From positions 349,001 through 413,000 of the forward strand of contig NZ_CP017037.1 in NCBI RefSeq assembly GCF_001717505.1: a stretch of DNA of 64,000 nucleotides, given 5' to 3'. Within the stretch, counting starts at the first letter, position 1. The number at the start of each line of letters is the position of its first letter. Below, one piece after another: positions 1-64,000 of this stretch. This DNA comes from Dialister pneumosintes. GTDB lineage: Bacteria; Bacillota; Negativicutes; Veillonellales; Dialisteraceae. The notes beneath the pieces were generated by a model. It ran no database searches and was not told where the DNA came from. It was given only the letters and a program-made list of their open reading frames with translations. The position numbers were made by a program, and so were the translations under genes.

Positions 1-477
1 CGTTGGGAAGAGGGGCATATAACAGGTGCTCATAAAATGTGGGAAGTATACTTAGCACATGATCCTATAGAATTAGGACCTCATCTCCATTTAAATTGGC
101 GTATTGGTTATATTAAAGATTATTATGCATATAATCATGCAATTCGTAGTAACGCTTATTATTCCATTGATCTTACCGGCGGTATCAAGTGGTTTACGGG
201 TTGGATTGGGTATACAAATAATAGATTACAAGGGGAAACACCTTATACTTTTGATACCTATGATATAAAGAAACCTTTAACATTTGGTGCTAAAGTACAG
301 ATTACGCCAAGAGATGCTTTTAGTGTTGCTTATACTTACGGAACAAGTAATCATAAATTAGAGCATCTTGATTATACTTATTATAGAGATTTACATTCAT
401 TCTATGGTTGGATTCAATATCGTCAGAAAGAGAGAGCCGTAAGATTATATATTCAGCCCAAAGACTTTACTTTTTAA
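1..477 (+). CDS. C-terminal part of an outer-membrane beta-barrel protein, LptD-like (5' end outside window)
   Basis: The frame is open from base 1, so the gene begins upstream; 158 residues are visible. They alternate polar and aromatic/hydrophobic residues in short strands separated by turns, as in a beta-barrel, and the chain ends in Phe (PKDFTF), the usual C-terminal signature recognised by the BAM machinery. The overall look fits the end of the LPS-assembly barrel LptD, which inserts LPS into the outer leaflet. That agrees with LPS genes elsewhere in the window (hldE, eptA-like). The family call is tentative because only the barrel end is present; another outer-membrane porin remains possible. 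Confidence 0.5.
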   Translation, partial: RWEEGHITGAHKMWEVYLAHDPIELGPHLHLNWRIGYIKDYYAYNHAIRSNAYYSIDLTGGIKWFTGWIGYTNNRLQGETPYTFDTYDIKKPLTFGAKVQITPRDAFSVAYTYGTSNHKLEHLDYTYYRDLHSFYGWIQYRQKERAVRLYIQPKDFTF

Positions 478-522
478 AAGATAAAGTAGAATTACGGTTT
501 ATATGTTAATGAAGTTTAGCAT

Positions 523-779
523 TCCGAATTTACGGTCAAATACCTTTATGAAAAGTATGGGATGTATAACTACAGACTTTTAACAGATAGGGAAACAATT
601 AAAGAAATCACTCATATAAGAAATACCGGAAAAGGACCTGCAGGGGAGCTGGTTCTTTTTCCACGTTTATCAATCTTTTAGAAGAATATATTTTAATGAA
701 TACTTCTGAAGAGGGGGATTCACTAATCAGAAGTAAAGAGATTATGAAATCTTGTTTAAAGGGGTATGTAAGTGATTAA
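523..779 (+). pseudogene. Degenerate coding remnant upstream of the secretin locus
   Basis: This gap of about 300 bases has no intact gene. One frame is open from 523 to the TAG at 679-681. A second frame, open from 603, gives a plausible C-terminal tail ending at the TAA at 777-779, five bases before the next start. Switching frames near the run of five T at 656-660 would join them into one continuous protein-like sequence of about 85 residues. I read this as a frameshifted remnant of a pilus or secretion gene belonging to the operon that follows. I do not recognise the family. It could also be non-coding sequence. Confidence 0.35.
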
Positions 780-784
780 TCAAT

Positions 785-1285
785 ATGAATAAATTAGAGA
801 AATGGATGACTATGGGGATAGGTATCTTATGTTTGATAGGATGGGGAGTTTATCAAACAGTATCGGAGGATGTAGTAAATTCAGAGTCATCAACGGACTT
901 AAGTATTGAAGAATTAGCAAATAAATCGGATAGAAATAAAAAAATATCGAGCGCTATAAAAAGATACGATGCTGCTCTTTATTTGCGCGCATCACCGATA
1001 GTAGATCCTTTTCATGCAGAGGATTGTATGAATAATTCTATTCAAAATTTAGGTAAAGAAATACCGCTATCTTCTTCAGAAATAGAAATGGAAACAGTGC
1101 AGATATATCCACAATTAATAGGGGTTATTTCGGTTGGTAGCGAAGCAAAAGCAATTTTTCGTACTGGCAAAGAAATTCAGACAGGTAAAGAAGGGGAACA
1201 TATAGGGGAATGGGTTATCATAAAAATTCAAAGCAAATCTGTACGATTGCAAATAGGGGAAAAAGAAATAGAATGCAGTTTATAA
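785..1285 (+). CDS. PilP/GspC-like inner-membrane protein of a secretin system
   Basis: This 166-aa protein has one N-terminal membrane segment (about residues 9-26), a polar linker, and a C-terminal module (about 105-165) with the pattern LIGVIS-G--A---RTGKEI-TGKEGEHIG-W-I--I---SVRL. That matches the homology-region domain of PilP and GspC proteins, which dock onto the periplasmic N domains of a secretin. It overlaps the following secretin start by 13 bases, so the two are probably translationally coupled. The ribosome binding site is poor, and the gene sits between a degenerate remnant and a frameshifted secretin. Residue similarity is modest, so PilP versus GspC cannot be decided. Confidence 0.5.
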   Translation: MNKLEKWMTMGIGILCLIGWGVYQTVSEDVVNSESSTDLSIEELANKSDRNKKISSAIKRYDAALYLRASPIVDPFHAEDCMNNSIQNLGKEIPLSSSEIEMETVQIYPQLIGVISVGSEAKAIFRTGKEIQTGKEGEHIGEWVIIKIQSKSVRLQIGEKEIECSL

Positions 1286-1803
1286 TAAAGTATAAAATTT
1301 GTATTTTATTATTATTGATTAATTTTTTTAGTATTACGTTTTGTTCTGCACATACCGTATCTAAGATTTCTTGCGATACGGATAGGAATGTTCATTTGCA
1401 TGTATCAAAAGCTTCCGTGAAGACAGTTTTACAGACACTTGCACAAATGGTTGGACAAGATGTAATTATATCCGAACAAATTTCAGGAACAATAACTGCA
1501 GATTTTGACAATATAACACCTGAAAGTGCTATATATAACATCGTAACCTCTCAGGGATTAGTTGCACGAAAACAGGGGAATTCGTTGCTTATATTAGGTA
1601 AAGATGTACTGGATAAGCAGGATAGAGAAGTTAGATTTTATCCTTTATCTTATATGAATGCAGAAGAGATAGCGGAAAATCTTAAATCTATTATGGGGGA
1701 TGGCTGTATTTCTGCACATATGGGGACTAATACAGTTATTGTAAAAGGGACTCCTTCTGAACTTATATGTATAGAACAATTGATTCCGGTACTGGATGGA
1801 TAA
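1273..1803 (+). CDS. Secretin (PilQ/GspD type), N-terminal part, interrupted by frameshift
   Basis: The ATG at 1273 is preferred over 1210 because it begins a typical signal peptide (Lys, then a Leu/Ile/Phe-rich core, ending near CSA-HT). Mature residues about 40-95 resemble the STN/N0 domain, and about 110-170 a secretin N1 domain ending IPVLD. In homologs this motif runs straight on into K-P. Here GAT is followed by GGA TAA, and the rest of the protein lies in the next frame at 1796. The bases at the junction read ctGGATGGATaaaccg; removing one GGAT copy restores a continuous LDKP junction. It is therefore the front half of one secretin gene carrying a 4-bp duplication. Confidence 0.7.
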   Translation: MQFIIKYKICILLLLINFFSITFCSAHTVSKISCDTDRNVHLHVSKASVKTVLQTLAQMVGQDVIISEQISGTITADFDNITPESAIYNIVTSQGLVARKQGNSLLILGKDVLDKQDREVRFYPLSYMNAEEIAENLKSIMGDGCISAHMGTNTVIVKGTPSELICIEQLIPVLDG

Positions 1804-2509
1804 ACCGGAAAAACAAACAAAAGTAGAAGCGGAAGTTTTAGCAATTAATAAATCAGATGCAAAAGAATTAGGGATTACTTGGGATTTTAAGAGTCTAACA
1901 GGGAGTATTTCTTCTAATGATAGTAAAGGCAAAGAAAAGTCAGTTCCTGAAGGTTACGGAGGCATTTCTTACGGGCATTCCGTTAACGGAAATCCTTATA
2001 CTTTTTTATTTCGAGCTAAGCTACATGCTCTTATTACTGAAGGGAAAGCCAAAATACTTGCTAAACCTAATGTAGTAACTTTGAATGGACGAAAAGCTAA
2101 AATACTCATTGGTAGTGAAATTCCTGTTTTAGTAGAACATATAGAAAATGGAGTAAATACTACAACTATTGAATATAAAGAAGCCGGAATCAGTCTTTCT
2201 TATACTCCCATAATCAGTAAACAGGATGAAATTACCGCTAAAATAGAGGCAGAAGTATCTACCCCTTATTTGGAGCATGAAATGAAAGCATATCGAATTG
2301 TCACGAGAAAAGCGCAGACCATGGTAAGAGTGAAATCAGGGGAGTGTATTATTATTGGTGGATTAATAGATAAACAAGATAATCAAACAAGACAAAAGGT
2401 ACCAATACTGGGAGATATTCCTATATTAGGCAAGTTATTTCAAAGTAATAATAGACATGTAGAAGAATCAGAAATTATTATAGCTATTACAGCTGAAGTA
2501 TTAAAATAA
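1796..2509 (+). CDS. Secretin (PilQ/GspD type), C-terminal part
   Basis: These 237 residues carry the secretin pore domain: AKPNVVTLNGRKAKI, GSEIPV, a central EAGISLSYTPII segment, the VKSGECIIIGGLI stretch, and VPILGDIPILGKLFQ followed by an E-S-EIIIAITAEVLK end. These are the diagnostic motifs of type IV pilus and type II secretion outer-membrane channels. The start ATG overlaps the stop of the N-terminal half (ATGgaTAA) and has no visible ribosome binding site. A separate product would depend on re-initiation and would lack a signal peptide. Joined, the protein would be about 412 residues, short for a secretin. No pilus or secretion ATPase follows; the next gene is an unrelated ABC-F ATPase. 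Confidence 0.7.
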   Translation: MDKPEKQTKVEAEVLAINKSDAKELGITWDFKSLTGSISSNDSKGKEKSVPEGYGGISYGHSVNGNPYTFLFRAKLHALITEGKAKILAKPNVVTLNGRKAKILIGSEIPVLVEHIENGVNTTTIEYKEAGISLSYTPIISKQDEITAKIEAEVSTPYLEHEMKAYRIVTRKAQTMVRVKSGECIIIGGLIDKQDNQTRQKVPILGDIPILGKLFQSNNRHVEESEIIIAITAEVLK

Positions 2510-2525
2510 AGAGTAGGAATAATCA

Positions 2526-4439
2526 ATGGCAGTGCTCAAAGTAAGTGGATTAGCTAAATCATTTGGTGTAAATACAGTTTTTAAAGATGTATCCTTTGAA
2601 GTGCGTAATGGAGAGCGAGTTGGGTTAGTTGGTGCTAATGGTGCAGGTAAAACAACTCTTCTTCGTTGTCTTATGGGACAGGAAGAATATGATAAAGGGA
2701 GTATTTTTCTAAGTAGTGGAAGTACTATCGGTTATCTTCGACAAGACTTTAAATATACCAGTCAATCTATTAGGGAAGAAATGGAATTGGCATGGAAAGA
2801 TGTTCTTTATTATAAAGAAAAATTAGAAGAAATGTCTAAAGAGTTAGCTGCTAATCAGTTAAATGAAACACTTATAGAAACTTATGGTCGTATGGAAGAA
2901 CGATTTGAGTTTCTTGGTGGATATGATTATGAGTCTACTACTAGAAAAATTCTTACAGGATTGGGATTCTCCTCTAAAGATTGGGATAGAGATATTCATG
3001 GATTTTCGGGAGGTCAAAAAGTAAGAATTAATTTAGCAGCAGCTTTTGTAAGACATCCGGACTTCTTATTTCTTGATGAACCTACCAATCATTTAGACAT
3101 GTCTATGCTTGAGTGGCTAGAGGAATATCTAAAATCATATCGTGGAGGTATTTTAATGGTATCTCACGATCGTTATTTTTTAGATGCGACAGCAACAGGA
3201 ATTATTGATTTAGAAAACCACCAAGCATATTCTTATCGAGGGAATTATTCACAATTTTTAAAAGTAAAGTCACAAAAAATAGAAGCACAAGAACGTGCAT
3301 ATATAAAACAGCAAGAACATATACAAGAAACAGAAGAATACATTAGAAGATATAAGGCGGGAATAAAAGCTAAGCAGGCAAGAGGACGGCAGTCTCAATT
3401 AGACCGTTTAGAACGAATAGAGAAACCGTTTCATATAGACTCTTTACGTTTTAATTTTGAGAAACCGGAAGATTGTGCAGATAAAGTACTAGATATTTTG
3501 AATCTTACCTTTTCTTATGAACAGCATACTATTTTTAATAATTTATATATGCAAATCAGAAAAGGAGAAACCGTTGGTATTATTGGTTCCAATGGAGTGG
3601 GGAAATCTACTCTGCTTAAATTAATTATAGGAGAAGAAACATTTCGCGATGGACATATTCGCGTAGGTAACAGAGTTAAGCTGGGATATTATTCACAAGA
3701 GTTAAATCGTTTATGTCCTCATTATACAGTGTTAGAGCAAGTTGAAAACACTTTTAATTATGGAGAAGCAGCTGCTAGAAATATCTTAGGAATGTTTTTA
3801 TTTCAAGGAGATGAAGTTTTTAAGTCTGTGTCGATGTTATCCGGAGGAGAAAAAGCAAGGCTTACTTTATTAATGCTGTTTTTAGATAGACCAAACTTTT
3901 TAATTCTTGATGAACCTACTAATCATTTAGATATTATGACTCGAGAAGTTATGGAAAAAGCACTTTTAGCTTTTGGAGGAACTATACTTTTCGTATCGCA
4001 TGACCGATATTTTTTAGATAAGGTGGCAACTCGTATTTTAGAGCTGGAAAATGGGGCATTGACAGAGTACTTGGGAAATTACTCTTACTATAAAGAGAAA
4101 AAGAAAAATATGGAAGAGTATGAACGTGATAAAGCAGCGGAGCTGTCCGGTAAAAACATAAAAAATCACATACACAAAGTAGGAGTAGTAACTACAAAAG
4201 AACATGCAAAAAGTAAATCGTTAAGAATATCAACTTTTACAGCTAATATGCAGGAAAAGTTAGAAAAAATTGAAATGGAAATTCAAAGATTAGAAACAAC
4301 CTTAAAAATGTATACTATAGAAATGAATCAAACTCCTGAACAATATGAAACAATTATGGAATTCTATACAGATACGAAACAGAAACTTGATAATTTATAT
4401 AAAAAGTGGGAACAATTAGCCTCTAGTGCAGAACAATAA
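2526..4439 (+). CDS. ABC-F family ATPase (YdiF/Uup-like)
   Basis: This 637-aa soluble protein has two ABC domains and no membrane segment. The first has Walker A GANGAGKTT (36-44), signature FSGGQ near 160 and LFLDEPTNHLD near 180. The second has Walker A GSNGVGKST near 353, signature LSGGEKAR near 438 and LDEPTNHLD near 461. Between them is the long charged linker typical of ABC-F proteins, and the last 75 or so residues form a coiled coil, as in YdiF and Uup. ABC-F proteins act on the ribosome in translation or antibiotic protection; the C-terminal coil suggests the housekeeping Uup/YdiF group. It starts 16 bases after the secretin, with a strong hairpin after its stop. Confidence 0.9.
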   Translation: MAVLKVSGLAKSFGVNTVFKDVSFEVRNGERVGLVGANGAGKTTLLRCLMGQEEYDKGSIFLSSGSTIGYLRQDFKYTSQSIREEMELAWKDVLYYKEKLEEMSKELAANQLNETLIETYGRMEERFEFLGGYDYESTTRKILTGLGFSSKDWDRDIHGFSGGQKVRINLAAAFVRHPDFLFLDEPTNHLDMSMLEWLEEYLKSYRGGILMVSHDRYFLDATATGIIDLENHQAYSYRGNYSQFLKVKSQKIEAQERAYIKQQEHIQETEEYIRRYKAGIKAKQARGRQSQLDRLERIEKPFHIDSLRFNFEKPEDCADKVLDILNLTFSYEQHTIFNNLYMQIRKGETVGIIGSNGVGKSTLLKLIIGEETFRDGHIRVGNRVKLGYYSQELNRLCPHYTVLEQVENTFNYGEAAARNILGMFLFQGDEVFKSVSMLSGGEKARLTLLMLFLDRPNFLILDEPTNHLDIMTREVMEKALLAFGGTILFVSHDRYFLDKVATRILELENGALTEYLGNYSYYKEKKKNMEEYERDKAAELSGKNIKNHIHKVGVVTTKEHAKSKSLRISTFTANMQEKLEKIEMEIQRLETTLKMYTIEMNQTPEQYETIMEFYTDTKQKLDNLYKKWEQLASSAEQ

Positions 4440-4466
4440 AAGAGATACATATGTATCTCTTTTATT
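4438..4466 (+). terminator. Rho-independent terminator, probably bidirectional
   Basis: AAAAGAGATACAT is followed directly by its complement ATGTATCTCTTTT, a near-perfect palindrome between two convergent genes. A-run and T-run tails on either side allow use in both directions. Confidence 0.8.
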
Positions 4467-4489
4467 GTTTATGATTTGATTTAAAATAA

Positions 4490-5101
4490 TTATTTAGGGG
4501 AAATTCTCTTGTCAAAATCTAAATCTCCATGTAACCATAAAAAATGGTCTTGTGTAGAAGCTATATTTTGAACAGGTTCACCTCCATAGGTAATAGCTTT
4601 GTCAAGGTAGAGGAGTGTGTTTTTCTTATCACGGAGCTCAGAATAATTAGTGGCAATACCATAATAAGACCAGGTATTAGTTGTATCTGATTCAATAACT
4701 CTAAGAAATGCTTCTGTAGATTTTTCATATTTATGTTGTAACTTTAATGCAATTGCCAAATCATAATAAGCAGGGGTATAATTTTTATTTATTTCTAATG
4801 CTTGTAAAATAAGTGATTCGCCTTGTATAGGATCGCCCTGCATAGAAAGAGCAATTCCTTTTAGGGATAACGCTTTATAATTATGAGAATCTTCTTTTAA
4901 GGCATCATTACATAAACTAATGGCTTTAGAATTATCTCCATTTGCATATGCTGTAGCAGCTTCATTGCTCTTACTTATAGAAGAGGTTGATATGGGATAT
5001 TCGATAGGTGATGGTGTAGAGATGGAGTTGGATGAATGACATCCTGTTAGTATCATAGATACAGGTATACATATAAAAAGAAATGTATCTAATAACTTCA
5101 T
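4490..5101 (-). CDS. TPR-repeat lipoprotein
   Basis: This 203-aa protein begins with a lipoprotein signal peptide (hydrophobic core then LTGC at about residues 18-21), so the mature protein should be anchored by lipidated Cys21. The rest has at least three tetratricopeptide-like repeats: ATAYANGDNSKAISLCNDAL, a YKALSLKGIAL unit and a YTPAYYDLAIALK unit. TPR lipoproteins scaffold envelope complexes. The start has a good binding site (AAAGGA, six bases upstream). It is transcribed alone, divergently from the dehydrogenase gene. Its partner cannot be deduced from context. Confidence 0.8.
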   Translation of the reverse strand: MKLLDTFLFICIPVSMILTGCHSSNSISTPSPIEYPISTSSISKSNEAATAYANGDNSKAISLCNDALKEDSHNYKALSLKGIALSMQGDPIQGESLILQALEINKNYTPAYYDLAIALKLQHKYEKSTEAFLRVIESDTTNTWSYYGIATNYSELRDKKNTLLYLDKAITYGGEPVQNIASTQDHFLWLHGDLDFDKRISPK

Positions 5102-5114
5102 ACAAAGTCCTTTC

Positions 5115-5172
5115 TTGGCATGAATAACAATATTTGCATATAATTATATAGACATGGAAAAGCATAAAGCAA
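5115..5172. promoter_or_regulatory. Overlapping divergent promoters
   Basis: On the plus strand TTGGCA (5115-5120) and TATAAT (5139-5144) are 18 bases apart, facing the dehydrogenase gene. On the minus strand TTGCTT (complement of 5167-5172) and TATAAT (complement of 5143-5148) are also 18 apart, facing the TPR lipoprotein gene. The two -10 boxes overlap by two bases, so one polymerase should exclude the other. Confidence 0.5.
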
Positions 5173-5197
5173 GTTATAGATAAAGGAGTTTTTTATA

Positions 5198-5992
5198 ATG
5201 AGAAAAATGATATTAATTACAGGAGCCACCAGTGGAATTGGATATGCAACTGCTAAAGCATTAGCTATTAAGGGAGCTACGCTCATCTTGCTTGCACGCA
5301 ATGAACATAGATTAAAAGAAATTAAACAAGAATTTCAAATGAAATATAAAGCAAAAGTTTTTATCTATGCGTTGAATGTATGTAATATAAAAGAGATACA
5401 ATCAGTTACTTGTGATATATTAAATGAGTTGGGCGTTCCTGATGTATTAATTAATAATGCGGGATTAGCAAGAGGGTTGGAACCTTATAATGAAACTCAT
5501 ATAAATGATATTATGGAAATGATAGATACAAATATCAAAGGTCTATTTATGGTTACACATGCTTTTTTATCTCATATGGTAAAGCGGAATACAGGGCATA
5601 TCATTAATTTAGGTTCTACTGCAGGTTTATATGCATATAAAGGTGCAGCAGTTTATTGTGCGACCAAAGCGGCAGTAAAAACTTTTAGTGATGGTATTCG
5701 TATTGATGTGATAGATAGTGATATTAAAGTAACGACTATTCAACCGGGGATTGTACAAACGCCATTTAGTGAAGTACGTTTTCATGGTGATATAAAAAGA
5801 GCACAAGCAGTTTATGAAGGAATAGAAGCGTTACAAGCGGAAGATATAGCGGAAACTATTGTTTTTATACTGGAAAGACCACGACGGGTACAAATTACGG
5901 ATATGGTTATTATGGCAAATCAGCAAGCAACCGGATTTATGATTTCTAAGACTCCTAAAAGTTTAGATAAAAAATATAAAATTGACAAATAA
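5198..5992 (+). CDS. Short-chain dehydrogenase/reductase (YdfG-like)
   Basis: This 264-aa single Rossmann-fold protein belongs to the classical SDR family. The NAD(P)-binding motif TGATSGIG is at residues 8-15, NNAG is near 86, and the catalytic Ser (NLGSTAG, near 139) is followed by YCATK (Tyr about 153, Lys about 157). The PGIVQTPF stretch after it is typical of the YdfG/NADP-dependent serine or 3-hydroxy acid dehydrogenase group. The substrate cannot be set from sequence. The gene has its own promoter and is followed by a tRNA gene 31 bases downstream. Confidence 0.85.
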   Translation: MRKMILITGATSGIGYATAKALAIKGATLILLARNEHRLKEIKQEFQMKYKAKVFIYALNVCNIKEIQSVTCDILNELGVPDVLINNAGLARGLEPYNETHINDIMEMIDTNIKGLFMVTHAFLSHMVKRNTGHIINLGSTAGLYAYKGAAVYCATKAAVKTFSDGIRIDVIDSDIKVTTIQPGIVQTPFSEVRFHGDIKRAQAVYEGIEALQAEDIAETIVFILERPRRVQITDMVIMANQQATGFMISKTPKSLDKKYKIDK

Positions 5993-6023
5993 TATGTTAT
6001 TAAGTAAAATAGCATTTGTTAAT

Positions 6024-6099
6024 GCCGATATAGCTCAGTTGGTAGAGCGGCGCATTCGTAATGCGTAGGTCGCAGGTTCAAATCCTGTTGTCGGCTCCA
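6024..6099 (+). tRNA. tRNA-Thr, anticodon CGT
   Basis: This is a complete 76-base cloverleaf. The acceptor stem GCCGATA pairs with TGTCGGC, followed by discriminator T and an encoded CCA. The D arm is GCTCAGTTGGTAGAGC, the anticodon stem GCGCA/TGCGT, the loop TTCGTAA with anticodon CGT, and the T arm GCAGG-TTCAAAT-CCTGT. The anticodon reads ACG (Thr). The sequence closely resembles the E. coli tRNA-Thr(CGU) as I remember it. Confidence 0.95.
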
Positions 6100-6104
6100 A
6101 AAAT

Positions 6105-6133
6105 AAACGCCGAAAATACTTTTCGGCGTTTTT
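6105..6133 (+). terminator. Rho-independent terminator after tRNA-Thr
   Basis: AAACGCCGAAAA, loop TAC, then TTTTCGGCGTTTTT. It lies six bases after the tRNA CCA end. Confidence 0.85.
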
Positions 6134-6142
6134 ATAATGAGA

Positions 6143-6177
6143 AAAAACCTCGTTGTTTCTACTACAACGAGGTTTTT
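6143..6177 (-). terminator. Rho-independent terminator of the IMPDH gene
   Basis: The arms AAAAACCTCGTTGT and ACAACGAGGTTTTT are separated by a 7-base loop. Read on the minus strand, the stem is followed by a T-rich tail just after the guaB stop. Confidence 0.85.
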
Positions 6178-6188
6178 ATTTTTTAGAA

Positions 6189-7697
6189 TTAACGATCAGA
6201 ACCGTCTTTTTCTTTTCTGATTACGTCATGCGCTCCACCTTCAACAATAGAAGTAGCGGATACTAATGTAAGTTTGGCTTTATCCTGTAATTCAGGAATC
6301 GTTATTGCGCCACAATTACACATAGTTGCTTTTATTTTAGCAATTGTTTTGTCTACATTTTCCTTCAATGGGCCTGCGTAAGGAACATAAGAATCTACAC
6401 CTTCTTCAAAATGAAGTTTTTGTTCACCCACACCCAAATCATATCTTGCCCAGTTTCGGGCACGATTGGACCCTTCTCCCCAATATTCTTTTACGATAGA
6501 ACCGTTGATAGTTCTCTTTGGGGTTGGGCTTTCATCAAATCGTGCAAAATAACGTCCAAGCATAACGAAGTCTGCACCCATAGCTAATGCAAGAGTAATG
6601 TGATGGTCATATACGATACCGCCATCAGAGCAAACAGGAACATAGATTCCGGTTTCTTCATAGTACTCATCTCTTGCTTGGCATACTTCAATTAATGCAG
6701 TGGCTTGGCCACGGCCGATACCTTTTGTTTCACGAGTGATACAAATAGAGCCTCCGCCAATACCTACTTTAATAAAATCTGCACCGGCTTTTGCAAGGAA
6801 GAGGAATCCTTCACGGTCGACTACATTGCCTGCACCTACTTTTACTTTATCGCCATAGTGTTTACGAATCCATTCAATGGTAATTTTTTGCCATTCAGAA
6901 TACCCTTCAGAAGAATCAATACAGAGTACATCGGCACCTGCGTCTACTAGTTTTGGAACACGTTCTGCATAATCTCTGGAATTAATTCCGGCACCAACGA
7001 TGAAACGTTTCTGATCATCTAATAATTCGTTAGGATTTTCTTTATGAGAGTCATAATCTTTGCGGAATACAAAAGCATATAGTTTTCCATCTTCATGCAC
7101 CACCGGGAGAGAATTCAATTTGTTTTCCCAGATGATATCGTTAGCTTCCGAAAGTGTAATTCCATACTTAGCTGTAATTAATTTAGCTAAAGGAGTCATA
7201 AAATTTGCGATTTTTTCATTAGGATTCATGCGGCTTACTCGATAATCACGGCTGGATACAATACCAACCAATTTGCCATTAGATGTACCATCTTCTGTAA
7301 TAGCTACTGTAGAATGTCCTGTTTTAGCTTTTAATGCTAAAATATCTGCCAACGTATTTTCCGGGGAAAGATTGGAATCACTAAAAACAAAGCCTGCCTT
7401 TTTAGCTTTTACTTTAGCAATCATAGCTGCTTCATCTTCTGCCGTTTGAGAACCATAAATAAAAGAAATACCACCATTTTTGGCTAATTCAATAGCCATT
7501 TCTTCTCCGGATACAGCTTGCATAATGGCAGATACCATTGGAATATTTAAACTAATTTCCGGCTCTTCACCTTTTTTAAATTTTACCAGCGGAGTTTTTA
7601 ATGATACTTTATCCGGAACACATGAGGTAGGAGTGTAACCCGGAATTAGAAGATATTCGTTAAATGTATGAGCAGGTTCATTAATGTAGATTGCCAT
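6189..7697 (-). CDS. guaB: IMP dehydrogenase
   Basis: This 502-aa enzyme oxidises IMP to XMP with NAD, the committing step of GMP synthesis. It is a TIM barrel with an inserted CBS-pair region (about 95-215), the catalytic loop [18 protein letters not shown] with the active Cys near residue 318, and the [12 protein letters not shown] flap. I start at 7697 (MAIYINEP) because AAGGAG lies seven bases upstream; eight extra in-frame residues are possible. The protein is strikingly like the Tritrichomonas foetus enzyme as I remember it ([39 protein letters not shown]) and less like B. subtilis GuaB. A weak hairpin lies in the leader. Confidence 0.92.
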
Positions 7698-7710
7698 TCT
7701 AGTCTCCTTA

Positions 7711-7738
7711 AAATAAAACAAAAGCCGGTGCAGGCTCT
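7711..7738 (-). promoter_or_regulatory. Terminator-like hairpin in the guaB leader
   Basis: On the minus strand AGAGCC, a 6-base loop and GGCTTT (complement of 7738-7721) are followed by TGTTTTATTTT just before the ribosome binding site. The stem is short, with one G-T pair. It could be a weak attenuator, but no ligand-binding fold is recognisable. Confidence 0.25.
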
Positions 7739-7873
7739 AAAATATTTTTAATATTCTATCATAAAGATATAGGAATTGTACATAATCAATTTAACATAAA
7801 GTCTATATCATATTCATTTTTATTTCTTAATTTTGTATTTTTGTATTAAAAATAAGAAAAAATTATAAATTTA

Positions 7874-7902
7874 TTGAAAAATAAAAAATATTCGTGTATA
7901 AT
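7874..7902 (+). promoter_or_regulatory. Promoter of rpsF-ssb-rpsR
   Basis: TTGAAA at 7874-7879 and TATAAT at 7897-7902 are separated by exactly 17 bases. Transcription should start near 7909, at the edge of a 16-base perfect palindrome. Confidence 0.8.
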
Positions 7903-7908
7903 ATAAAA

Positions 7909-7924
7909 GCTTGTTATAACAAGC
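7909..7924 (+). repeat. Perfect 16-bp palindrome at the rpsF transcription start
   Basis: GCTTGTTATAACAAGC reads the same on both strands and begins about seven bases after the -10 box. In DNA it could be an operator; in RNA it would form a very 5'-terminal stem. Confidence 0.7.
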
Positions 7925-7927
7925 AAC

Positions 7928-7965
7928 TTCCTGGCCCCTGCGAGGTAGGGGACATAGGTCCGGAA
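7928..7965 (+). promoter_or_regulatory. Candidate S6:S18-binding leader element of rpsF
   Basis: CCCCT (7935-7939) pairs with AGGGG (7947-7951) around a 7-base loop. TTCC (7928-7931) pairs with GGAA (7962-7965), leaving an internal loop whose 3' side contains CCG at 7960-7962. A stem-loop with a bulged CCG is the described hallmark of the rpsF leader bound by the S6:S18 complex. Position and shape fit; I could not test it against a covariance model. Confidence 0.55.
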
Positions 7966-7978
7966 AGGAGGATATAGT

Positions 7979-8263
7979 ATGAATAAGTACGAACTCATGT
8001 TTATTGTTAATGTTGCTGATGAAGAAAAAATTAAAGCAGCAGTTCAATTGGTGCAGGACACCGTTAAGAGAATTGGTGGCACTGTTGATAAGGTAGATGA
8101 ATGGGGAAAGCGTACCTTAGCTTATGAAGTTAAGAAACAGCGTGAAGGCTACTATGTGGTGGTGAACTTCCAGGCTGACCCGGCTCAGATTACCGAACTT
8201 GATCGTATCATTAAGATTCGTGAAGAAATTATTCGTCACATTATTATTAAACTGGAAGATTAA
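7979..8263 (+). CDS. rpsF: 30S ribosomal protein S6
   Basis: This 94-aa protein is the usual length for S6, which binds S18 on the 30S platform. It shows the family start MNKYELMFIV, the DEWGKRTLAYEVKKQREGYYVVVNF core, and a C-terminal DRIIKIREEIIRHIIIKL helix. The binding site AAAGGAGG lies seven bases upstream. It leads the conserved rpsF-ssb-rpsR operon, with a 12-base gap to ssb, and is probably autoregulated through the leader. Confidence 0.97.
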   Translation: MNKYELMFIVNVADEEKIKAAVQLVQDTVKRIGGTVDKVDEWGKRTLAYEVKKQREGYYVVVNFQADPAQITELDRIIKIREEIIRHIIIKLED

Positions 8264-8275
8264 GCAGGTGTCGCT

Positions 8276-8710
8276 ATGAATTCAGTGCAAGTAATGGGAA
8301 ATTTGACTAGAGATCCACAGATTCGTGCAACTAAAACAGGTCGTGCAGTTGCTTCTTTTAGTATTGCAGTAAATCGTGCATATACAACTCCTCAAGGAGA
8401 AGTAAAAGAATTAACTGATTTTATTAATATTGTTGCTTGGGGCGGTTTAGCAGAATCCGTAGGAAATCAATTAAAAAAAGGAACACGTGTATTTGTAGAA
8501 GGTCGTTACTCTACAAGAAGCTATGAAGCACAAGATGGTTCAAGACGTTATGTAACTGAAGTGGTTGCTAATACAATTGCAATTCCTTTGAGATCTACAT
8601 CTGAAAATCATTCTGTAGCTGCAGGTTTTGCAAGTAGTGATTCCGGTCAAACAAGAGGCAATTTCGATCAGTTTGGACCATCCAGTCCGGATGAACAGAT
8701 TCCATTCTGA
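8276..8710 (+). CDS. ssb: Single-stranded DNA-binding protein
   Basis: This 144-aa protein has the SSB OB fold at about 1-105 (MNSVQVMGNLTRDPQIR, FSIAVNR, INIVAWG, GTRVFVEGRYSTRSYE). A disordered Ser/Gly/Gln-rich linker follows, and the acidic C-terminal tip DEQIPF recruits replication and repair partners. Its place between rpsF and rpsR is the standard Firmicute arrangement. Confidence 0.97.
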   Translation: MNSVQVMGNLTRDPQIRATKTGRAVASFSIAVNRAYTTPQGEVKELTDFINIVAWGGLAESVGNQLKKGTRVFVEGRYSTRSYEAQDGSRRYVTEVVANTIAIPLRSTSENHSVAAGFASSDSGQTRGNFDQFGPSSPDEQIPF

Positions 8711-8735
8711 TACATGATATTGGAGGATATGAATC

Positions 8736-8963
8736 ATGATAAGAAGAGAAAAGACAAGAAGACCAAGAAGAAAGGTCTATCGTGTTGAAGAAATGGAAAA
8801 TCTTGATTATAAAGATGTTGCAACTTTACGCAATTTCATCTCTGAAAGAGGCAAGATTTTACCACGTCGCGTAACGGGGGTAAGCGCAAAATATCAGCGT
8901 AAGATTAATTTAGCTATTAAGAGAGCTAGAGCAATTGCTTTGCTTCCGTTTAGCGCAGACTAA
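8736..8963 (+). CDS. rpsR: 30S ribosomal protein S18
   Basis: This 75-aa basic protein has the S18 features: an Arg-rich N terminus, the [20 protein letters not shown] motif, then [15 protein letters not shown] and a C-terminal [10 protein letters not shown] segment. GGAGG lies upstream with good spacing. It is the last gene of the operon, followed by a strong terminator. S18 has no zinc cysteines here. Confidence 0.97.
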
Positions 8964-8973
8964 TTTAACAATT

Positions 8974-9011
8974 AAAGCCGAATTCTAACTATTGTTGGAA
9001 TTCGGTTTTTA
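8974..9011 (+). terminator. Rho-independent terminator after rpsR
   Basis: AAAGCCGAATTCTAAC pairs with GTTGGAATTCGGTTTTT around a short loop, followed by a T run. Confidence 0.85.
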
Positions 9012-9037
9012 TTTGATTCGTATAAATTTACTTATTA

Positions 9038-9068
9038 AAAAAGATGTCCATATTATGGACATCTTTTT
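9038..9068 (-). terminator. Rho-independent terminator after citC, probably bidirectional
   Basis: AAAAAGATGTCCATA and TATGGACATCTTTTT form a long perfect inverted repeat just past the citC stop, with A and T tails on both sides. Confidence 0.85.
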
Positions 9069-9074
9069 AGTTTT

Positions 9075-10175
9075 TTATTTGGTCTTTTTTTGTTTTTCTA
9101 TAGATTTAGTAACTACTTGCGCTTCTTGTTCTTGTAACTTTTTAATTTTATCTTCTAATTTAATACGTTCAATAACATTTTTACCGGCTTCACTGGAAAA
9201 GTAAGTAAGTGTCGTTTTAGGAACCATACGACGTATTGTTTCCATGTCATTGGAAGCAAGTGCTCGGCGTACTGCAGAAGCACTGATGATTTGCTCACCT
9301 TTTTGTACACGTGGGATGACTTTAAGCTCAATACCGTTATTACTGAATACTTCTTTCATTGCTTGGTTATAAGCTAATGTAGTTTTATCAGTCGGTTCTT
9401 CTCCGACAAAACGTACACTGATATTGAGTGCAGGTGCAATGCGGGTAGCAAAAATAGTTGCATCTAAAGTAGTTTGTGCACTTAACTCTTCTGTTCCTTT
9501 GATGAAGTAGGTTGGGAATGTAGCATTAGAGATAATATATTCACCGCCACTTACTACTTGTACACCTTTCATATCTTGTACTCCTTGCTTAATTAAGGTA
9601 AATCGATCAGCAAAAGGGAATACAGAACGGTCTTCTTGTACAGCAAAAATAATAACTTCATCACAATTATTAATTGCATATTCTACTAAAGAGCGATGTC
9701 CCAATGTAAATGGATTACAGTTCATAACTAATGCACCGCGGTTTTTTCCTTCGCCGGAACCGAGAAGTGCACGGATACGAGATAAATACTCTTCTAATGT
9801 ATCTTGTCCGCTTTCGAGTAATGCAGCATAAGGTTCTGCAACTGCAACACATTTAAATCCCATATGTTCAAATACCGGTACATTTTGCGGTTTTGTAAAT
9901 ATTTGGTTTCCGACAATTCCTCTTCGTGCGGATTCAGATTTTAAATTTCTTATAATACGATGAGTAAGACCTTTATGTTGGAAAGATTCTTTAATAGCAA
10001 TGTCACGCATAACACGCCCACCAAGGGAACCGGTACCCACTAATTCGCCATCAGCAAAAAGTCCCATAGTATATTCAATATTGCCTGTAAAAGTTAAGCC
10101 AAATCCATTAAGGAATTCTACAACTTTAGCTTTTTCTGCAGGATCAGTAAGATATATCTCACGTTCAATAATCAT
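9075..10175 (-). CDS. citC: [Citrate (pro-3S)-lyase] ligase
   Basis: This 366-aa enzyme acetylates the thiol of the citrate lyase acyl carrier prosthetic group using ATP and acetate. The N-terminal 125 or so residues form a GNAT-like domain (GTGSLGGRVMRDIAI, HKGLTHRIIRNL). The second domain is a nucleotidyltransferase with NCNPFTLGH at 152-160 and ISASAVRRAL near the C terminus. The family length is about 340-360, and a basic tail is extra. The usual partners citD, citE, citF and citG are not next to it. The start has AAAGGAG upstream and its own promoter. Confidence 0.9.
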   Translation of the reverse strand: MIIEREIYLTDPAEKAKVVEFLNGFGLTFTGNIEYTMGLFADGELVGTGSLGGRVMRDIAIKESFQHKGLTHRIIRNLKSESARRGIVGNQIFTKPQNVPVFEHMGFKCVAVAEPYAALLESGQDTLEEYLSRIRALLGSGEGKNRGALVMNCNPFTLGHRSLVEYAINNCDEVIIFAVQEDRSVFPFADRFTLIKQGVQDMKGVQVVSGGEYIISNATFPTYFIKGTEELSAQTTLDATIFATRIAPALNISVRFVGEEPTDKTTLAYNQAMKEVFSNNGIELKVIPRVQKGEQIISASAVRRALASNDMETIRRMVPKTTLTYFSSEAGKNVIERIKLEDKIKKLQEQEAQVVTKSIEKQKKTK

Positions 10176-10234
10176 TAATGGTTCTCCTTTATAAATACAT
10201 TCAAATTGTATTAGCTAATTTATAACTACGCCAT

Positions 10235-10263
10235 ATTATAACAAAATGCATGATGGGTTGCAA
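10235..10263 (-). promoter_or_regulatory. Promoter of citC
   Basis: On the minus strand TTGCAA (complement of 10263-10258) and TATAAT (complement of 10240-10235) are 17 bases apart, about 60 bases before the start codon. Confidence 0.6.
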
Positions 10264-10311
10264 AAGCGAAAATAATAGATAAATAGAGAATAAAAAGAAA
10301 TGTTGCATCAA

Positions 10312-10341
10312 AAAAGATTGTATGTATACATACAATCTTTT
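10312..10341 (-). terminator. Rho-independent terminator after putP
   Basis: A perfect 30-bp palindrome: AAAAGATTGTATGTA followed directly by TACATACAATCTTTT. It lies between the putP stop and the citC promoter. Confidence 0.75.
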
Positions 10342-10346
10342 ACTGT

Positions 10347-11828
10347 TTATAGTTTAGATTCCATTTGTTCAAATTGAGCTTGAATAGAGGCGTCAGGTTC
10401 AGTATCTATTAAGCTGACAATTAAAATGGCAAGTAAAGAAAGGAAAAAGCCGGGAACTAGTTCATATAAATCGAACCATGCGAATTGTCTCCAGATAAGT
10501 ACGGTAATTCCTCCTACAAGAACTCCTGCATAAGCTCCCTTTAATGTCATACGTTTCCAGTAAAGAGATAGTAGAATAGCAGGACCGAAACAGGCACCAA
10601 ATCCCGCCCATGCATACGATACGATTTGGAATATATAACTGTTAGGATCGGAAGCAAGGAAAATCGCAATTAAAGCTACAGCAAGTACAGTTATACGACT
10701 TACCATGAGAAGTTCTTTTTGAGAAGCTGTTTTATGAATAAACGGGTGATATAAATCACTGGCTACAGCCGAGGCGGTAACTAGGAGTTGTGCGGATGCT
10801 GTACTCATAATAGCAGCTAAGATGGCGGACCAAATGATACCTGTAAAGAAAGGGGTTGATAAAGCACTGGACATAATAATGAAAACACGTTCTGCATCGG
10901 CATTTTCAAGAGCAGGAGTTAAAAATGCTTTACCTATAATTCCCATTGCAATAGCAGCCATTAATGAGATTAGAACCCATACCATTGCAATATGAGTTGA
11001 TTTTTTCAAATCGTTAGGATTGCTAATAGCCATGAATCTTACCAGAATATGTGGTTGCCCAAAATATCCGAGTCCCCATCCGGCACAAGAAATAAACATA
11101 ATAAGATTTGTGAGGTTACTGGAAGATGGAGGAAGAAGGGAGAAGAAATCAGCCCCTTCACCGGCTAATGCCTGCATTGTTGGTGCGGGACCTCCTAAGG
11201 CAATAGCTGCTGCAATAGGCACATATAGTACGGTAAAGAACATCATCGTTCCTTGTACAAAGTCTGTAAGTGCAACGGCACCGAATCCACCAAAAAAGGT
11301 ATAGAATACAACTACAAAAGTTCCAATTAGTAAAGCGGTAGTATAAGGAATATCAAAAATAGTATTAAATAATTTTCCGGCAGCTACAAATCCGGAAGAC
11401 GTATAAATGATAAAGAAAATAATAATAAAAATAGCACACATTAACCGTAAAATATTTTCTTTATCTTTAAATCTATTAGATAAATAATCCGGAATAGTTA
11501 AACTATTATCAGCAATTTCTGTATAGGTACGTAATCTTTTGGCAGTAAGTACCCAATTAAGCCATGTACCGAGAATGAGTCCGGAGGCTGTCCAAAAAGC
11601 TGATAATCCATGTAGATAAGCATATCCTGGGAGTCCCATAAGCATCCACCCACTCATATCAGAAGCTTCCGCTCCTAGTGAGGTCAGCCAAGGCCCCAGA
11701 TTTCTATCTCCTAATATATATTGAGAAAGACTTTTTTGTCTTCTTGAATAATAAATGCCGATACCAATCATGACTGCCATATACAATGCAAATGCTATTA
11801 ATATACCTATTTGACCATTAAAATTCAT
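10347..11828 (-). CDS. putP: Sodium/proline symporter
   Basis: This 493-aa protein of the sodium:solute symporter family has about 13 membrane segments. PutP hallmarks are the SQYILGDRNLGPW motif after the first segment, SDMSGWMLMGLPG (part of the Na+/proline site), the IYTSSGFVAAGKLF segment and FGGFGAVALTDFVQG. It would import proline with Na+ at the inner membrane. I choose the ATG at 11828, with AGGTGA seven bases upstream, over an in-frame GTG at 11837 that lies inside that binding site. Confidence 0.92.
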   Translation of the reverse strand: MNFNGQIGILIAFALYMAVMIGIGIYYSRRQKSLSQYILGDRNLGPWLTSLGAEASDMSGWMLMGLPGYAYLHGLSAFWTASGLILGTWLNWVLTAKRLRTYTEIADNSLTIPDYLSNRFKDKENILRLMCAIFIIIFFIIYTSSGFVAAGKLFNTIFDIPYTTALLIGTFVVVFYTFFGGFGAVALTDFVQGTMMFFTVLYVPIAAAIALGGPAPTMQALAGEGADFFSLLPPSSSNLTNLIMFISCAGWGLGYFGQPHILVRFMAISNPNDLKKSTHIAMVWVLISLMAAIAMGIIGKAFLTPALENADAERVFIIMSSALSTPFFTGIIWSAILAAIMSTASAQLLVTASAVASDLYHPFIHKTASQKELLMVSRITVLAVALIAIFLASDPNSYIFQIVSYAWAGFGACFGPAILLSLYWKRMTLKGAYAGVLVGGITVLIWRQFAWFDLYELVPGFFLSLLAILIVSLIDTEPDASIQAQFEQMESKL

Positions 11829-11885
11829 AAACTTCACCTGTTATTGTTGATTTATACATTTTTTATACGAATATACTATTAATTT

Positions 11886-11914
11886 ATAATAAATGTTACT
11901 TTTAAGAATGTAAA
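11886..11914 (-). promoter_or_regulatory. Promoter of putP
   Basis: On the minus strand TTTACA (complement of 11914-11909) and TATTAT (complement of 11891-11886) are 17 bases apart, about 60 bases before the start. Confidence 0.5.
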
Positions 11915-11933
11915 GGAAGAATTTATAAAAATG

Positions 11934-13091
11934 TTATAAAATAATAGGAGATTGATAATAATTTCTATTTGCGGCTCTATATTTTTCATTTTTTTGACAA
12001 TAAGAAAAAAGATCTTCTGCTCTGTTTTCTAACTCCAGCCAAAACTGTAAGTGGGAAGGGAATTCTTTTTGTGCTTGAGCAGCACTTACTATAATAGGTA
12101 TATTACTATTTCGTAGAAGAAATCCTGAAGATTTTTTCATCGACAGTAATCGGGCATAAGCAGAAGTTATAGGTGTAGCAAATGGAGAGGGTACTATTCC
12201 TTGTGAAATTAACAAAGAAGCAGCGATTCTCTTTAATCGACTATATAAATAACGTTTATTTTTTATATTTTGAAGAGCCGTTTCATAATTAAAAGTTCTT
12301 GTCATTTTAAACCAGCGATGTTCAAGACCTTCAGAGAAAAGTTGAGATTTTGTAAGTTGTTGAGGAGATGTCAATCGAGAACAAAGTAGGCATGCATCAT
12401 AAAAACGACTTATATCTGTAAATTGCCCCTCTTTCATATAAAAATTAATCTCTTTTTTCATGAAATCCGGAATAGCTAAGGCGTTTTCCTTATTGTATAA
12501 TTGTTTACGAATATAAGTAGAAGAGCAGTTCGTGTTTACCTCTCTTGGAATGGGGAGCAGTGTAAGGCCTAAATGATGTTTTTTTATAGCACATGCATAG
12601 CGAAAACCTAATAAATTATTAGGTTTTTTTATTTTGTCAGCCAATAGAGGGAATTTGGTTGCTAATGTTTGTGTCATGGCTTCGGCATAAGGAATATGTT
12701 TATCTAAATATATTCGAAGAATATGTTTATAATCATCTTGGGTTGTCCATATAGCAGCTTGTTCCAACTCATCTGCTTCAGCAGATTCTACTCCAAAAGA
12801 TATATGTGTGCATTTTAGCGAAGATAATAATAATACGGCTAATTCAGAAAAAATATCTGCACTTTGTAAGGAAGCATATACTGGAAGCTCTACAACAACA
12901 TCTATACCTCCTTGTACAGCCCAAGCAGCACGAATCCATTTATTAAAAAATGCGGGTTCTCCTCTTTGAACAAAAGAGCCGCTCATGGCAGCTATTAAAG
13001 AGGCATCCGGATATTGCTTTTGTATTTTATGAATCATTTGTAAATGACCATTGTGAAAAGGATTCCATTCCGCAGTAATTCCAATACGCAT
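11934..13091 (-). CDS. tmcAL: tRNA(Met) cytidine acetate ligase
   Basis: This 385-aa protein is of the TmcAL (formerly YlbM) nucleotidyltransferase family, which makes N4-acetylcytidine at the wobble position of elongator tRNA-Met using acetate and ATP. The HIGH-like motif is EWNPFHNGH (8-16), followed by MSGSFVQRGEP, the KWIRAAWAVQGGIDVVVELPV block and FGVESAE. The TYIRKQL segment near the middle and the TRTFNYETAL region are also typical. The length fits. It has AGGAGG upstream and is transcribed toward putP. Confidence 0.9.
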   Translation of the reverse strand: MRIGITAEWNPFHNGHLQMIHKIQKQYPDASLIAAMSGSFVQRGEPAFFNKWIRAAWAVQGGIDVVVELPVYASLQSADIFSELAVLLLSSLKCTHISFGVESAEADELEQAAIWTTQDDYKHILRIYLDKHIPYAEAMTQTLATKFPLLADKIKKPNNLLGFRYACAIKKHHLGLTLLPIPREVNTNCSSTYIRKQLYNKENALAIPDFMKKEINFYMKEGQFTDISRFYDACLLCSRLTSPQQLTKSQLFSEGLEHRWFKMTRTFNYETALQNIKNKRYLYSRLKRIAASLLISQGIVPSPFATPITSAYARLLSMKKSSGFLLRNSNIPIIVSAAQAQKEFPSHLQFWLELENRAEDLFSYCQKNEKYRAANRNYYQSPIIL

Positions 13092-13240
13092 ACGTTCCTC
13101 CTAAAAGATAATTATCTTATTTTATCATAATTTCTTTCAAGAAGAATAAGAAGATATGTGTAAAATATTGATATAGAAAAAACTTTTTGTTTATATCATA
13201 ATATAGATGAGTAAAATAATTATTTATAGAGGTGATGCAT

Positions 13241-13735
13241 ATGGAATTTTTTAATGAAAAAATTCATGGGCGAGCAGAGTGTGTGGCAAAACGTACACAG
13301 TCTTTTGTCGTAAGTTTGTCACTTTTATATACTTTATTAGCTATTACTTCTTTATTATATTTTTTCGAATACAAATTACATATTATTGGCATTATAATTA
13401 CCTTGTTTTCTGTTTGGCAAATTTATAGAATACATCAACCGGTTATCATTGCAACTGAGAAAATGTTTTTAGTTACAGTACCTTTTTGGGAACTTCCTTT
13501 TTCAAAAGAAGGTGTTTACGCTATGATAGAAAATAAATATATCTCGCTTTCTTATGATCAAATTATCGGATTTTCTGAAGATTGGAAATTGATTTATCTT
13601 GGTATGAAGCAAGAGGGGGGAATCGTAGAATTGGCTATCGAAGGAACTTATATTTCGTTGAAAGATAAAGAATGTATAGTACGCATCATAGAAAGTAAGC
13701 AACAAAATAATTTTAATTGTTATAACAAAAGGTGA
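13241..13735 (+). CDS. Small membrane protein of unknown function
   Basis: This 164-aa protein has two adjacent membrane segments (about 24-43 and 47-64) and a soluble C-terminal part of about 90 residues rich in beta strands, ending in a short helix. That layout resembles bacterial membrane-anchored PH-like domains, but I do not recognise a family. I start at the ATG at 13241 because AGAGGTG lies seven bases upstream; the GTG at 13232 falls inside that site. It ends seven bases before the nitroreductase gene, so the two are probably co-transcribed. Confidence 0.7.
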   Translation: MEFFNEKIHGRAECVAKRTQSFVVSLSLLYTLLAITSLLYFFEYKLHIIGIIITLFSVWQIYRIHQPVIIATEKMFLVTVPFWELPFSKEGVYAMIENKYISLSYDQIIGFSEDWKLIYLGMKQEGGIVELAIEGTYISLKDKECIVRIIESKQQNNFNCYNKR

Positions 13736-13742
13736 AAATTAA

Positions 13743-14264
13743 ATGGAATTTGAAAAAGTATTAGCTTTTAGACAATCTACTCGTAGTTTCACAGAAGAAA
13801 AAGTGAGTGAAAAAGAGCTTACTATGATTATGAATGTTGCATCACGTGCACCTATCGGTATGCATAATTATCAAGGATATTCATTGATGACAATTACAAA
13901 TGAGGCAGTTCTTAATGCGATGATTTTTTCTTATCAAAAGCTGACCGGGACAGATAAGAATCCGCTATATAAAGCACCTGCTTTTATACTATTGTGTGCG
14001 AATGAACATTCTATAGAACGGTTAGTTCAACAAGATGCAGGGGCTATCATTAGCTTTATGAATCTTAAAGCGAGCGAATTGGGATTAGGTTCTGTTTATA
14101 TTTTTGGCATGATTCATACTATTTTGGCGGATGATTCGTGGAAAAAATTGGCAAATATATCTTCCGGATATGTACCCATTGCGGGCTTGGCTGTAGGACA
14201 TTCCAAGAATCCGATTCGTGAAAGACCATGGGTAAGTTACTTAACAACTTCTTTTATTAAGTGA
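13743..14264 (+). CDS. Nitroreductase family protein
   Basis: This 173-aa FMN-binding protein has the family start FEKVLAFRQSTRSFTEEKVS (the RQS-R phosphate-binding motif), the ASRAPIGMHNYQGY segment, a central DAGAIISFMNLKASELGLGSVYI helix pair, and the C-terminal AGLAVGHSKNPIRER. Members reduce nitro groups, quinones or flavins with NAD(P)H. The substrate cannot be predicted. It probably shares a transcript with the small membrane protein upstream. Confidence 0.85.
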   Translation: MEFEKVLAFRQSTRSFTEEKVSEKELTMIMNVASRAPIGMHNYQGYSLMTITNEAVLNAMIFSYQKLTGTDKNPLYKAPAFILLCANEHSIERLVQQDAGAIISFMNLKASELGLGSVYIFGMIHTILADDSWKKLANISSGYVPIAGLAVGHSKNPIRERPWVSYLTTSFIK

Positions 14265-14362
14265 TGGGAATCAATAATAATTATATTTGATTTTAATAAT
14301 ATTCTTGTGTTAGCATGAGTTAAAAGATGTTTACAGATTATAATGGTGAGGTGAAATCAATT

Positions 14363-14602
14363 ATGGCAAAAACAATTACCTTGGATATTTTGGAAGAAAT
14401 GGGAGATTTATCAATAGGATCGAATGGTTGGAAAAAACAATTAACTTATACAAGTTGGAATGGTCGTGCACCGAAGTTTGATTTAAGATCTTGGGATGAA
14501 GAGCATCAATCTATGACTAAAGGAATTACTCTAACAAAAGAAGAACTTATAAAGTTAAAAGAAATTCTTAATGAGGTTGATTTTGATAAGTATGAAGAAT
14601 AA
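14363..14602 (+). CDS. YdbC/PC4-like single-stranded nucleic acid-binding protein
   Basis: This 79-aa protein matches the YdbC family, related to the transcriptional coactivator PC4: ITLDILEEMGDLSIGSNGWKK, then YTSWNGRAPKFDLRSWD, then MTKGITLTKEELIKLKEIL. YdbC proteins bind single-stranded DNA as dimers. I start at 14363 with GAGGTG eight bases upstream, dropping a 12-residue extension that begins upstream of the binding site. It is just before the thiC riboswitch and seems monocistronic. Confidence 0.8.
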   Translation: MAKTITLDILEEMGDLSIGSNGWKKQLTYTSWNGRAPKFDLRSWDEEHQSMTKGITLTKEELIKLKEILNEVDFDKYEE

Positions 14603-14623
14603 ATAACAATATATAGAATTATG

Positions 14624-14706
14624 ATTGCTGGGGGCGTCTTAACGACTGAGAGGCAAATGCCGACCCTTTGAACTTGATACAGTTTATACTGCCGGAAGGA
14701 AGCAAC
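14624..14706 (+). promoter_or_regulatory. TPP riboswitch (THI element)
   Basis: The P1 strands TTGCT and AGCAA enclose CTGGGGGC, the conserved CTGAGA (14646-14651), ACCCTTTGAACTTGAT (14663-14678) and the closing GGAAGGAAGC. These are the conserved sequence blocks of thiamine pyrophosphate aptamers, and the element lies directly before thiC. Confidence 0.93.
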
Positions 14707-14724
14707 GTCTTACATTGTTTTTAG

Positions 14725-14748
14725 GCTTGCTTTTAGCAAGCTTTTTTA
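14725..14748 (+). terminator. Riboswitch-controlled terminator before thiC
   Basis: GCTTGC, loop TTTTA, GCAAGC, then six T. It lies between the TPP aptamer and thiC, so thiamine pyrophosphate probably causes premature termination. Confidence 0.85.
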
Positions 14749-14762
14749 TTTTGGAGAGATAA

Positions 14763-16070
14763 ATGACACAACTTGAATCAGCACGATCGGGTATTATTAC
14801 AAAAGAGATGAAACAAGTAGCTTTAGATGAAAAAGTTACGGAAGGATTTGTTAGAAGAGGGGTTGCAGAAGGAACAATTGTTATTCCTTGTAACAAAAAT
14901 CATATGTCTATTCATCCTTATGGGATTGGAAGCGGATTACGTACAAAGATGAATGTAAATTTAGGGGTTTCTAAAGATTGTTATGATTATTCTTTAGAAA
15001 AAGAAAAAGCAGAACTTTCTTGGAAACTTAAAGCAGAAGCAATTATGGATTTATCTTGCTATGGCAAAACAGCAGATTTTAGGCATTGGCTTATAAAAAA
15101 CAGTCCATCTGCTATTGGAACAGTTCCTATGTATGATGTGGATGGAGCTTTAGGAAAAGCTTTAAAAGATATGACGGCGGATGATTTATTTGACGTAGTT
15201 GAGCAACATGCTAAAGACGGTGTTGATTTTATGACAATTCATGCAGGAATTAATCAAGAAGTAGCCGGTCATATTCTTCGCAATAAACGCATTACTAATC
15301 TTGTATCACGTGGAGGCTCCATTCTTTTTGCTTGGATGTATATTAAAGGAAAAGAAAATCCTTTTTACGAACAATTTGATCGTTTATTGGAAATTTGTAA
15401 AGCTTATGATGTAACGATTTCTTTAGGGGATGCATGTCGCAGTGGTTGCGGTCATGATTCTACTGATGCGGTACAAATATCAGAATTGATTATTTTGGGA
15501 GAGCTGGTACTACGTGCTCGTGAAGCAGGCGTACAAATTATGGTGGAGGGACCTGGACATATGCCTATTCATGATATACGTATGAATGTGGAAATTGCTA
15601 AAAAATTATGTCATGGAGCGCCTTTATATGTATTAGGACCTATCGTAACGGATGTGGCTCCCGGATATGACCATATTACTGCTGCTATTGGAGGGGCTTT
15701 ATCAGCGTCTTGCGGTGCAGATTTTCTGTGTTATGTGACTCCGGCAGAACATTTAAGATTACCTGATTTAAGTGATGTACGGGAAGGCATTATTTCCTCT
15801 AAAATTGCTTGTCATGCAGCTGATTTAGCTAAAAAAGTAAAAGATGCTCATGTCTGGGATGAACAAATGAGTTGGGCAAGAAGGGATGTCGATTTTAGTA
15901 GAATGATCCCTTTGGCATTAGATCCGGAAAAAGCAAATGCATATAGACAAAGTAGCTTACCGGAAGAAGAAAAAACTTGTACAATGTGCGGACCTAAATG
16001 TCCAATGAAAACATTAAATGAAATTTTAAATAATCAGAATTCAGAAAAAGAATTTTTTGATAAAAAATAA
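14763..16070 (+). CDS. thiC: Phosphomethylpyrimidine synthase
   Basis: This 435-aa radical SAM enzyme converts aminoimidazole ribotide to hydroxymethylpyrimidine phosphate in thiamine synthesis. It is of the short ThiC type lacking the long N-terminal extension. Visible features are the NPNTHIG-like VNLGVSKDC region, the GTVPMYD segment, SLGDACRSGCGHDSTD, EGPGHMPIHDI and GADFLCYVTPAEHL. The C-terminal Fe-S motif reads CTMCGPKC (CX2CX3C; the long type usually has CX2CX4C). GGAGA lies upstream. Regulation is through the TPP riboswitch. No other thi gene is adjacent. Confidence 0.95.
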   Translation: MTQLESARSGIITKEMKQVALDEKVTEGFVRRGVAEGTIVIPCNKNHMSIHPYGIGSGLRTKMNVNLGVSKDCYDYSLEKEKAELSWKLKAEAIMDLSCYGKTADFRHWLIKNSPSAIGTVPMYDVDGALGKALKDMTADDLFDVVEQHAKDGVDFMTIHAGINQEVAGHILRNKRITNLVSRGGSILFAWMYIKGKENPFYEQFDRLLEICKAYDVTISLGDACRSGCGHDSTDAVQISELIILGELVLRAREAGVQIMVEGPGHMPIHDIRMNVEIAKKLCHGAPLYVLGPIVTDVAPGYDHITAAIGGALSASCGADFLCYVTPAEHLRLPDLSDVREGIISSKIACHAADLAKKVKDAHVWDEQMSWARRDVDFSRMIPLALDPEKANAYRQSSLPEEEKTCTMCGPKCPMKTLNEILNNQNSEKEFFDKK

Positions 16071-16077
16071 TAAATAG

Positions 16078-16114
16078 AAAAAGCATGAGTTTCAAATAGG
16101 ACTCATGCTTTTTG
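16078..16114 (+). terminator. Rho-independent terminator after thiC
   Basis: AAAAAGCATGAGT and ACTCATGCTTTTT are separated by a 10-base loop, just after the thiC stop. Confidence 0.85.
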
Positions 16115-16152
16115 TTATAATAGTAGTATGAGAATTGGAAAGGAGTATGGAT

Positions 16153-17769
16153 ATGTATATATCATCAGTAAAAATAGAGAACTATCGTACGTTTAAAGAT
16201 GTGATATTCCTTTTTGATAGTCAAATGAATATTATTGTCGGTGATAATAATATAGGAAAAACTAATTTTTTAAATCTCTTAAAGGTCATAACCAGCGGAG
16301 ATAAATTCCATTATAATGATTTTAGAGATCTGCATAAAGCCATTTGTATTTTTATAGAATTATCAATGGAAGATTTTTCATTACCTAATACATTAAAAAT
16401 ACAATGGGAACAATATCCAACAGATGTAGAACCTACTCTTTATGATGCCAAAACAAAAGAGACAATTCCTCTCTCGTATATACATAATTTGTTTTATATT
16501 GATTTTTCATTAGAAAATCTTGTAAAAAATATACAGGAAGATAGGAATTTTAATAGGATACATCAAGCATTTAAACAATATTTATCATCAGGTGAACATG
16601 CTAGAGTACATGTACAAAATTGGTTGCTGACTATTGGTGAGGAAACTCGCCTTCCCATAGATTCTAATAAAGCGGCGCAAGAAGTATTGGATAGGATATA
16701 TGGAAGAAATAGACAGGAAGAGTTACCTGTTTTACAACTTATGATGGCAGTTGGATGCCAATTAATTGGAGAATTATTTAGTAGAAAACAGCATAAAAAC
16801 AGTTTATTTGAAGAGACTCTTGTTGAAGATAAAGAAGGATATAAAGTATTACCGCTGATGGTGAGTATTGATGATCCGGAAATGCATTTACATCCTTATT
16901 TACAAAGGGCTGTTTTAGAGTTTTTAAAATCAATTCTTAACAATGAAGAACCATTTTTTGTTGAATTAATTAAAAGTATTTTACAAATTGATGGATTGAA
17001 TGGACAATTATTTGTGGTTACACATTCTACAGATGCACTGATAGATGATTACCGACAAATTATCCGCTTACACTGGGATAGTGAACATCATGTACAAGCC
17101 GCTTGTGGTGCCGGATTTAAATTTGATGGTGAAATAGAAAAACATTTGATTATGCATTTTCCTGAAGTAAAGGAAGCTATGTATGCTAAGTGTGCACTGA
17201 TTGTAGAAGGTGAAACTGAGTATGGCTCTTTTCCGTATTTTGCTAAAACATTAGGGTTTAATTTTGATTATTATGGTATTTGTTTGATTAATGCACGTGG
17301 AGAACATTCCATTTCTAAGATTAGTCATTTGTTATCCAGCTTTCATATTCCTACAGTATGCTTTTATGATAGAGACGTTATGGAAGAACATGATGATACA
17401 TCTTTTTATACAGAATATATTTGTTATGAGATGGATATCGTAAAAACTTGTATTGAACAAAGGAAACAGAACCTTTTATTGGATGTAATACAGCAGGTTG
17501 AGGCGAATAGTACGCATATATCATCTTCCTTAATAAAGAAAGCATGCCAAAAACTTTGTATTCCTAAGTCACAATATAATCCCCGAAAATTAGAAAATAT
17601 TTCACCTAGAGCTGAAAAACAATTATGTTTTTATTATTTTGCTTGGTTGTATGGTCATAAAGGGGTAATTATAGGAAGATCGCTTGGTTTACATCTTGGA
17701 AAACATGAAATTCCGACTTCTTTTAAAAATGTAATTTTACAAGCTATTTCTAAATCTATACATGTATAA
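16153..17769 (+). CDS. OLD-family ATP-dependent endonuclease (AAA ATPase plus TOPRIM)
   Basis: This 538-aa protein has an SMC/RecF-like N terminus (VKIENYRTFKDVIF), Walker A GDNNIGKT (30-37), an SIDDPEMHLHP Walker B/D-loop, VVTHSTDAL and a C-terminal TOPRIM domain (ALIVEGETEYG from about 348, FYDRD near 403). That architecture is the OLD nuclease family, known from P2 Old and GajA of Gabija defence. Here there is no UvrD-like helicase gene beside it, so it would be a stand-alone class 1 type. I start at 16153, seven bases after AAAGGAG; earlier starts overlap that site. Flanks are ordinary metabolic genes. Confidence 0.8.
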   Translation: MYISSVKIENYRTFKDVIFLFDSQMNIIVGDNNIGKTNFLNLLKVITSGDKFHYNDFRDLHKAICIFIELSMEDFSLPNTLKIQWEQYPTDVEPTLYDAKTKETIPLSYIHNLFYIDFSLENLVKNIQEDRNFNRIHQAFKQYLSSGEHARVHVQNWLLTIGEETRLPIDSNKAAQEVLDRIYGRNRQEELPVLQLMMAVGCQLIGELFSRKQHKNSLFEETLVEDKEGYKVLPLMVSIDDPEMHLHPYLQRAVLEFLKSILNNEEPFFVELIKSILQIDGLNGQLFVVTHSTDALIDDYRQIIRLHWDSEHHVQAACGAGFKFDGEIEKHLIMHFPEVKEAMYAKCALIVEGETEYGSFPYFAKTLGFNFDYYGICLINARGEHSISKISHLLSSFHIPTVCFYDRDVMEEHDDTSFYTEYICYEMDIVKTCIEQRKQNLLLDVIQQVEANSTHISSSLIKKACQKLCIPKSQYNPRKLENISPRAEKQLCFYYFAWLYGHKGVIIGRSLGLHLGKHEIPTSFKNVILQAISKSIHV

Positions 17770-17871
17770 AGAAATCTATGTAATAGATGTGAGAATAAAT
17801 GAAAGATTTATGTAAATCATTATTTTATGTATTTGTTAGATTCTTTTAATAAAATTATCTTATTTAGTTAC

Positions 17872-17900
17872 TTGAAAAAAGGGAACATATCCTTTACAAT
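17872..17900 (+). promoter_or_regulatory. Promoter of the pyr operon
   Basis: TTGAAA (17872-17877) and TACAAT (17895-17900) are separated by 17 bases, about 50 bases before pyrB. I see no PyrR-binding attenuator or terminator hairpin between this promoter and pyrB. Confidence 0.6.
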
Positions 17901-17949
17901 ATTTGAGATATCTTTAAGTCTTTTAGGTGTAGCAAGGAGGGGTATTGAC

Positions 17950-18906
17950 GTGACATTGCAAGGGAAATCCATTTTGTCATTAGAAAATCTTTCAGTAGCA
18001 GAAATTGAAAGGATTCTTCAAGTGGCGACACAGATGAAAAACATAGTAGTATCTCAAAACAAGAAGTTAGAAGTACTCAAAGGGAAATCGATTGCTACAT
18101 TATTTTTTGAAGCATCAACAAGAACTCGTAGTTCTTTTGAATTGGCGGCTAAATATTTAGGCGCTGATGTTGTTAATATTTCTAAAACAGGCAGCTCAAT
18201 GACGAAGGGTGAGAGCGTAAGAGACACTGTATTGACTTTATCCGCTATGGGGGTCGATGCATTGGTTATTCGTGATTCGTCAGAAGGGGCTGCTATTTTT
18301 GCATCTAAAGCAGAAAGTCCGAAGATTAAAGTTCCTCCTGTCATTAATGCAGGAGACGGTGCGCATGCACATCCTACACAGGGTTTACTTGATTTATTTA
18401 CCATACAGGAAGCCGGTATTCCCTTTAAAGGAATGAAATATGTTATTTTAGGAGATATATTACATTCTCGTGTAGCAAGAAGTGATATAGTCGGATTTTC
18501 AAAATTGGGTGCAGATGTATATATTTATGGGCCTAAAACCTTAGTTCCGAAAGAATTGGAATCCTTAGGATGCACCGTTGCCAATAGTATGGAAGAAGCA
18601 TTGACTGGAGCAGATGCAATTAATGTACTCCGTATACAAATGGAACGTGCGGCAGCCGGATTCTTTCCTTCTCTTGCAGAGTATTCTGCTCTATTCGGTT
18701 TGAATAAGGACCGTTTAGGTTGGGCAAAACCACATGCTATTGTAATGCATCCGGGACCTATGAATCGTGGTGTGGAAATTACGCAAGATTTAGCTTATGA
18801 TAATCGCTCTTGGATTCAACAAGAAGTGCAACATGGAGTAGCTGTTCGTATGGCATTGCTTTATTTGATTCTTGCGGAGGGGAAAGACTTTGAAATTCAT
18901 AATTAA
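17950..18906 (+). CDS. pyrB: Aspartate carbamoyltransferase catalytic subunit
   Basis: This 318-aa enzyme joins carbamoyl phosphate and aspartate, the first committed pyrimidine step. Visible motifs are FFEASTRTRSSFE (carbamoyl phosphate site, near 52-64), GDGAHAHPTQGLLDLFT, GDILHSRVARS and HPGPMNRGVEI. I start at the GTG at 17950 with AAGGAGGGG upstream. The long in-frame extension to 17827 lies across the promoter and has no family counterpart. It leads the operon and overlaps pyrC by 17 bases. No regulatory-chain gene pyrI is beside it. Confidence 0.95.
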   Translation: MTLQGKSILSLENLSVAEIERILQVATQMKNIVVSQNKKLEVLKGKSIATLFFEASTRTRSSFELAAKYLGADVVNISKTGSSMTKGESVRDTVLTLSAMGVDALVIRDSSEGAAIFASKAESPKIKVPPVINAGDGAHAHPTQGLLDLFTIQEAGIPFKGMKYVILGDILHSRVARSDIVGFSKLGADVYIYGPKTLVPKELESLGCTVANSMEEALTGADAINVLRIQMERAAAGFFPSLAEYSALFGLNKDRLGWAKPHAIVMHPGPMNRGVEITQDLAYDNRSWIQQEVQHGVAVRMALLYLILAEGKDFEIHN

Positions 18907-20179
18907 GAATGGAACTATTGTAAATCCTGTAAAAAAACAACATGAAGTTGGAGATGTAGTGTTTGAAAATGGGAAAATTATTTCTGTTGGTGGAACAGCA
19001 GATGTTCTTGATGCCGAAATGTATGATGCTACAGGCTGTTTTGTGACTCCCGGATTGATTGATATGCATGTGCATTTAAGAGAACCTGGGCAAACGAATA
19101 AAGAGGATATTCATACAGGTACACAAGCTGCTGCTGCAGGAGGTATTACTCATGTAGCAACTATGGCTAATACAACACCGGTTATTGATTCAGCGACTAT
19201 TTTACAGTCTGTACAAAAGAAAATTATGGATACCGCAGTTGTAAAAGTCAGTGTTATAGGAGCCATATCTAAAGGGCTTCAAGGTCAGCAACTTTCCGGT
19301 ATGGGAGGATTGGCAGGTGCCGGTGTTGTAGCTTTTTCAGATGATGGGCATTATGTAGAAAGTGCTGATTTTATGCGTCGAGCTATGGAATATTCTGATA
19401 TGTTAGGCAAAATGATTATTGATCATGCGGAAGACATGACTATGTGTCAACAAGGTTTTATGAATGAAGGCACTATGTCATATCAAATGGGAGTAACCGG
19501 AAGACCTGCTGCCGGGGAAGCTCTTGCTGTTGCAAGAGATATTATTTTGTCTGATTTAACCGGTTGTCATTTGCATGTTGCACATGTAAGTTCCGGTAAA
19601 GCGGTAGAACTTATAAGAGAAGCTAAGAAAAAAGGGAGTCGAGTAACTACCGAAGTTACTGCACAACATCTTTTTTTTACTGATGAATATTTAAAAGAAT
19701 ATGATACTCGTTTTAAGATGGCACCACCTATTCGAACAGAAGCAGATAGACAAGCATTAATAGAAGGAGTATTAGATGGGACAATTGATGCCATTGTTAC
19801 TGATCACGCACCACATACAAATGATGAAAAAGATGTTCCTTTTTGTTGTGCTCCGAATGGAATTGCCGGTTTAGAAACTTCATTAGCTTCTGTATTGACC
19901 GGACTGTATCATACAGGAAAATTATCAATAGATCGTATTGTGGAATTAATGTCTGTTAATCCTGCACGATTAATTGAAGTCGAAGGCGGAGTTCTTGAGG
20001 AAGGAATGGCAGCAGATATTACCGTTATTAATCCTTCTGTAGAGTGGGATGTTTATGGTGCTGATTTATATACAAAAACATTATTTACACCTTTTGAAGG
20101 GATGAAGTTAAAGGGGAAAGCAGTACTTACTGTGGTAGATGGAAATATAGTTATGAAGGAAGGAAAGGTATTGAGATGA
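18890..20179 (+). CDS. pyrC: Dihydroorotase
   Basis: This 429-aa amidohydrolase of the class I type cyclises carbamoyl aspartate to dihydroorotate. Metal-binding motifs are DMHVHLREPGQT (near 58-69), later IDHAED and HVAHVSSG, and the catalytic DHAPHT. I start at TTG 18890 (MKFIIKNG) because GGAGGGG lies upstream at proper spacing; that puts the start inside the end of pyrB. It overlaps carA by four bases. Confidence 0.93.
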   Translation: MKFIIKNGTIVNPVKKQHEVGDVVFENGKIISVGGTADVLDAEMYDATGCFVTPGLIDMHVHLREPGQTNKEDIHTGTQAAAAGGITHVATMANTTPVIDSATILQSVQKKIMDTAVVKVSVIGAISKGLQGQQLSGMGGLAGAGVVAFSDDGHYVESADFMRRAMEYSDMLGKMIIDHAEDMTMCQQGFMNEGTMSYQMGVTGRPAAGEALAVARDIILSDLTGCHLHVAHVSSGKAVELIREAKKKGSRVTTEVTAQHLFFTDEYLKEYDTRFKMAPPIRTEADRQALIEGVLDGTIDAIVTDHAPHTNDEKDVPFCCAPNGIAGLETSLASVLTGLYHTGKLSIDRIVELMSVNPARLIEVEGGVLEEGMAADITVINPSVEWDVYGADLYTKTLFTPFEGMKLKGKAVLTVVDGNIVMKEGKVLR

Positions 20180-21240
20180 ACGGGGTATTAGTGCTTGCCA
20201 ATGGAGTGAAATTTTATGGAACACTCTTGGGAGATGTAGAAGGTTTCGGTGAATTGGTTTTCAATACGGGAATGACCGGATACCAAGAGTGTTTTACTGA
20301 CCCGTCTTATGAAGGACAAATATTAACTCTTACTTATCCTTTAATTGGTAACTATGGTGCTAATGATGATTTTATGCAAAATGCTTATCCTGTAGCAGCA
20401 GGTTATGTCGTAGATCAAATTACAGAACATCCAAGTAATTGGGAATGTAAAGAGCAGATTACAGACTTTATTCAAAGGTATAGAGTTCCTTGTTTATATA
20501 ACGTAGATACTCGAGCTGTAACACGTGAGTTAAGACGTCATGGAGTTATGAAAGGTGTCATTGTAAGAGCGGATCGAACAGAGGAGGAAATTAAACAGTT
20601 ATTGAATAAATCAATGCATACGGATCAGATTGCTAGAGTAACAACCAAAAAAACTTATGTATATGGACAAGGAAAATATAAAGTAGCATTATTGGATTGT
20701 GGTTTAAAGAAAAGTATTTTAGAAATGTTAGTAGCTAATGATTGTCAAGTACATGTTTTCCCTGCTTTTACAAAAGCAGAAGAGTTGTTAGCAATTAATC
20801 CGGATGGCATTTTTATGAGTCCCGGACCTGGAAATCCACAAGATGTACCGGAAATTATAGATAATGTAAAAAAACTTATTGGAAAGAAACCGATATTTGG
20901 CATTTGCATGGGACTTCAGCTAATTTCTATTGTTTTAGGAGCTAAAACTTTTAAGTTACCTTTTGGTCATAGAGGTTCTAATCATCCAGTAAAAGATCTT
21001 AGAACAGGGCGTGTATATATTACGAGTCAAAATCATGGATATGCAGTCTCTGATGAGGGACTTCCAAATGACATAGAAGTTATTTTACGAAGTGTAAATG
21101 ATGGAACGATTGAAGGTATTAAACACAAAACATTACCTATTCAAGCGATTCAATATCATCCGGAAGCAGCGCCGGGACCAACAGACAACTTATATTTGTT
21201 TAAAGAATTCACAAAAATGATGGAGGATAACAGAAAATGA
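20176..21240 (+). CDS. carA: Carbamoyl-phosphate synthase small subunit
   Basis: This 354-aa glutamine amidotransferase subunit supplies ammonia to CarB. The N-terminal domain has GELVFNTGMTGYQE, and the class I GATase domain has the nucleophile Cys in FGICMGLQL (near 244) and the His-Glu pair in QYHPEAAPGP. It overlaps both neighbours by four bases, as expected in a tightly coupled operon. Its place within the pyr cluster suggests the enzyme serves pyrimidine synthesis here. Confidence 0.96.
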   Translation: MNGVLVLANGVKFYGTLLGDVEGFGELVFNTGMTGYQECFTDPSYEGQILTLTYPLIGNYGANDDFMQNAYPVAAGYVVDQITEHPSNWECKEQITDFIQRYRVPCLYNVDTRAVTRELRRHGVMKGVIVRADRTEEEIKQLLNKSMHTDQIARVTTKKTYVYGQGKYKVALLDCGLKKSILEMLVANDCQVHVFPAFTKAEELLAINPDGIFMSPGPGNPQDVPEIIDNVKKLIGKKPIFGICMGLQLISIVLGAKTFKLPFGHRGSNHPVKDLRTGRVYITSQNHGYAVSDEGLPNDIEVILRSVNDGTIEGIKHKTLPIQAIQYHPEAAPGPTDNLYLFKEFTKMMEDNRK

Positions 21241-24200
21241 TAAGACATAATGCTAAGAAAGTACTCGTCATTGGATCCGGTCCAATTGTAATTGGACAGG
21301 CAGCTGAATTCGATTATGCAGGTACACAAGCTTGTCGTTCTCTTAGAGAAGAGGGCATTAAAGTGGTGCTGGTGAACAGTAATCCGTCCACTATTATGAC
21401 TGATTCTGATATTGCAGATGCCGTGTATATTGAACCGATTACGCTTCAGTTTGTTACGGAAGTTATAAAAAAAGAGAGACCGGATGCATTGCTTGCCACT
21501 TTAGGGGGACAGGTTGGACTAAATATGGCGGTACAGCTTTCTGATGCGGGGGTATTAGATAAATATAATGTAAAGCTTTTAGGATCTTCTTTACATGCAA
21601 TTAAACACGCAGAAGATAGAGAGCTGTTTAAGAATGCAATGAAAGGAATTAATCAGCCGGTACCGGAGAGTGATATTTTTGAAGAATTAGAACCGGCAAT
21701 TGCATTTGCTGATTCTATAGGATATCCGGTAATTATCCGCCCTGCATATACGCTAGGAGGTACCGGTGGAGGAATTGCTCATGACAGGTATGAGATGGAA
21801 GAAATTTCTAATCGAGGACTTAAACTTTCGCCTATTAACCAGATTTTAGTAGAACGTAGTGTCGCAGGTTGGAAAGAAGTAGAATTTGAGGTTATGCGTG
21901 ATAGTGCAGATAACTGTATTATTGTTTGTAGCATGGAAAATATAGATCCTGTAGGTGTACATACCGGAGATTCTATTGTAGTAGCGCCTACCTTGACATT
22001 GACAGATGGACAATTTCAAATGCTTCGTACCGCTTCCATAGATATCATTCGATATTTACAAATTGAAGGCGGATGCAATGTACAGTATGCTTTAGATGCA
22101 AGAACTAATAAGTATTATGTTATTGAAGTAAATCCTAGAGTAAGTCGCTCTTCTGCATTAGCATCTAAAGCAACAGGGTATCCCATTGCAAAAGTAGCAG
22201 CTAAAGTAGCTTTGGGGATGACTTTGGATGAAATTACAAATGCAGTAACCGGAGATACAAAAGCTTGTTTTGAACCTACTATTGACTATGTAGTAGCAAA
22301 GTTCCCCAGATGGCCCTTTGAAAAATTTACATTGGCAGATAGACAAATCGGTACTCAAATGAAAGCAACAGGCGAAGTTATGGCTTTAGATCGTACTCTG
22401 GAAGGGGCACTTCTTAAAGCAGTTCGTTCTTTAGAGGTAGGAGAAGGATATTTACATTTAGATAAATTGGATAACCAATCTTTATACGATATCCGTTGTT
22501 TATTACATCGAGTAGATAATGAACGTATTTTTGTAGTAATGGAAGCGCTTCGTCGAGGCATTGAACTGGAAGAAATTCATCGTATTACAAAAATTGATCT
22601 TTTCTTTATTTATAAGTTGCAAAATATTACTTATATTGAAAAGAGAATTATAAAAGAAGGAATTACAGAAGAAACTTTACGACTTGCTAAGCGTATTCAT
22701 ATGCCTGATTCTGTCATTGCAAAATTAGGTGATGTAAGTGAAAAAGAAGTTAAATCTTTAAGAAAAGAATGGAATATTCGCCCTGATTTTAAGATGGTAG
22801 ATACTTGTGCAGCTGAATTTGAATCTAAGACTCCGTACTACTATTCCACATATGGTAGTGAAGATGAAGTACAACCGCAAGGAGAGAAATCAGTAGTAGT
22901 CTTCGGTTCCGGACCTATTCGTATTGGGCAAGGAATAGAATTTGATTATTGTTCTGTACATGCATCTTGGGCTTTACGTAAGATGGGGCATAAAGCAATT
23001 GTTATTAATAATAACCCGGAAACGGTTTCTACTGATTTTGATACTTCAGATGCTCTTTATTTTGAGCCGTTAACTATTGATGATGTAATGGAAGTTATTG
23101 ATAAAGAAAAGCCGGAGGGGGTTATTTGTCAATTTGGCGGGCAAACAGCAATTAATTTAGCTACTCCGATGGCCAAAAGAGGTATTCGCATTATTGGTTC
23201 TTCTAATGAAAGTATTGATATGGCGGAAGATAGAGAACGTTTTGATACTTTGATGGGACAACTGGGGATTGCAAGACCTAAAGGTTGTCTTGTAGAGAGT
23301 GAAGAAGAAGCCATTGAAAAAACACAGGAGTTATCTTACCCGTTAGTAGTGCGCCCAAGCTATGTATTGGGAGGGCGTGCAATGCAAATTGTATATGATC
23401 AAAATGAACTTCGTACATATTTAAAAGAGGCAGTAGTTGCCTCTCATGAACATCCGGTATTAATTGATGAATATATGGTTGGTCGTGAAGTAGAAATTGA
23501 TGCTATTTCTGACGGTATAGATATTTGTATTCCCGGTATTATGGAACAAATTGAAAGGTCCGGGGTTCACTCCGGAGATTCTTTTGCAGTATATCCTCCG
23601 CAACATTTGACACAAGAAATTATGGAAACGTTAACGGAATATACTAAAAAGATAGCAGTAGCCATGTCAGTAAAAGGATTAATTAATATTCAATTTATTG
23701 TAGTAGGAAAGACTGTGTATGTTATCGAAGTTAATCCAAGGGCCAGCCGTACGATTCCGTTTATGAGTAAAATTACCGGTATTAATATGGTAGAATATGC
23801 GACCCGTATTGCTTTAGGTGAAACGCTTAAAGAAACAGGATTACCATTAGGGCTTGTTCCTGATAGAGGATATGTGGCAATTAAGGCACCGGTATTCTCT
23901 TTCTCCAAATTGGGATTGGTAGAAATTAAGTTGGGGCCGGAAATGAAATCTACCGGTGAAGTCATGGGAATCGGTCATACTTATCAAGAAGCTTTATATA
24001 AAGCTGTGATTGCTGCCAATTTAATGATTCCTGCCGGTGGAAATATATTGATTACTGTAAGTGATCGTGATAAGAAAGAAACAGCAGAATTAGCTAAAGG
24101 ATTTGTAAAACTTGGCTATCATTTGATTTGTACTTCCGGGACCGGAAGTTACTTTACCGAACTTGGAATCCCGGTGGAAGTTATTAATAAGATTCATGAA

Positions 24201-24440
24201 AAAGGTGAAACTTGTGAAAAATATCTTAAGTCAGGTAAAGTAGATATGGTTTTAAATACTATTTCTTATGGTAGTGAAATTGAACAGGAAGGATATGATT
24301 TGCGCCGTATCGCAGTTGAATTGGCAATTCCGTGCTTAACATCCTTGGATACAGCGAAAGAAGTACTTCGTGTTATGGCTAAAGAAGATAATGAAATCAA
24401 TCATCATGTTGAGTCTATTCAAGAATATGTAAAGGAGTAA
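21237..24440 (+). CDS. carB: Carbamoyl-phosphate synthase large subunit
   Basis: This 1067-aa protein has two homologous ATP-grasp halves: GSGPIVIGQAAEFDYAG at the start of the first, and GSGPIRIGQGIEFDYC near 560 at the start of the second. Each half has its PAYTLGG or PSYVLGG motif and the EVNPR segment. The last 130 or so residues form the MGS-like allosteric domain (GFVKLGYHLICTSGTG). The length matches the family. It starts four bases inside carA and ends six bases before pyrK. Confidence 0.97.
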   Translation: MIRHNAKKVLVIGSGPIVIGQAAEFDYAGTQACRSLREEGIKVVLVNSNPSTIMTDSDIADAVYIEPITLQFVTEVIKKERPDALLATLGGQVGLNMAVQLSDAGVLDKYNVKLLGSSLHAIKHAEDRELFKNAMKGINQPVPESDIFEELEPAIAFADSIGYPVIIRPAYTLGGTGGGIAHDRYEMEEISNRGLKLSPINQILVERSVAGWKEVEFEVMRDSADNCIIVCSMENIDPVGVHTGDSIVVAPTLTLTDGQFQMLRTASIDIIRYLQIEGGCNVQYALDARTNKYYVIEVNPRVSRSSALASKATGYPIAKVAAKVALGMTLDEITNAVTGDTKACFEPTIDYVVAKFPRWPFEKFTLADRQIGTQMKATGEVMALDRTLEGALLKAVRSLEVGEGYLHLDKLDNQSLYDIRCLLHRVDNERIFVVMEALRRGIELEEIHRITKIDLFFIYKLQNITYIEKRIIKEGITEETLRLAKRIHMPDSVIAKLGDVSEKEVKSLRKEWNIRPDFKMVDTCAAEFESKTPYYYSTYGSEDEVQPQGEKSVVVFGSGPIRIGQGIEFDYCSVHASWALRKMGHKAIVINNNPETVSTDFDTSDALYFEPLTIDDVMEVIDKEKPEGVICQFGGQTAINLATPMAKRGIRIIGSSNESIDMAEDRERFDTLMGQLGIARPKGCLVESEEEAIEKTQELSYPLVVRPSYVLGGRAMQIVYDQNELRTYLKEAVVASHEHPVLIDEYMVGREVEIDAISDGIDICIPGIMEQIERSGVHSGDSFAVYPPQHLTQEIMETLTEYTKKIAVAMSVKGLINIQFIVVGKTVYVIEVNPRASRTIPFMSKITGINMVEYATRIALGETLKETGLPLGLVPDRGYVAIKAPVFSFSKLGLVEIKLGPEMKSTGEVMGIGHTYQEALYKAVIAANLMIPAGGNILITVSDRDKKETAELAKGFVKLGYHLICTSGTGSYFTELGIPVEVINKIHEKGETCEKYLKSGKVDMVLNTISYGSEIEQEGYDLRRIAVELAIPCLTSLDTAKEVLRVMAKEDNEINHHVESIQEYVKE

Positions 24441-24446
24441 TGGTAG

Positions 24447-25211
24447 ATGAAGGGATACGTAGAAAAAGGAGTTATCTGTCAACATGATAAGGTAGGGCCT
24501 GCTATTTGGCGTATGATTATTGAATTACCCAAAACTGCAAGAGAAGCACAACCCGGACAGTTTATACATGTAAAAATAAATGATTGCAGCAAATTGTTAC
24601 GTAGACCTATTTCTATTGCAGGGGCCGATCCGGAAAAGGGATTGGTTGAAATTATCTATCGTGTGGTAGGAGAAGGTACTTTACTTATGTCCCAAATGCA
24701 CGAAGGGGATAGACTTGATTGTCTTGGTTCGTTAGGAACTTCTTTTACTATTCCCGACGGTGAATTGGTTGGAGTAGGTGGTGGCGTGGGAATTGCACCG
24801 ATTCTATTTACAGCAAGAAGAGCAAAAGTTGGACAAATGACAGTTGTCATCGGCGGAAGGAATAGAGAAGAAGTATTTTGGAAGGATTTATTTCCCCATA
24901 CGTTGAAAAATTTGATTGTTACTACAGATGATGGTTCTTATGGTGTTAAAGGATTTACTGTTTCCGTTCTTCCGGAAGTTTTTAAACATAATACTATTAA
25001 GCAGACTATCGTTTGTGGTCCGGCTATTATGATGAAAAAAACAGCAGAAATTTCCAAGGAGGCAAAAGTTCCTTGTGAAGTATCTTTAGAAAAACGAATG
25101 GGGTGTGGTACCGGTACTTGTATGGCTTGCGTTTGTGATAAAGTATCGGGGGGACATTATAAAGTTTGCAAAGACGGTCCTGTATTCAATGCAGAGGAGG
25201 TAATCTTATGA
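24447..25211 (+). CDS. pyrK: Dihydroorotate dehydrogenase B, electron transfer subunit
   Basis: This 254-aa protein passes electrons from dihydroorotate dehydrogenase to NAD. It has an FAD-binding ferredoxin-reductase domain (LLRRPISIAG, GVGGGVGIAPI) and a C-terminal [2Fe-2S] site with four Cys in MGCGTGTCMACVC and YKVCKDG (from about residue 221). Its presence with pyrD indicates the NAD-linked type 1B enzyme used by anaerobic Firmicutes. It overlaps pyrD by four bases. Confidence 0.94.
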   Translation: MKGYVEKGVICQHDKVGPAIWRMIIELPKTAREAQPGQFIHVKINDCSKLLRRPISIAGADPEKGLVEIIYRVVGEGTLLMSQMHEGDRLDCLGSLGTSFTIPDGELVGVGGGVGIAPILFTARRAKVGQMTVVIGGRNREEVFWKDLFPHTLKNLIVTTDDGSYGVKGFTVSVLPEVFKHNTIKQTIVCGPAIMMKKTAEISKEAKVPCEVSLEKRMGCGTGTCMACVCDKVSGGHYKVCKDGPVFNAEEVIL

Positions 25212-26113
25212 ACATGGAAGTCAATTTTTGTGGAATTAAGATGAAAAATCCTATTATTGCAGCATCCGGAACTTTTGGTTATGGTGTAGAATACAAGGAA
25301 TATTTAGATTTAAATAAAATAGGAGCTATTTCTGTAAAAGGACTAGGGATTGTACCTTGGAATGGTAATGAGGGCGTTCGTATTGCTGAGACGGCTTCAG
25401 GAATGCTTAATTGCATCGGGTTAGAAAATCCGGGTGTAGAAAAATTTCTTTCACATTACTTGCCGGAATTGAAAAGTTACGATGTACCCATTATTGCAAA
25501 TATGGTAGGAAAGACAGCTGAAGAATATGGTCAGGTGGCAAAAGCTCTTACCGTTCCGGGTGTAAGTGCGATAGAAGTAAATATTTCATGTCCTAATGTT
25601 ACTAATGGAGGGATTGCTTTTGGTACTGACCCGAAAGAAGCGGCAAAGGTAACTTGGGAAGTGAAGAGAAATACTACACTTCCTGTCATTGTAAAACTGT
25701 CTCCCAATGTAACGGATATTGTTTCTGTTGCTAAAGCTGTTGAAGAAGCGGGGGCAGATGCTATTTCCTTGATTAATACATTGATGGGTATGGCTATTGA
25801 TGCTGGAACCAGAAGGCCTATATTAGGAAATATTACCGGAGGTTTATCCGGACCTGCTATTAAACCGGTAGCTCTTCGGATGGTATGGCAAGTACGAAAA
25901 GCAGTTCAGATTCCTATTTGCGGTATGGGCGGTATTATGACTGGAAAAGATGTTGCCGAATTTATGATTGCCGGTGCGGATACTGTACAAGTAGGAACTG
26001 CAACTCTAGTTACTCCTACTGCGATTCCACAGATTACCGAAGAATTATTAACGTGGTGTAAGCAAAATCAGGTTGAAGATATTAATTCTATAGTGAATAC
26101 TTTACGAGTATAG
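25208..26113 (+). CDS. pyrD: Dihydroorotate dehydrogenase B, catalytic subunit
   Basis: This 301-aa FMN barrel oxidises dihydroorotate to orotate. Motifs are the start VNFCGIKMKNPIIAASGTFGYG, the catalytic Cys in EVNISCPNV (near 128), VKLSPNVTDI, the NTLMGMAID segment and GMGGIMTGKDVAEF. I start at the ATG at 25208 (MNMEVNF) with GAGGAGG upstream; the frame extends to 25166 inside pyrK. It is the last gene of the operon. The remaining pathway genes pyrE and pyrF are not in the window. Confidence 0.95.
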   Translation: MNMEVNFCGIKMKNPIIAASGTFGYGVEYKEYLDLNKIGAISVKGLGIVPWNGNEGVRIAETASGMLNCIGLENPGVEKFLSHYLPELKSYDVPIIANMVGKTAEEYGQVAKALTVPGVSAIEVNISCPNVTNGGIAFGTDPKEAAKVTWEVKRNTTLPVIVKLSPNVTDIVSVAKAVEEAGADAISLINTLMGMAIDAGTRRPILGNITGGLSGPAIKPVALRMVWQVRKAVQIPICGMGGIMTGKDVAEFMIAGADTVQVGTATLVTPTAIPQITEELLTWCKQNQVEDINSIVNTLRV

Positions 26114-26118
26114 TTACT

Positions 26119-26158
26119 AAAAAGAGATGACTACTAAATAGTGGTCATCTCTTTTTAA
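26119..26158 (+). terminator. Rho-independent terminator after the pyr operon
   Basis: AAAAAGAGATGACTACTA pairs with TAGTGGTCATCTCTTTTTA across a short loop, with one G-T pair. Confidence 0.85.
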
Positions 26159-26274
26159 AATACATTTTTAATAAAATGAGGAATATTTTTATTAAAATGT
26201 ATATAATATAACACTTTTTTATAACATAAATATGATAAACTATACATATATTAGCTTAGAGTGGAGGGACAGGA

Positions 26275-27294
26275 GTGACAACATTTTTTCCACATGTTTT
26301 TGGACATAATAAAATACAGCAATATTTGGCGGCGGCTATAGATAACAAAAGAATTGCCAATACGATTCTTTTTTATGGAGAAGAAGGACTTGGTAAGAGT
26401 ACAGCGGCTTTAGATTTGGCATCTCGCATAACAGGAACAACACGCATTTGGGATGAGCAAATAGCCTCTCATTGGTTGACTGTAGAGGGAGATAATATAG
26501 AATCTTTATATAGATCTCCTGATGGGAAAATTTTTTACATGAAGCCACAACATATGGAATTAAAAATGGAGCAATTTCGCCTTTTATTAGAAAATATCAT
26601 TATACTAGATGATACTCCGCATGTTTGTATTATTGATGAAGCTCAATCTATGGGAGCTGCTATTGCTAATGCATGGTTAAAAACATTAGAAGAACCTAAA
26701 GAAAATTTGTTTTTTATTCTTGTTTCTCATGACATTACACGAATGCTTCCTACTGTCATTTCACGTGCAGAACTTTATGAATTTACTTCTTTGGATTATC
26801 AGAGTTTTGAATTGTTTTTAAATAAACAGAAGAAACAGTTGCCTGATCTACAAGGAAGAAACTATAAAGATATATATAGAATTAGTACAGGTAATCCTGC
26901 TATCGCTATAGAATTATTCGGCGAAAATGGTATGCAATGTTATGATAAAGCTGTTCGATTTTGGGAAACGATAACTCATAGTTCCCTTCCTTATACTCAG
27001 ATTTTTGAAAGTAATAAAAAAATTGATAAAAAAGAATTTCAACAAGAACTTCTATGGTGTATGTCTATAGGCAGAAATATTATGCTTTTAGCAAATATAC
27101 CTGAACAAGCAGAGACAATTACCTATATTACAGAAAGAGAACGTGCGATAGCACAAATTTGGTCTGATGGGAAAGCAGAAAAAGCATTGGAAATACTAAA
27201 AGTAGCATATAATGCATGCCAAAGATACATTTCAACAAAAAATATACTGGATATGATAGTTATTAATTTGTGTTTGATAAAGAACGGAGGATAA
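26275..27294 (+). CDS. holB: DNA polymerase III delta' subunit
   Basis: This 339-aa clamp-loader protein is of the HolB/DnaX AAA+ family. The Walker A GEEGLGKST is near 35-43, the Walker B IIDEAQ near 120, and the LKTLEEPKENLFFIL and VISRAE sensor segments follow. The start is GTG with GGAGGG upstream. It heads a run of closely spaced genes (holB, ricT, trmN6, rsmI), a common order in Firmicutes. The N-terminal start FFPHVFGHNKIQQYL is the family one. Confidence 0.88.
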   Translation: MTTFFPHVFGHNKIQQYLAAAIDNKRIANTILFYGEEGLGKSTAALDLASRITGTTRIWDEQIASHWLTVEGDNIESLYRSPDGKIFYMKPQHMELKMEQFRLLLENIIILDDTPHVCIIDEAQSMGAAIANAWLKTLEEPKENLFFILVSHDITRMLPTVISRAELYEFTSLDYQSFELFLNKQKKQLPDLQGRNYKDIYRISTGNPAIAIELFGENGMQCYDKAVRFWETITHSSLPYTQIFESNKKIDKKEFQQELLWCMSIGRNIMLLANIPEQAETITYITERERAIAQIWSDGKAEKALEILKVAYNACQRYISTKNILDMIVINLCLIKNGG

Positions 27295-27296
27295 CT

Positions 27297-28142
27297 GTGA
27301 ATCAAGTAGCAGGAGTTCGTTTTAAACGTGCAGGAAAAATTTATTATTTTTCTGTTGATAATATAAAAGTAGAAGTTAATGATGATGTAATTGTAGAAAC
27401 TTCTCGTGGCATGGAATATGGAAAAGTTGTTGTTTTTCCAAAGCAGCCCAATTTATTTAAACCTAATGCAGAATTGAGACCCGTTTTGCGTAAAGCAACA
27501 CCACAGGATTTATTACAAATACAACGAAATAAAGAACGAGAACAAGAAGCTTTTGATATATGCAAGCAAAAAATAAAAAAACTAAAATGTGATATGAATC
27601 TTTTGCGTGTAGAATATACTTTTGACAGAAATAAAATTGTATTTTTCTTTACTGCAGAAGGTCGCATTGATTTTCGTGATTTAGTTAAAGAATTAGCTGC
27701 TGTTTTTCATACTCGTATTGAAATGAGACAGGTTGGGGTTCGTGATGAAGCCAAACAAGTTTCCGGATTAGGAGCTTGTGGACGAACATTATGTTGTGCT
27801 ACTTTTCTTGGTGAGTTTGCTCCTGTCTCTATTAAGATGGCAAAAACACAGGGATTATCATTAAATCCCGCTAAGATTTCAGGGGTATGTGGACGTTTAA
27901 TGTGTTGTCTTCGTTATGAAGATGATTTATATAAATGTGGAGAAATTAAAAATAAAAATTGTGAGTGTCCTAAAAAATATATTCGCCCTGAGCTTTCTGT
28001 CGGAATGAAAGTTATGACAGATCAAGGAGAAGGACAAATTACGTATGTAAATAATAAAAATCATACAGTAAGAGTACAGTTTGATAATGAACCACCAAAA
28101 ACTATGTTATGGAAAGAAATTGATGCTTGTGAAAACAAATAA
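27297..28142 (+). CDS. ricT: RicT/PSP1-domain protein (YaaT)
   Basis: This 281-aa protein belongs to the PSP1 family. In B. subtilis, RicT with RicA and RicF binds Fe-S clusters and directs RNase Y mRNA processing. The conserved cysteines are in GLGACGRTLCCATFLGEF (near 158-170) and GVCGRLMCC, followed by CECPKKY near the end. I start at GTG 27297, eight bases after GGAGG; upstream codons lie inside holB. The trmN6 frame overlaps its end by about 20 bases. Confidence 0.9.
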   Translation: MNQVAGVRFKRAGKIYYFSVDNIKVEVNDDVIVETSRGMEYGKVVVFPKQPNLFKPNAELRPVLRKATPQDLLQIQRNKEREQEAFDICKQKIKKLKCDMNLLRVEYTFDRNKIVFFFTAEGRIDFRDLVKELAAVFHTRIEMRQVGVRDEAKQVSGLGACGRTLCCATFLGEFAPVSIKMAKTQGLSLNPAKISGVCGRLMCCLRYEDDLYKCGEIKNKNCECPKKYIRPELSVGMKVMTDQGEGQITYVNNKNHTVRVQFDNEPPKTMLWKEIDACENK

Positions 28143-28887
28143 GTGGGAATTACATGAAAAAGAGCGCATAGATGATTTAGTAAGAGACGGTATGCGTATT
28201 ATTCAAAGAACAGATCAGTTTTGTTTTTCTTTAGATTCTATATTGTTAGCTCATTATGTACAAATAAAAGCGAAAGAACGTATAGTGGATCTAGGAACAG
28301 GAACCGGTGTAATTTCTTTATTGCTTTCTGCTTTAGGAGCTAAAGATATCACTGCACTTGAAATTAACCCTATTATGGTGGAGTTGGCAAAACGCAATGT
28401 TATTGCTAATGGGAAACAGCATATTATCAAAGTAGTAGAATGTGATTATACTAAAGCACGAGAATTATATCCGACAGGTGCTTTTCAGTCGGTAGTAGTG
28501 AATCCACCTTATCGAGAAATTGGGACAGGCAATACAAATAGTGAGCCGGGAAAAGCTTTAGCTTGCCATGAGGTAGGAACCTCTCTTTCTGAAGTCTTTC
28601 ATTCCGCACAATATTTATTATCATATGGAGGACGATTAACGATGGTACATCGTGCGGATCGTTTAGGAGATTTAATTGCTATCGGTAGAGAATATTATAT
28701 GGAAATTAAACGTATACGACCTATATATGCAAGAGTTGGGCATCCTGCGTGTCGCATTCTTTTAGAATGGAAATATGGAGGTCATCCGGAAGTAATTATG
28801 GAACCACCTTTATTTTTACATAAAGAAGATGGTTCTTATACCGATGAAATACTTGCAATTTATGGAAAGGGGAACATACATGTTTGA
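28123..28887 (+). CDS. trmN6: tRNA1(Val) (adenine(37)-N6)-methyltransferase family protein
   Basis: This protein of about 254 aa has a class I SAM-dependent methyltransferase fold: VDLGTGTGVISLLLS binds SAM, and VVNPPYR is the N6-adenine catalytic motif. The N terminus DLVRDGMRIIQRTDQFCFSLDSILLAHY is typical of the TrmN6/YfiC family, which also occurs beside rsmI and ricT in Firmicutes. The start is uncertain: ATG 28123 (chosen, weak GGAAAG upstream) or GTG 28129. It overlaps the next gene by eight bases. Confidence 0.85.
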   Translation: MLVKTNKWELHEKERIDDLVRDGMRIIQRTDQFCFSLDSILLAHYVQIKAKERIVDLGTGTGVISLLLSALGAKDITALEINPIMVELAKRNVIANGKQHIIKVVECDYTKARELYPTGAFQSVVVNPPYREIGTGNTNSEPGKALACHEVGTSLSEVFHSAQYLLSYGGRLTMVHRADRLGDLIAIGREYYMEIKRIRPIYARVGHPACRILLEWKYGGHPEVIMEPPLFLHKEDGSYTDEILAIYGKGNIHV

Positions 28888-29734
28888 AATAAAGGCAGGG
28901 ACTTTGTACTTAGTTCCCACACCTATTGGAAATCTTTCGGATATGACAGAACGTGCCATATCTGTATTACAGCAGGTAGATTATATTGCTGCGGAAGATA
29001 CCAGACATTCAGGGATTTTATTAAAACATTTAGATATACATGTTCCGATGATTTCTTATCATGAACATAATAAGAACGAAATGGGGCCTCGTTTAATAAA
29101 AAAATTGAAGGACGGATTATCGATTGCACAATTGAGTGATGCCGGGATGCCTGTGATTTCCGATCCCGGTGCAGATTTAGTAAAACTAGCACTGGAAGCT
29201 GCTATTGAAGTGGTACCGCTTCCGGGACCTAATGCCGCATTAACAGCACTTATTGCTTCCGGTTTAGATGCCAGACAATTTACTTTTATTGGCTTTTTAC
29301 CTAAAACTACGGCTAAATCTGATAAATTAATAGCACAAGTAAAATCATTATTTATGACACTTATTTTTTATGAAGCACCGCATCGACTAAAATCTACTTT
29401 GAAATATTTGGAAAAGCAATTAGGAAATAGAAATGCAGTTTTAGCTAGAGAGCTAACAAAAAAATTTGAAACTTTTTCTAGAGGTAGATTGCAAACCTTA
29501 ATTGAACAATTAGAAGAAACTCCTGCCAGAGGTGAATATGTTGTTCTTATAGAAGGTAAGACTGAGCAAGAAATAGAACAAGAAGAGCAGGCAGCGGATT
29601 GGAGAGAATATGCTCTTGAATTAACAAAAGAAATGTCACTTAAAGAGGCGGCACGTCAAGCAGCCAAAAAATATAATTTATCTCGTAGAAATATTTATCA
29701 ATATTTACTTTCTACTAAGAATCCTTTAAATTAG
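28880..29734 (+). CDS. rsmI: 16S rRNA (cytidine(1402)-2'-O)-methyltransferase
   Basis: This 284-aa tetrapyrrole-methylase-fold enzyme methylates the ribose of C1402 in the ribosomal decoding centre. Motifs are GTLYLVPTPIGNLSDMTERA, AAEDTRHSGILL, LSDAGMPVISDPG and PLPGPNAALTAL. A C-terminal helix-turn-helix tail (LSRRNIYQYLL) is usual. I start at the ATG at 28880, nine bases after AAAGGGG, rather than the longer frame from 28829 inside trmN6. Confidence 0.93.
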   Translation: MFEIKAGTLYLVPTPIGNLSDMTERAISVLQQVDYIAAEDTRHSGILLKHLDIHVPMISYHEHNKNEMGPRLIKKLKDGLSIAQLSDAGMPVISDPGADLVKLALEAAIEVVPLPGPNAALTALIASGLDARQFTFIGFLPKTTAKSDKLIAQVKSLFMTLIFYEAPHRLKSTLKYLEKQLGNRNAVLARELTKKFETFSRGRLQTLIEQLEETPARGEYVVLIEGKTEQEIEQEEQAADWREYALELTKEMSLKEAARQAAKKYNLSRRNIYQYLLSTKNPLN

Positions 29735-29780
29735 TAATTACATAATTTATTACATACATCCATTTGCAGGAGGAAATACA

Positions 29781-31718
29781 ATGTCAGAACAAGGAAAATT
29801 TTATATTACAACACCGATTTATTATCCGAGTGCTAAATTACATATTGGACATACTTACTGTACTACTATTGCAGACAGTATGGCTCGTTTTCATCGGTTA
29901 GATGGGGATGAAGTTTTCTTTTTAACGGGTTCTGATGAACATGGACAAAAGATTCAGGAAAAAGCGGAAGCAGAAGGGGTAACTCCTATTGCATACACTA
30001 ATAAAATAGTAGAAATGTTTAAGGAACTTTGGAAAGAACTGAATATTACTCATGATGATTTTATTCGTACAACAGAAGAGCGACACATACAAGTTGTACA
30101 AGAGTTATTCCAACGGTCTTATGACAAGGGGGATATCTATTTAGGAAAATATGAAGGCTGGTATTGTGTTCCTGATGAAACATTTTGGCCTGAAAACAAA
30201 TTGACAGAAGATCATATTTGTCCGGACTGTGGACGTCCGTTGCAACGTGTAAGTGAAGAAGCATATTTTTTTAAAATGTCTAAATATGCAAATCGTTGGT
30301 TGGATTTTGTTGAGGCAAATCCGAATTTCATTCAGCCCGAAAGTCGTCGGAATGAAATGATTCAATTTGTAAAAAAGGGATTGGAGGACTTATGTGTATC
30401 TCGCACAAGTTTTTCTTGGGGAGTACCGGTTCCTTTTGATACTAAACATGTCGTTTATGTTTGGTTTGATGCTTTATCTAACTATTTGACAGCAGCCGGA
30501 ATATTAGATGATAAAGAAAAATTTAAAAAATTTTGGCCGGCAGATGTTCATTTGGTGGGAAAAGAAATTGTACGATTCCATTCCATTATTTGGCCTATCA
30601 TGCTTATGAGTCTTGGTATTGAGTTACCTAAGAAAGTGTATGGACATGGTTGGCTTATCGTTGATGGGGAAAAAATGTCAAAATCAAGAGGGAATGTCAT
30701 TGATCCGATTCCTTTGATTCATGAATTTGGCTCTGATGCTATACGATATTATTTGCTTAATGATATTCAACTTGGACAAGATGGAAATTTTAGTAGAGAG
30801 CGTTTAATCAATCGCATCAACTCTGATTTATCTAATGATTTAGGGAATTTGCTTTACCGTACACTTTCTATGGTAGAAAAATATGATAATGGAGTTCTTT
30901 ATCAAGGAGATGCTTCTGTAGACGAAAAAGTTTTGGAAGCAGTAAAAAATATAGAAAAGCAAGCAATTGATACTTTAAGTACTTTTAAAACTAATATGTA
31001 TAATTGGGAAATTAATGATGCATTGCGAGGCGTTTGGTCTTTTGTGCGTTCATTAAATAAATTGATTGATGTGACAGAACCTTGGGTTTTAGCAAAACAA
31101 GAGGACAAGAAATCTGCATTGCAATCCGTTTTATATCATTTGGCGGAAGGTCTCCGTTATGTATCTTTGTTGGTAGCTCCTATCATTCCACTAGGAGCAG
31201 AAAAGATTTGGAATCAATTAGGATTATCTGCATTTGAAAATGCAACTTACGCAGACTTAACTTGGGGGCAAATTCCAAATGGGACTGTAACTAAGAAAGA
31301 AGCTCCTATTTATCCTCGTATTGATATGGAAGAAGTAAAAGAAACGGTAGAAGAGAAAGTGGAAACATCTATTGTAGATACAAGTATTGAACCTATTAAG
31401 CCGGACATATCTTTTGATGAATTTTGCAATGTAGATTTACGTGTTGCCAAGGTATTAACTGCTGAAAAAGTTAAAAAATCTAAAAAATTACTAAAAATAA
31501 CAGTTTCTTTAGGTAATGAAGAAAGAACTGTTGTGAGCGGAATATCTCAACATTATGCACCGGAAGAATTGATTGGAAAACATGTTATTTTTGTAGCTAA
31601 TTTAAAGCCGGCTAAGTTAATGGGGATTGAATCACAAGGGATGATTCTTGCAGCAACTAATGATGATAAATTAATAGTACCTACTGTAGATATTTCTGCA
31701 GGAAGTCGAGTTAAATGA
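29781..31718 (+). CDS. metG: Methionyl-tRNA synthetase
   Basis: This 645-aa class I synthetase has the HIGH motif HIGHTYCT (near 22), the KMSKSRGN loop (near 298) and a zinc-knuckle region with CPDCGRP. It also has an anticodon-binding helical domain and, after a charged linker, a C-terminal EMAP/OB tRNA-binding domain (from about 540: DLRVAKVLTAEKVKKSKKLL). AGGAGG lies upstream. It overlaps tatD by four bases, so metG and tatD are coupled. No leader element is seen in the 46-base gap before it. Confidence 0.97.
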   Translation: MSEQGKFYITTPIYYPSAKLHIGHTYCTTIADSMARFHRLDGDEVFFLTGSDEHGQKIQEKAEAEGVTPIAYTNKIVEMFKELWKELNITHDDFIRTTEERHIQVVQELFQRSYDKGDIYLGKYEGWYCVPDETFWPENKLTEDHICPDCGRPLQRVSEEAYFFKMSKYANRWLDFVEANPNFIQPESRRNEMIQFVKKGLEDLCVSRTSFSWGVPVPFDTKHVVYVWFDALSNYLTAAGILDDKEKFKKFWPADVHLVGKEIVRFHSIIWPIMLMSLGIELPKKVYGHGWLIVDGEKMSKSRGNVIDPIPLIHEFGSDAIRYYLLNDIQLGQDGNFSRERLINRINSDLSNDLGNLLYRTLSMVEKYDNGVLYQGDASVDEKVLEAVKNIEKQAIDTLSTFKTNMYNWEINDALRGVWSFVRSLNKLIDVTEPWVLAKQEDKKSALQSVLYHLAEGLRYVSLLVAPIIPLGAEKIWNQLGLSAFENATYADLTWGQIPNGTVTKKEAPIYPRIDMEEVKETVEEKVETSIVDTSIEPIKPDISFDEFCNVDLRVAKVLTAEKVKKSKKLLKITVSLGNEERTVVSGISQHYAPEELIGKHVIFVANLKPAKLMGIESQGMILAATNDDKLIVPTVDISAGSRVK

Positions 31719-32488
31719 TGCATTTTTTTGATACACATGCACATCTTTATGATGCAAGACTTATAGCAGATATAGACTCTATATTACAACCCGCTGATAA
31801 TCAAGTAGATTTTATTGTTTGTCCTTCTGAAAATTTAGAAACGGCTTTTCAAACCATTCTATTAGCAAATCGATATAGAGAAGTATATGCAGCTTGTGGA
31901 ATACATCCTTTAATGGTAGAACATATTACTTTAGAGGAGTGGAATGAACTTCTTAATAAAGTTAAAAATTTACCAAAGGTGGTCGCATTAGGCGAAACCG
32001 GTTTAGATTATCATGAAAAAACTGTAGATAAAGAGTTACAAAAGAAATGGTTTATTCGTCATATAGAAGCGGCTATAGAATTCAATCTTCCTCTAATTAT
32101 TCATAATAGAAAAGCACATGGAGACTTATTAGAGATTCTAAAAAGATACAAAAAAAGTTTAAGAGGTATTATGCATGGGTATAGTGGAAGTGTAGAGTTG
32201 GCAAAAGAATTGATTAAGCTTGGATTTTATATTTCTTTTTCAGGCTCTATTACTTTTACAAATAGCAGACGTATTCGTGAGGTTGTTCGGCAATTACCGT
32301 TAGAAAAGATTTTGCTGGAAACGGATAGTCCGTTTCAAACGCCCATGAGTAGAAGAGATGAAGTCAATACACCAAGAAATATTGTGTATATAGCAGAAGC
32401 TGTTGCTCAAATTAAAAATACTTCTGTTGAGCAAGTTGCAAAAATAACTTATCAAAATGCACAATGTATTTATAATATTATTATGTAA
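31715..32488 (+). CDS. tatD: TatD family metal-dependent deoxyribonuclease
   Basis: This 257-aa TIM-barrel hydrolase has FFDTHAHLYD at the N terminus, ACGIHPLMV, GETGLDYH, the PLIIHNRKAHGD metal His segment and a LETDSPF end motif. TatD proteins are 3'-5' exonucleases acting in DNA repair and degradation. The metG-tatD order is common in Firmicutes. It is followed by a terminator. Confidence 0.92.
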   Translation: MMHFFDTHAHLYDARLIADIDSILQPADNQVDFIVCPSENLETAFQTILLANRYREVYAACGIHPLMVEHITLEEWNELLNKVKNLPKVVALGETGLDYHEKTVDKELQKKWFIRHIEAAIEFNLPLIIHNRKAHGDLLEILKRYKKSLRGIMHGYSGSVELAKELIKLGFYISFSGSITFTNSRRIREVVRQLPLEKILLETDSPFQTPMSRRDEVNTPRNIVYIAEAVAQIKNTSVEQVAKITYQNAQCIYNIIM

Positions 32489-32490
32489 AT

Positions 32491-32535
32491 AACAAAATGA
32501 ACTGCGAAGAATATTCTTTACAGTTCATTTTTGTT
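32491..32535 (+). terminator. Rho-independent terminator after tatD
   Basis: AACAAAATGAACTG pairs with CAGTTCATTTTTGTT, enclosing a nested AAGAATATTCTT palindrome, with a T-rich tail. Confidence 0.75.
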
Positions 32536-32656
32536 ATAGACAGTTTTGAAAATTCTTAAAACTAAAAAAGGAGATAAAGACTCTGTTATAATTGAGTTGC
32601 ATGTAATACAATGAATAAATAGGTTATATATTGGTTCATCAATATGGGGAGAAATT

Positions 32657-34120
32657 ATGAGATGTGAGGGCGAAAAATTCCTACAAGAGCAAATGCCTAA
32701 TAGGAAAGTTGCTGTTATAGGCGATATCATGTTGGATAAATATATTACAGGAGATGTAAACCGTATTTCTCCGGAAGCTCCTGTTCCTGTAAGTGTAGTG
32801 ACCAGGCAACGTGCAGTATTAGGTGGTGCAGCTAATACCGCAGCTAACTTGGCAGCTTTAGGTTGTCAGGTATTTATTGCAGGTCTAATTGGGATGGATG
32901 AAAATGGAGCTACCATAAAAAATTTATTAGCAGAAGTAGGTATTGATAGTGTAGGTCTTATGACTTTATCTGATTATAAAACTACGACAAAAGTACGTAT
33001 TTTAGGTGCTAAACAGCAGATGCTTCGACTTGACTTTGAAGAAAAATATCAAATAAGTGGGGAAATAGAAAAGCAGGTTGATAAATGGATAGAAAGATTA
33101 AAAGAAAATCATATTGATAGCATTGTTATATCTGATTATGGTAAAGGTTTAATTACTGAATCTTTATCACAGCGTATTATTCAAGCAGCTAACGAAAAGG
33201 GGATCCCCGTATTAGTAGATCCGAAAGGTACTATGTGGGAAAAATATGATTCGGCATATGCTATTACTCCTAATCTAAAAGAGTTATCTGATTGTGTAGG
33301 AAGTATCGTTGCTAATGAGGATGAAGCGATAACGACTGCAGGACTTGAAGTATTGAAAAAATATCATTTAAAAAATGTAGTAGTTACTCGTTCAGAAAAA
33401 GGTCTTACTTCTATACAAAGAGATTCTGTAATACATTGTCCGGCACAAGTGCAAGATGTATTTGATGTATCCGGTGCCGGCGATACCGTTATGGCTATTT
33501 TAGCTACAATGGCAGGTACAGATTTATCTATGAAAACTGTACTTACTATTGCAAATGTAGCAGCCGGTATATCAGTTTCTCATGTAGGTACTTATTCGGT
33601 TTCTCGTGAAGCTGTTATAGAAAAATGGAAAAAAGAAACTCATAAAAAATCATTTAAATCAGCACCCATTTCTGTAAAGGAACTTAAAAATAAAATTAAA
33701 GAATGGCAATCCAAAGGAGAAACGGTTGTTTTTACTAATGGCTGTTTTGATATATTGCATCGTGGACATGTTACGTATCTTATACAAGCAGCCTCATTAG
33801 GGAAACATTTAATTGTTGGACTAAATACAGATAGTTCGGTAAGAAGGCTTAAAGGAGAACATCGTCCTATAAATAATGAATTAGATAGAGCATTTATGGT
33901 TTCTTCTCTGCGTTGTGTGGATGAAGTAGTTCTTTTTGACGAAGATACTCCTGCACAGCTCTTATCAGAACTTTGTCCTGATATTCTTGTAAAAGGTGGA
34001 GATTATAAAAAAGAAGATGTCATAGGGCGTGAATATGCAAAAGATGTCAAAATCCTTCCTTTTGTAAAAGGGTACTCTACTACCGGTATTATTTCTCATA
34101 TACAAAAAGGTACAAATTGA
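32657..34120 (+). CDS. hldE: Bifunctional heptose 7-phosphate kinase / heptose 1-phosphate adenylyltransferase
   Basis: This 487-aa fusion makes ADP-heptose for the LPS inner core. The N-terminal PfkB-type kinase has GDIMLDKYITGDVNRISPEAP, GGAANTAANLAALG and the catalytic VSGAGDTVMA near 273-282. The C-terminal cytidylyltransferase-like domain begins around 350 with FTNGCFDILHRGHV and has LKGEHRPINN and VKGGDYKKEDV. Its presence is direct evidence for heptose-containing LPS in this low-GC organism. The other Hld genes are not nearby. Confidence 0.95.
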   Translation: MRCEGEKFLQEQMPNRKVAVIGDIMLDKYITGDVNRISPEAPVPVSVVTRQRAVLGGAANTAANLAALGCQVFIAGLIGMDENGATIKNLLAEVGIDSVGLMTLSDYKTTTKVRILGAKQQMLRLDFEEKYQISGEIEKQVDKWIERLKENHIDSIVISDYGKGLITESLSQRIIQAANEKGIPVLVDPKGTMWEKYDSAYAITPNLKELSDCVGSIVANEDEAITTAGLEVLKKYHLKNVVVTRSEKGLTSIQRDSVIHCPAQVQDVFDVSGAGDTVMAILATMAGTDLSMKTVLTIANVAAGISVSHVGTYSVSREAVIEKWKKETHKKSFKSAPISVKELKNKIKEWQSKGETVVFTNGCFDILHRGHVTYLIQAASLGKHLIVGLNTDSSVRRLKGEHRPINNELDRAFMVSSLRCVDEVVLFDEDTPAQLLSELCPDILVKGGDYKKEDVIGREYAKDVKILPFVKGYSTTGIISHIQKGTN

Positions 34121-34136
34121 TTTATTTAGAATAGGT

Positions 34137-34170
34137 AAAAACGTCGATTATAATCATCGGCGTTTTTATT
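34137..34170 (+). terminator. Rho-independent terminator after hldE
   Basis: AAAAACGTCGAT and ATCGGCGTTTTT form a stem with one G-T pair around TATAATC, followed by T-rich sequence. Confidence 0.75.
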
Positions 34171-34243
34171 ATTATTAAAAAGAATATGATAAAATAAATA
34201 CATGCGATTATTCATACAATTGTTGTGATAATTAGGAGCTTTA

Positions 34244-34861
34244 ATGAAGAAAAAATCTTGGTATGCAGTAAGACAAGGTCGGAAAACAGGTTTATATACG
34301 ACTTGGGAAGAGTGTAAAAAACAGGTTATCGGATATCCTAATGCATCTTATAAGGGGTTTTATACAAAAGAAGAAGCTACAGCTTTTTTACAAGAAGCTG
34401 CTAATTCTGTAAAAGAATGTAACGCACCTATAAGCTCAGAATGTGTAGTTGCTTATGTAGATGGCTCTTATATACCTTCTATGCCGGAATTTTTTGCTTT
34501 TGGTTGTGTAATTTTATTTCGGGGGAAAATAGAAAAATATGCTGATAAAATTAAAAATAAAGAATTAGCTTTAATGCGAAATGTAGCAGGAGAAATTCAT
34601 GGAGCTATGTTTGCAATGAAATATTGTATTACACATCAGATTAAAGAGATGGACATTTATTATGATTATGCCGGTATAGAGAAATGGTGTATTGGTGAGT
34701 GGAAAACCAATAAAAATGGAACTAAAGCATTGAAAGCTTATTATGATTCTATAAAAGAAAATTTAACAATTAGATTTCATAAAGTTATAAGTCATACAGG
34801 TGTGAAGTATAATGAAATGGCAGATCAATTAGCTAAAGAGGCCTTATGCAGGAAAAAATAA
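34244..34861 (+). CDS. Ribonuclease H with N-terminal hybrid-binding (viroplasmin) domain
   Basis: This 205-aa protein begins with the RNA:DNA hybrid-binding module (WYAVRQGRKTGLYTTWEECK, then YKGFYTKEEATAFL). The RNase H fold from about 70 has the acidic active site visible as AYVDGSY (Asp), GEIHGAMFAMKY (Glu), IYYDYAGIEKW (Asp) and NEMADQLAK (Asp). It degrades RNA in RNA:DNA hybrids. The architecture is the type often named ribonuclease H or viroplasmin family protein in Firmicutes. Confidence 0.9.
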   Translation: MKKKSWYAVRQGRKTGLYTTWEECKKQVIGYPNASYKGFYTKEEATAFLQEAANSVKECNAPISSECVVAYVDGSYIPSMPEFFAFGCVILFRGKIEKYADKIKNKELALMRNVAGEIHGAMFAMKYCITHQIKEMDIYYDYAGIEKWCIGEWKTNKNGTKALKAYYDSIKENLTIRFHKVISHTGVKYNEMADQLAKEALCRKK

Positions 34862-34892
34862 AAAAGAGAGTCGATATATGACTCTCTTTTTT
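34861..34892. terminator. Bidirectional terminator between the RNase H gene and metI
   Basis: AAAAAGAGAGTC and GACTCTCTTTTTTT flank a short loop between two convergent genes. The tails suit both directions. Confidence 0.8.
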
Positions 34893-35545
34893 TAGCGTTT
34901 ATCTGCTTTTCTAGATAGGAAACTTCCCAGGAATTGAATAGATTGTACCATTAAGACTAAAACAATAATAGTAATTATCATAATATCTGCTTGGAATCGT
35001 TGGTAGCCATATCGAATAGCTAAATCGCCTAATCCGCCACCACCTATAGTACCTGCCATCGCACTGGCACCTACAAGAGAAACCATAACAACTGTCATAG
35101 AATCTAATATGGAGGGTAATGATTCCGGTAAGAGAACTTTATAAATAATTTGCAAAGGAGTAGCCCCCATAGATTGTGCGGCTTCAATTAATCCGAAAGG
35201 AATTTCTCTAATAGAGGTTTCTACCATTCTTGCAATATAAGGAATAGCTGCTAATGTCAATGGAATAATGGCAGCGGTTGTACCTATAGAGGTACCTGCT
35301 AGGATACGGGTAAATGGGATAATAGCTACCATCAATATAATAAAGGGGATGGAGCGAATGATATTAATAATAAAGGAAAGCGGTCTATTAACTATGGGAC
35401 AAGATAAAATATTATTTTTTTCTGTAACAACAAGTAAAATTCCGAGTGGAATACCTATAAGAGAAGCAATAAGCATAGATATAGATACCATGTATACAGT
35501 TTGCCCCAGTGCTTTTATGAGTAGATTAGTTATGATGGGAGACAT
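34892..35545 (-). CDS. metI: Methionine ABC transporter permease
   Basis: This 217-aa inner-membrane protein has about five membrane segments and the ABC permease signature EAAQSMGATPLQIIYKVLLPESLPSIL, which contacts MetN. The VSLVGASAMAGTIGGGGLGDLAIRYGYQRF segment is characteristic of the MetI family. It overlaps metN by 20 bases, with GAGGTG upstream. The substrate-binding lipoprotein MetQ is not encoded next to it. Confidence 0.95.
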   Translation of the reverse strand: MSPIITNLLIKALGQTVYMVSISMLIASLIGIPLGILLVVTEKNNILSCPIVNRPLSFIINIIRSIPFIILMVAIIPFTRILAGTSIGTTAAIIPLTLAAIPYIARMVETSIREIPFGLIEAAQSMGATPLQIIYKVLLPESLPSILDSMTVVMVSLVGASAMAGTIGGGGLGDLAIRYGYQRFQADIMIITIIVLVLMVQSIQFLGSFLSRKADKR

Positions 35546-36566
35546 AACCTAACACCTCACTTTCTATAGGCATTTTATGAAGATGATGGAGTGCGGAAGA
35601 AATATTTTTTTCCGTTCCACTAATATCAATAATTAATTTACCGAAAGAAACATTTTGAATAAAATCAACTGTACCATATAGAATACTTATCTCCACATTA
35701 TAACTTTTGGATAATTGGGTAATAATAGGTTCATTAGCTACATCACCACGAAAGGAGAGTCGCATAATAGTATGATCTGTTTCATGTTGTTTTAGAGTAT
35801 GGATATTATAATGAGATAAACCTTCCGGAAGTGTATTAGATGAAATGGAGCCGATAAAGTTTTTAGAAGTATCTGTTTTAGGTGAAGTAAAAAGGTCTAA
35901 CACAGAACTCTCCTCAATAATTTGCCCTTTTTCAATTACAGCCACACGATCTGCAATTGATTTTATAACTTCCATTTGATGGGTAATAAGGATAATTGTA
36001 ATATGCAGCTTTTTATTGATAGCTTTTAATAATTGTAAAATTGATTTTACTGTTTCCGGGTCTAGCGCACTGGTAGCTTCGTCAGAAAGCAATACACTTG
36101 GATTGGACACTAATGCACGAGCAATGCCTACACGCTGCTTTTGTCCGCCTGAAAGCTGAGACGGGTATTTGTTTTTATATTCGCTAAGCCCAACTAATTC
36201 AAGTATAGAAGTAATTTTAGCTTCTTTTTCTTTGGCAGGAGTATGAGATAATTCCAACGGAAAAGCAATATTTTCATAAACAGTACGATTCGAAAGTAAA
36301 TTAAAGTGCTGGAAAATCATACCGATTTGACGTCGTTCTTTACGCAATTCTGTAGCAGATAATGTTGTCAAATCTTTTCCGTTAATAATGATTTGTCCCG
36401 AAGTAGGTGTCTCCAACATATTTATACATCGGATTAATGTGGATTTACCGGCACCGGACTGCCCTATAATACCGAAAATTTCTCCATCTTGAATAGTAAG
36501 ATTGATATTTTTTAGAGCGGCAATTCCGGTTTCATAATTTTTACATATATTTTTTAACTCAATCAT
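35526..36566 (-). CDS. metN: Methionine ABC transporter ATP-binding protein
   Basis: This 346-aa ATPase powers methionine import. It shows Walker A GQSGAGKST near 37-45, the LSGGQKQRVGIARAL signature and LLSDEATSALDP Walker B. A C-terminal NIL/ACT-like domain (about 265-343) binds methionine and shuts the transporter off in related systems. Expression is under the SAM-I riboswitch just upstream. CGGAG precedes the start. Confidence 0.95.
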   Translation of the reverse strand: MIELKNICKNYETGIAALKNINLTIQDGEIFGIIGQSGAGKSTLIRCINMLETPTSGQIIINGKDLTTLSATELRKERRQIGMIFQHFNLLSNRTVYENIAFPLELSHTPAKEKEAKITSILELVGLSEYKNKYPSQLSGGQKQRVGIARALVSNPSVLLSDEATSALDPETVKSILQLLKAINKKLHITIILITHQMEVIKSIADRVAVIEKGQIIEESSVLDLFTSPKTDTSKNFIGSISSNTLPEGLSHYNIHTLKQHETDHTIMRLSFRGDVANEPIITQLSKSYNVEISILYGTVDFIQNVSFGKLIIDISGTEKNISSALHHLHKMPIESEVLGYVSHHN

Positions 36567-36582
36567 AAAATACTCCGTGTAA

Positions 36583-36613
36583 TAAAAAAACTTTCATCGA
36601 GAGATGAAAGTTC
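36583..36613 (-). terminator. Riboswitch-controlled terminator before metN
   Basis: On the minus strand AACTTTCATC, a short loop and GATGAAAGTTTTTTT lie between the SAM aptamer and metN. Binding of S-adenosylmethionine is expected to favour this terminator. Confidence 0.85.
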
Positions 36614-36618
36614 AAATA

Positions 36619-36735
36619 GTTTGATAGTATCATCTTTCGAGATAATCTCGCTGGAATTGGCACCGTTTCTTTGTTGATGGTTGCCGTGACTTCATAGGGC
36701 CAGTCCCTCTGTCACTCGAGATGAATAGTATAAAG
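36619..36735 (-). promoter_or_regulatory. SAM-I (S-box) riboswitch of metNI
   Basis: Read on the minus strand, this has the S-box blocks in order: CTCGAGTGACAGAGGGACTG, then GGCCCTATGAAGTCACGGCAACC, then GGTGCCAATTCCAGC and the closing CGAGATTATCTCG region. TCATCT and AGATGA form the P1 base. It occupies most of the 340-base gap between metN and the YerC-like gene. Confidence 0.93.
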
Positions 36736-36752
36736 CTTACTACTTTTCACTT

Positions 36753-36781
36753 ATACTATCTTAGCTTTGATTGAAAGTCAA
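36753..36781 (-). promoter_or_regulatory. Promoter of the metNI transcript
   Basis: On the minus strand TTGACT (complement of 36781-36776) and TAGTAT (complement of 36758-36753) are 17 bases apart, just upstream of the SAM-I aptamer. Confidence 0.5.
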
Positions 36782-36839
36782 GCATCTTTAAAACTCCTGA
36801 TTTTACAAGTAAAATATGTACTTTATCAAATGTTGTAAA

Positions 36840-36868
36840 TTTACATCATTACATGGCAGTGCTATAAT
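36840..36868 (+). promoter_or_regulatory. Promoter of the YerC-like gene
   Basis: TTTACA (36840-36845) and TATAAT (36863-36868) are separated by 17 bases. AAAGGAGG lies seven bases before the start codon at 36907. Confidence 0.65.
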
Positions 36869-36906
36869 GAATTAAAGTGTAAAAGTACTGTTAAAAGGAG
36901 GAAAAT

Positions 36907-37230
36907 ATGAGCGTAAATCAACGTTTAGTAAATCCATTGATGACACAACTTTTTGAAGCTATTCTTTTATTAAAAACAAAAGAAGAGTGTTATGAATTTT
37001 TTGAAGATCTTTGTACTGTAAATGAACTTCGTGATATGTCACAACGACTTGAAGTAGCTAAAATGTTAAATAAAAAGGAAAAATATGAGAAAATTGAAGA
37101 AATGACCGGTGCCAGCACAGCTACTATCTCCCGCGTAAAGAGATGTCTTGCTTATGGTGCTGATGGATATATAAAAGTACTGGAAAGAATGGAAGCGCAG
37201 GCGGAGAAAGTGGATAATACTAATGAATGA
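36907..37230 (+). CDS. YerC/YecD family TrpR-related DNA-binding protein
   Basis: This 107-aa helical protein belongs to the TrpR-like YerC group: LKTKEECYEFFEDLCTVNELRDMSQRL, then a helix-turn-helix EEMTGASTATISRVKRCL (about 60-80) and a G--GY-KVL end. These proteins are putative repressors of unknown effector. It overlaps the next gene by eight bases (ATGAATGA), so it is probably co-expressed with the phosphohexomutase. Confidence 0.88.
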   Translation: MSVNQRLVNPLMTQLFEAILLLKTKEECYEFFEDLCTVNELRDMSQRLEVAKMLNKKEKYEKIEEMTGASTATISRVKRCLAYGADGYIKVLERMEAQAEKVDNTNE

Positions 37231-38590
37231 ATTGCATATGTTGCATACGGCATTTAAGGCATATGATATTCGCGGTATTATTCCTGATGAATTGAATGAA
37301 GAGTTAGTATATCGTATTGGTAGAGCTTATGCGACTTTGTATAATCCCAAAACTATATGTGTAGGATATGACATACGTCAAAGTTCTGTGAGTCTGTGTC
37401 ATGCTTTATGTAAAGGTCTTACAGACGGGGGTGTTGATGTATATAATATTGGACTTGTCGGTACAGAAATGGTTTATTTTACCACTTTTTATTATCGATT
37501 AGATGGTGGAATTATGATTACCGCCAGCCATAATCCTATTAATTATAATGGACTTAAAATTGTAAGAGAAGAAGGAAAACCGGTGAGCGCAGATACCGGG
37601 CTTACAGATATAGAAAGAATTGCTTTTTCTGGCAATTTTAAAATGAGTAATTATATAGGTAAAATTAAAGATAAAAGTATAATAGAAGATTATATTCATC
37701 ATTTATTAACTTATATTGATATAGATAAAATAAGAAACTTACATGTAGTAGTTGATGGTGGAAATGGATGTGCAGATGTTGCATTTAGACATCTTAAACA
37801 ACATTTGCCTTTAACCTTTTCAGAAATACGAATGAATCCGGATGGTTTATTTCCTCATGGAGTCCCTAATCCTATGTTGGTAAAAAATCATAAGGACATT
37901 AGTAAGATGATTATAAAAAAACAGGCAGATATGGGAATTGCTTGGGATGGAGATTTTGATCGATGTTTCTTTTTTGATGAAAAAGGACAGTATATAGATG
38001 GATACTATATGGTAGGACTTCTTTCTTGTTATTTCTTAAACAAAGTAAAAGGAAGTACTATTGTGCATGACCCTCGGTTGTATTGGAATACAAGAAAGAT
38101 TGTAATAGAAAACGGTGGAGTTTCTATAGAATCTAAAGGTGGGCATGCATTTATGAAAGAGACAATGAGAAAAGTTAATGGAATCTATGGTGCAGAGATG
38201 AGTGCACATCATTTTTTCCGTGATTTTTCTTTTTGTGACAGTGGCATGATTCCTTGGTTACTTGTGGTACAAATTGTAAGTGAGACAGGAAAGAGTTTAG
38301 GTCAATTAATAAAAGACATGAAAAAAAACTTTCCTTGTAGCGGTGAAATTAATTTGCAAGTAAAAAATCCGGCTGAAACTTTAAGAAGGGTGAAAGCATC
38401 GTATCAAACACAAGCATTAGAAGTAGAAACTATTGACGGATTAGGTTTTATTTTTGAGGATTGGAGATTTAATATTCGTAGGTCTAATACAGAGCCTTTG
38501 GTTCGTTTGAACCTGGAAACTAGAGGTAATTATTCATTAATGGAAGAAAAACGTGATGAAATACTTTCTTTGATAAAAAATATAGAGTAG
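37223..38590 (+). CDS. Phosphomannomutase/phosphoglucomutase
   Basis: This 455-aa alpha-D-phosphohexomutase interconverts hexose 6- and 1-phosphates. It shows AYDIRGIIPDELNE at the N terminus, the phosphoserine loop MITASHNPINYNG (near 95-107), the metal loop DGDFDRC and the C-terminal RRSNTEPLVRLN phosphate-binding motif. Family context (AlgC/ManB) suggests it makes sugar nucleotides for LPS or exopolysaccharide; sugar preference is not readable. It ends with a strong terminator. Confidence 0.9.
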   Translation: MNELHMLHTAFKAYDIRGIIPDELNEELVYRIGRAYATLYNPKTICVGYDIRQSSVSLCHALCKGLTDGGVDVYNIGLVGTEMVYFTTFYYRLDGGIMITASHNPINYNGLKIVREEGKPVSADTGLTDIERIAFSGNFKMSNYIGKIKDKSIIEDYIHHLLTYIDIDKIRNLHVVVDGGNGCADVAFRHLKQHLPLTFSEIRMNPDGLFPHGVPNPMLVKNHKDISKMIIKKQADMGIAWDGDFDRCFFFDEKGQYIDGYYMVGLLSCYFLNKVKGSTIVHDPRLYWNTRKIVIENGGVSIESKGGHAFMKETMRKVNGIYGAEMSAHHFFRDFSFCDSGMIPWLLVVQIVSETGKSLGQLIKDMKKNFPCSGEINLQVKNPAETLRRVKASYQTQALEVETIDGLGFIFEDWRFNIRRSNTEPLVRLNLETRGNYSLMEEKRDEILSLIKNIE

Positions 38591-38592
38591 CA

Positions 38593-38631
38593 AAAAATTA
38601 GAGTATCTCCTAGAAGATACTCTAATTTTTA
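38593..38631 (+). terminator. Rho-independent terminator after the phosphohexomutase gene
   Basis: AAAAATTAGAGTATCT and AGATACTCTAATTTTT form a perfect 16-bp stem around a 6-base loop. Confidence 0.9.
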
Positions 38632-38653
38632 TGTTTATATAACTTAATAATAA

Positions 38654-38682
38654 TTGAAAATATTAAAAGTAAGTAATATAAT
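38654..38682 (+). promoter_or_regulatory. Promoter of the trimeric autotransporter gene
   Basis: TTGAAA (38654-38659) and TATAAT (38677-38682) are separated by 17 bases, leaving a 5' leader of about 75 bases. Confidence 0.7.
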
Positions 38683-38694
38683 ATTAATGTCAAA

Positions 38695-38708
38695 CTGTAA
38701 GTTTACAG
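38695..38708 (+). repeat. Inverted repeat at the adhesin transcription start
   Basis: CTGTAA and TTACAG flank GT, 13-26 bases downstream of the -10 box. Position and symmetry suggest a repressor operator, but no regulator is identified. Confidence 0.4.
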
Positions 38709-38764
38709 ATTATATATGCAATATTTTGACTATGTAGGGGAAATTTTTTATAAAGGGGGTATTT

Positions 38765-41443
38765 ATGCAATATCAAGTAAGTACGAATAAAAATATGCAA
38801 AGTGAAAATAAGATTAGAAAATATCGTTTAAGAGCTAAATTGGCAGTTATGACAATGGTGTCTTCTGTTTTATTAACAAGTGGGATTTGTAGCACGTATG
38901 CAATGGATTTACACTTTTTCCATGTCAATACATCAGATACCGGTGCAACTAGTTCTGAATTGGAGGGGGAAGTTTCTACCAATTACAATAACGACGGTGC
39001 ACCTGATGAAAATGCTATGGCAATAGGTTATATTGCACGTACGAAAGGTAAAAATGCATTAGCTGTAGGTTATAATACAGCTGCTTATGCAGAAAATGCT
39101 CTTGCTATTGGTCATATGGCTCATGCAGAGGGGAATAATTCTTTAAGTATCGGGTATAACAGTCGCATAGAAAACTTAAAGAAGGATATTAATGGTCAAG
39201 AAAGAACAATATATTCGTTTGACTCCGTAGCCTTAGGGTATCAAACAAGTATTATCGGATCCAGCGAATCTATTGCAATAGGTAAGGAAACGAGTGTTAA
39301 TGATGCAGGTAGATTTAATATTGCGATGGGATACCAAGCAACTGTAACTGCTGATGCAAATGAACTAAAAACTGTAGCCAATATTGCTCCAGTAGAAGCG
39401 GGAAGTCAAGAGGTTTCCGGCTACAGTATTGCTATCGGGAACGGGACTAAGGCGAGTGATCAAGTAGGTACTGCTATAGGAGCTTCTTCACGAGCTGTCG
39501 GTAAATATGCAACGGCTTTAGGTGTGCAGGCTTATGGCAAGGGGGAACATTCTCTGGCTATGAGCGGTGCTGCCGCTCTAGGGCAAGATTCAGTAGCGAT
39601 TATGGGAGGTACTACATCTAGCAATGCGAGAGGAGCTATTGCTATTGGAGGGAATACCTCACGTATGCTGGATCCGGAAGTACCCTTATTTGAAGTAAGC
39701 AATCACGCACAGTCGTACGCAGAAGGTGCGGTAGCGATTGGTGTGGGTACTAAAGCTATGAGTGCACATACATTGGCTTTGAGTCAAGGAAAGGCTGCAG
39801 GGAATCATGCTATTGCTATCGGTGGTATGACCGGTAATATAGAACCAATTTCTGATCAAGAAAATTCTTTAGAAGATTATGGGGCGCTTTATGATGACTA
39901 TAAAATAGTAGATTCTGCAGACAATGCGGTAGCGGTAGGACATCAATCTCATGCACGAAAAAAAGATGCTGTGGCATTAGGAAGTCACTCCATTGCTTCT
40001 GTAGCGGAAGGTGTGAATGGCTATAATCCGTTAGAGCGATATAATTTTGCTTATGATAAAAACAGTCCTACCTGGAAATCTACTTATGCTGCATTTTCTA
40101 TAGGACATGGGGATGGCAGCGCTACACGTCAGATTACCGGTGTGGCAGCAGGTAGTCAGGATACGGATGCGGTCAATGTAGCACAATTAAAAGCAGCTAT
40201 GGTAACGTTAGAAGCGGATGAAGGAATCTCTTTAACACGTACTTATAGTTTAGAAAAAGGAACTACCTATAAAATTAAATTGAATTTAGAAGGTGGTACA
40301 ACGGAAACGGCAGATGTACATGTAAAACCTAAAGCATCGGCAGCAGGTTCGAGTGCTGCTCATGATAAGTTAAAAGGAACTACTATGCAGGTGAATGCAG
40401 ATACTGCTTCCGGAGGTAACCATGGAGATGCTACGTTATTTGCAGCGGATAAGGGAAATCCTACTGCCGTCAACCCCACTGAAACTTTACATCTTAATGG
40501 AGATACTAATATTACTACCACATCCAGTGACCATAAGATTGCTATTTCTTTAAATAAGGATTTAAAAGAATTAAACTCTGTAACAGCCACTACTATGAAT
40601 GCAAATACTGTTAATGTAGACAAAGCAGTAAATGTGGCCGGGAAAACTTATATTTCCGAAAAAGGGCTGAATGCGAATGGTCGGAAAATCACAAATGTTG
40701 CTACCGGTGTGGCAGATACAGATGCCGTTAATGTAGGGCAACTCAAGCAAGGACTCACACAAAATTACAATTCCTTATCCAATAAAATTAATAAAGTGGG
40801 AGCCGGAGCTGCTGCGATGGCTATGCTTCATCCCTTAGATTTTGATCCGGACGATAAATGGAGTTTTTCTGCAAGTGTAGGACATTATAAGGGCGAAAAT
40901 GCAGTAGCATTAGGAGCTTTTTATAGACCTAATGAAGATACTATGGTGAGTCTTGGAGGTTCTGTGGGAAATGGGGATGATATGGTGGCCGGATCTGTAA
41001 GTTGGAAATTTAGCCAAAAGAATCATATATCTGTTAACCGTGTTTCTACAGCTAAAGAAATTTTGGAACTACGTAAAGCTTTAGAAGATTTACGTTCTTT
41101 AATTGCTGATGGTGTAGCCGGACGCAATTTGGATTTAAACAAGATTGAAATATTCCCGGATGTGCCGGAAAATCATTGGGCTTATGATTATGTAGCAACT
41201 TTAGCAGGAAATGGGGTATTAGAAGGATATCCGGACGGATACTTTAATGGTAATCGTCAAATGACACGTTATGAGATGGCAGCCGTTATTTATCGTGCTA
41301 TGATGAATGGAGCAAAGATTAATGCCAAGGCTTTGAAGGAATTTGAGCCGGAATTAGATCGATTCCGTGTAGATACTATCAGTTATAATGAAGATGGTAC
41401 ACCGGATATTCAACGAGTTCGAACTATTGAATCTCGTAAATAA
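38765..41443 (+). CDS. YadA-type trimeric autotransporter adhesin with C-terminal SLH domain
   Basis: This 892-aa surface protein has an extended signal peptide (to about residue 47). A long head follows with repeated AIG/ALG-type YadA units (AMAIGY, ALAVGY, ALAIGH, SLSIGY and more). There are two neck motifs, SQDTDAVNVAQLK and VADTDAVNVGQLK, a short coiled coil, and the membrane anchor from about 676 (GAAAMAMLHPLDFD to GSVSWKFSQ). Unusually, the chain continues with a coil (LRKALEDLRSLI) and an SLH domain (about 796-850, FPDVPENHWAYDYVATLAGNGVLEGYPDGYF). It is probably an adhesin that also binds peptidoglycan. GGGGG precedes the start. Confidence 0.92.
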   Translation: MQYQVSTNKNMQSENKIRKYRLRAKLAVMTMVSSVLLTSGICSTYAMDLHFFHVNTSDTGATSSELEGEVSTNYNNDGAPDENAMAIGYIARTKGKNALAVGYNTAAYAENALAIGHMAHAEGNNSLSIGYNSRIENLKKDINGQERTIYSFDSVALGYQTSIIGSSESIAIGKETSVNDAGRFNIAMGYQATVTADANELKTVANIAPVEAGSQEVSGYSIAIGNGTKASDQVGTAIGASSRAVGKYATALGVQAYGKGEHSLAMSGAAALGQDSVAIMGGTTSSNARGAIAIGGNTSRMLDPEVPLFEVSNHAQSYAEGAVAIGVGTKAMSAHTLALSQGKAAGNHAIAIGGMTGNIEPISDQENSLEDYGALYDDYKIVDSADNAVAVGHQSHARKKDAVALGSHSIASVAEGVNGYNPLERYNFAYDKNSPTWKSTYAAFSIGHGDGSATRQITGVAAGSQDTDAVNVAQLKAAMVTLEADEGISLTRTYSLEKGTTYKIKLNLEGGTTETADVHVKPKASAAGSSAAHDKLKGTTMQVNADTASGGNHGDATLFAADKGNPTAVNPTETLHLNGDTNITTTSSDHKIAISLNKDLKELNSVTATTMNANTVNVDKAVNVAGKTYISEKGLNANGRKITNVATGVADTDAVNVGQLKQGLTQNYNSLSNKINKVGAGAAAMAMLHPLDFDPDDKWSFSASVGHYKGENAVALGAFYRPNEDTMVSLGGSVGNGDDMVAGSVSWKFSQKNHISVNRVSTAKEILELRKALEDLRSLIADGVAGRNLDLNKIEIFPDVPENHWAYDYVATLAGNGVLEGYPDGYFNGNRQMTRYEMAAVIYRAMMNGAKINAKALKEFEPELDRFRVDTISYNEDGTPDIQRVRTIESRK

Positions 41444-41460
41444 TATGGAAAATTTTGATA

Positions 41461-42297
41461 ATGGTAATAATCAATAAAAAAACCATAATTTTTATTTTGT
41501 TGAGCGGGATTATAAGTCCTATAGCAACTAATGCTTATAATCCTCCTAATTACAATCATAATTATTCTACTTATTGTACATCGCCCAAAACGCTTTATAA
41601 TGGAATTTTTCCTGTTACTATAGCTAAACTATTTACACATTTTAAGTTATACCAAACCAAAAAAGTAGCCATTAAAGGATATATTTCTTCTTTTGCAGGT
41701 GGAAATATATATATTATTACAGATGAGAATGGCGACACTTTAGTTGTAGATTTAGGCAAACATGGTGGCAAACTACTACATCGTACTCCTTTTGTTGACA
41801 TTGGACAAGTAGCAGATAATGGAAAGAAAGTATGTTTAGTAGCAGATAAAATTATATGGAATGATTTTAATCCTGATGAGGAATATTTTACTTATAAGGC
41901 AAATAATTCTTCGATAGAGTCACCTAAAGTGCTTTTGGAGATTGAACGAGATAAAGCTTTTTATCATCCGTTACCACAAAGTGAAAATAAACACTTTTTT
42001 GTAGTAAATCCCGGGAATATTACTGAAAGTGATTTAATAAATTATGTATATATTTCAGCGCGTGTTTTACAATCAGGGATTCTCCCTATAGGTACAAAAG
42101 TATATTTAACTGGGCGTAACGTAACTACTTATAAAGAGAATATTATGAATTTTTGGGATTCTCAAATGCAAGAAATTAAAGTACATATGAATGGGGCTTA
42201 TATTCCACTTGGGCAAAGAGGAAGTTTTTACGGTACCATACAAAAAAATGAAGAGGGATATTATTTATCATTAGAGTGTGTACAAAGTATTTCATAA
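41461..42297 (+). CDS. Exported protein of unknown function with OB-like segments
   Basis: This 278-aa protein has an N-terminal signal peptide (IIFILLSGIISPIATNA). The segment about 62-95 (VAIKGYISSFAGG, IYIITDENGDTLVVDLG) has the strand pattern of periplasmic OB-fold proteins. A second similar half may run from about 190 (YVYISARVL) to the end (GSFYGTIQKNEEGYYLSLECV). I do not recognise a family. It begins 17 bases after the adhesin gene with no promoter seen, so it is probably co-transcribed. I use ATG 41461; a TTG two codons earlier is possible. GGAAA lies about 11 bases upstream. Confidence 0.65.
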   Translation: MVIINKKTIIFILLSGIISPIATNAYNPPNYNHNYSTYCTSPKTLYNGIFPVTIAKLFTHFKLYQTKKVAIKGYISSFAGGNIYIITDENGDTLVVDLGKHGGKLLHRTPFVDIGQVADNGKKVCLVADKIIWNDFNPDEEYFTYKANNSSIESPKVLLEIERDKAFYHPLPQSENKHFFVVNPGNITESDLINYVYISARVLQSGILPIGTKVYLTGRNVTTYKENIMNFWDSQMQEIKVHMNGAYIPLGQRGSFYGTIQKNEEGYYLSLECVQSIS

Positions 42298-42329
42298 AAA
42301 TAAGACAGCTTTTAGCTGTCTTATTTTTA
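42296..42329 (+). terminator. Rho-independent terminator after the adhesin operon
   Basis: AAAAATAAGACAGCT, loop TTT, AGCTGTCTTATTTTT; a perfect 15-bp stem. Confidence 0.9.
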
Positions 42330-42445
42330 TGATTGATGTATAATGAGATTGCAAATTATACATGGGAATTATCATCAGTAGTTATATAATAAATATATTA
42401 TGAATGACTTTAATTACTATCTTTTTAATAGATAGGAGGAAAAAT

Positions 42446-43387
42446 ATGAATGTATTAGTAACCGGTGGTGCGGGGTTTATAGGCTCGCATGTTGTGCGTA
42501 AGTTACAAAAAGAAAAAATTAACGTAACAGTCGTAGATAATCTTAGTACAGGGAAAATAGAGAATTTACCTGCAGGTACTTCATTTGTTCAAATGGACAT
42601 TAATGATGTGCAGTTGGAAAAAGTTTTTTCTAAAGGAAATTTTGATGCCATAGTACATTTAGCAGGGCAAATTACAGTAAGTACCTCTATGAAAGATCCT
42701 TCTTTTGATTGTATGCAGAATGTATTAGGAACTGTTCATTTGTTGGAAATTGCACGTAAACATGGTGTAAAAAGAATAGTTTTTTCTTCCACGGCAGCTG
42801 TTTACGGAGATGTTCAGGAAGAATATCTTCCTGTTGTGGAGTCCCAATGTTTAAAACCGATGTCTTTTTATGGATTGTCAAAAATAACAGCGGAAAAATA
42901 TTTACAACTATATAAAGAGTCTTTCGGTTTAGATTATGTTGTACTTCGATTCTCCAATGTTTATGGTGAACGTCAGGTGGATAGTGGTGAAGGTGGAGTA
43001 ATTAGCATTTTTGCTAATTGTATATCTTCAGATAAAGGAATTACTATCTATGGAGATGGAAATCAAACCAGAGATTTTATTTATGCAGGAGATATAGCAA
43101 ATGGCATTTATAAATCTTTGCTGACAAAAAATGTAAATCGAATATACAATTTATCAACAGAAAGCGAAATTTCACTTAACGGACTTATTTATATATTTGA
43201 AAAGATTACAGGGAAAAACATCAATAAAGAATATGCAAGTCCACGTGCCGGAGATATTTATAAGTCTATTTTAGCAAATGGAAGAGCTTGTTATCAGTTG
43301 TCATGGAAACCGGAAGTTAGTTTAGAAGATGGACTAAAAGTGACTTATGAATATTTTTGTAATATTCATAAGCATATGGGTTCTTGA
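42446..43387 (+). CDS. NAD-dependent sugar epimerase/dehydratase (GalE-like)
   Basis: This 313-aa extended SDR protein has the NAD motif VTGGAGFIGSHV (6-17), VDNLSTGK, the STAAVYGD segment and the catalytic Tyr in FYGLSKITAEKY. YGDGNQTRDFIYAGD is typical of nucleotide-sugar epimerases. The closest look is UDP-glucose 4-epimerase; the substrate is not certain. I start at 42446 with AGGAGG seven bases upstream. It is single, between the adhesin terminator and the thrS leader. Confidence 0.85.
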   Translation: MNVLVTGGAGFIGSHVVRKLQKEKINVTVVDNLSTGKIENLPAGTSFVQMDINDVQLEKVFSKGNFDAIVHLAGQITVSTSMKDPSFDCMQNVLGTVHLLEIARKHGVKRIVFSSTAAVYGDVQEEYLPVVESQCLKPMSFYGLSKITAEKYLQLYKESFGLDYVVLRFSNVYGERQVDSGEGGVISIFANCISSDKGITIYGDGNQTRDFIYAGDIANGIYKSLLTKNVNRIYNLSTESEISLNGLIYIFEKITGKNINKEYASPRAGDIYKSILANGRACYQLSWKPEVSLEDGLKVTYEYFCNIHKHMGS

Positions 43388-43411
43388 CATAAATGTTAAA
43401 AGGTGTAAGAT
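43384..43411 (+). promoter_or_regulatory. Promoter of the thrS leader
   Basis: TTGACA (43384-43389) and TAAGAT (43406-43411) are 16 bases apart. The -35 overlaps the epimerase stop codon. Confidence 0.5.
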
Positions 43412-43424
43412 ATAAATATAAATG

Positions 43425-43647
43425 TAGTGAAAGAGACATGAAGTTTAATGGTAGCATAGCAAGAGAGTCTGTGTTTGGTGTGAACAGATTATGTAAGTTA
43501 AACTTTACCACTCTTGAGCAGGGAAACTGAATGAAGTAAGTTTTCTCGGTTAGCACCGTTATAGCTTCTAAAGTGAATCGTAAGATTTAATTTGGGTGGA
43601 ACCACGGAATTTAACTTTCGTCCCTTAGTGGGATGAAAGTTTTTTTA
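43425..43647 (+). promoter_or_regulatory. Threonyl T-box leader of thrS
   Basis: Stem I is closed by CAAGAG (43460-43465) and CTCTTG (43511-43516). The likely specifier codon ACC (Thr) is at 43507-43509. The T-box sequence GGGTGGAACCACGG lies at 43594-43607. Uncharged tRNA-Thr(GGT) would pair with it and prevent the terminator that follows. A strong fit for a threonine T-box. Confidence 0.92.
43613..43647 (+). terminator. T-box-controlled terminator before thrS
   Basis: AACTTTCGTCCC and GGGATGAAAGTT form a stem with one G-T pair, followed by a run of seven T. Confidence 0.9.
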
Positions 43648-43668
43648 TTGTAGAAAGGATGGTAGGGT

Positions 43669-45579
43669 ATGGTATCTATTGTGTTAAAAGATGGGAAAAA
43701 ATTAGAATTTGAAAAAGAAATTCCCTTATTTGAAGTAGCAAAATCTATTTCAAATAGTTTGGCAAAAGAAGTTGTTGTTGCAAAGATGAATGGTGAATTG
43801 GCTGATTTGAGAGATTCTATTGTTGATGAAGCACAGGTAGAGTTTTTTACAAAAGAATCAGAAGAAGGACTATATGCACTGAGACATACGGCATCTCATG
43901 TTATGGCACAAGCTATTCAACATTTATTTCCGGATGTAAAGTTAGCAATTGGTCCGGCTATTGATACCGGTTTCTATTATGATATAGAGTCGGAACACAA
44001 GTTTAGCCAAGAAGATTTCGCAGCAATTGAAAAAGAAATGTCCAAAATTATAAAGTCCAATTTTGCTATTGAAAAATCTTACAAGAGTAGAGAAGAGGCT
44101 ATCGCTTATTACAAGGAAAAAGGGCAACCTTATAAAGTGGAATTGATTGAAGATTTACCGGCAGATGCTTTGTTGTCTTTTTATACACAGGGAGACTTTG
44201 TGGATCTTTGTGCAGGACCTCATGTGCGTTCTACCGGTAAGGTTAAAGCTTATAAATTAATGACCGTAGCAGGAGCTTATTGGAGAGGCGATGAAAATAA
44301 TCAAATGCTACAGCGTATTTATGGGACAGCTTTTTATAATAAAGAAGATTTAGAACATTTCTTGTACGTTCGTGAAGAGGCTGCTAAACGTGATCATAGA
44401 AAGTTAGGGAAAGAATTAGATTTATTCAGTTTCCAAGAGCAGGGACCTGGTTTCCCATTCTTTCACCCTAAAGGAATGGCGATTCGTAATGAATTAATTG
44501 AATTTGAACGTGAATTACTTAAGAAATATCGTTATGAAGAAATACAAACACCAATTATTCTTTCTAAAGATTTGTGGTTACAGTCCGGACATTGGGACCA
44601 TTATCGTGAAAACATGTATTTCACAAAGATTGACGGAGAAGATTATGCAGTTAAGCCGATGAACTGTCCGGGAGGAATTCTATACTTTAAAACACAGCAG
44701 CGAAGCTATAGGGATTTACCAAGACGTGTAGCTGAATTTGGATTGGTACATCGTCATGAACTTCATGGAGCATTGCATGGATTATTCCGTGTACGTAATT
44801 TTACACAAGACGATGCACATGTATTTATGACAAGAGAACATATGAAACCCATCGTTATTGAAACGTTGAAGATGTTTAAAGATTTATATGCACCGTTTGG
44901 AATCAGCTATCATGTTGAATTATCTACTCGTCCGGAAAATTCAATGGGCGATGATGCATTATGGGAGTTATCAACGGATGCGTTGCGTGAAGCCATTGAA
45001 CAGGCGGGAGTTCCGTATAAGGTTAATGAAGGTGATGGTGCTTTCTATGGGCCTAAACTCGATTTCCATATTCAAGATTCATTAGGACGTACTTGGCAAT
45101 GTGGTACCATCCAAATGGATATGCAACTTCCGGAACGTTTTGATGTAAATTATATTGGGGATGATGGAGAAAAACATCGTGTAGTAATGATTCACCGTGC
45201 CGGATATGGTAGTTTGGAACGCTTTATCGGTATTTTAACGGAACACTTTGCCGGTGCATTCCCTGTCTGGTTAGCTCCTGTGCAAGCAAAAATTATTCCT
45301 GTTTCTGAAAAACAAATGAAATATGCGAAATCGGTAGCTGACAAGTTATTACAAGCGAATATTCGTGTTGAAATTGATGAAAATAATGATACTTTAGGAT
45401 ATAAGATTCGCAAAGCACAGATGGAAAAAGTTCCTTATATGCTAATTATTGGGGACAAAGAAGTACAAGCAAATCAAGTTTCTGTTCGCCGTAGAAAAGT
45501 GGGAGATCAAGGAAGTATTGATATAGATTCCTTTATTTCAAACATTATGTGCGAAATAAAAAATAGAAATGTGGACTAA
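43669..45579 (+). CDS. thrS: Threonyl-tRNA synthetase
   Basis: This 636-aa class II synthetase has an N-terminal TGS domain (1-62) and an editing domain with HTASHVMAQA and the C-x-GPH motif (DLCAGPH). The catalytic domain has the zinc/active-site MNCPGG, HRHELHGAL, FRVRNFTQDDAH and the GTIQMDMQLPERF motif, and a C-terminal anticodon-binding domain begins near 535. AAAGGATGG lies upstream. It is controlled by the T-box and followed by the HutP-like gene two bases after its stop. Confidence 0.97.
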   Translation: MVSIVLKDGKKLEFEKEIPLFEVAKSISNSLAKEVVVAKMNGELADLRDSIVDEAQVEFFTKESEEGLYALRHTASHVMAQAIQHLFPDVKLAIGPAIDTGFYYDIESEHKFSQEDFAAIEKEMSKIIKSNFAIEKSYKSREEAIAYYKEKGQPYKVELIEDLPADALLSFYTQGDFVDLCAGPHVRSTGKVKAYKLMTVAGAYWRGDENNQMLQRIYGTAFYNKEDLEHFLYVREEAAKRDHRKLGKELDLFSFQEQGPGFPFFHPKGMAIRNELIEFERELLKKYRYEEIQTPIILSKDLWLQSGHWDHYRENMYFTKIDGEDYAVKPMNCPGGILYFKTQQRSYRDLPRRVAEFGLVHRHELHGALHGLFRVRNFTQDDAHVFMTREHMKPIVIETLKMFKDLYAPFGISYHVELSTRPENSMGDDALWELSTDALREAIEQAGVPYKVNEGDGAFYGPKLDFHIQDSLGRTWQCGTIQMDMQLPERFDVNYIGDDGEKHRVVMIHRAGYGSLERFIGILTEHFAGAFPVWLAPVQAKIIPVSEKQMKYAKSVADKLLQANIRVEIDENNDTLGYKIRKAQMEKVPYMLIIGDKEVQANQVSVRRRKVGDQGSIDIDSFISNIMCEIKNRNVD

Positions 45580-45581
45580 TC

Positions 45582-46004
45582 ATGTTACAAAGTAGTGATA
45601 TTGGTCGTGCTGCATTACGCATGGCACTTACTGAGAATAGAAAAGAAGAATATGCTCTTCGTGATGAATTAAAAGAGCAGGATATACAGGCTGTAGCTGT
45701 AAATTTTGGGGGACGTTTTCTTGATATTCTTCCTAAAATTTACGAATCAGCTATTGTAGCGGCACAAAGGCAAAAAGTTATCTCAGACACACATGTAGGG
45801 GATGGCTCTGTATTAGGCGCTGTGGAGTCTGCTATTGATCAAGTTAAAATCAAGGCTTTAGGAATGAATGTAGGAGGAAAGCTTGGGATTGCTCGTTGGA
45901 AGGAACACCTTTGTGTAGCTATATACATTGGTGTGGGGGTATTACATTTCAATGAAGTAGCCGTAGGTATGGCACATCGAGCTCTTCGTGATGATTTAGT
46001 TTAA
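45582..46004 (+). CDS. HutP-family RNA-binding regulator
   Basis: This 140-aa protein matches the HutP family found in clostridia and Negativicutes: an N-terminal GRAALRMALTENRKEEY helix, the IVAAQRQKVISDTHVGDGSVLGA stretch and a C-terminal GIGVLHFNEVAVGMAHRAL-type motif (here IGVGVLHFNEVAVG). The Bacillus prototype binds histidine and Mg and antiterminates the hut operon. One family His (in DTHVGDG) and the C-terminal His are present, but no hut gene is nearby. It starts two bases after thrS, so the thrS T-box should control it as well. The target is unknown. Confidence 0.8.
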   Translation: MLQSSDIGRAALRMALTENRKEEYALRDELKEQDIQAVAVNFGGRFLDILPKIYESAIVAAQRQKVISDTHVGDGSVLGAVESAIDQVKIKALGMNVGGKLGIARWKEHLCVAIYIGVGVLHFNEVAVGMAHRALRDDLV

Positions 46005-46011
46005 ATTATTC

Positions 46012-46040
46012 TTGACAAGTAAGAATGAATGGCGTATTAT
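46012..46040 (+). promoter_or_regulatory. Promoter of infC-rpmI-rplT
   Basis: Consensus TTGACA (46012-46017) and TATTAT (46035-46040) with 17-base spacing, just after the HutP-like gene. Confidence 0.85.
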
Positions 46041-46045
46041 ATGTA

Positions 46046-46152
46046 ATGTATTAATTGCAAGAAGAAGTCATCCGCTTCTCACCTTACAAGGCGCATAGCT
46101 ACTAAGGTTAACGTGTGAACTTGAAGCGGGCGACGTAGGTCGTCCGCTTTTA
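46046..46152 (+). promoter_or_regulatory. L20-type leader with attenuator before infC
   Basis: AGCGGGCGAC (46125-46134) and GTCGTCCGCT (46139-46148) form a perfect 10-bp terminator stem followed by TTT. Upstream CCGCTTC (near 46071-46078) can instead pair with GAAGCGG (46123-46129), which would prevent the terminator. Between them lies ACTAAGGTTAACGTGTGAAC, resembling the L20-binding leader of Firmicute infC operons. Confidence 0.7.
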
Positions 46153-46226
46153 CTTGCAATAATCAGAGGATTCCGGTGTCAAAACAGATAAGATATTGGG
46201 CAAACCTGTATTCGGAGGTGAAAATA

Positions 46227-46736
46227 ATAGCTAAGGAACTTAGTATCAATGAACAAATTCGTGCTAGAGAAGTACGTGTTGTCAGCGATACAAACGAACA
46301 GTTAGGCGTTATGACGGTGCGTGATGCAATTCGTGCAGCAGAAGAACGCGGTTTGGACTTGGTGGAAGTGGCTCCTAATGGACGACCACCTGTATGTCGT
46401 ATCATGAATTATGGAAAGTATAGATATGAACAGCAGAAGCGAGATAAAGAAGCCAAGAAAAAGCAGAAAGTTTTCCAAGTAAAAGAAGTAAAACTTCGCC
46501 CTAACATTGAAGATCATGATTTCTATGTTAAATTGAAACATGCACAACGTTTCTTGGGAGATGGAAATAAGGTAAAAGTTACCATTATGTTCAGAGGACG
46601 TGAAATGACACATCCGGAATTAGGTCGTGATGTATTAGAACGTGTACTGAAAGAATTGGGAGATACCATTGTTTGTGAAAAGCCCCCGAAACTGGAAGGC
46701 CGTAATATGACAATGGTTATTGGTCCGAAAGCTTAG
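46227..46736 (+). CDS. infC: Translation initiation factor IF-3
   Basis: This 169-aa protein has the IF-3 N domain (INEQIRAREVRVV, GVMTVRDAIRAAEERGLDLVEVAP, RIMNYGKYRYE) and C domain (KEVKLRPNIEDHDFYVKLKHAQRFL, MFRGREMTHPELG). The frame has no ATG before the conserved start. GGAGGTG (46214-46220) is six bases before ATA at 46227, which aligns with the first codon of Bacillus IF-3, so I take ATA as the start. Rare start codons on infC (AUU in E. coli and B. subtilis) allow IF-3 to limit its own translation. GTG 46176 would add 17 unusual residues. Confidence 0.92.
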   Translation: MAKELSINEQIRAREVRVVSDTNEQLGVMTVRDAIRAAEERGLDLVEVAPNGRPPVCRIMNYGKYRYEQQKRDKEAKKKQKVFQVKEVKLRPNIEDHDFYVKLKHAQRFLGDGNKVKVTIMFRGREMTHPELGRDVLERVLKELGDTIVCEKPPKLEGRNMTMVIGPKA

Positions 46737-46798
46737 ATAAATAAAGAAATGAAATCTCATTTCTTGCATCCTAAAAATTGTTGAAGGAGAGTATTTAC

Positions 46799-46996
46799 AT
46801 GCCAAAGATGAAAACTCGCCGCGCTGCGGCAAAACGTTTTAGCTTTACTGGTACCGGTAAGCTTAAGAGAAATAAAGCTTTTCGTAGCCACATTCTTGAA
46901 AAGAAGTCCCCTAAGAGAAAGAGAAACTTTAGAAAAGCAGGATTGATTTCTAAGGCTGACTTCAAGCGTGAAGCTAGATTGCTTCCCAATGGTTAA
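46799..46996 (+). CDS. rpmI: 50S ribosomal protein L35
   Basis: This 65-aa basic protein has the L35 pattern [31 protein letters not shown] and [12 protein letters not shown] start at 46799 with AAGGAGAG upstream, dropping a seven-codon in-frame extension. It is the middle gene of the infC-rpmI-rplT operon. Confidence 0.96.
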
Positions 46997-47015
46997 TTAA
47001 GGAGGACATTGAATA

Positions 47016-47366
47016 ATGGCAAGAGTAAAAAGCGGATTGACAAATCACGCAAGACATAAAAAAATTCTGAAGCTCGCTAAGGGCTATAGAGGTGCTCGTC
47101 ATAACCAGTTCCGTAAAGCTAATGAACTTGTTATGAAAGCTCTTTATTATGCAAGAAGAGACCGTAGAGCAGTTAAGAGAGAATTCCGTAAATTGTGGAT
47201 TATTCGTATCAATGCAGCTGCTCGTTTGAATGGACTTACTTATAGTCGTTTAATTGCAGGCTTGACCAAAGCCGGTGTAGCTGTAAATCGTAAGATGCTT
47301 AGTGAAATGGCAATTAACGATCCGGCAGGATTTGCTAAGATTGCTGAAATTGCAAAAAATGCTTAA
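47016..47366 (+). CDS. rplT: 50S ribosomal protein L20
   Basis: This 116-aa protein starts [29 protein letters not shown], the long basic N-terminal tail of L20, and continues with the globular [25 protein letters not shown] and SRLIAGL segments. AAGGAGG lies upstream. L20 binds 23S rRNA early in assembly and, in Firmicutes, its own operon leader; that leader is present upstream of infC. Confidence 0.97.
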
Positions 47367-47395
47367 AAAAGAGAGGAATGCCTCTCTTTTTTTTA
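47365..47395 (+). terminator. Rho-independent terminator after rplT
   Basis: AAAAAAGAGAGG, short loop, CCTCTCTTTTTTTT. Confidence 0.9.
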
Positions 47396-47447
47396 TCTTT
47401 TTTTAGTATATGATGTAGTTAATAATTAAGGAGGTAAATTACATTAT

Positions 47448-47795
47448 ATGAATAATATAACTTGGGCTTTACAACGTGTATTAAAGGAAAATTATGCAAA
47501 TTTTTCAGGAAGAGCATCTCGTTCTGAATATTGGTATTTTTTGTTAGTGAATATATTAGTTACGTTTATCATTACTCTTTTATTTGGAGAGAGTGGAATA
47601 ATCAGTAAAATATATACATTAATTATATTTATACCGTCGCTAGCTGTTTCAATTCGGCGTCTTCATGATATTGATAAGAGTGGCTGGTGGGTATGCTTAG
47701 GTTTTGTCCCACTTCTTAACCTTATACTTTTATATTGGGCTTGTAAAGAATCTACTGTGGGTGAGAATCGTTTTGGAGAAGAGCCTTTAAGATAA
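47448..47795 (+). CDS. DUF805 family membrane protein
   Basis: This 115-aa protein has three or four membrane segments. The DUF805 pattern is clear: FSGRASRSEYWYFLLVNI, then PSLAVSIRRLHDIDKSGWW and a final membrane helix. The function of the family is unknown. GGAGG is upstream at slightly long spacing. It is monocistronic between two terminators. Confidence 0.88.
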   Translation: MNNITWALQRVLKENYANFSGRASRSEYWYFLLVNILVTFIITLLFGESGIISKIYTLIIFIPSLAVSIRRLHDIDKSGWWVCLGFVPLLNLILLYWACKESTVGENRFGEEPLR

Positions 47796-47796
47796 T

Positions 47797-47833
47797 AAAA
47801 AGAGTATCTCATATAAAGAGATACTCTTTTTTT
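47797..47833. terminator. Bidirectional terminator between the DUF805 gene and the response regulator
   Basis: AAAAAGAGTATCTC and GAGATACTCTTTTT flank a short loop between convergent genes. Confidence 0.85.
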
Positions 47834-48539
47834 ATGCATCTACATGGAATCGGTAGCCTGCACCCCAAACGGTTTCAATGAGTTCAAAGGGTTTTCCTGT
47901 AGCTGCTTTCATTTTGTCACGTAGACGGTTAATATGTACAGTTACAGTTGCCGGTTCACAAACCGGATCGAGGCTCCAGATTTTTTCAAATAAATCTTCT
48001 TTAGAGAATACTTCGTTAGGGTGCTCAGCTAAGAAATAGAGTAAATCGAATTCTTTTCCTGTGAGTGCAACACTTTTTCCATCAAGAATTACTTGGCGAG
48101 CTTTAGGACGAATCACCAGATTTCCAATAACAAGACCGTTTCCATTTGCTTGTTTAGAAGACTGTTTTTGACTTAAACGATTATATCGTTCTAAATGGGC
48201 ATGTAAACGAGCAATTAATTCTGTAGGGCTAAATGGTTTAGCAACAAAATCATCTGCACCTAAACCTAAACCACGAATGGTATCGATTTCATCATTTTTA
48301 GCGGTTACAAAAATAATCGGAATATCAGTCATAGCTCTTATTTTTCTACATAAGGCATATCCATCTTCGCCGGGGAGCATGACGTCAAGGAGAATGGCAT
48401 GAATTTCTACTTTTTGCATAGTATCTAATGCATCTTTACCATTATTTACTAAATAAGTAGTGTAGTTGTTAGCCTCAAGAAAATCACGTTCTAATTCTGC
48501 AATTAACTTATCATCTTCGATTACAAGTACATTTGTCAT
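47832..48539 (-). CDS. OmpR/PhoB family response regulator
   Basis: This 235-aa protein has a receiver domain (acidic pocket EDD at 9-11, phosphorylated Asp in AILLDVMLPGEDGY near 53, Lys in FVAKPFSP near 102) and a winged-helix DNA-binding domain (LTGKEFDLLYFLAEHPNEVFS, TVTVHINRLRDKM, GAGYRF). The start overlaps the histidine kinase stop by four bases, giving a coupled two-component pair. Target genes are not visible. Confidence 0.92.
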   Translation of the reverse strand: MTNVLVIEDDKLIAELERDFLEANNYTTYLVNNGKDALDTMQKVEIHAILLDVMLPGEDGYALCRKIRAMTDIPIIFVTAKNDEIDTIRGLGLGADDFVAKPFSPTELIARLHAHLERYNRLSQKQSSKQANGNGLVIGNLVIRPKARQVILDGKSVALTGKEFDLLYFLAEHPNEVFSKEDLFEKIWSLDPVCEPATVTVHINRLRDKMKAATGKPFELIETVWGAGYRFHVDA

Positions 48540-49708
48540 TTTATAATCTCCTTAACGTTCACAATTGGTAAATAAATCTTAATGAGTAATCCATTGTCAT
48601 TTATTGCTTGAATACGACCTTTATGGATAGCAACAATTTCAGCTACTACCGCTAGACCAAGTCCGCTTCCATTACTCGTTTTCGTTCGTGCTTCATTTGT
48701 TCGATAAAATGGTTCAAAGATTTTTTGTAATTTACTTTCTTCTACACCCGGGCCATCATCGTGATAGGATAAAATAGCTTCTTCTTTATTATCCGGATTT
48801 CTGTAAGCAGAAATAGTCACATATGACTCAGGTAGTTTTCTATATTTTATACTATTTGTAAAGAAATTGGTAAGAATACGTTTAAGCTCATCCGGATTGG
48901 ACTCAATAATCATATTCTTTTTTATGTTTAGTTTTACTTGCACATGTTTTGTTAAGAGTGAATCTCGCTCAATATCGAAATAAGACTTCAGTAGATCTTC
49001 TAAATTTACTTTAGATAGAGGGAATGAAGCTTTACGTCCCGATAATTTATTATAAATTGTTAATTGGTCTACGATATGGAGCAACACATCTGCTTGCGTT
49101 GAAATCGCAGAAATATAACGCTGTTTTTTTTCCGGAGTATTAGCAAGTCCTGATTTTAACGCTTCAGAATATCCAATAATGGACGTGAGTGGAGTACGTA
49201 AATCATGTGCAATACCGGCATATAAAATTTGCTTTCGTTTTTCTATATTAGCATGTTGTTGCATAGAATCATTTAAATGATATTGCATAGATTGAAAAGC
49301 ACGTGTAATAGTATCAAATCCTTTGGTTGTATCACTGTCAATGATATGGTTTATAGTTCCGTCATTTATAGAACGGGCGGTAAATATAATTTCATGTAGC
49401 GGTGATAATAATTGATGATCTATTTCTTCATATAGAGAAATAGAAACTAATGCCATAAGAAAAAAGCAAACTAAAATAGATAACACGGTATATGTAATAA
49501 AATCTTTATCGATAGAAAAACGTCCATAGTGATAAAGTATAAGTGCAATAGTCATTGCACCTATTGAAGTTGCTAGTGGAATAAAAAGTAGGAGTACATG
49601 TTTTAAAATAAAATGATTTTTTATTAAATGATCCAACTTTTGCGGTATTTCACCATGTGATGTTTTTTTCTGCGATATATGTGTGGATGAATGCAAGCTA
49701 TTGTCCAC
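48536..49708 (-). CDS. Sensor histidine kinase
   Basis: This 390-aa kinase has two membrane segments (about 36-58 and 72-94) joined by a loop of only about 14 residues. It therefore probably senses at or within the membrane. A HAMP-like region follows, then the phospho-acceptor His in AGIAHDLRTPLTSIIGYSE (near 168) and ATPase boxes N (ILTNFFTNSIKY), G1 (YHDDGPGV) and G2 (GSGLGLAVV). The start is GTG with AGGAGG five bases upstream. It is first in the two-gene operon. Confidence 0.9.
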   Translation of the reverse strand: MDNSLHSSTHISQKKTSHGEIPQKLDHLIKNHFILKHVLLLFIPLATSIGAMTIALILYHYGRFSIDKDFITYTVLSILVCFFLMALVSISLYEEIDHQLLSPLHEIIFTARSINDGTINHIIDSDTTKGFDTITRAFQSMQYHLNDSMQQHANIEKRKQILYAGIAHDLRTPLTSIIGYSEALKSGLANTPEKKQRYISAISTQADVLLHIVDQLTIYNKLSGRKASFPLSKVNLEDLLKSYFDIERDSLLTKHVQVKLNIKKNMIIESNPDELKRILTNFFTNSIKYRKLPESYVTISAYRNPDNKEEAILSYHDDGPGVEESKLQKIFEPFYRTNEARTKTSNGSGLGLAVVAEIVAIHKGRIQAINDNGLLIKIYLPIVNVKEIIK

Positions 49709-49749
49709 ATAAACCTCCTATAATAAAGGAATGCTCTTAGTAACAAACT

Positions 49750-50514
49750 TTACAAGCAGAAATTTAATTCAACAGGACAGTGGTCACTACCCATGATTTG
49801 AGGATGTATAGTAGCCCCTGTGATATTTTGATTAATACTGCTACTTGTGATGAAGTAGTCAATTCTCCACCCGATATTTCTTTCTCTTGATTTTGCAAAA
49901 TAACTCCACCATGAATATGCATCTTTTTCATCCGGATGCATATATCGGAAAGTATCTGTAAATCCGGATGAAAGCAGGTTGGACATTTTTCCACGTTCTT
50001 CATTGGTGAAACCTGCACTATGATGATTGGTTTTAGGATTAGCCAAATCGATTTCTTGATGAGCAACATTTAAATCGCCACAATAAATTACCGGTTTTTT
50101 AGCATCTAATGCAAGTAAGTAAGCACGTAAATCATCTTCCCAAATCATTCTATAATCTAAGCGTTCTAACTCTCTTTTACTATTAGGTGTATAACAAACA
50201 ACTAAGTAGTGAGAGTCAAATTCTGCAGTAATTAATCGCCCTTCTTGATCATGTTCTTTTATTCCTAAACCGTAGGTTACTTGTAAGGGTTCTATCTTAG
50301 TAAAAAGTGCAGTCCCACTGTAACCTTTTTTGATTGCACTGTTCCAATATTGGAAATAACCGGGAAGTTCTAATGAAATTTGTTCCGGTTGTAGCTTGGT
50401 TTCTTGAAGGCAAAAACAGTCAGCATTTAACGCCTTAAAAGAATCCATAAAACCTTTTTTTACACAGGCACGCAATCCGTTTACGTTCCACGAAATATAC
50501 TTTAAATTTTTCAA
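49750..50514 (-). CDS. xth: Exodeoxyribonuclease III
   Basis: This 254-aa enzyme of the exonuclease-endonuclease-phosphatase fold has ISWNVNGLRA, LQETKLQ (metal Glu), YSGTALFTK, GDLNVAH (catalytic Asp/Asn) and the C-terminal GSDHCPV (Asp-His). It cuts at abasic sites and degrades 3' ends in base excision repair. The closest look is ExoA of Firmicutes. It is a single gene on the minus strand, transcribed toward the two-component operon. Confidence 0.94.
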   Translation of the reverse strand: MKNLKYISWNVNGLRACVKKGFMDSFKALNADCFCLQETKLQPEQISLELPGYFQYWNSAIKKGYSGTALFTKIEPLQVTYGLGIKEHDQEGRLITAEFDSHYLVVCYTPNSKRELERLDYRMIWEDDLRAYLLALDAKKPVIYCGDLNVAHQEIDLANPKTNHHSAGFTNEERGKMSNLLSSGFTDTFRYMHPDEKDAYSWWSYFAKSRERNIGWRIDYFITSSSINQNITGATIHPQIMGSDHCPVELNFCL

Positions 50515-50849
50515 ATTATAGACTCCTTTTATTGCATAAATAAATGCGAATATACAATGATAAGAAAAAACATACTCTCTTCTAAATTATACCGCCTTTT
50601 AGCAAATATATGTAGTAATTCTAAAAGGAATATTTGAAATGTTTATATAAAAATGGATAAAAATACATGAAATGTTTATCTGTTTTTTCTATGATTGATT
50701 AGATTACTTGAATCGTGTAAAATTTATAGATATGTGTATACAAATATATAGGTAAAAATAATAATTAAATGTAAAGTTATAAAATAGACGATTATTTAAA
50801 ATACGGTTTATGATAAATAACAAAATCATCTGGGGGCGTTATTGACAAA
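50515..50849. other. 335-base AT-rich intergenic region with a candidate eptA promoter
   Basis: This divergent gap has no coding frame worth reporting. The one regulatory signal I can support is TTGATT (50695-50700) and TAAAAT (50718-50723), 17 bases apart, facing the phosphoethanolamine transferase gene. That leaves a leader of about 120 bases without a recognised structure. The rest is AT-rich sequence with no repeats that I see. Confidence 0.4.
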
Positions 50850-52721
50850 ATGAAACGTTTTATAGCTGATGGAGATTGGAAAATTCTTTGGGGAATATGT
50901 AGTATTGTTCCATTTGGAATTGCCTTTTTTTTAAATTGGATTTTTGGATCATCCGGAGGATGGGAAGCATTATCTTTAATTAAATTGCTTTTATTATTTA
51001 CACAAATCGGGTTTATTACTGTATATTTTTTAAAACGAAGATTAAATCAAGCGGTAATAAGTCTGTGGGGAACCGTATTTTGTCTTTGGGGATTATCGAT
51101 GATTGTCCCTGTATTGGCAACCTATACTACCGTTATCCTTAATATGACAGATACTTCGATGGAAATGAGTACTCCGCTGTATCTGTTTTTATCTTGTTTA
51201 AGTGCTTCTTGGCTTCTTCCCGGAAGATGGCGTATGGTGTCACGTATTGTTTGGGTAATTTTTATTTTGCTATATTGCTTAATTCAATTTACCTATATCG
51301 GGTATTATATTGTGGCACATTCTTTGATTTCTGTGAATATGATGCTTGCTATTGCGCAAACAAATATTCATGAAGCTCTTTCTTTTATCAGTGTAAATAT
51401 TCCTTATACGGAGTTAACCATAGCTATTGTCAGTTTGTTTTTGTTGGGATATATTTTTTTCCGTGCTTTCGGGATTTCTATAGAAGAGAAAAACTATAAG
51501 GTTTCCAAACGTTTTAAGTTTATTTTAATAGCTCTTTTGCTTTTGAATATGGGAATGACAGTTTTTACTTTTTGTCAAACTCGAGTAGCACAAGTTTTTG
51601 CACAGTCTAAAGAAACGTTACAAAGTTTTGCTGAATTCCAGAGAATTCTTGATAGTCGTAGAAATATGGTTATTAAAGATAAAGAGTTACAACAGCAGTT
51701 AATGCATGCACCGGATGGAGTTTACATTCTCATCATTGGAGAAAGTGAAACACGTGACCATATGGGGGTATATGGTTATGAAAGAGATAACACACCGTTC
51801 CAGTCTCAAGCAATACAAGATGAGCATTATACGTTCTTCAATCATGTATATTCCAGCTATACACAAACGGTACAAACTTTGACTTATGCATTGTCGGAAA
51901 AGAATCAATATAATGATATTCCATTAATACAAGCCTATTCTATTATTGATATGGCACGTGCGGCAGGTTTTAAGACTACATGGATATCTAATCAATCTCG
52001 TTTCGGCATTTGGGATACTCCTATAGGTGCTATCGGTTCTGCTTGTGACGATCAACACTGGATGAATGATTATATTGGGACAGGAGTACAAACTAAAGAT
52101 TATGATGATATTTTAATTCCGGAATTAAAGAAAGTGGATCCTAATAATAGAAGACAATTGATAGTACTTCATCTTATGGGGAGTCATGTTAGCTATTGGG
52201 ATCGATATCCACATAATTTCTATCGGTATCCTATAGATCAAACAAAACAAAGAACAAAAGACCAAATTATGATAGATGAGTACGATAACTCTGTATTGTT
52301 TAATGATTTTGTTCTGGAACAAATTATGGATACGGCTATTAATTATTTACATGCAGATCAAGTTATTTATTTTTCTGATCATGGTGAACGAGTGACAGAA
52401 AAACCCGGACATAATGCAGATGAATTTAATTTTATGATGGTTCATATTCCATTTTGGATTTATACTTCTAATGAGTATCAAGAAAGTCATGCCACTTTAG
52501 TACAAACGATGAAACGAAGACGAGAATGGTTATTTACTAATGATATGCTCTATGATACTTTAATGGGAGGTATGGGATTAACTGCCGTTAAGTATGATCC
52601 GACCGCCGATTTCTTTAGTATGGATTATGATAAAAATATTGATAATGTGTTAACTATGTATGGGAATGTTTGGGTAAGTAAAGATACACAGCAATTAGGT
52701 GAAAATTTTAAAAATCCATAA
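50850..52721 (+). CDS. Phosphoethanolamine transferase (EptA/CptA family)
   Basis: This 623-aa inner-membrane enzyme has five N-terminal membrane segments and a periplasmic sulfatase-fold domain from about 285. The metal motif is LIIGESETRDHMGVYGY, the catalytic Thr lies in the SYTQTVQTL segment (near 335), and the second metal site is YFSDHGERV with GHN following. Such enzymes move phosphoethanolamine from phosphatidylethanolamine to lipid A, LPS core or other glycans; lipid A addition confers polymyxin resistance. The acceptor cannot be set from sequence. The start ATG has GGGGG about 13 bases upstream. Confidence 0.88.
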   Translation: MKRFIADGDWKILWGICSIVPFGIAFFLNWIFGSSGGWEALSLIKLLLLFTQIGFITVYFLKRRLNQAVISLWGTVFCLWGLSMIVPVLATYTTVILNMTDTSMEMSTPLYLFLSCLSASWLLPGRWRMVSRIVWVIFILLYCLIQFTYIGYYIVAHSLISVNMMLAIAQTNIHEALSFISVNIPYTELTIAIVSLFLLGYIFFRAFGISIEEKNYKVSKRFKFILIALLLLNMGMTVFTFCQTRVAQVFAQSKETLQSFAEFQRILDSRRNMVIKDKELQQQLMHAPDGVYILIIGESETRDHMGVYGYERDNTPFQSQAIQDEHYTFFNHVYSSYTQTVQTLTYALSEKNQYNDIPLIQAYSIIDMARAAGFKTTWISNQSRFGIWDTPIGAIGSACDDQHWMNDYIGTGVQTKDYDDILIPELKKVDPNNRRQLIVLHLMGSHVSYWDRYPHNFYRYPIDQTKQRTKDQIMIDEYDNSVLFNDFVLEQIMDTAINYLHADQVIYFSDHGERVTEKPGHNADEFNFMMVHIPFWIYTSNEYQESHATLVQTMKRRREWLFTNDMLYDTLMGGMGLTAVKYDPTADFFSMDYDKNIDNVLTMYGNVWVSKDTQQLGENFKNP

Positions 52722-52758
52722 ATATGCAAAACCATATATAATAAGTGTAGGAGGATTT

Positions 52759-53442
52759 ATGAGGCTTCGTAGAAAACCATGGATTGATGAAGCAATCAAA
52801 GAATATACAGATTTTTTGTATTTGGAATTTCCGGTAGAAAATAAAGGGAAGTGGAAACAGACTTTTTCAAATCCGAAATTACCACTTTGTGTAGAACTGG
52901 GAACAGGGAAAGGTCGTTTTATCAGTCAGATGGCGGAGATGCATCCTGCGTATAATTTTGTTGGATTTGAAAGACAAATCGGAGTTATTTATTATGCAGC
53001 TAAAAAAGTGGGAGATGCAGAACCTTTTTTAGAAAATGCAAAGCTGGTTTTAGGAGATATTACAAATATTGAGGAATTATTTGTTCAGGGAGAAGTGGAT
53101 TGTTTTTTCATTAATTTTTGTGATCCATGGCCGAAAGCTCGACATGAAAAACGAAGATTAACTTATCGTAGTTATTTGAATCGTTATGCGTCTTTGCTTG
53201 CTTCTAATGGGAAAATTATATTTAAGACGGATAATCGAGATTTATTTGACTTTTCTGTGGAAGAGTTTAAATCCATGAAGTGGGAATTGTCAGACATTAA
53301 TTATGATTTACATGCAGCTCCTGTTGAAGGTGATGTAAAAACAGAGTATGAAGAAAAGTTTAGTAAGAAGGGAAATAAAATATGCCGTTTGGTAGCTCAT
53401 CGCCCGACCATAACCGTATTGAGCAACAACGAAAAGGGCTAA
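52759..53442 (+). CDS. trmB: tRNA (guanine-N7-)-methyltransferase
   Basis: This 227-aa SAM-dependent enzyme makes m7G46 in tRNA. Motifs are LCVELGTGKGRFISQMA, NFVGFERQIGVIYYA, the catalytic FCDPWPKARHEKRRLTY and a C-terminal TEYEEKF segment. I start at ATG 52759 with AGGAGG upstream, since the longer frame begins inside the eptA-like gene. Its last 61 bases overlap the ftsW/rodA-like gene in another frame. Confidence 0.94.
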   Translation: MRLRRKPWIDEAIKEYTDFLYLEFPVENKGKWKQTFSNPKLPLCVELGTGKGRFISQMAEMHPAYNFVGFERQIGVIYYAAKKVGDAEPFLENAKLVLGDITNIEELFVQGEVDCFFINFCDPWPKARHEKRRLTYRSYLNRYASLLASNGKIIFKTDNRDLFDFSVEEFKSMKWELSDINYDLHAAPVEGDVKTEYEEKFSKKGNKICRLVAHRPTITVLSNNEKG

Positions 53443-54623
53443 GAATTCTTTTTATTATTGTAGCAATTTTAATACTTATAGGACTGCTTAATGTATATTC
53501 ATCGACTCTTTATATGAATGTAGAGGCTGGAGATAATCCTTATGGATATTTTATTAAGCAAAGTGTTTATCTTGTACTTGGAAGTGTATTTTTTCAGATT
53601 ACGAGAAAAAACAAACCTGAATTATGGGGGAAATTATCAGGAATACTTTCTATAGGTACGATTGTTCTTTTACTTCTTGTTTTTGTGGCAGGTCGTACCG
53701 TAAACGGGGCGACTCGATGGATTGCATTAGGACCTATTTCCATACAACCTTCTGAAATTGCAAAACTTCCTGCTATTTTATGGGCTGCCAGATATTTAGC
53801 AGTAAAAATGGATGTAGGTAAGAAGATTACCGTATTTGCTGAAATTCATGCTATGTTTCAACGAAGTAAAAATGGAAAATCATCATTTGTAACACAATTT
53901 TTGTCTTATTTTAAACCTTTATTTATGCCTCTATTAATGGCATTATTGGTTATTAAACAGCCGGATATGGGAACAGCTGTCATGATTCTTGCATTTCCCG
54001 CAATGATGTATATTTTAACCGGAATGCCTTTTTTAGAAATTATATGTGCAGGTACATTATCAATAGGTACATTTTTAATATTGGCATTAACTTCGGCGTA
54101 TAGGAAAGCTCGTCTTGTGGTACTATGGGACCCTTTTTCTCGTGCAAGTGATTTAGGATATCAAACCGTACAAAGTTTAATTGCTGTGGGATCTGGCGGT
54201 ATTTTAGGACAGGGAGCCGGACAAGGATTTTCTAAATTCTTTTATTTACCGGAGCAACATACCGACTTTGCATTTGCAGTATTTTGTCAAGAATGGGGTC
54301 TTATCGGTGCATTGTTTTTACTATTTCTTTTTGTAGGTTTTTTATATATCGGATTACGGTTGGCATCGCAAGTTAATAATACCTATCGTATGTTATTAAT
54401 TAGTGGATTGACTTTGCTTATAGGTACACAAGCTTTTATTAACATGGCAATGGTAATCGGTTGTTTTCCTGTAACGGGTATACCGCTTCCTTTTATTAGT
54501 TATGGAGGAACTTCTTTAGTTATTAATTTGATGGCAGTAGGGCTTATTGTAGGTGCCGTAGAATATAGCATGAAAGAGGAAGAACAAAAACAACGTATAA
54601 TATTGAATGACATTAATTATTAA
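53382..54623 (+). CDS. FtsW/RodA/SpoVE family peptidoglycan polymerase
   Basis: This 413-aa SEDS protein has about ten membrane segments and the family signatures GARRWI-like NGATRWIALGPISIQPSEIAKL, KQPDMGTAVM, GSGGILGQGAGQGFSKFFYLPEQHTDFAFAV and GIPLPFISYGGTSL. SEDS proteins polymerise lipid II into glycan strands with a partner class B PBP. FtsW (division) versus RodA (elongation) is not settled; an unusually long cytoplasmic loop near 150-180 is present. The start lies 61 bases inside trmB. Confidence 0.9.
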   Translation: MPFGSSSPDHNRIEQQRKGLRILFIIVAILILIGLLNVYSSTLYMNVEAGDNPYGYFIKQSVYLVLGSVFFQITRKNKPELWGKLSGILSIGTIVLLLLVFVAGRTVNGATRWIALGPISIQPSEIAKLPAILWAARYLAVKMDVGKKITVFAEIHAMFQRSKNGKSSFVTQFLSYFKPLFMPLLMALLVIKQPDMGTAVMILAFPAMMYILTGMPFLEIICAGTLSIGTFLILALTSAYRKARLVVLWDPFSRASDLGYQTVQSLIAVGSGGILGQGAGQGFSKFFYLPEQHTDFAFAVFCQEWGLIGALFLLFLFVGFLYIGLRLASQVNNTYRMLLISGLTLLIGTQAFINMAMVIGCFPVTGIPLPFISYGGTSLVINLMAVGLIVGAVEYSMKEEEQKQRIILNDINY

Positions 54624-54639
54624 TAAAGTATAGCGAAAA

Positions 54640-54665
54640 TAAAAGCTCCTAGTGGAGCTTTTTAT
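54640..54665 (+). terminator. Rho-independent terminator after the ftsW/rodA gene
   Basis: AAAAGCTCC, loop TAGT, GGAGCTTTTT. Confidence 0.85.
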
Positions 54666-54690
54666 AATAGAAAAGTGACTAAGGGGGACT

Positions 54691-55437
54691 ATGAATATAT
54701 CCGCTCTGATAAAAAATAAAACCTTTTTATCTCAAAATAAAAAGGACGATAAGAATTATCCGCATGCTTCGGTAGATATATTAATTGGAATATTGTATGA
54801 AAACAGATTGCAACTTTATTTATTGCAAATAGTAAAAAGCATTCTGGCTACCGTAGGAGTATCATGCGGTATATTGCAAATAGTTTCTACAAAGGAAGAA
54901 ATATCGGTTACTGCAATTGTAGAGAATAACTCTAAACAACATATTATAGCTAAAGACGGGTGTAATTTTAACGGGATAGATTTTTTTCTTTCTGATTTAT
55001 ATACAGCAAAAGCCAAGATGCTTTTTTCATCTACTTTAGAACTTGCCGGAATTGCAGTGTATGCGATGAAACAATTAGAGCAAGAAGGCATAGTACTTTA
55101 TAGTGGGGAAGAAGTTGAAAAAATTAGTGTACATAGTTTAGCTATTATCTCTTATACGATACAAAATATTTTTAAAACTGAGATTGTAAAAAACACGGAT
55201 TTTTCTATAGGAATAAACACTTTAAACCTACCTGATTTTTCTAAAAAAGAATTAGTATCTATTATGCATACTCAAAATAATGAAGAAAAAAGAAGTATTT
55301 ATCAACAAATTTTATTTTATATAGCCATAATTTTCGTCATAGTCGGTAAAGAGAAAACATATCTATCAGCAGCTGATACAGCAAGAAAAATTATGAAAAA
55401 CATAGATACAAATATCTATGATAAAAAATATTTATAA
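54691..55437 (+). CDS. Protein of unknown function
   Basis: This 248-aa protein has no recognised domain. It is Lys/Asn/Ile-rich with mixed alpha/beta character. A hydrophobic stretch near 215-228 (ILFYIAIIFVIVG) could be a membrane segment, and there is no signal peptide. GGGG lies upstream of the ATG at good spacing. It sits alone between two hairpins, so it is probably a single-gene transcript. I cannot assign a function. Confidence 0.6.
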   Translation: MNISALIKNKTFLSQNKKDDKNYPHASVDILIGILYENRLQLYLLQIVKSILATVGVSCGILQIVSTKEEISVTAIVENNSKQHIIAKDGCNFNGIDFFLSDLYTAKAKMLFSSTLELAGIAVYAMKQLEQEGIVLYSGEEVEKISVHSLAIISYTIQNIFKTEIVKNTDFSIGINTLNLPDFSKKELVSIMHTQNNEEKRSIYQQILFYIAIIFVIVGKEKTYLSAADTARKIMKNIDTNIYDKKYL

Positions 55438-55476
55438 AAAACTCTCACTTAAAAAGATAAGCGGGAGCTTTTATTT
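55438..55476 (+). terminator. Possible weak terminator after the unknown gene
   Basis: AACTCTCACTT and AAGCGGGAGCT pair imperfectly (two A-C mismatches, one wobble) with a TTTT tail. Confidence 0.4.
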
Positions 55477-55546
55477 GCTATATTAGAATGTTTTTAATAT
55501 GGTAATATATGAGATGTAACTTTTTTATTCTATTTATGAGGTGCTA

Positions 55547-56158
55547 ATGAGTAAAATTAAACTATGTGGCTTAATGAATTCAATAGATGCCTATTATGCA
55601 AATGAAGCAGCACCTGATTATGTTGGTTTGGTATTTGACAAAAGACGACATTTTATTTCGGATGAAAGAGCTTTTTCTATTAGGCAAGCTTTGGACTCAA
55701 ATATTCCTGCTATCGGTGTATTTGTTAATGAGCCGCAGAAGCACATCATAAATCTCGTACAACAAGAAGTAATACAATTTGTACAGCTTCATGGATGTGA
55801 AACAGAAACATATATTACAAAATTAAAGGAACACATATCATGTCCTATTATTAAAGTGGTATCTGTTAAAACGACAGAAGATATTTTAATGATGGAGCAT
55901 ACAAAAGCGGAATATATTATGCTTGATCACGGAATTGGCGGGACAGGGAAAACTTTTAATTGGAAGCTTATTCCTGCAATTATAAAACCTTGGTTTTTTG
56001 CAGGTGGCATTAATTTATCAAATATTGAAAAAGCGTTAGATTATCATCCGTTCTGTATAGATATTTCTTCAGGTGCGGAAACGGATGGTGTCAAAAATAG
56101 AGAGAAAATGATAGCACTGGTAAATAAAGTCAGGTTATATAGTCAGCAAATGAAATAA
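55547..56158 (+). CDS. trpF: Phosphoribosylanthranilate isomerase
   Basis: This 203-aa TIM barrel isomerises phosphoribosylanthranilate in tryptophan synthesis. It shows KLCGLM (catalytic Cys), YVGLVF, the QLHGCE segment, the catalytic Asp in MLDHGIGGTGKTFNW, FAGGIN and the ending DISSGAETDGVKN. It is alone, with no other trp gene nearby. I choose ATG 55547; GAGGTG is only three bases upstream. A three-codon mini-ORF (ATG AGG TGC TAA) ends exactly over this start (TAATG). Confidence 0.88.
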   Translation: MSKIKLCGLMNSIDAYYANEAAPDYVGLVFDKRRHFISDERAFSIRQALDSNIPAIGVFVNEPQKHIINLVQQEVIQFVQLHGCETETYITKLKEHISCPIIKVVSVKTTEDILMMEHTKAEYIMLDHGIGGTGKTFNWKLIPAIIKPWFFAGGINLSNIEKALDYHPFCIDISSGAETDGVKNREKMIALVNKVRLYSQQMK

Positions 56159-56163
56159 TTAAT

Positions 56164-56376
56164 TTAAGATAATAACTTTTTAAGAAGAGCTATATTTATT
56201 TTTAGTATATTTTTATATAGATAAAAATATACTATTTTTTGAGGTTTAATTAATTGGTATGCTTTATGTGGCATATGGGATATCAGTTGTTGTAATATTT
56301 TTTGTATAATTATAGATTTCCTTTTTAAGCATAAAGTTATTAAATAAGTTAGTAAAATAGATAGAATTTTTTTCAT
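56164..56376 (-). CDS. Possible small protein, 70 aa, unknown
   Basis: A Lys/Ile/Leu-rich frame with one N-terminal hydrophobic segment (LSILLTYLITLC) and a TAGGAAC-type binding site six bases before the ATG. Base composition is extremely AT-rich and I recognise no family. It could be a small membrane protein or chance. It converges on trpF. Confidence 0.3.
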   Translation of the reverse strand: MKKILSILLTYLITLCLKRKSIIIQKILQQLISHMPHKAYQLIKPQKIVYFYLYKNILKINIALLKKLLS

Positions 56377-56466
56377 AAGAGTTCCTAACCTTACATTAAA
56401 TAATTGTTTTACTTTTATATTAACATATGAATCAGGAAACGCATCTTAAAAATATAAGGAGAAAAT

Positions 56467-56619
56467 ATGGGAGAGTTATTTAAGAGAGAAGATACAATAG
56501 ATGAATTGTTAGAAAGTATGGGAGTACAAATTGTACTGGATGGAAATACTTTGTCAGAAAAAGATAAAGAAGAGATAAAAAAGAATGGAGATATCATTGT
56601 AACAAAGGTAAACGAATAG
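56467..56619 (+). CDS. Small protein, 50 aa, unknown
   Basis: The ATG at 56467 follows AAGGAG at ideal spacing. The frame encodes 50 residues, acidic and helical at first (MGELFKREDTIDELLESMG), then VQIVLDGNTLS and a Lys/Glu-rich end (DIIVTKVNE). A good terminator follows, so it has the layout of a real single-gene transcript. I do not recognise the family. Confidence 0.55.
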   Translation: MGELFKREDTIDELLESMGVQIVLDGNTLSEKDKEEIKKNGDIIVTKVNE

Positions 56620-56638
56620 ATATGAATATAATATATTC

Positions 56639-56671
56639 AAAAGGATGAACTTATATAAGTTCATCCTTTTT
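56639..56671 (+). terminator. Rho-independent terminator before dnaE
   Basis: AAAAGGATGAACTTA and TAAGTTCATCCTTTTT around a TA loop; it ends the transcript of the 50-aa gene. Confidence 0.88.
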
Positions 56672-56784
56672 GATTGCAATCATAGTATAAATTGCTATAA
56701 ACATCGGATACAAAATGAAGTTATTAGACTGTGATAAAATAAAAGAATAATTAGATTTTTCCGGAAGAACGTATAGGAGGCATT

Positions 56785-59700
56785 ATGGATCCATTTGTTC
56801 ATCTTCATTCGCATACAGAATATAGTTTATTTGACGGAATTAGCAGAATACCTGACTTGGTGGCTCATGTAAAAGAAATGGGACAGTCGGCACTAGCTAT
56901 TACAGATCATGGGGTTATGTATGGTGCTGTATATATGTATCAAGAGTGTATAAAACAGGGAATAAAACCTATTATTGGATGCGAAATTTATTTGACAAGA
57001 GGAAGTCACTTTGAAAAGCCGACTTCCGGTAGAGAAAAATTATATCATTTAATTTTATTAGCAGAAAATAATAAAGGTTACCAAAATTTAGTAAAAATAT
57101 GCTCTAAGGCGTGGACAGAAGGGTATCATACAAAACCACGTGCAGACCATGCGTTATTACGTGAATATAATGAAGGGCTTATTGCATTATCTGCCTGTGT
57201 AGGTGGAGAATTGCCACAGGCTATTTTACACGAAAATATGGATGAAGCACGTAAAATTATAGAATTTTATATAGAGGTATTTGGTAAAGAAAATTATTTT
57301 ATTGAATTACAAAATCATAAATTACCCGAAGAAGCTAAAGTACGTCCAATTTTAGCACAATTAGCAGAAGAATATGGGATAGGACTCGTAGCGACTAATG
57401 ATTTTCATTATGTAAAAAAAGAAGATGCAACCAGCCAAGAAATTAAGCTTTGTATATCTACAGGTAAAACATTAGATGATCCTGAACACTTTCATTTTGC
57501 AAATGATGAATTTTATTGTAAAAGTGGTAAAGAAATGGAAGAAGTTTTAGGTGGATATCCTCATGCTATAGAAAATACATCTAAAATTGCAGCACGATGT
57601 AATGTTACATTTACTTTCGGTGACCACAAATTACCGGAATTTCCGGTGCCCGAAGGAGAAACCTCACAAAGCTATCTTAGAAAGCTTTGTGAAGAGTCAA
57701 TACCACATCGCTATGGTACAGTAACAGAAACTGTCATGGAGCGGTTAAATTATGAGTTGGGAATCATTGATAAAATGGGGTTCTCAGATTACTTTTTGAT
57801 TGTAATGGATTTCATTAGATATGCTAAACAACATGAAATTCCGATCGGTCCGGGAAGAGGGAGTGCTGCCGGCAGTATAGTTTCTTATCTTTTACATATT
57901 ACAGAGTTGGATCCATTGGAATTTGATTTACTTTTTGAACGCTTTTTAAATCCGGAACGTATATCAATGCCGGATATTGATACTGATCTTTGTTATCGGG
58001 GACGAGGTCAAGTTATTGAATATCTGGCCAGAAAATATGGAGATGATCATGTAGCACAAATTATTACTTTTGGTACATTGGCTGCCAGAGCAGTAATTCG
58101 TGATGTAGGTAGAGTTATGAATTTACCTCTTCGTGATGTGGATAAAATTGCTAAAATGATCCCGCAAGTACCAGGAGTGACTTTGCAACAAACATTAGAA
58201 TCTTCTAATGAATTTAAAGCTGCGTATGAAAATGATGCAACGATTCATACTTTGATAGACCATTGTTTAAAATTAGAGGGATTGTCAAGACAAGCAGGAA
58301 CACATGCCGCAGGGGTTGTTATTTGTTCATCGTCTGTAGATGATTTTGCACCTATTCAACTTACACAAGAAGAATTTATACAGACACAATATGAAAAAGA
58401 CCAAGTGGAAAAATTAGGACTTCTCAAGATGGATTTATTGGGTCTTAGAAATTTAACGGTTATTCATGATACGGTAAAAATGATTAAAGAAAATAGAGGA
58501 ATTGATTTAGATATTGCTCATATTCCTTATCATGATAAAAAAACCTGTGATATGCTTTGTCGTGGAGATACTATCGGTGTTTTTCAGTCAGAATCATCAG
58601 GGTATACCAATTTACTTATGCAATTAGAGCCGGAAGGATTCCAAGATTTAATTCCCATGGTGGCTTTATATCGTCCGGGTCCTTTAGGCAGCGGTATGGC
58701 AGAAGATTTCATTAATCGAAAGCATGGGAGAATTCCTATTGCTTATCCACATCCGATGTTGGAAACAATACTAAGAGAAACTTATGGGGTTATTCTCTAT
58801 CAAGAACAAGTTATGCGTATTGCTGCTGTGATGGGAGGATTTAGTTTAGGACAAGCGGATCTTTTGCGGCGAGCGATGGGTCATAAGCATCCTGAAGTAT
58901 TAAAAGCACAAAGACAAACATTCGTAGAAGGTGCTATGAAGCAGGACGTAACTAAAGAAACTGCTGATTATGTATTTGATTTAATGGTTCATTTTGCAGG
59001 GTATGGATTTAATAAGTCGCATAGTGTTTGTTATGCGTGGATTGCTTGGCAAACGGCTTATTTAAAAGCACATTATAGACCGGAGTTTATGGCTGCTATG
59101 ATGACTTGTTACAATGGTGATAGAGATAAGGTTAGTCGATATATTGCCAATAGTAGAAAAAATGGAGTAAAGTTAGTAGCTCCGGATATTAATAAAAGCC
59201 GAGCTGATTTTGCGGCGAACGAAGATAGCATATTATTTGGACTTTCGGGAATACAAAATTTAGGAGATGCAGCAGTGGAATCTATTATAGAAGCTCGAGA
59301 AAAAGAAGGGGTATTTACTTCTTTATCCGATTTTATGGAGAGAGTGGATGGTAGAACTGTTAATGCTAGAGCTTGTGAAAGTTTGATAAAATGTGGTGCA
59401 ATGGACTCTTTTGGATATAATCGCTCAGAAATGTTGGATGCACTTCCACAAATTATGAGTCGAGCTGCTGCAGTTAGAGAAGATAGGCAATCCGGACAAC
59501 TTAACTTATTTGGCGGTGCAGAAGCTCCTTTAGAAGTTTCCTATAAAAAACTTCCGGATTTTTCACAAAAAGAAAAAATAGACTGGGAACGTCAATTGCT
59601 CGGATTCTACGTATCCGGGCATCCCTTAGATTCGTATGAAAAAGAAATGCAAAAATGTGTGCCTTTATCAGAATTATCGATAGAAAATGCAACAAATCTT

Positions 59701-60204
59701 GATGGAAAAACAATTACAGTAGGCGGTATTGTTTCTCGAGTAAAAGGAATGGTTACCAAGAAGGGTGCTCCTATGGGATATGTAACCATTGAAGATTTTG
59801 AAGGAGAAACAGAAGTGGTAGTATTCCCTTCTGTTTGGGAAAGAGATAGATTTTTATTAAAAAATGATGCAGCTGTTATTATTAGAGGACGAGTACAAGC
59901 CAATGAAAGAAATACTCATTTATTGGCAGAAAGAATTATGTCGTTGGAAAATAATCATTCTGTAGTAGAGCAACCGGTTCTTCATATTTATTTAGATAAA
60001 GAACACGAATCGCGTGAAATTAGTAATCAGTTAGCCGTATTATTAAAAATATATCATGGTAATATTCCTGTGATTCTACATATAGAGAGTGCTAAAAAAC
60101 AAATTAAAATGGATAAACAATTTCACATAGACGGTTCTATAGAAGTACAAAATGAATTAAAAAAACTTTTAGGTGATATAGCTATAGAATTTATAAATCC
60201 GTAG
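56785..60204 (+). CDS. dnaE: DNA polymerase III alpha subunit
   Basis: This 1139-aa replicative polymerase is of the DnaE type. It has an N-terminal PHP domain (FVHLHSHTEYSLFDG, ITDHGVMYGAVYMYQE) and a palm with catalytic acidic residues in PDIDTDLCYRGR (near 400). The fingers include the KMDLLGLRNLTVI and GGFSLGQADLLRRAMGHK segments and the GYGFNKSHSVCYAWIAWQTAYLK helix, and a C-terminal OB domain follows (TVGGIVSRVKGMVTKKGAPMGYV, near 985). The length is typical. AGGAGG lies upstream. It lacks the exonuclease of PolC. Confidence 0.97.
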   Translation: MDPFVHLHSHTEYSLFDGISRIPDLVAHVKEMGQSALAITDHGVMYGAVYMYQECIKQGIKPIIGCEIYLTRGSHFEKPTSGREKLYHLILLAENNKGYQNLVKICSKAWTEGYHTKPRADHALLREYNEGLIALSACVGGELPQAILHENMDEARKIIEFYIEVFGKENYFIELQNHKLPEEAKVRPILAQLAEEYGIGLVATNDFHYVKKEDATSQEIKLCISTGKTLDDPEHFHFANDEFYCKSGKEMEEVLGGYPHAIENTSKIAARCNVTFTFGDHKLPEFPVPEGETSQSYLRKLCEESIPHRYGTVTETVMERLNYELGIIDKMGFSDYFLIVMDFIRYAKQHEIPIGPGRGSAAGSIVSYLLHITELDPLEFDLLFERFLNPERISMPDIDTDLCYRGRGQVIEYLARKYGDDHVAQIITFGTLAARAVIRDVGRVMNLPLRDVDKIAKMIPQVPGVTLQQTLESSNEFKAAYENDATIHTLIDHCLKLEGLSRQAGTHAAGVVICSSSVDDFAPIQLTQEEFIQTQYEKDQVEKLGLLKMDLLGLRNLTVIHDTVKMIKENRGIDLDIAHIPYHDKKTCDMLCRGDTIGVFQSESSGYTNLLMQLEPEGFQDLIPMVALYRPGPLGSGMAEDFINRKHGRIPIAYPHPMLETILRETYGVILYQEQVMRIAAVMGGFSLGQADLLRRAMGHKHPEVLKAQRQTFVEGAMKQDVTKETADYVFDLMVHFAGYGFNKSHSVCYAWIAWQTAYLKAHYRPEFMAAMMTCYNGDRDKVSRYIANSRKNGVKLVAPDINKSRADFAANEDSILFGLSGIQNLGDAAVESIIEAREKEGVFTSLSDFMERVDGRTVNARACESLIKCGAMDSFGYNRSEMLDALPQIMSRAAAVREDRQSGQLNLFGGAEAPLEVSYKKLPDFSQKEKIDWERQLLGFYVSGHPLDSYEKEMQKCVPLSELSIENATNLDGKTITVGGIVSRVKGMVTKKGAPMGYVTIEDFEGETEVVVFPSVWERDRFLLKNDAAVIIRGRVQANERNTHLLAERIMSLENNHSVVEQPVLHIYLDKEHESREISNQLAVLLKIYHGNIPVILHIESAKKQIKMDKQFHIDGSIEVQNELKKLLGDIAIEFINP

Positions 60205-60321
60205 AATTATCTAATAGGCATATAGATTTGTAAATTGCCTATCTAGGCAGGCTGTAGTAGAATAAAAAAGATATTAATTTGTAAAAGACAAATATATTCA
60301 TTTATAAAAATAGGGGTATCT

Positions 60322-61212
60322 ATGACAAAGAAATATCATTTTTGCAGCAGGAATAATGTGTTGCTTAATATAGCGGGCGGTTTATTAGTTTTGAGTACAT
60401 TATTATCCGGTTGTGGAGTTTTACCTGCTTTTGAATTAAAACAAGAAAATCCGATGCAAACAGCTATTTCTCAAGAATTGCCTGTAGGTGAAGCTGTAGT
60501 GATGAGAGATACTAAAGTGCCGTATTCTGTACCTGCCGGAGTCTCCGTTTTGATGTATCATATGGTGGGAGATGAAGAGGGGAACGCAGCTGTTATTACG
60601 GAAGAAAACTTTGATAAACAGATGCGATATTTAAAAGGACATGGATATCATCCCATTACAATGCAAGAATTATATGATTATGTAACTAAAGGAAGTACAT
60701 TACCTGAAAAACCGGTATGTATTACTTTTGATGACGGATATGCAGATAATTACACCATTGTATATCCTTTAATGAAGAAATACGGTTTTCCTTGGACACT
60801 ATATCTTATTACAGGAGAGGTGGGAAAACCGAACCGGATGACTTGGGAGCAGTTAAAAGAGATGGCAGAGAGCCATACGGTAACGATTGCAAATCATACG
60901 GTAACACATCCTAAGTTAGGACAATTACCGTCTCGCCTAGACAAAGAAAAGGAAATTAGAGGAGCACAGGAAGCACTTGCAAAAGAATTAGGTGTACATA
61001 CTACTTGGATATCTTATCCTTATGGAGATTATGACCAAGAAACTATGGACATCTGTAAAGAGTTAGGCATTAAACTGGCTGTGATTATGTCGGATGGTCG
61101 AGTACATGTAAACGACAATCCTCTTGAATTGCATCGTGTATGGGTTGGAAATGAAGTTACCTTAGAACATTTAGAAGATCGCTTACATCATGATGATTAT
61201 ATAAAGATTTAA
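60322..61212 (+). CDS. Polysaccharide deacetylase lipoprotein
   Basis: This 296-aa protein has a lipoprotein signal peptide (LLVLSTLLSGC, Cys near 31) and a NodB-type deacetylase domain. It shows SVLMYHMVGDEEGN, CITFDDGYADNY (catalytic Asp/metal Asp near 138), the metal His pair in ANHTVTHPKLG, and WISYPYGDYDQE. It should remove N-acetyl groups from an envelope polysaccharide at the outer face of a membrane. It resembles the PgaB/IcaB type but has no PgaB-like second domain. It is the first of three close genes. Confidence 0.88.
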   Translation: MTKKYHFCSRNNVLLNIAGGLLVLSTLLSGCGVLPAFELKQENPMQTAISQELPVGEAVVMRDTKVPYSVPAGVSVLMYHMVGDEEGNAAVITEENFDKQMRYLKGHGYHPITMQELYDYVTKGSTLPEKPVCITFDDGYADNYTIVYPLMKKYGFPWTLYLITGEVGKPNRMTWEQLKEMAESHTVTIANHTVTHPKLGQLPSRLDKEKEIRGAQEALAKELGVHTTWISYPYGDYDQETMDICKELGIKLAVIMSDGRVHVNDNPLELHRVWVGNEVTLEHLEDRLHHDDYIKI

Positions 61213-61242
61213 TGAATGCAATGCATAAATTAGGGAGAGATA

Positions 61243-62190
61243 ATGAAAAGTTTTTTTAAAAGTACTTTTTTTAAGTTTTTATTGGTAACGATAATTTTCT
61301 TTATTGTTACCTCTCCGTTAATTGTACTTTTTGGGCCGTTTACTAATTTAAAACGAGCTGTAGTGGGTGCCATTATGAGATCAAGACATCCGCATTATAT
61401 TACATGGCTTTTTAATCAAGAAGAGCTTACCGGTATATTAGGGGTGGTGACGCAAACACAGCAACAAAAAGTATTTGATTTTACTATAAGAAAAGATAGT
61501 AATTTAAAAATTCAGAAAATTGAATCGAATCGATTTGTCGGATATATTCTTGAAATTCCTGATCCCAGTCGTGTACAAGTAGCTACAGCAGCTGATATTA
61601 ATGAAAAGGGCGATACAACCAGTAATATTGCTAAAAATAACAATGCAGTTGCCGCTATAAACGGGGGAGGCTTTTACGACCCGAATGGTACGGGAACAGG
61701 GCGTCTTCCTTACGGTTTTATTTTGCACGAAGGAAAATATTTGCTTGGAGAACAGGTGGATTTTGATGAAGAAGTTGATTTTATCGGATTGACGAAAAAG
61801 GGGAATTTAATAGCCGGTACTTATTCTAAGAGAGAATTAGAAGAACTGGGGGCTGTAGAAGGATTAACTTTTGGACCACCACTCATTATTAATGGAGAAA
61901 AAGTCATTAAGAGCGGTGATGGTGGTTGGGGAATAAGCCCGAGATCTGCTATTGGACAGAAAAAAGACGGTACGATTTTATTTCTTGTTATTGATGGTCG
62001 TCAGCCCGGATATAGTATTGGAGCTACACTTGTTGATATGCAAAATATTATGTATGAACAAGGGGCTGAGATTGCAGCAAATTTGGATGGAGGTTCCAGC
62101 ACAACCTTATATTACAATGGACAGGTTGTTAATAAACCGGCAGATTTGCTTGGGGAACGTATGATTCCGACTGCATTTATAGTTAAGTAA
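61243..62190 (+). CDS. Phosphodiester glycosidase (NAGPA domain) membrane protein
   Basis: This 315-aa protein has one N-terminal membrane anchor (about 10-30) and an exported domain. Family motifs are AAINGGGFYDPNG, the SPRSAIGQKKDG stretch, FLVIDGRQPGYSIGATL and NLDGGSSTTLYYNGQVVN, as in phosphodiester glycosidase (formerly DUF2233) proteins. These cleave sugar-phosphodiester bonds or act on cell-wall polymers. It begins 30 bases after the deacetylase and 11 bases before the next gene. Confidence 0.88.
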   Translation: MKSFFKSTFFKFLLVTIIFFIVTSPLIVLFGPFTNLKRAVVGAIMRSRHPHYITWLFNQEELTGILGVVTQTQQQKVFDFTIRKDSNLKIQKIESNRFVGYILEIPDPSRVQVATAADINEKGDTTSNIAKNNNAVAAINGGGFYDPNGTGTGRLPYGFILHEGKYLLGEQVDFDEEVDFIGLTKKGNLIAGTYSKRELEELGAVEGLTFGPPLIINGEKVIKSGDGGWGISPRSAIGQKKDGTILFLVIDGRQPGYSIGATLVDMQNIMYEQGAEIAANLDGGSSTTLYYNGQVVNKPADLLGERMIPTAFIVK

Positions 62191-62201
62191 AGGAGAATAT
62201 T

Positions 62202-63128
62202 GTGCATAAGGGTTTAAAAAAAGTATGCCTTTATTTTACTCTGGGTATAACTCTTCAGGCAGGAATTTATTATTATTTTGATCAAATAATGTTTGCACCG
62301 ACTGCTAATTATAATGTGGTATCTCCGGAAAGTAGTACCATACCGGATAAATCAGATGCTAAGAACGTTTTTAAAGATATAGTTCTTCGTGGGAAAGCTT
62401 ATTATTCTAATGATTACCGATACATGGCGGATATTGCAGCAGATTCTGTGACGATTTATAAAGCAGAAGATATTGATAATCCACAAAAAGTAGAACTTAA
62501 AGGGAAAGGTGTATCTTATTTTGAATGGTTACCCGATAGAAATTTAGCACTTATGGCATTATATCCACGTAATTGGAATGGTGGCAGTTGGGATATTACC
62601 TTAGCTAGATACAATCCGGAGGGAACTACACATGAATCGGATGCCCCCATTGAAGACTTACCGGCAGGAAGCAAGATTATAGATGTAGCTTTTTCAACAG
62701 CAACAAATGCAGTCTATCTTAAGGTAGAAGTGAGTGAAGGTTTATATAGAATTTACCGAACAGATGCTAATTATGACACTCGCCGCATTTATACACAAAC
62801 TGCTACTATCGGGAAGATTGCTATCTTTTTTGATGAGGATAAATTTTTCTATGATGATTCTGATAGAGGCATTATTTATCTCTTTGATGGAAGTAGCAGC
62901 GGATGGAGAATTATTTCGCCTCCAGGAAGATTCCGCTTAGTAGGACTTGATTCAAATAAAGTTATTTATATTGCAAAAATAAATAATAAAGGGGAAGCGG
63001 TAGCTTACTATACCGGACAACTGGGAGTAGGATTTGAGGCAGTGAAAGAATTAGAAACTCCTGTAGATTTTAATACAGTCACTATGCATTTGATTAAATC
63101 TGCAGTACAGGAATCTAAACAACATTAA
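62202..63128 (+). CDS. Membrane-anchored beta-propeller-like protein, unknown
   Basis: This 308-aa protein has an N-terminal anchor (VCLYFTLGITLQAGIYYYF) and a soluble part with repeated strand units (MADIAADSVTIYKAED, VSYFEWLPDRNLALMAL, ITLARYNPEG, KIAIFFDEDKFFYDD). These look like successive blades of a propeller. I do not recognise a named family. The start is GTG with AAGGAGAA upstream, 11 bases after the glycosidase. As last gene of the trio, it probably supports the same envelope process. Confidence 0.75.
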   Translation: MHKGLKKVCLYFTLGITLQAGIYYYFDQIMFAPTANYNVVSPESSTIPDKSDAKNVFKDIVLRGKAYYSNDYRYMADIAADSVTIYKAEDIDNPQKVELKGKGVSYFEWLPDRNLALMALYPRNWNGGSWDITLARYNPEGTTHESDAPIEDLPAGSKIIDVAFSTATNAVYLKVEVSEGLYRIYRTDANYDTRRIYTQTATIGKIAIFFDEDKFFYDDSDRGIIYLFDGSSSGWRIISPPGRFRLVGLDSNKVIYIAKINNKGEAVAYYTGQLGVGFEAVKELETPVDFNTVTMHLIKSAVQESKQH

Positions 63129-63160
63129 AAATAGACACGATTTTAATCGTGTCTATTTTT
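63127..63160 (+). terminator. Rho-independent terminator after the envelope trio
   Basis: AAAAATAGACACGAT, loop TTTA, ATCGTGTCTATTTTT; a perfect 15-bp stem. Confidence 0.9.
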
Positions 63161-63250
63161 AATGATAAGAAACATCATACAATATGATATGATTAACATG
63201 ATATCAATACTTGATGTAACCAAGTAATAAATAGGAAAAGAGGCAGCCTG

Positions 63251-63805
63251 ATGCATATATTAATGCAATTGTTTCTAGTGTTTTGTAAAATTGGTGCCGT
63301 TACTTTTGGTGGTGGGTATGCGATGTTACCTATTTTACAAAGAGAAGTAGTAGATAATAAGAAATGGATTACAGATGAAGAACTGATGGATTATTATTCT
63401 ATTGGGCAATGTACTCCCGGTGTGATAGCGGTTAATGTAGCTACTTTTATAGGCAATAAATTATATGGAATTATAGGAGGTATTATAGCAACTATAGGGA
63501 TAATTACGCCTTCTATTATCATTATTGTAGGCATATCTTCTTTTTTAAGAAATTTTGAAACCAATACCTATGTAATACATGCTTTTGTAGGTATTCGAGT
63601 CTGTGTCTGTGTTCTTATTTTGGATACAGTATTTCGGCTTATAAAGAAATCAATTACTGATAGGCGTTCAGGGCTTATTTTTATTACGGTACTTCTGGCA
63701 GGATTGGTTTTCTCCGTTTCTCCTGCCATACTCATTGTTGTGAGTGCATTTGCAGGATACTTTTTGATGCCCCCGATTAATAAGAAAGAAGAAAATAAAC
63801 TATGA
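63251..63805 (+). CDS. Chromate transporter family protein, first half
   Basis: This 184-aa single-domain ChrA-type protein has about five membrane segments. It shows KIGAVTFGGGYAMLP near 12-27, DEELMDYYSIGQCTPGVIAVNVATFIG and GIITPSIIIIVG. Half-size ChrA proteins come as pairs forming one transporter, and the next gene is the second half. The natural substrate in anaerobes is uncertain. Its stop overlaps the next start by four bases. Confidence 0.88.
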   Translation: MHILMQLFLVFCKIGAVTFGGGYAMLPILQREVVDNKKWITDEELMDYYSIGQCTPGVIAVNVATFIGNKLYGIIGGIIATIGIITPSIIIIVGISSFLRNFETNTYVIHAFVGIRVCVCVLILDTVFRLIKKSITDRRSGLIFITVLLAGLVFSVSPAILIVVSAFAGYFLMPPINKKEENKL

Positions 63806-64000
63806 TTTGGATAGATATGTTTAGTGAATTTTTCAAAACCGGATTATTAGCGGCAGGTGGTGGCTTAGCAACATTGCCATTTCTTTATGAAATGGCATAT
63901 AGTACGGGTTGGTTTACTACTGCTGATATAGCGAATATGGTTGCTGTTTCTGAATCAACTCCGGGACCTTTAGGTGTAAATATGGCTACTTATATCGGTT
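63802..64000 (+). CDS. Chromate transporter family protein, second half (cut by window end)
   Basis: The frame opens at ATG 63802 (ATGA overlap with the previous stop) and runs to the last base. The 66 visible residues begin MIWIDMFSEFFKTGLLAAGGGLATLP and continue with VAVSESTPGPLGVNMATYIG, the same motif set as the first half (F-GGG, the TPG motif). It is therefore the partner of the preceding gene; the remainder lies beyond the window. Confidence 0.85.
   Translation, partial: MIWIDMFSEFFKTGLLAAGGGLATLPFLYEMAYSTGWFTTADIANMVAVSESTPGPLGVNMATYIG

Follow-up and report, generated by a model that had tools for sequence, protein, structure and literature searches.

An SLH-tailed trimeric autotransporter adhesin of Dialister pneumosintes and a candidate partner gene

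Dialister pneumosintes carries a gene for a trimeric autotransporter adhesin in which the YadA-type membrane anchor is followed, within a single reading frame, by a coil, an SLH domain and a conserved tail. We consider it probable (about 0.83) that the three SLH domains of the trimer bind polyamine-modified peptidoglycan, which would attach the adhesin to both the outer membrane and the cell wall. In bacteria without most of the customary outer-membrane tethers, an adhesin with its wall anchor fused on would be able to grip a surface and the wall simultaneously. The gene lies in a 64,000-nucleotide stretch of DNA, here called the window, to which coordinates refer unless they are marked as genome positions.

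The architecture itself is already known from two descriptions. Poppleton 2017 reported an SLH domain downstream of the YadA anchor in three Veillonella parvula proteins, proposed that this periplasmic domain interacts with peptidoglycan and stabilizes the trimer, and called the anchor-SLH order restricted to Negativicutes (PMC5491611). Béchon 2020 described all Veillonella trimeric autotransporters as having an SLH domain or a coil after the anchor, proposed attachment to peptidoglycan, and noted extra C-terminal domains also in Synergistetes and Fusobacteria (PMC7549365). An earlier note on this DNA, which was unsure how far the order had been described, can thus be answered: papers on Veillonella and other Negativicutes already contain both the order and the tether hypothesis. 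The gene in the window is a further member of this architecture, ordinary in kind. What the analysis adds is modest: the match to OmpM residues, a tail specific to SLH adhesins and a partner gene found almost exclusively beside them. The conserved contact residues and the partner gene provide concrete targets for testing the published hypothesis. As reported in PMC13082670, a 2026 preprint by Dorison et al. finds C-terminal periplasmic extensions and auxiliary proteins to be widely distributed; the tail and the partner gene are possibly already covered there.

Domain organization of the adhesin

The adhesin frame contains no internal stop codon and no frameshift, and its product is a type Vc trimeric autotransporter with a YadA anchor and a YadA-type head and stalk passenger (Table 1). 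The Pfam matches to YadA_head (5e-20) and YadA_stalk (4e-19) lie above the curated cut-offs, as do those to YadA_anchor at residues 694-749 (2.6e-11; 43.9 bits versus a cut-off of 22.7) and to SLH at residues 797-839 (4.7e-13; 49.3 bits versus a cut-off of 20.8). The N terminus is signal-like, as judged by reading the sequence rather than with a predictor. At 40794-41443, which is the C-terminal part of this frame, the earlier note had placed an anchor followed by about 140 more residues including a coil and an SLH domain, a reading that a domain search without an SLH hit would have overturned. The search bears it out, and 143 residues follow the anchor: a coil (approximately residues 756-784), the SLH domain and a tail of 53 residues. 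In the classical proteobacterial form of type Vc, the barrel lies at the extreme C terminus; its position here is a known Negativicutes variant, and the SLH-tailed autotransporters of that class share with the window protein the order of YadA anchor and then SLH domain within a single frame.

An AlphaFold2 model of the C-terminal module, from anchor to SLH, describes a single chain, not the trimer, and has a mean pLDDT of 60, with the coil helical at low confidence. A fold search with this model placed OmpM1 of V. parvula (8bz2) first (E 8e-3) and YadA (2lme) third, a result that, at a mean pLDDT of only 60, serves as a weak cross-check.

The tail carries the motif EFxPELxRxRVDTI...DGxPxIxRVR, and G, E, F, E, D, G, P, R and R are invariant (alignment A4). 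In the AlphaFold2 model it forms a helix and a hairpin of beta strands, both predicted with modest confidence. When the tail alone was used to search 60 genomes of the class, 22 of the 23 matches were adhesins with an anchor and an SLH domain, and one lay at a contig edge; judging from these matches, the tail appears to occur only in SLH-tailed adhesins. The OmpM proteins encoded in the same genome have a different continuation after the SLH domain. No description of a conserved SLH-specific tail was found in the literature on these adhesins, and our guess is that it is a docking or capping element.

Table 1. Features of the adhesin gene and its surroundings (window coordinates)
Feature	Coordinates	Strand	Basis
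Terminator-like hairpin, end of upstream gene	38593..38630	+	16-pair stem; tail without a clean T run
Promoter-like site	38654..38682	+	Consensus scan; 11/12 matches, spacer 17
Trimeric autotransporter adhesin gene	38765..41443	+	One open frame, 892 codons; Pfam matches to YadA head, stalk, anchor and SLH
Putative signal peptide, approximately residues 1-46	38765..38902	+	Read off sequence; long charged N-region, then hydrophobic stretch
YadA-type head region (repeats), limits approximate	39002..40114	+	PF05658, 3 stretches
YadA stalk/neck motif, best of two stretches	40130..40210	+	PF05662, residues 456-482
YadA membrane anchor, four beta strands per chain, ending F749	40844..41011	+	PF03895; AlphaFold2 model strands; weak 2lme match
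Periplasmic coil, barrel to SLH	41030..41116	+	Helix 66-94 of model; resembles terminal coil of sister adhesin L007
SLH domain	41153..41281	+	PF00395; phmmer to OmpM1 SLH (8bz2), 5.6e-13; residues conserved in relatives
Post-SLH tail, short helix and predicted beta hairpin	41282..41440	+	Alignments; model strands 177-184 and 190-197; tail-only search
Adjacent gene for a secreted 280-aa protein with predicted tandem OB folds (candidate partner)	41455..42297	+	11 bp past adhesin stop; homologues follow SLH adhesins
19-pair inverted repeat after partner gene, likely terminator	42292..42332	.	Reported on - strand; palindromic

SLH contact residues and attachment to the cell wall

By phmmer, the closest solved relative of the adhesin SLH domain is that of V. 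parvula OmpM1. Residues W805, Y807, G829, R835 and Y836 match W34, Y36, G58, R64 and Y65 of OmpM1 with identical spacing; for example, the two tyrosines are 29 residues apart in both proteins. The elements W-x-Y and [T/S]RYE are present in all 79 sequences with a readable SLH domain, that of the window included (73 by pattern, six by eye), and the W, Y, G, R and Y positions are invariant in a 46-sequence alignment (A2). In OmpM1, one SLH domain per chain meets in the trimer to give three binding grooves. The proposed sugar contacts in these grooves are W34, G58 and the TRYE arginine, and the proposed polyamine contacts are Y36 and Y65; outside OmpM, Y36 is reported not to be conserved in SLH domains (PMC10628300). 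With these residues matched, the adhesin domain sides with OmpM, and this likeness supports polyaminated peptidoglycan as its putative ligand. Full-length OmpM1 binds the polyaminated sacculi of V. parvula but not those of E. coli, and an isolated SLH-stalk construct gave no sacculus binding (PMC10628300), so that an SLH domain alone is no proof of binding. The literature on these adhesins yielded no residue-level comparison of their SLH domain with the OmpM contacts.

Barrels of the YadA/Hia type are trimers with a periplasmic C terminus; in the YadA type, it is the four strands after the pore helix that put the chain end there. Three chains of the adhesin would accordingly assemble into a 12-stranded outer-membrane barrel and export the YadA-like head and stalk. 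On the periplasmic side of the barrel, each chain would run on into a coil, one SLH domain and the conserved tail. Because the anchor is trimeric, with one SLH domain in each chain, a three-SLH unit like that of OmpM is expected, and this unit would bind polyamine-modified peptidoglycan. Held in this way at both the wall and the outer membrane, the adhesin could bear a pulling force. The earlier note had likewise put the C terminus in the periplasm and proposed a tether from outer membrane to peptidoglycan, and this proposal is consistent with an SLH domain closest to that of OmpM1 in which all proposed contact residues are conserved.

The coil, SLH domain and tail might instead aid trimerization or folding in the periplasm during barrel assembly or export, without bearing load. 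This would agree with the suggestion of Poppleton 2017 that the SLH domain stabilizes the trimer (PMC5491611), with the sister adhesins that end in a coil only, and with the tail, whose occurrence is more closely confined to these adhesins than that of the SLH domain. However, a pure folding aid would not need the proposed peptidoglycan and polyamine contact residues, which are invariant, and the coil-only adhesins manage without an SLH domain. We therefore regard a folding aid as improbable. It is very unlikely that the SLH domain lies outside the cell and attaches the protein to a neighboring cell or to a coat resembling an S-layer: SLH proteins of single-membrane bacteria do sit outside, but the YadA-type topology puts the C terminus in the periplasm, and the best relative is the periplasmic SLH domain of OmpM. 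Finally, a frameshift that brings in the SLH part of another gene, which the earlier note named as a possible objection, or a faulty assembly join is refuted by the single frame and by the same join in many independently sequenced genomes.

The downstream gene

The protein encoded directly downstream of the adhesin has a signal-like N terminus and belongs to no family in Pfam, NCBIfam or PHROGs; a sub-threshold match to the YgiW-type OB fold was the only one obtained. Its predicted fold consists of two OB-like barrels (mean pLDDT 69). The top Foldseek matches are generic OB-fold proteins (nucleic-acid binders, tRNA synthetases and YgiW, 1nnx), with rmsd values of approximately 14-19 Å for most long alignments and 2-3 Å for single-domain matches, and such generic proteins give no indication of function.

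The genomic context is more specific. All 10 homologues in 150 genomes, the window protein included, are encoded directly downstream of adhesins with an anchor and an SLH domain. Among close homologues in 380 genomes of the class whose upstream sequence could be assessed, 16 of 17 are directly behind an anchor-SLH gene, and the single exception (L152) is a truncated frame beside an unrelated gene. Distant partner-like proteins (L155, L156 and L157), which are secreted and adjoin no adhesin, were left out of this count. A tree of C-terminal modules groups all 16 adhesins that have the partner gene in one set of 17 rows with support 99/96; the one remaining row is VtaH of V. parvula SKV38, which lacks a partner and is followed by an acetyltransferase-like gene. 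No description of a partner gene beside SLH-tailed adhesins was found in the literature on these adhesins.

The promoter-like site and hairpin ahead of the adhesin gene and the inverted repeat after the downstream gene flank the pair, which fits a two-gene unit. Since promoter-like sites are no more numerous than in shuffled sequences, this one is only suggestive.

It is possible, if on balance doubtful, that the SLH-tailed sub-lineage to which the window gene belongs is a two-gene system in which the tandem-OB-fold protein is a dedicated periplasmic partner, with a role like that of TpgA or SadB. By analogy with these proteins, it may assist export or anchoring; perhaps it docks on the hairpin of the SLH tail or guides export. 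No library match links it to TpgA or SadB, and it has no recognizable sequence kinship with them.

Distribution and related systems

The 202-residue block of anchor, coil and SLH, searched against 150 genomes of the class, gave approximately 100 end-to-end matches, which fall in the order of the window and in families f14 and f18; identity over the block is about 45-73% across many genomes, a recurrence that speaks against a chance arrangement. In an 84,980-species collection, the 79 loci among the best 80 of 266 relatives are all from Negativicutes, and include Veillonella, Megasphaera, Anaeroglobus, Colibacter, Dialister, Negativicoccus, Mitsuokella, Acidaminococcus, Succiniclasticum, Phascolarctobacterium and relatives; as these are the best 80 of 266 only, the search does not prove that the block is confined to Negativicutes. 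A survey of SLH position in other Negativicutes autotransporters, as the earlier note had advised, found an SLH domain 47-58 residues downstream of 35 of the 144 YadA anchors in 14 genomes of the order, with one to seven such anchors in every genome. Most sister adhesins in the same genomes lack the domain, so a tether is not needed for every adhesin.

The D. pneumosintes genome (1.27 Mb, a single contig) has seven YadA anchors. Only that of the window gene is followed by an SLH domain, and the other six end in a coil-like stretch. The coil of the SLH-tailed adhesin (AKEILELRKAL) resembles the terminal coil of sister L007 (AKEIKELRQQV), which suggests that the SLH domain was gained behind, or lost from, a shared periplasmic coil. 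Two adjacent coil-tailed autotransporters (L001/L002; genome 1152024-1156653) have very similar anchors and are likely a recent duplication. Another YadA-type adhesin (L005; genome 4100-7270) has head and anchor in separate frames, and is broken or switched off.

Five OmpM-type SLH genes lie in tandem at 60.9-67.0 kb (L008, L010-L012 and L014; genome 59412-68537), four of them nearly identical over the SLH domain. There is a further SLH frame of 621 codons at 1113 kb, and one broken SLH fragment. Positions 1416-1825 of L015 (genome 1145772-1148852) correspond to the 5' portion of an OmpM gene, copied with 96-99% DNA identity; the SLH domain is truncated there, and a short stretch rich in histidine comes after it. 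This looks like a decayed sixth OmpM copy.

Among the closest known systems, the OmpM porins (VpOmpM1; PDB 8bym and 8bz2) share with the window protein a trimeric outer-membrane barrel, a coiled coil, and one SLH domain per chain with the same contact residues. In OmpM, however, the SLH domain is N-terminal and precedes a porin barrel, whereas in the window protein the order is reversed, the barrel is YadA-type and an adhesin is displayed. The Acinetobacter pair AtaA-TpgA likewise couples a trimeric adhesin to peptidoglycan in the periplasm (PMC13082670), but its wall-binding domain is a separate protein, TpgA, and that of the window adhesin is fused. Also close are the SLH-tailed V. parvula proteins Vpar_0041, Vpar_0100/VtaG, VtaH and Vpar_1664/VtaI, which combine head, stalk, YadA anchor and SLH domain in one chain and differ from the window protein in their passenger. 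The C-terminal modules of VtaH and the window protein group in one well-supported clade, but VtaH has no downstream OB-fold partner.
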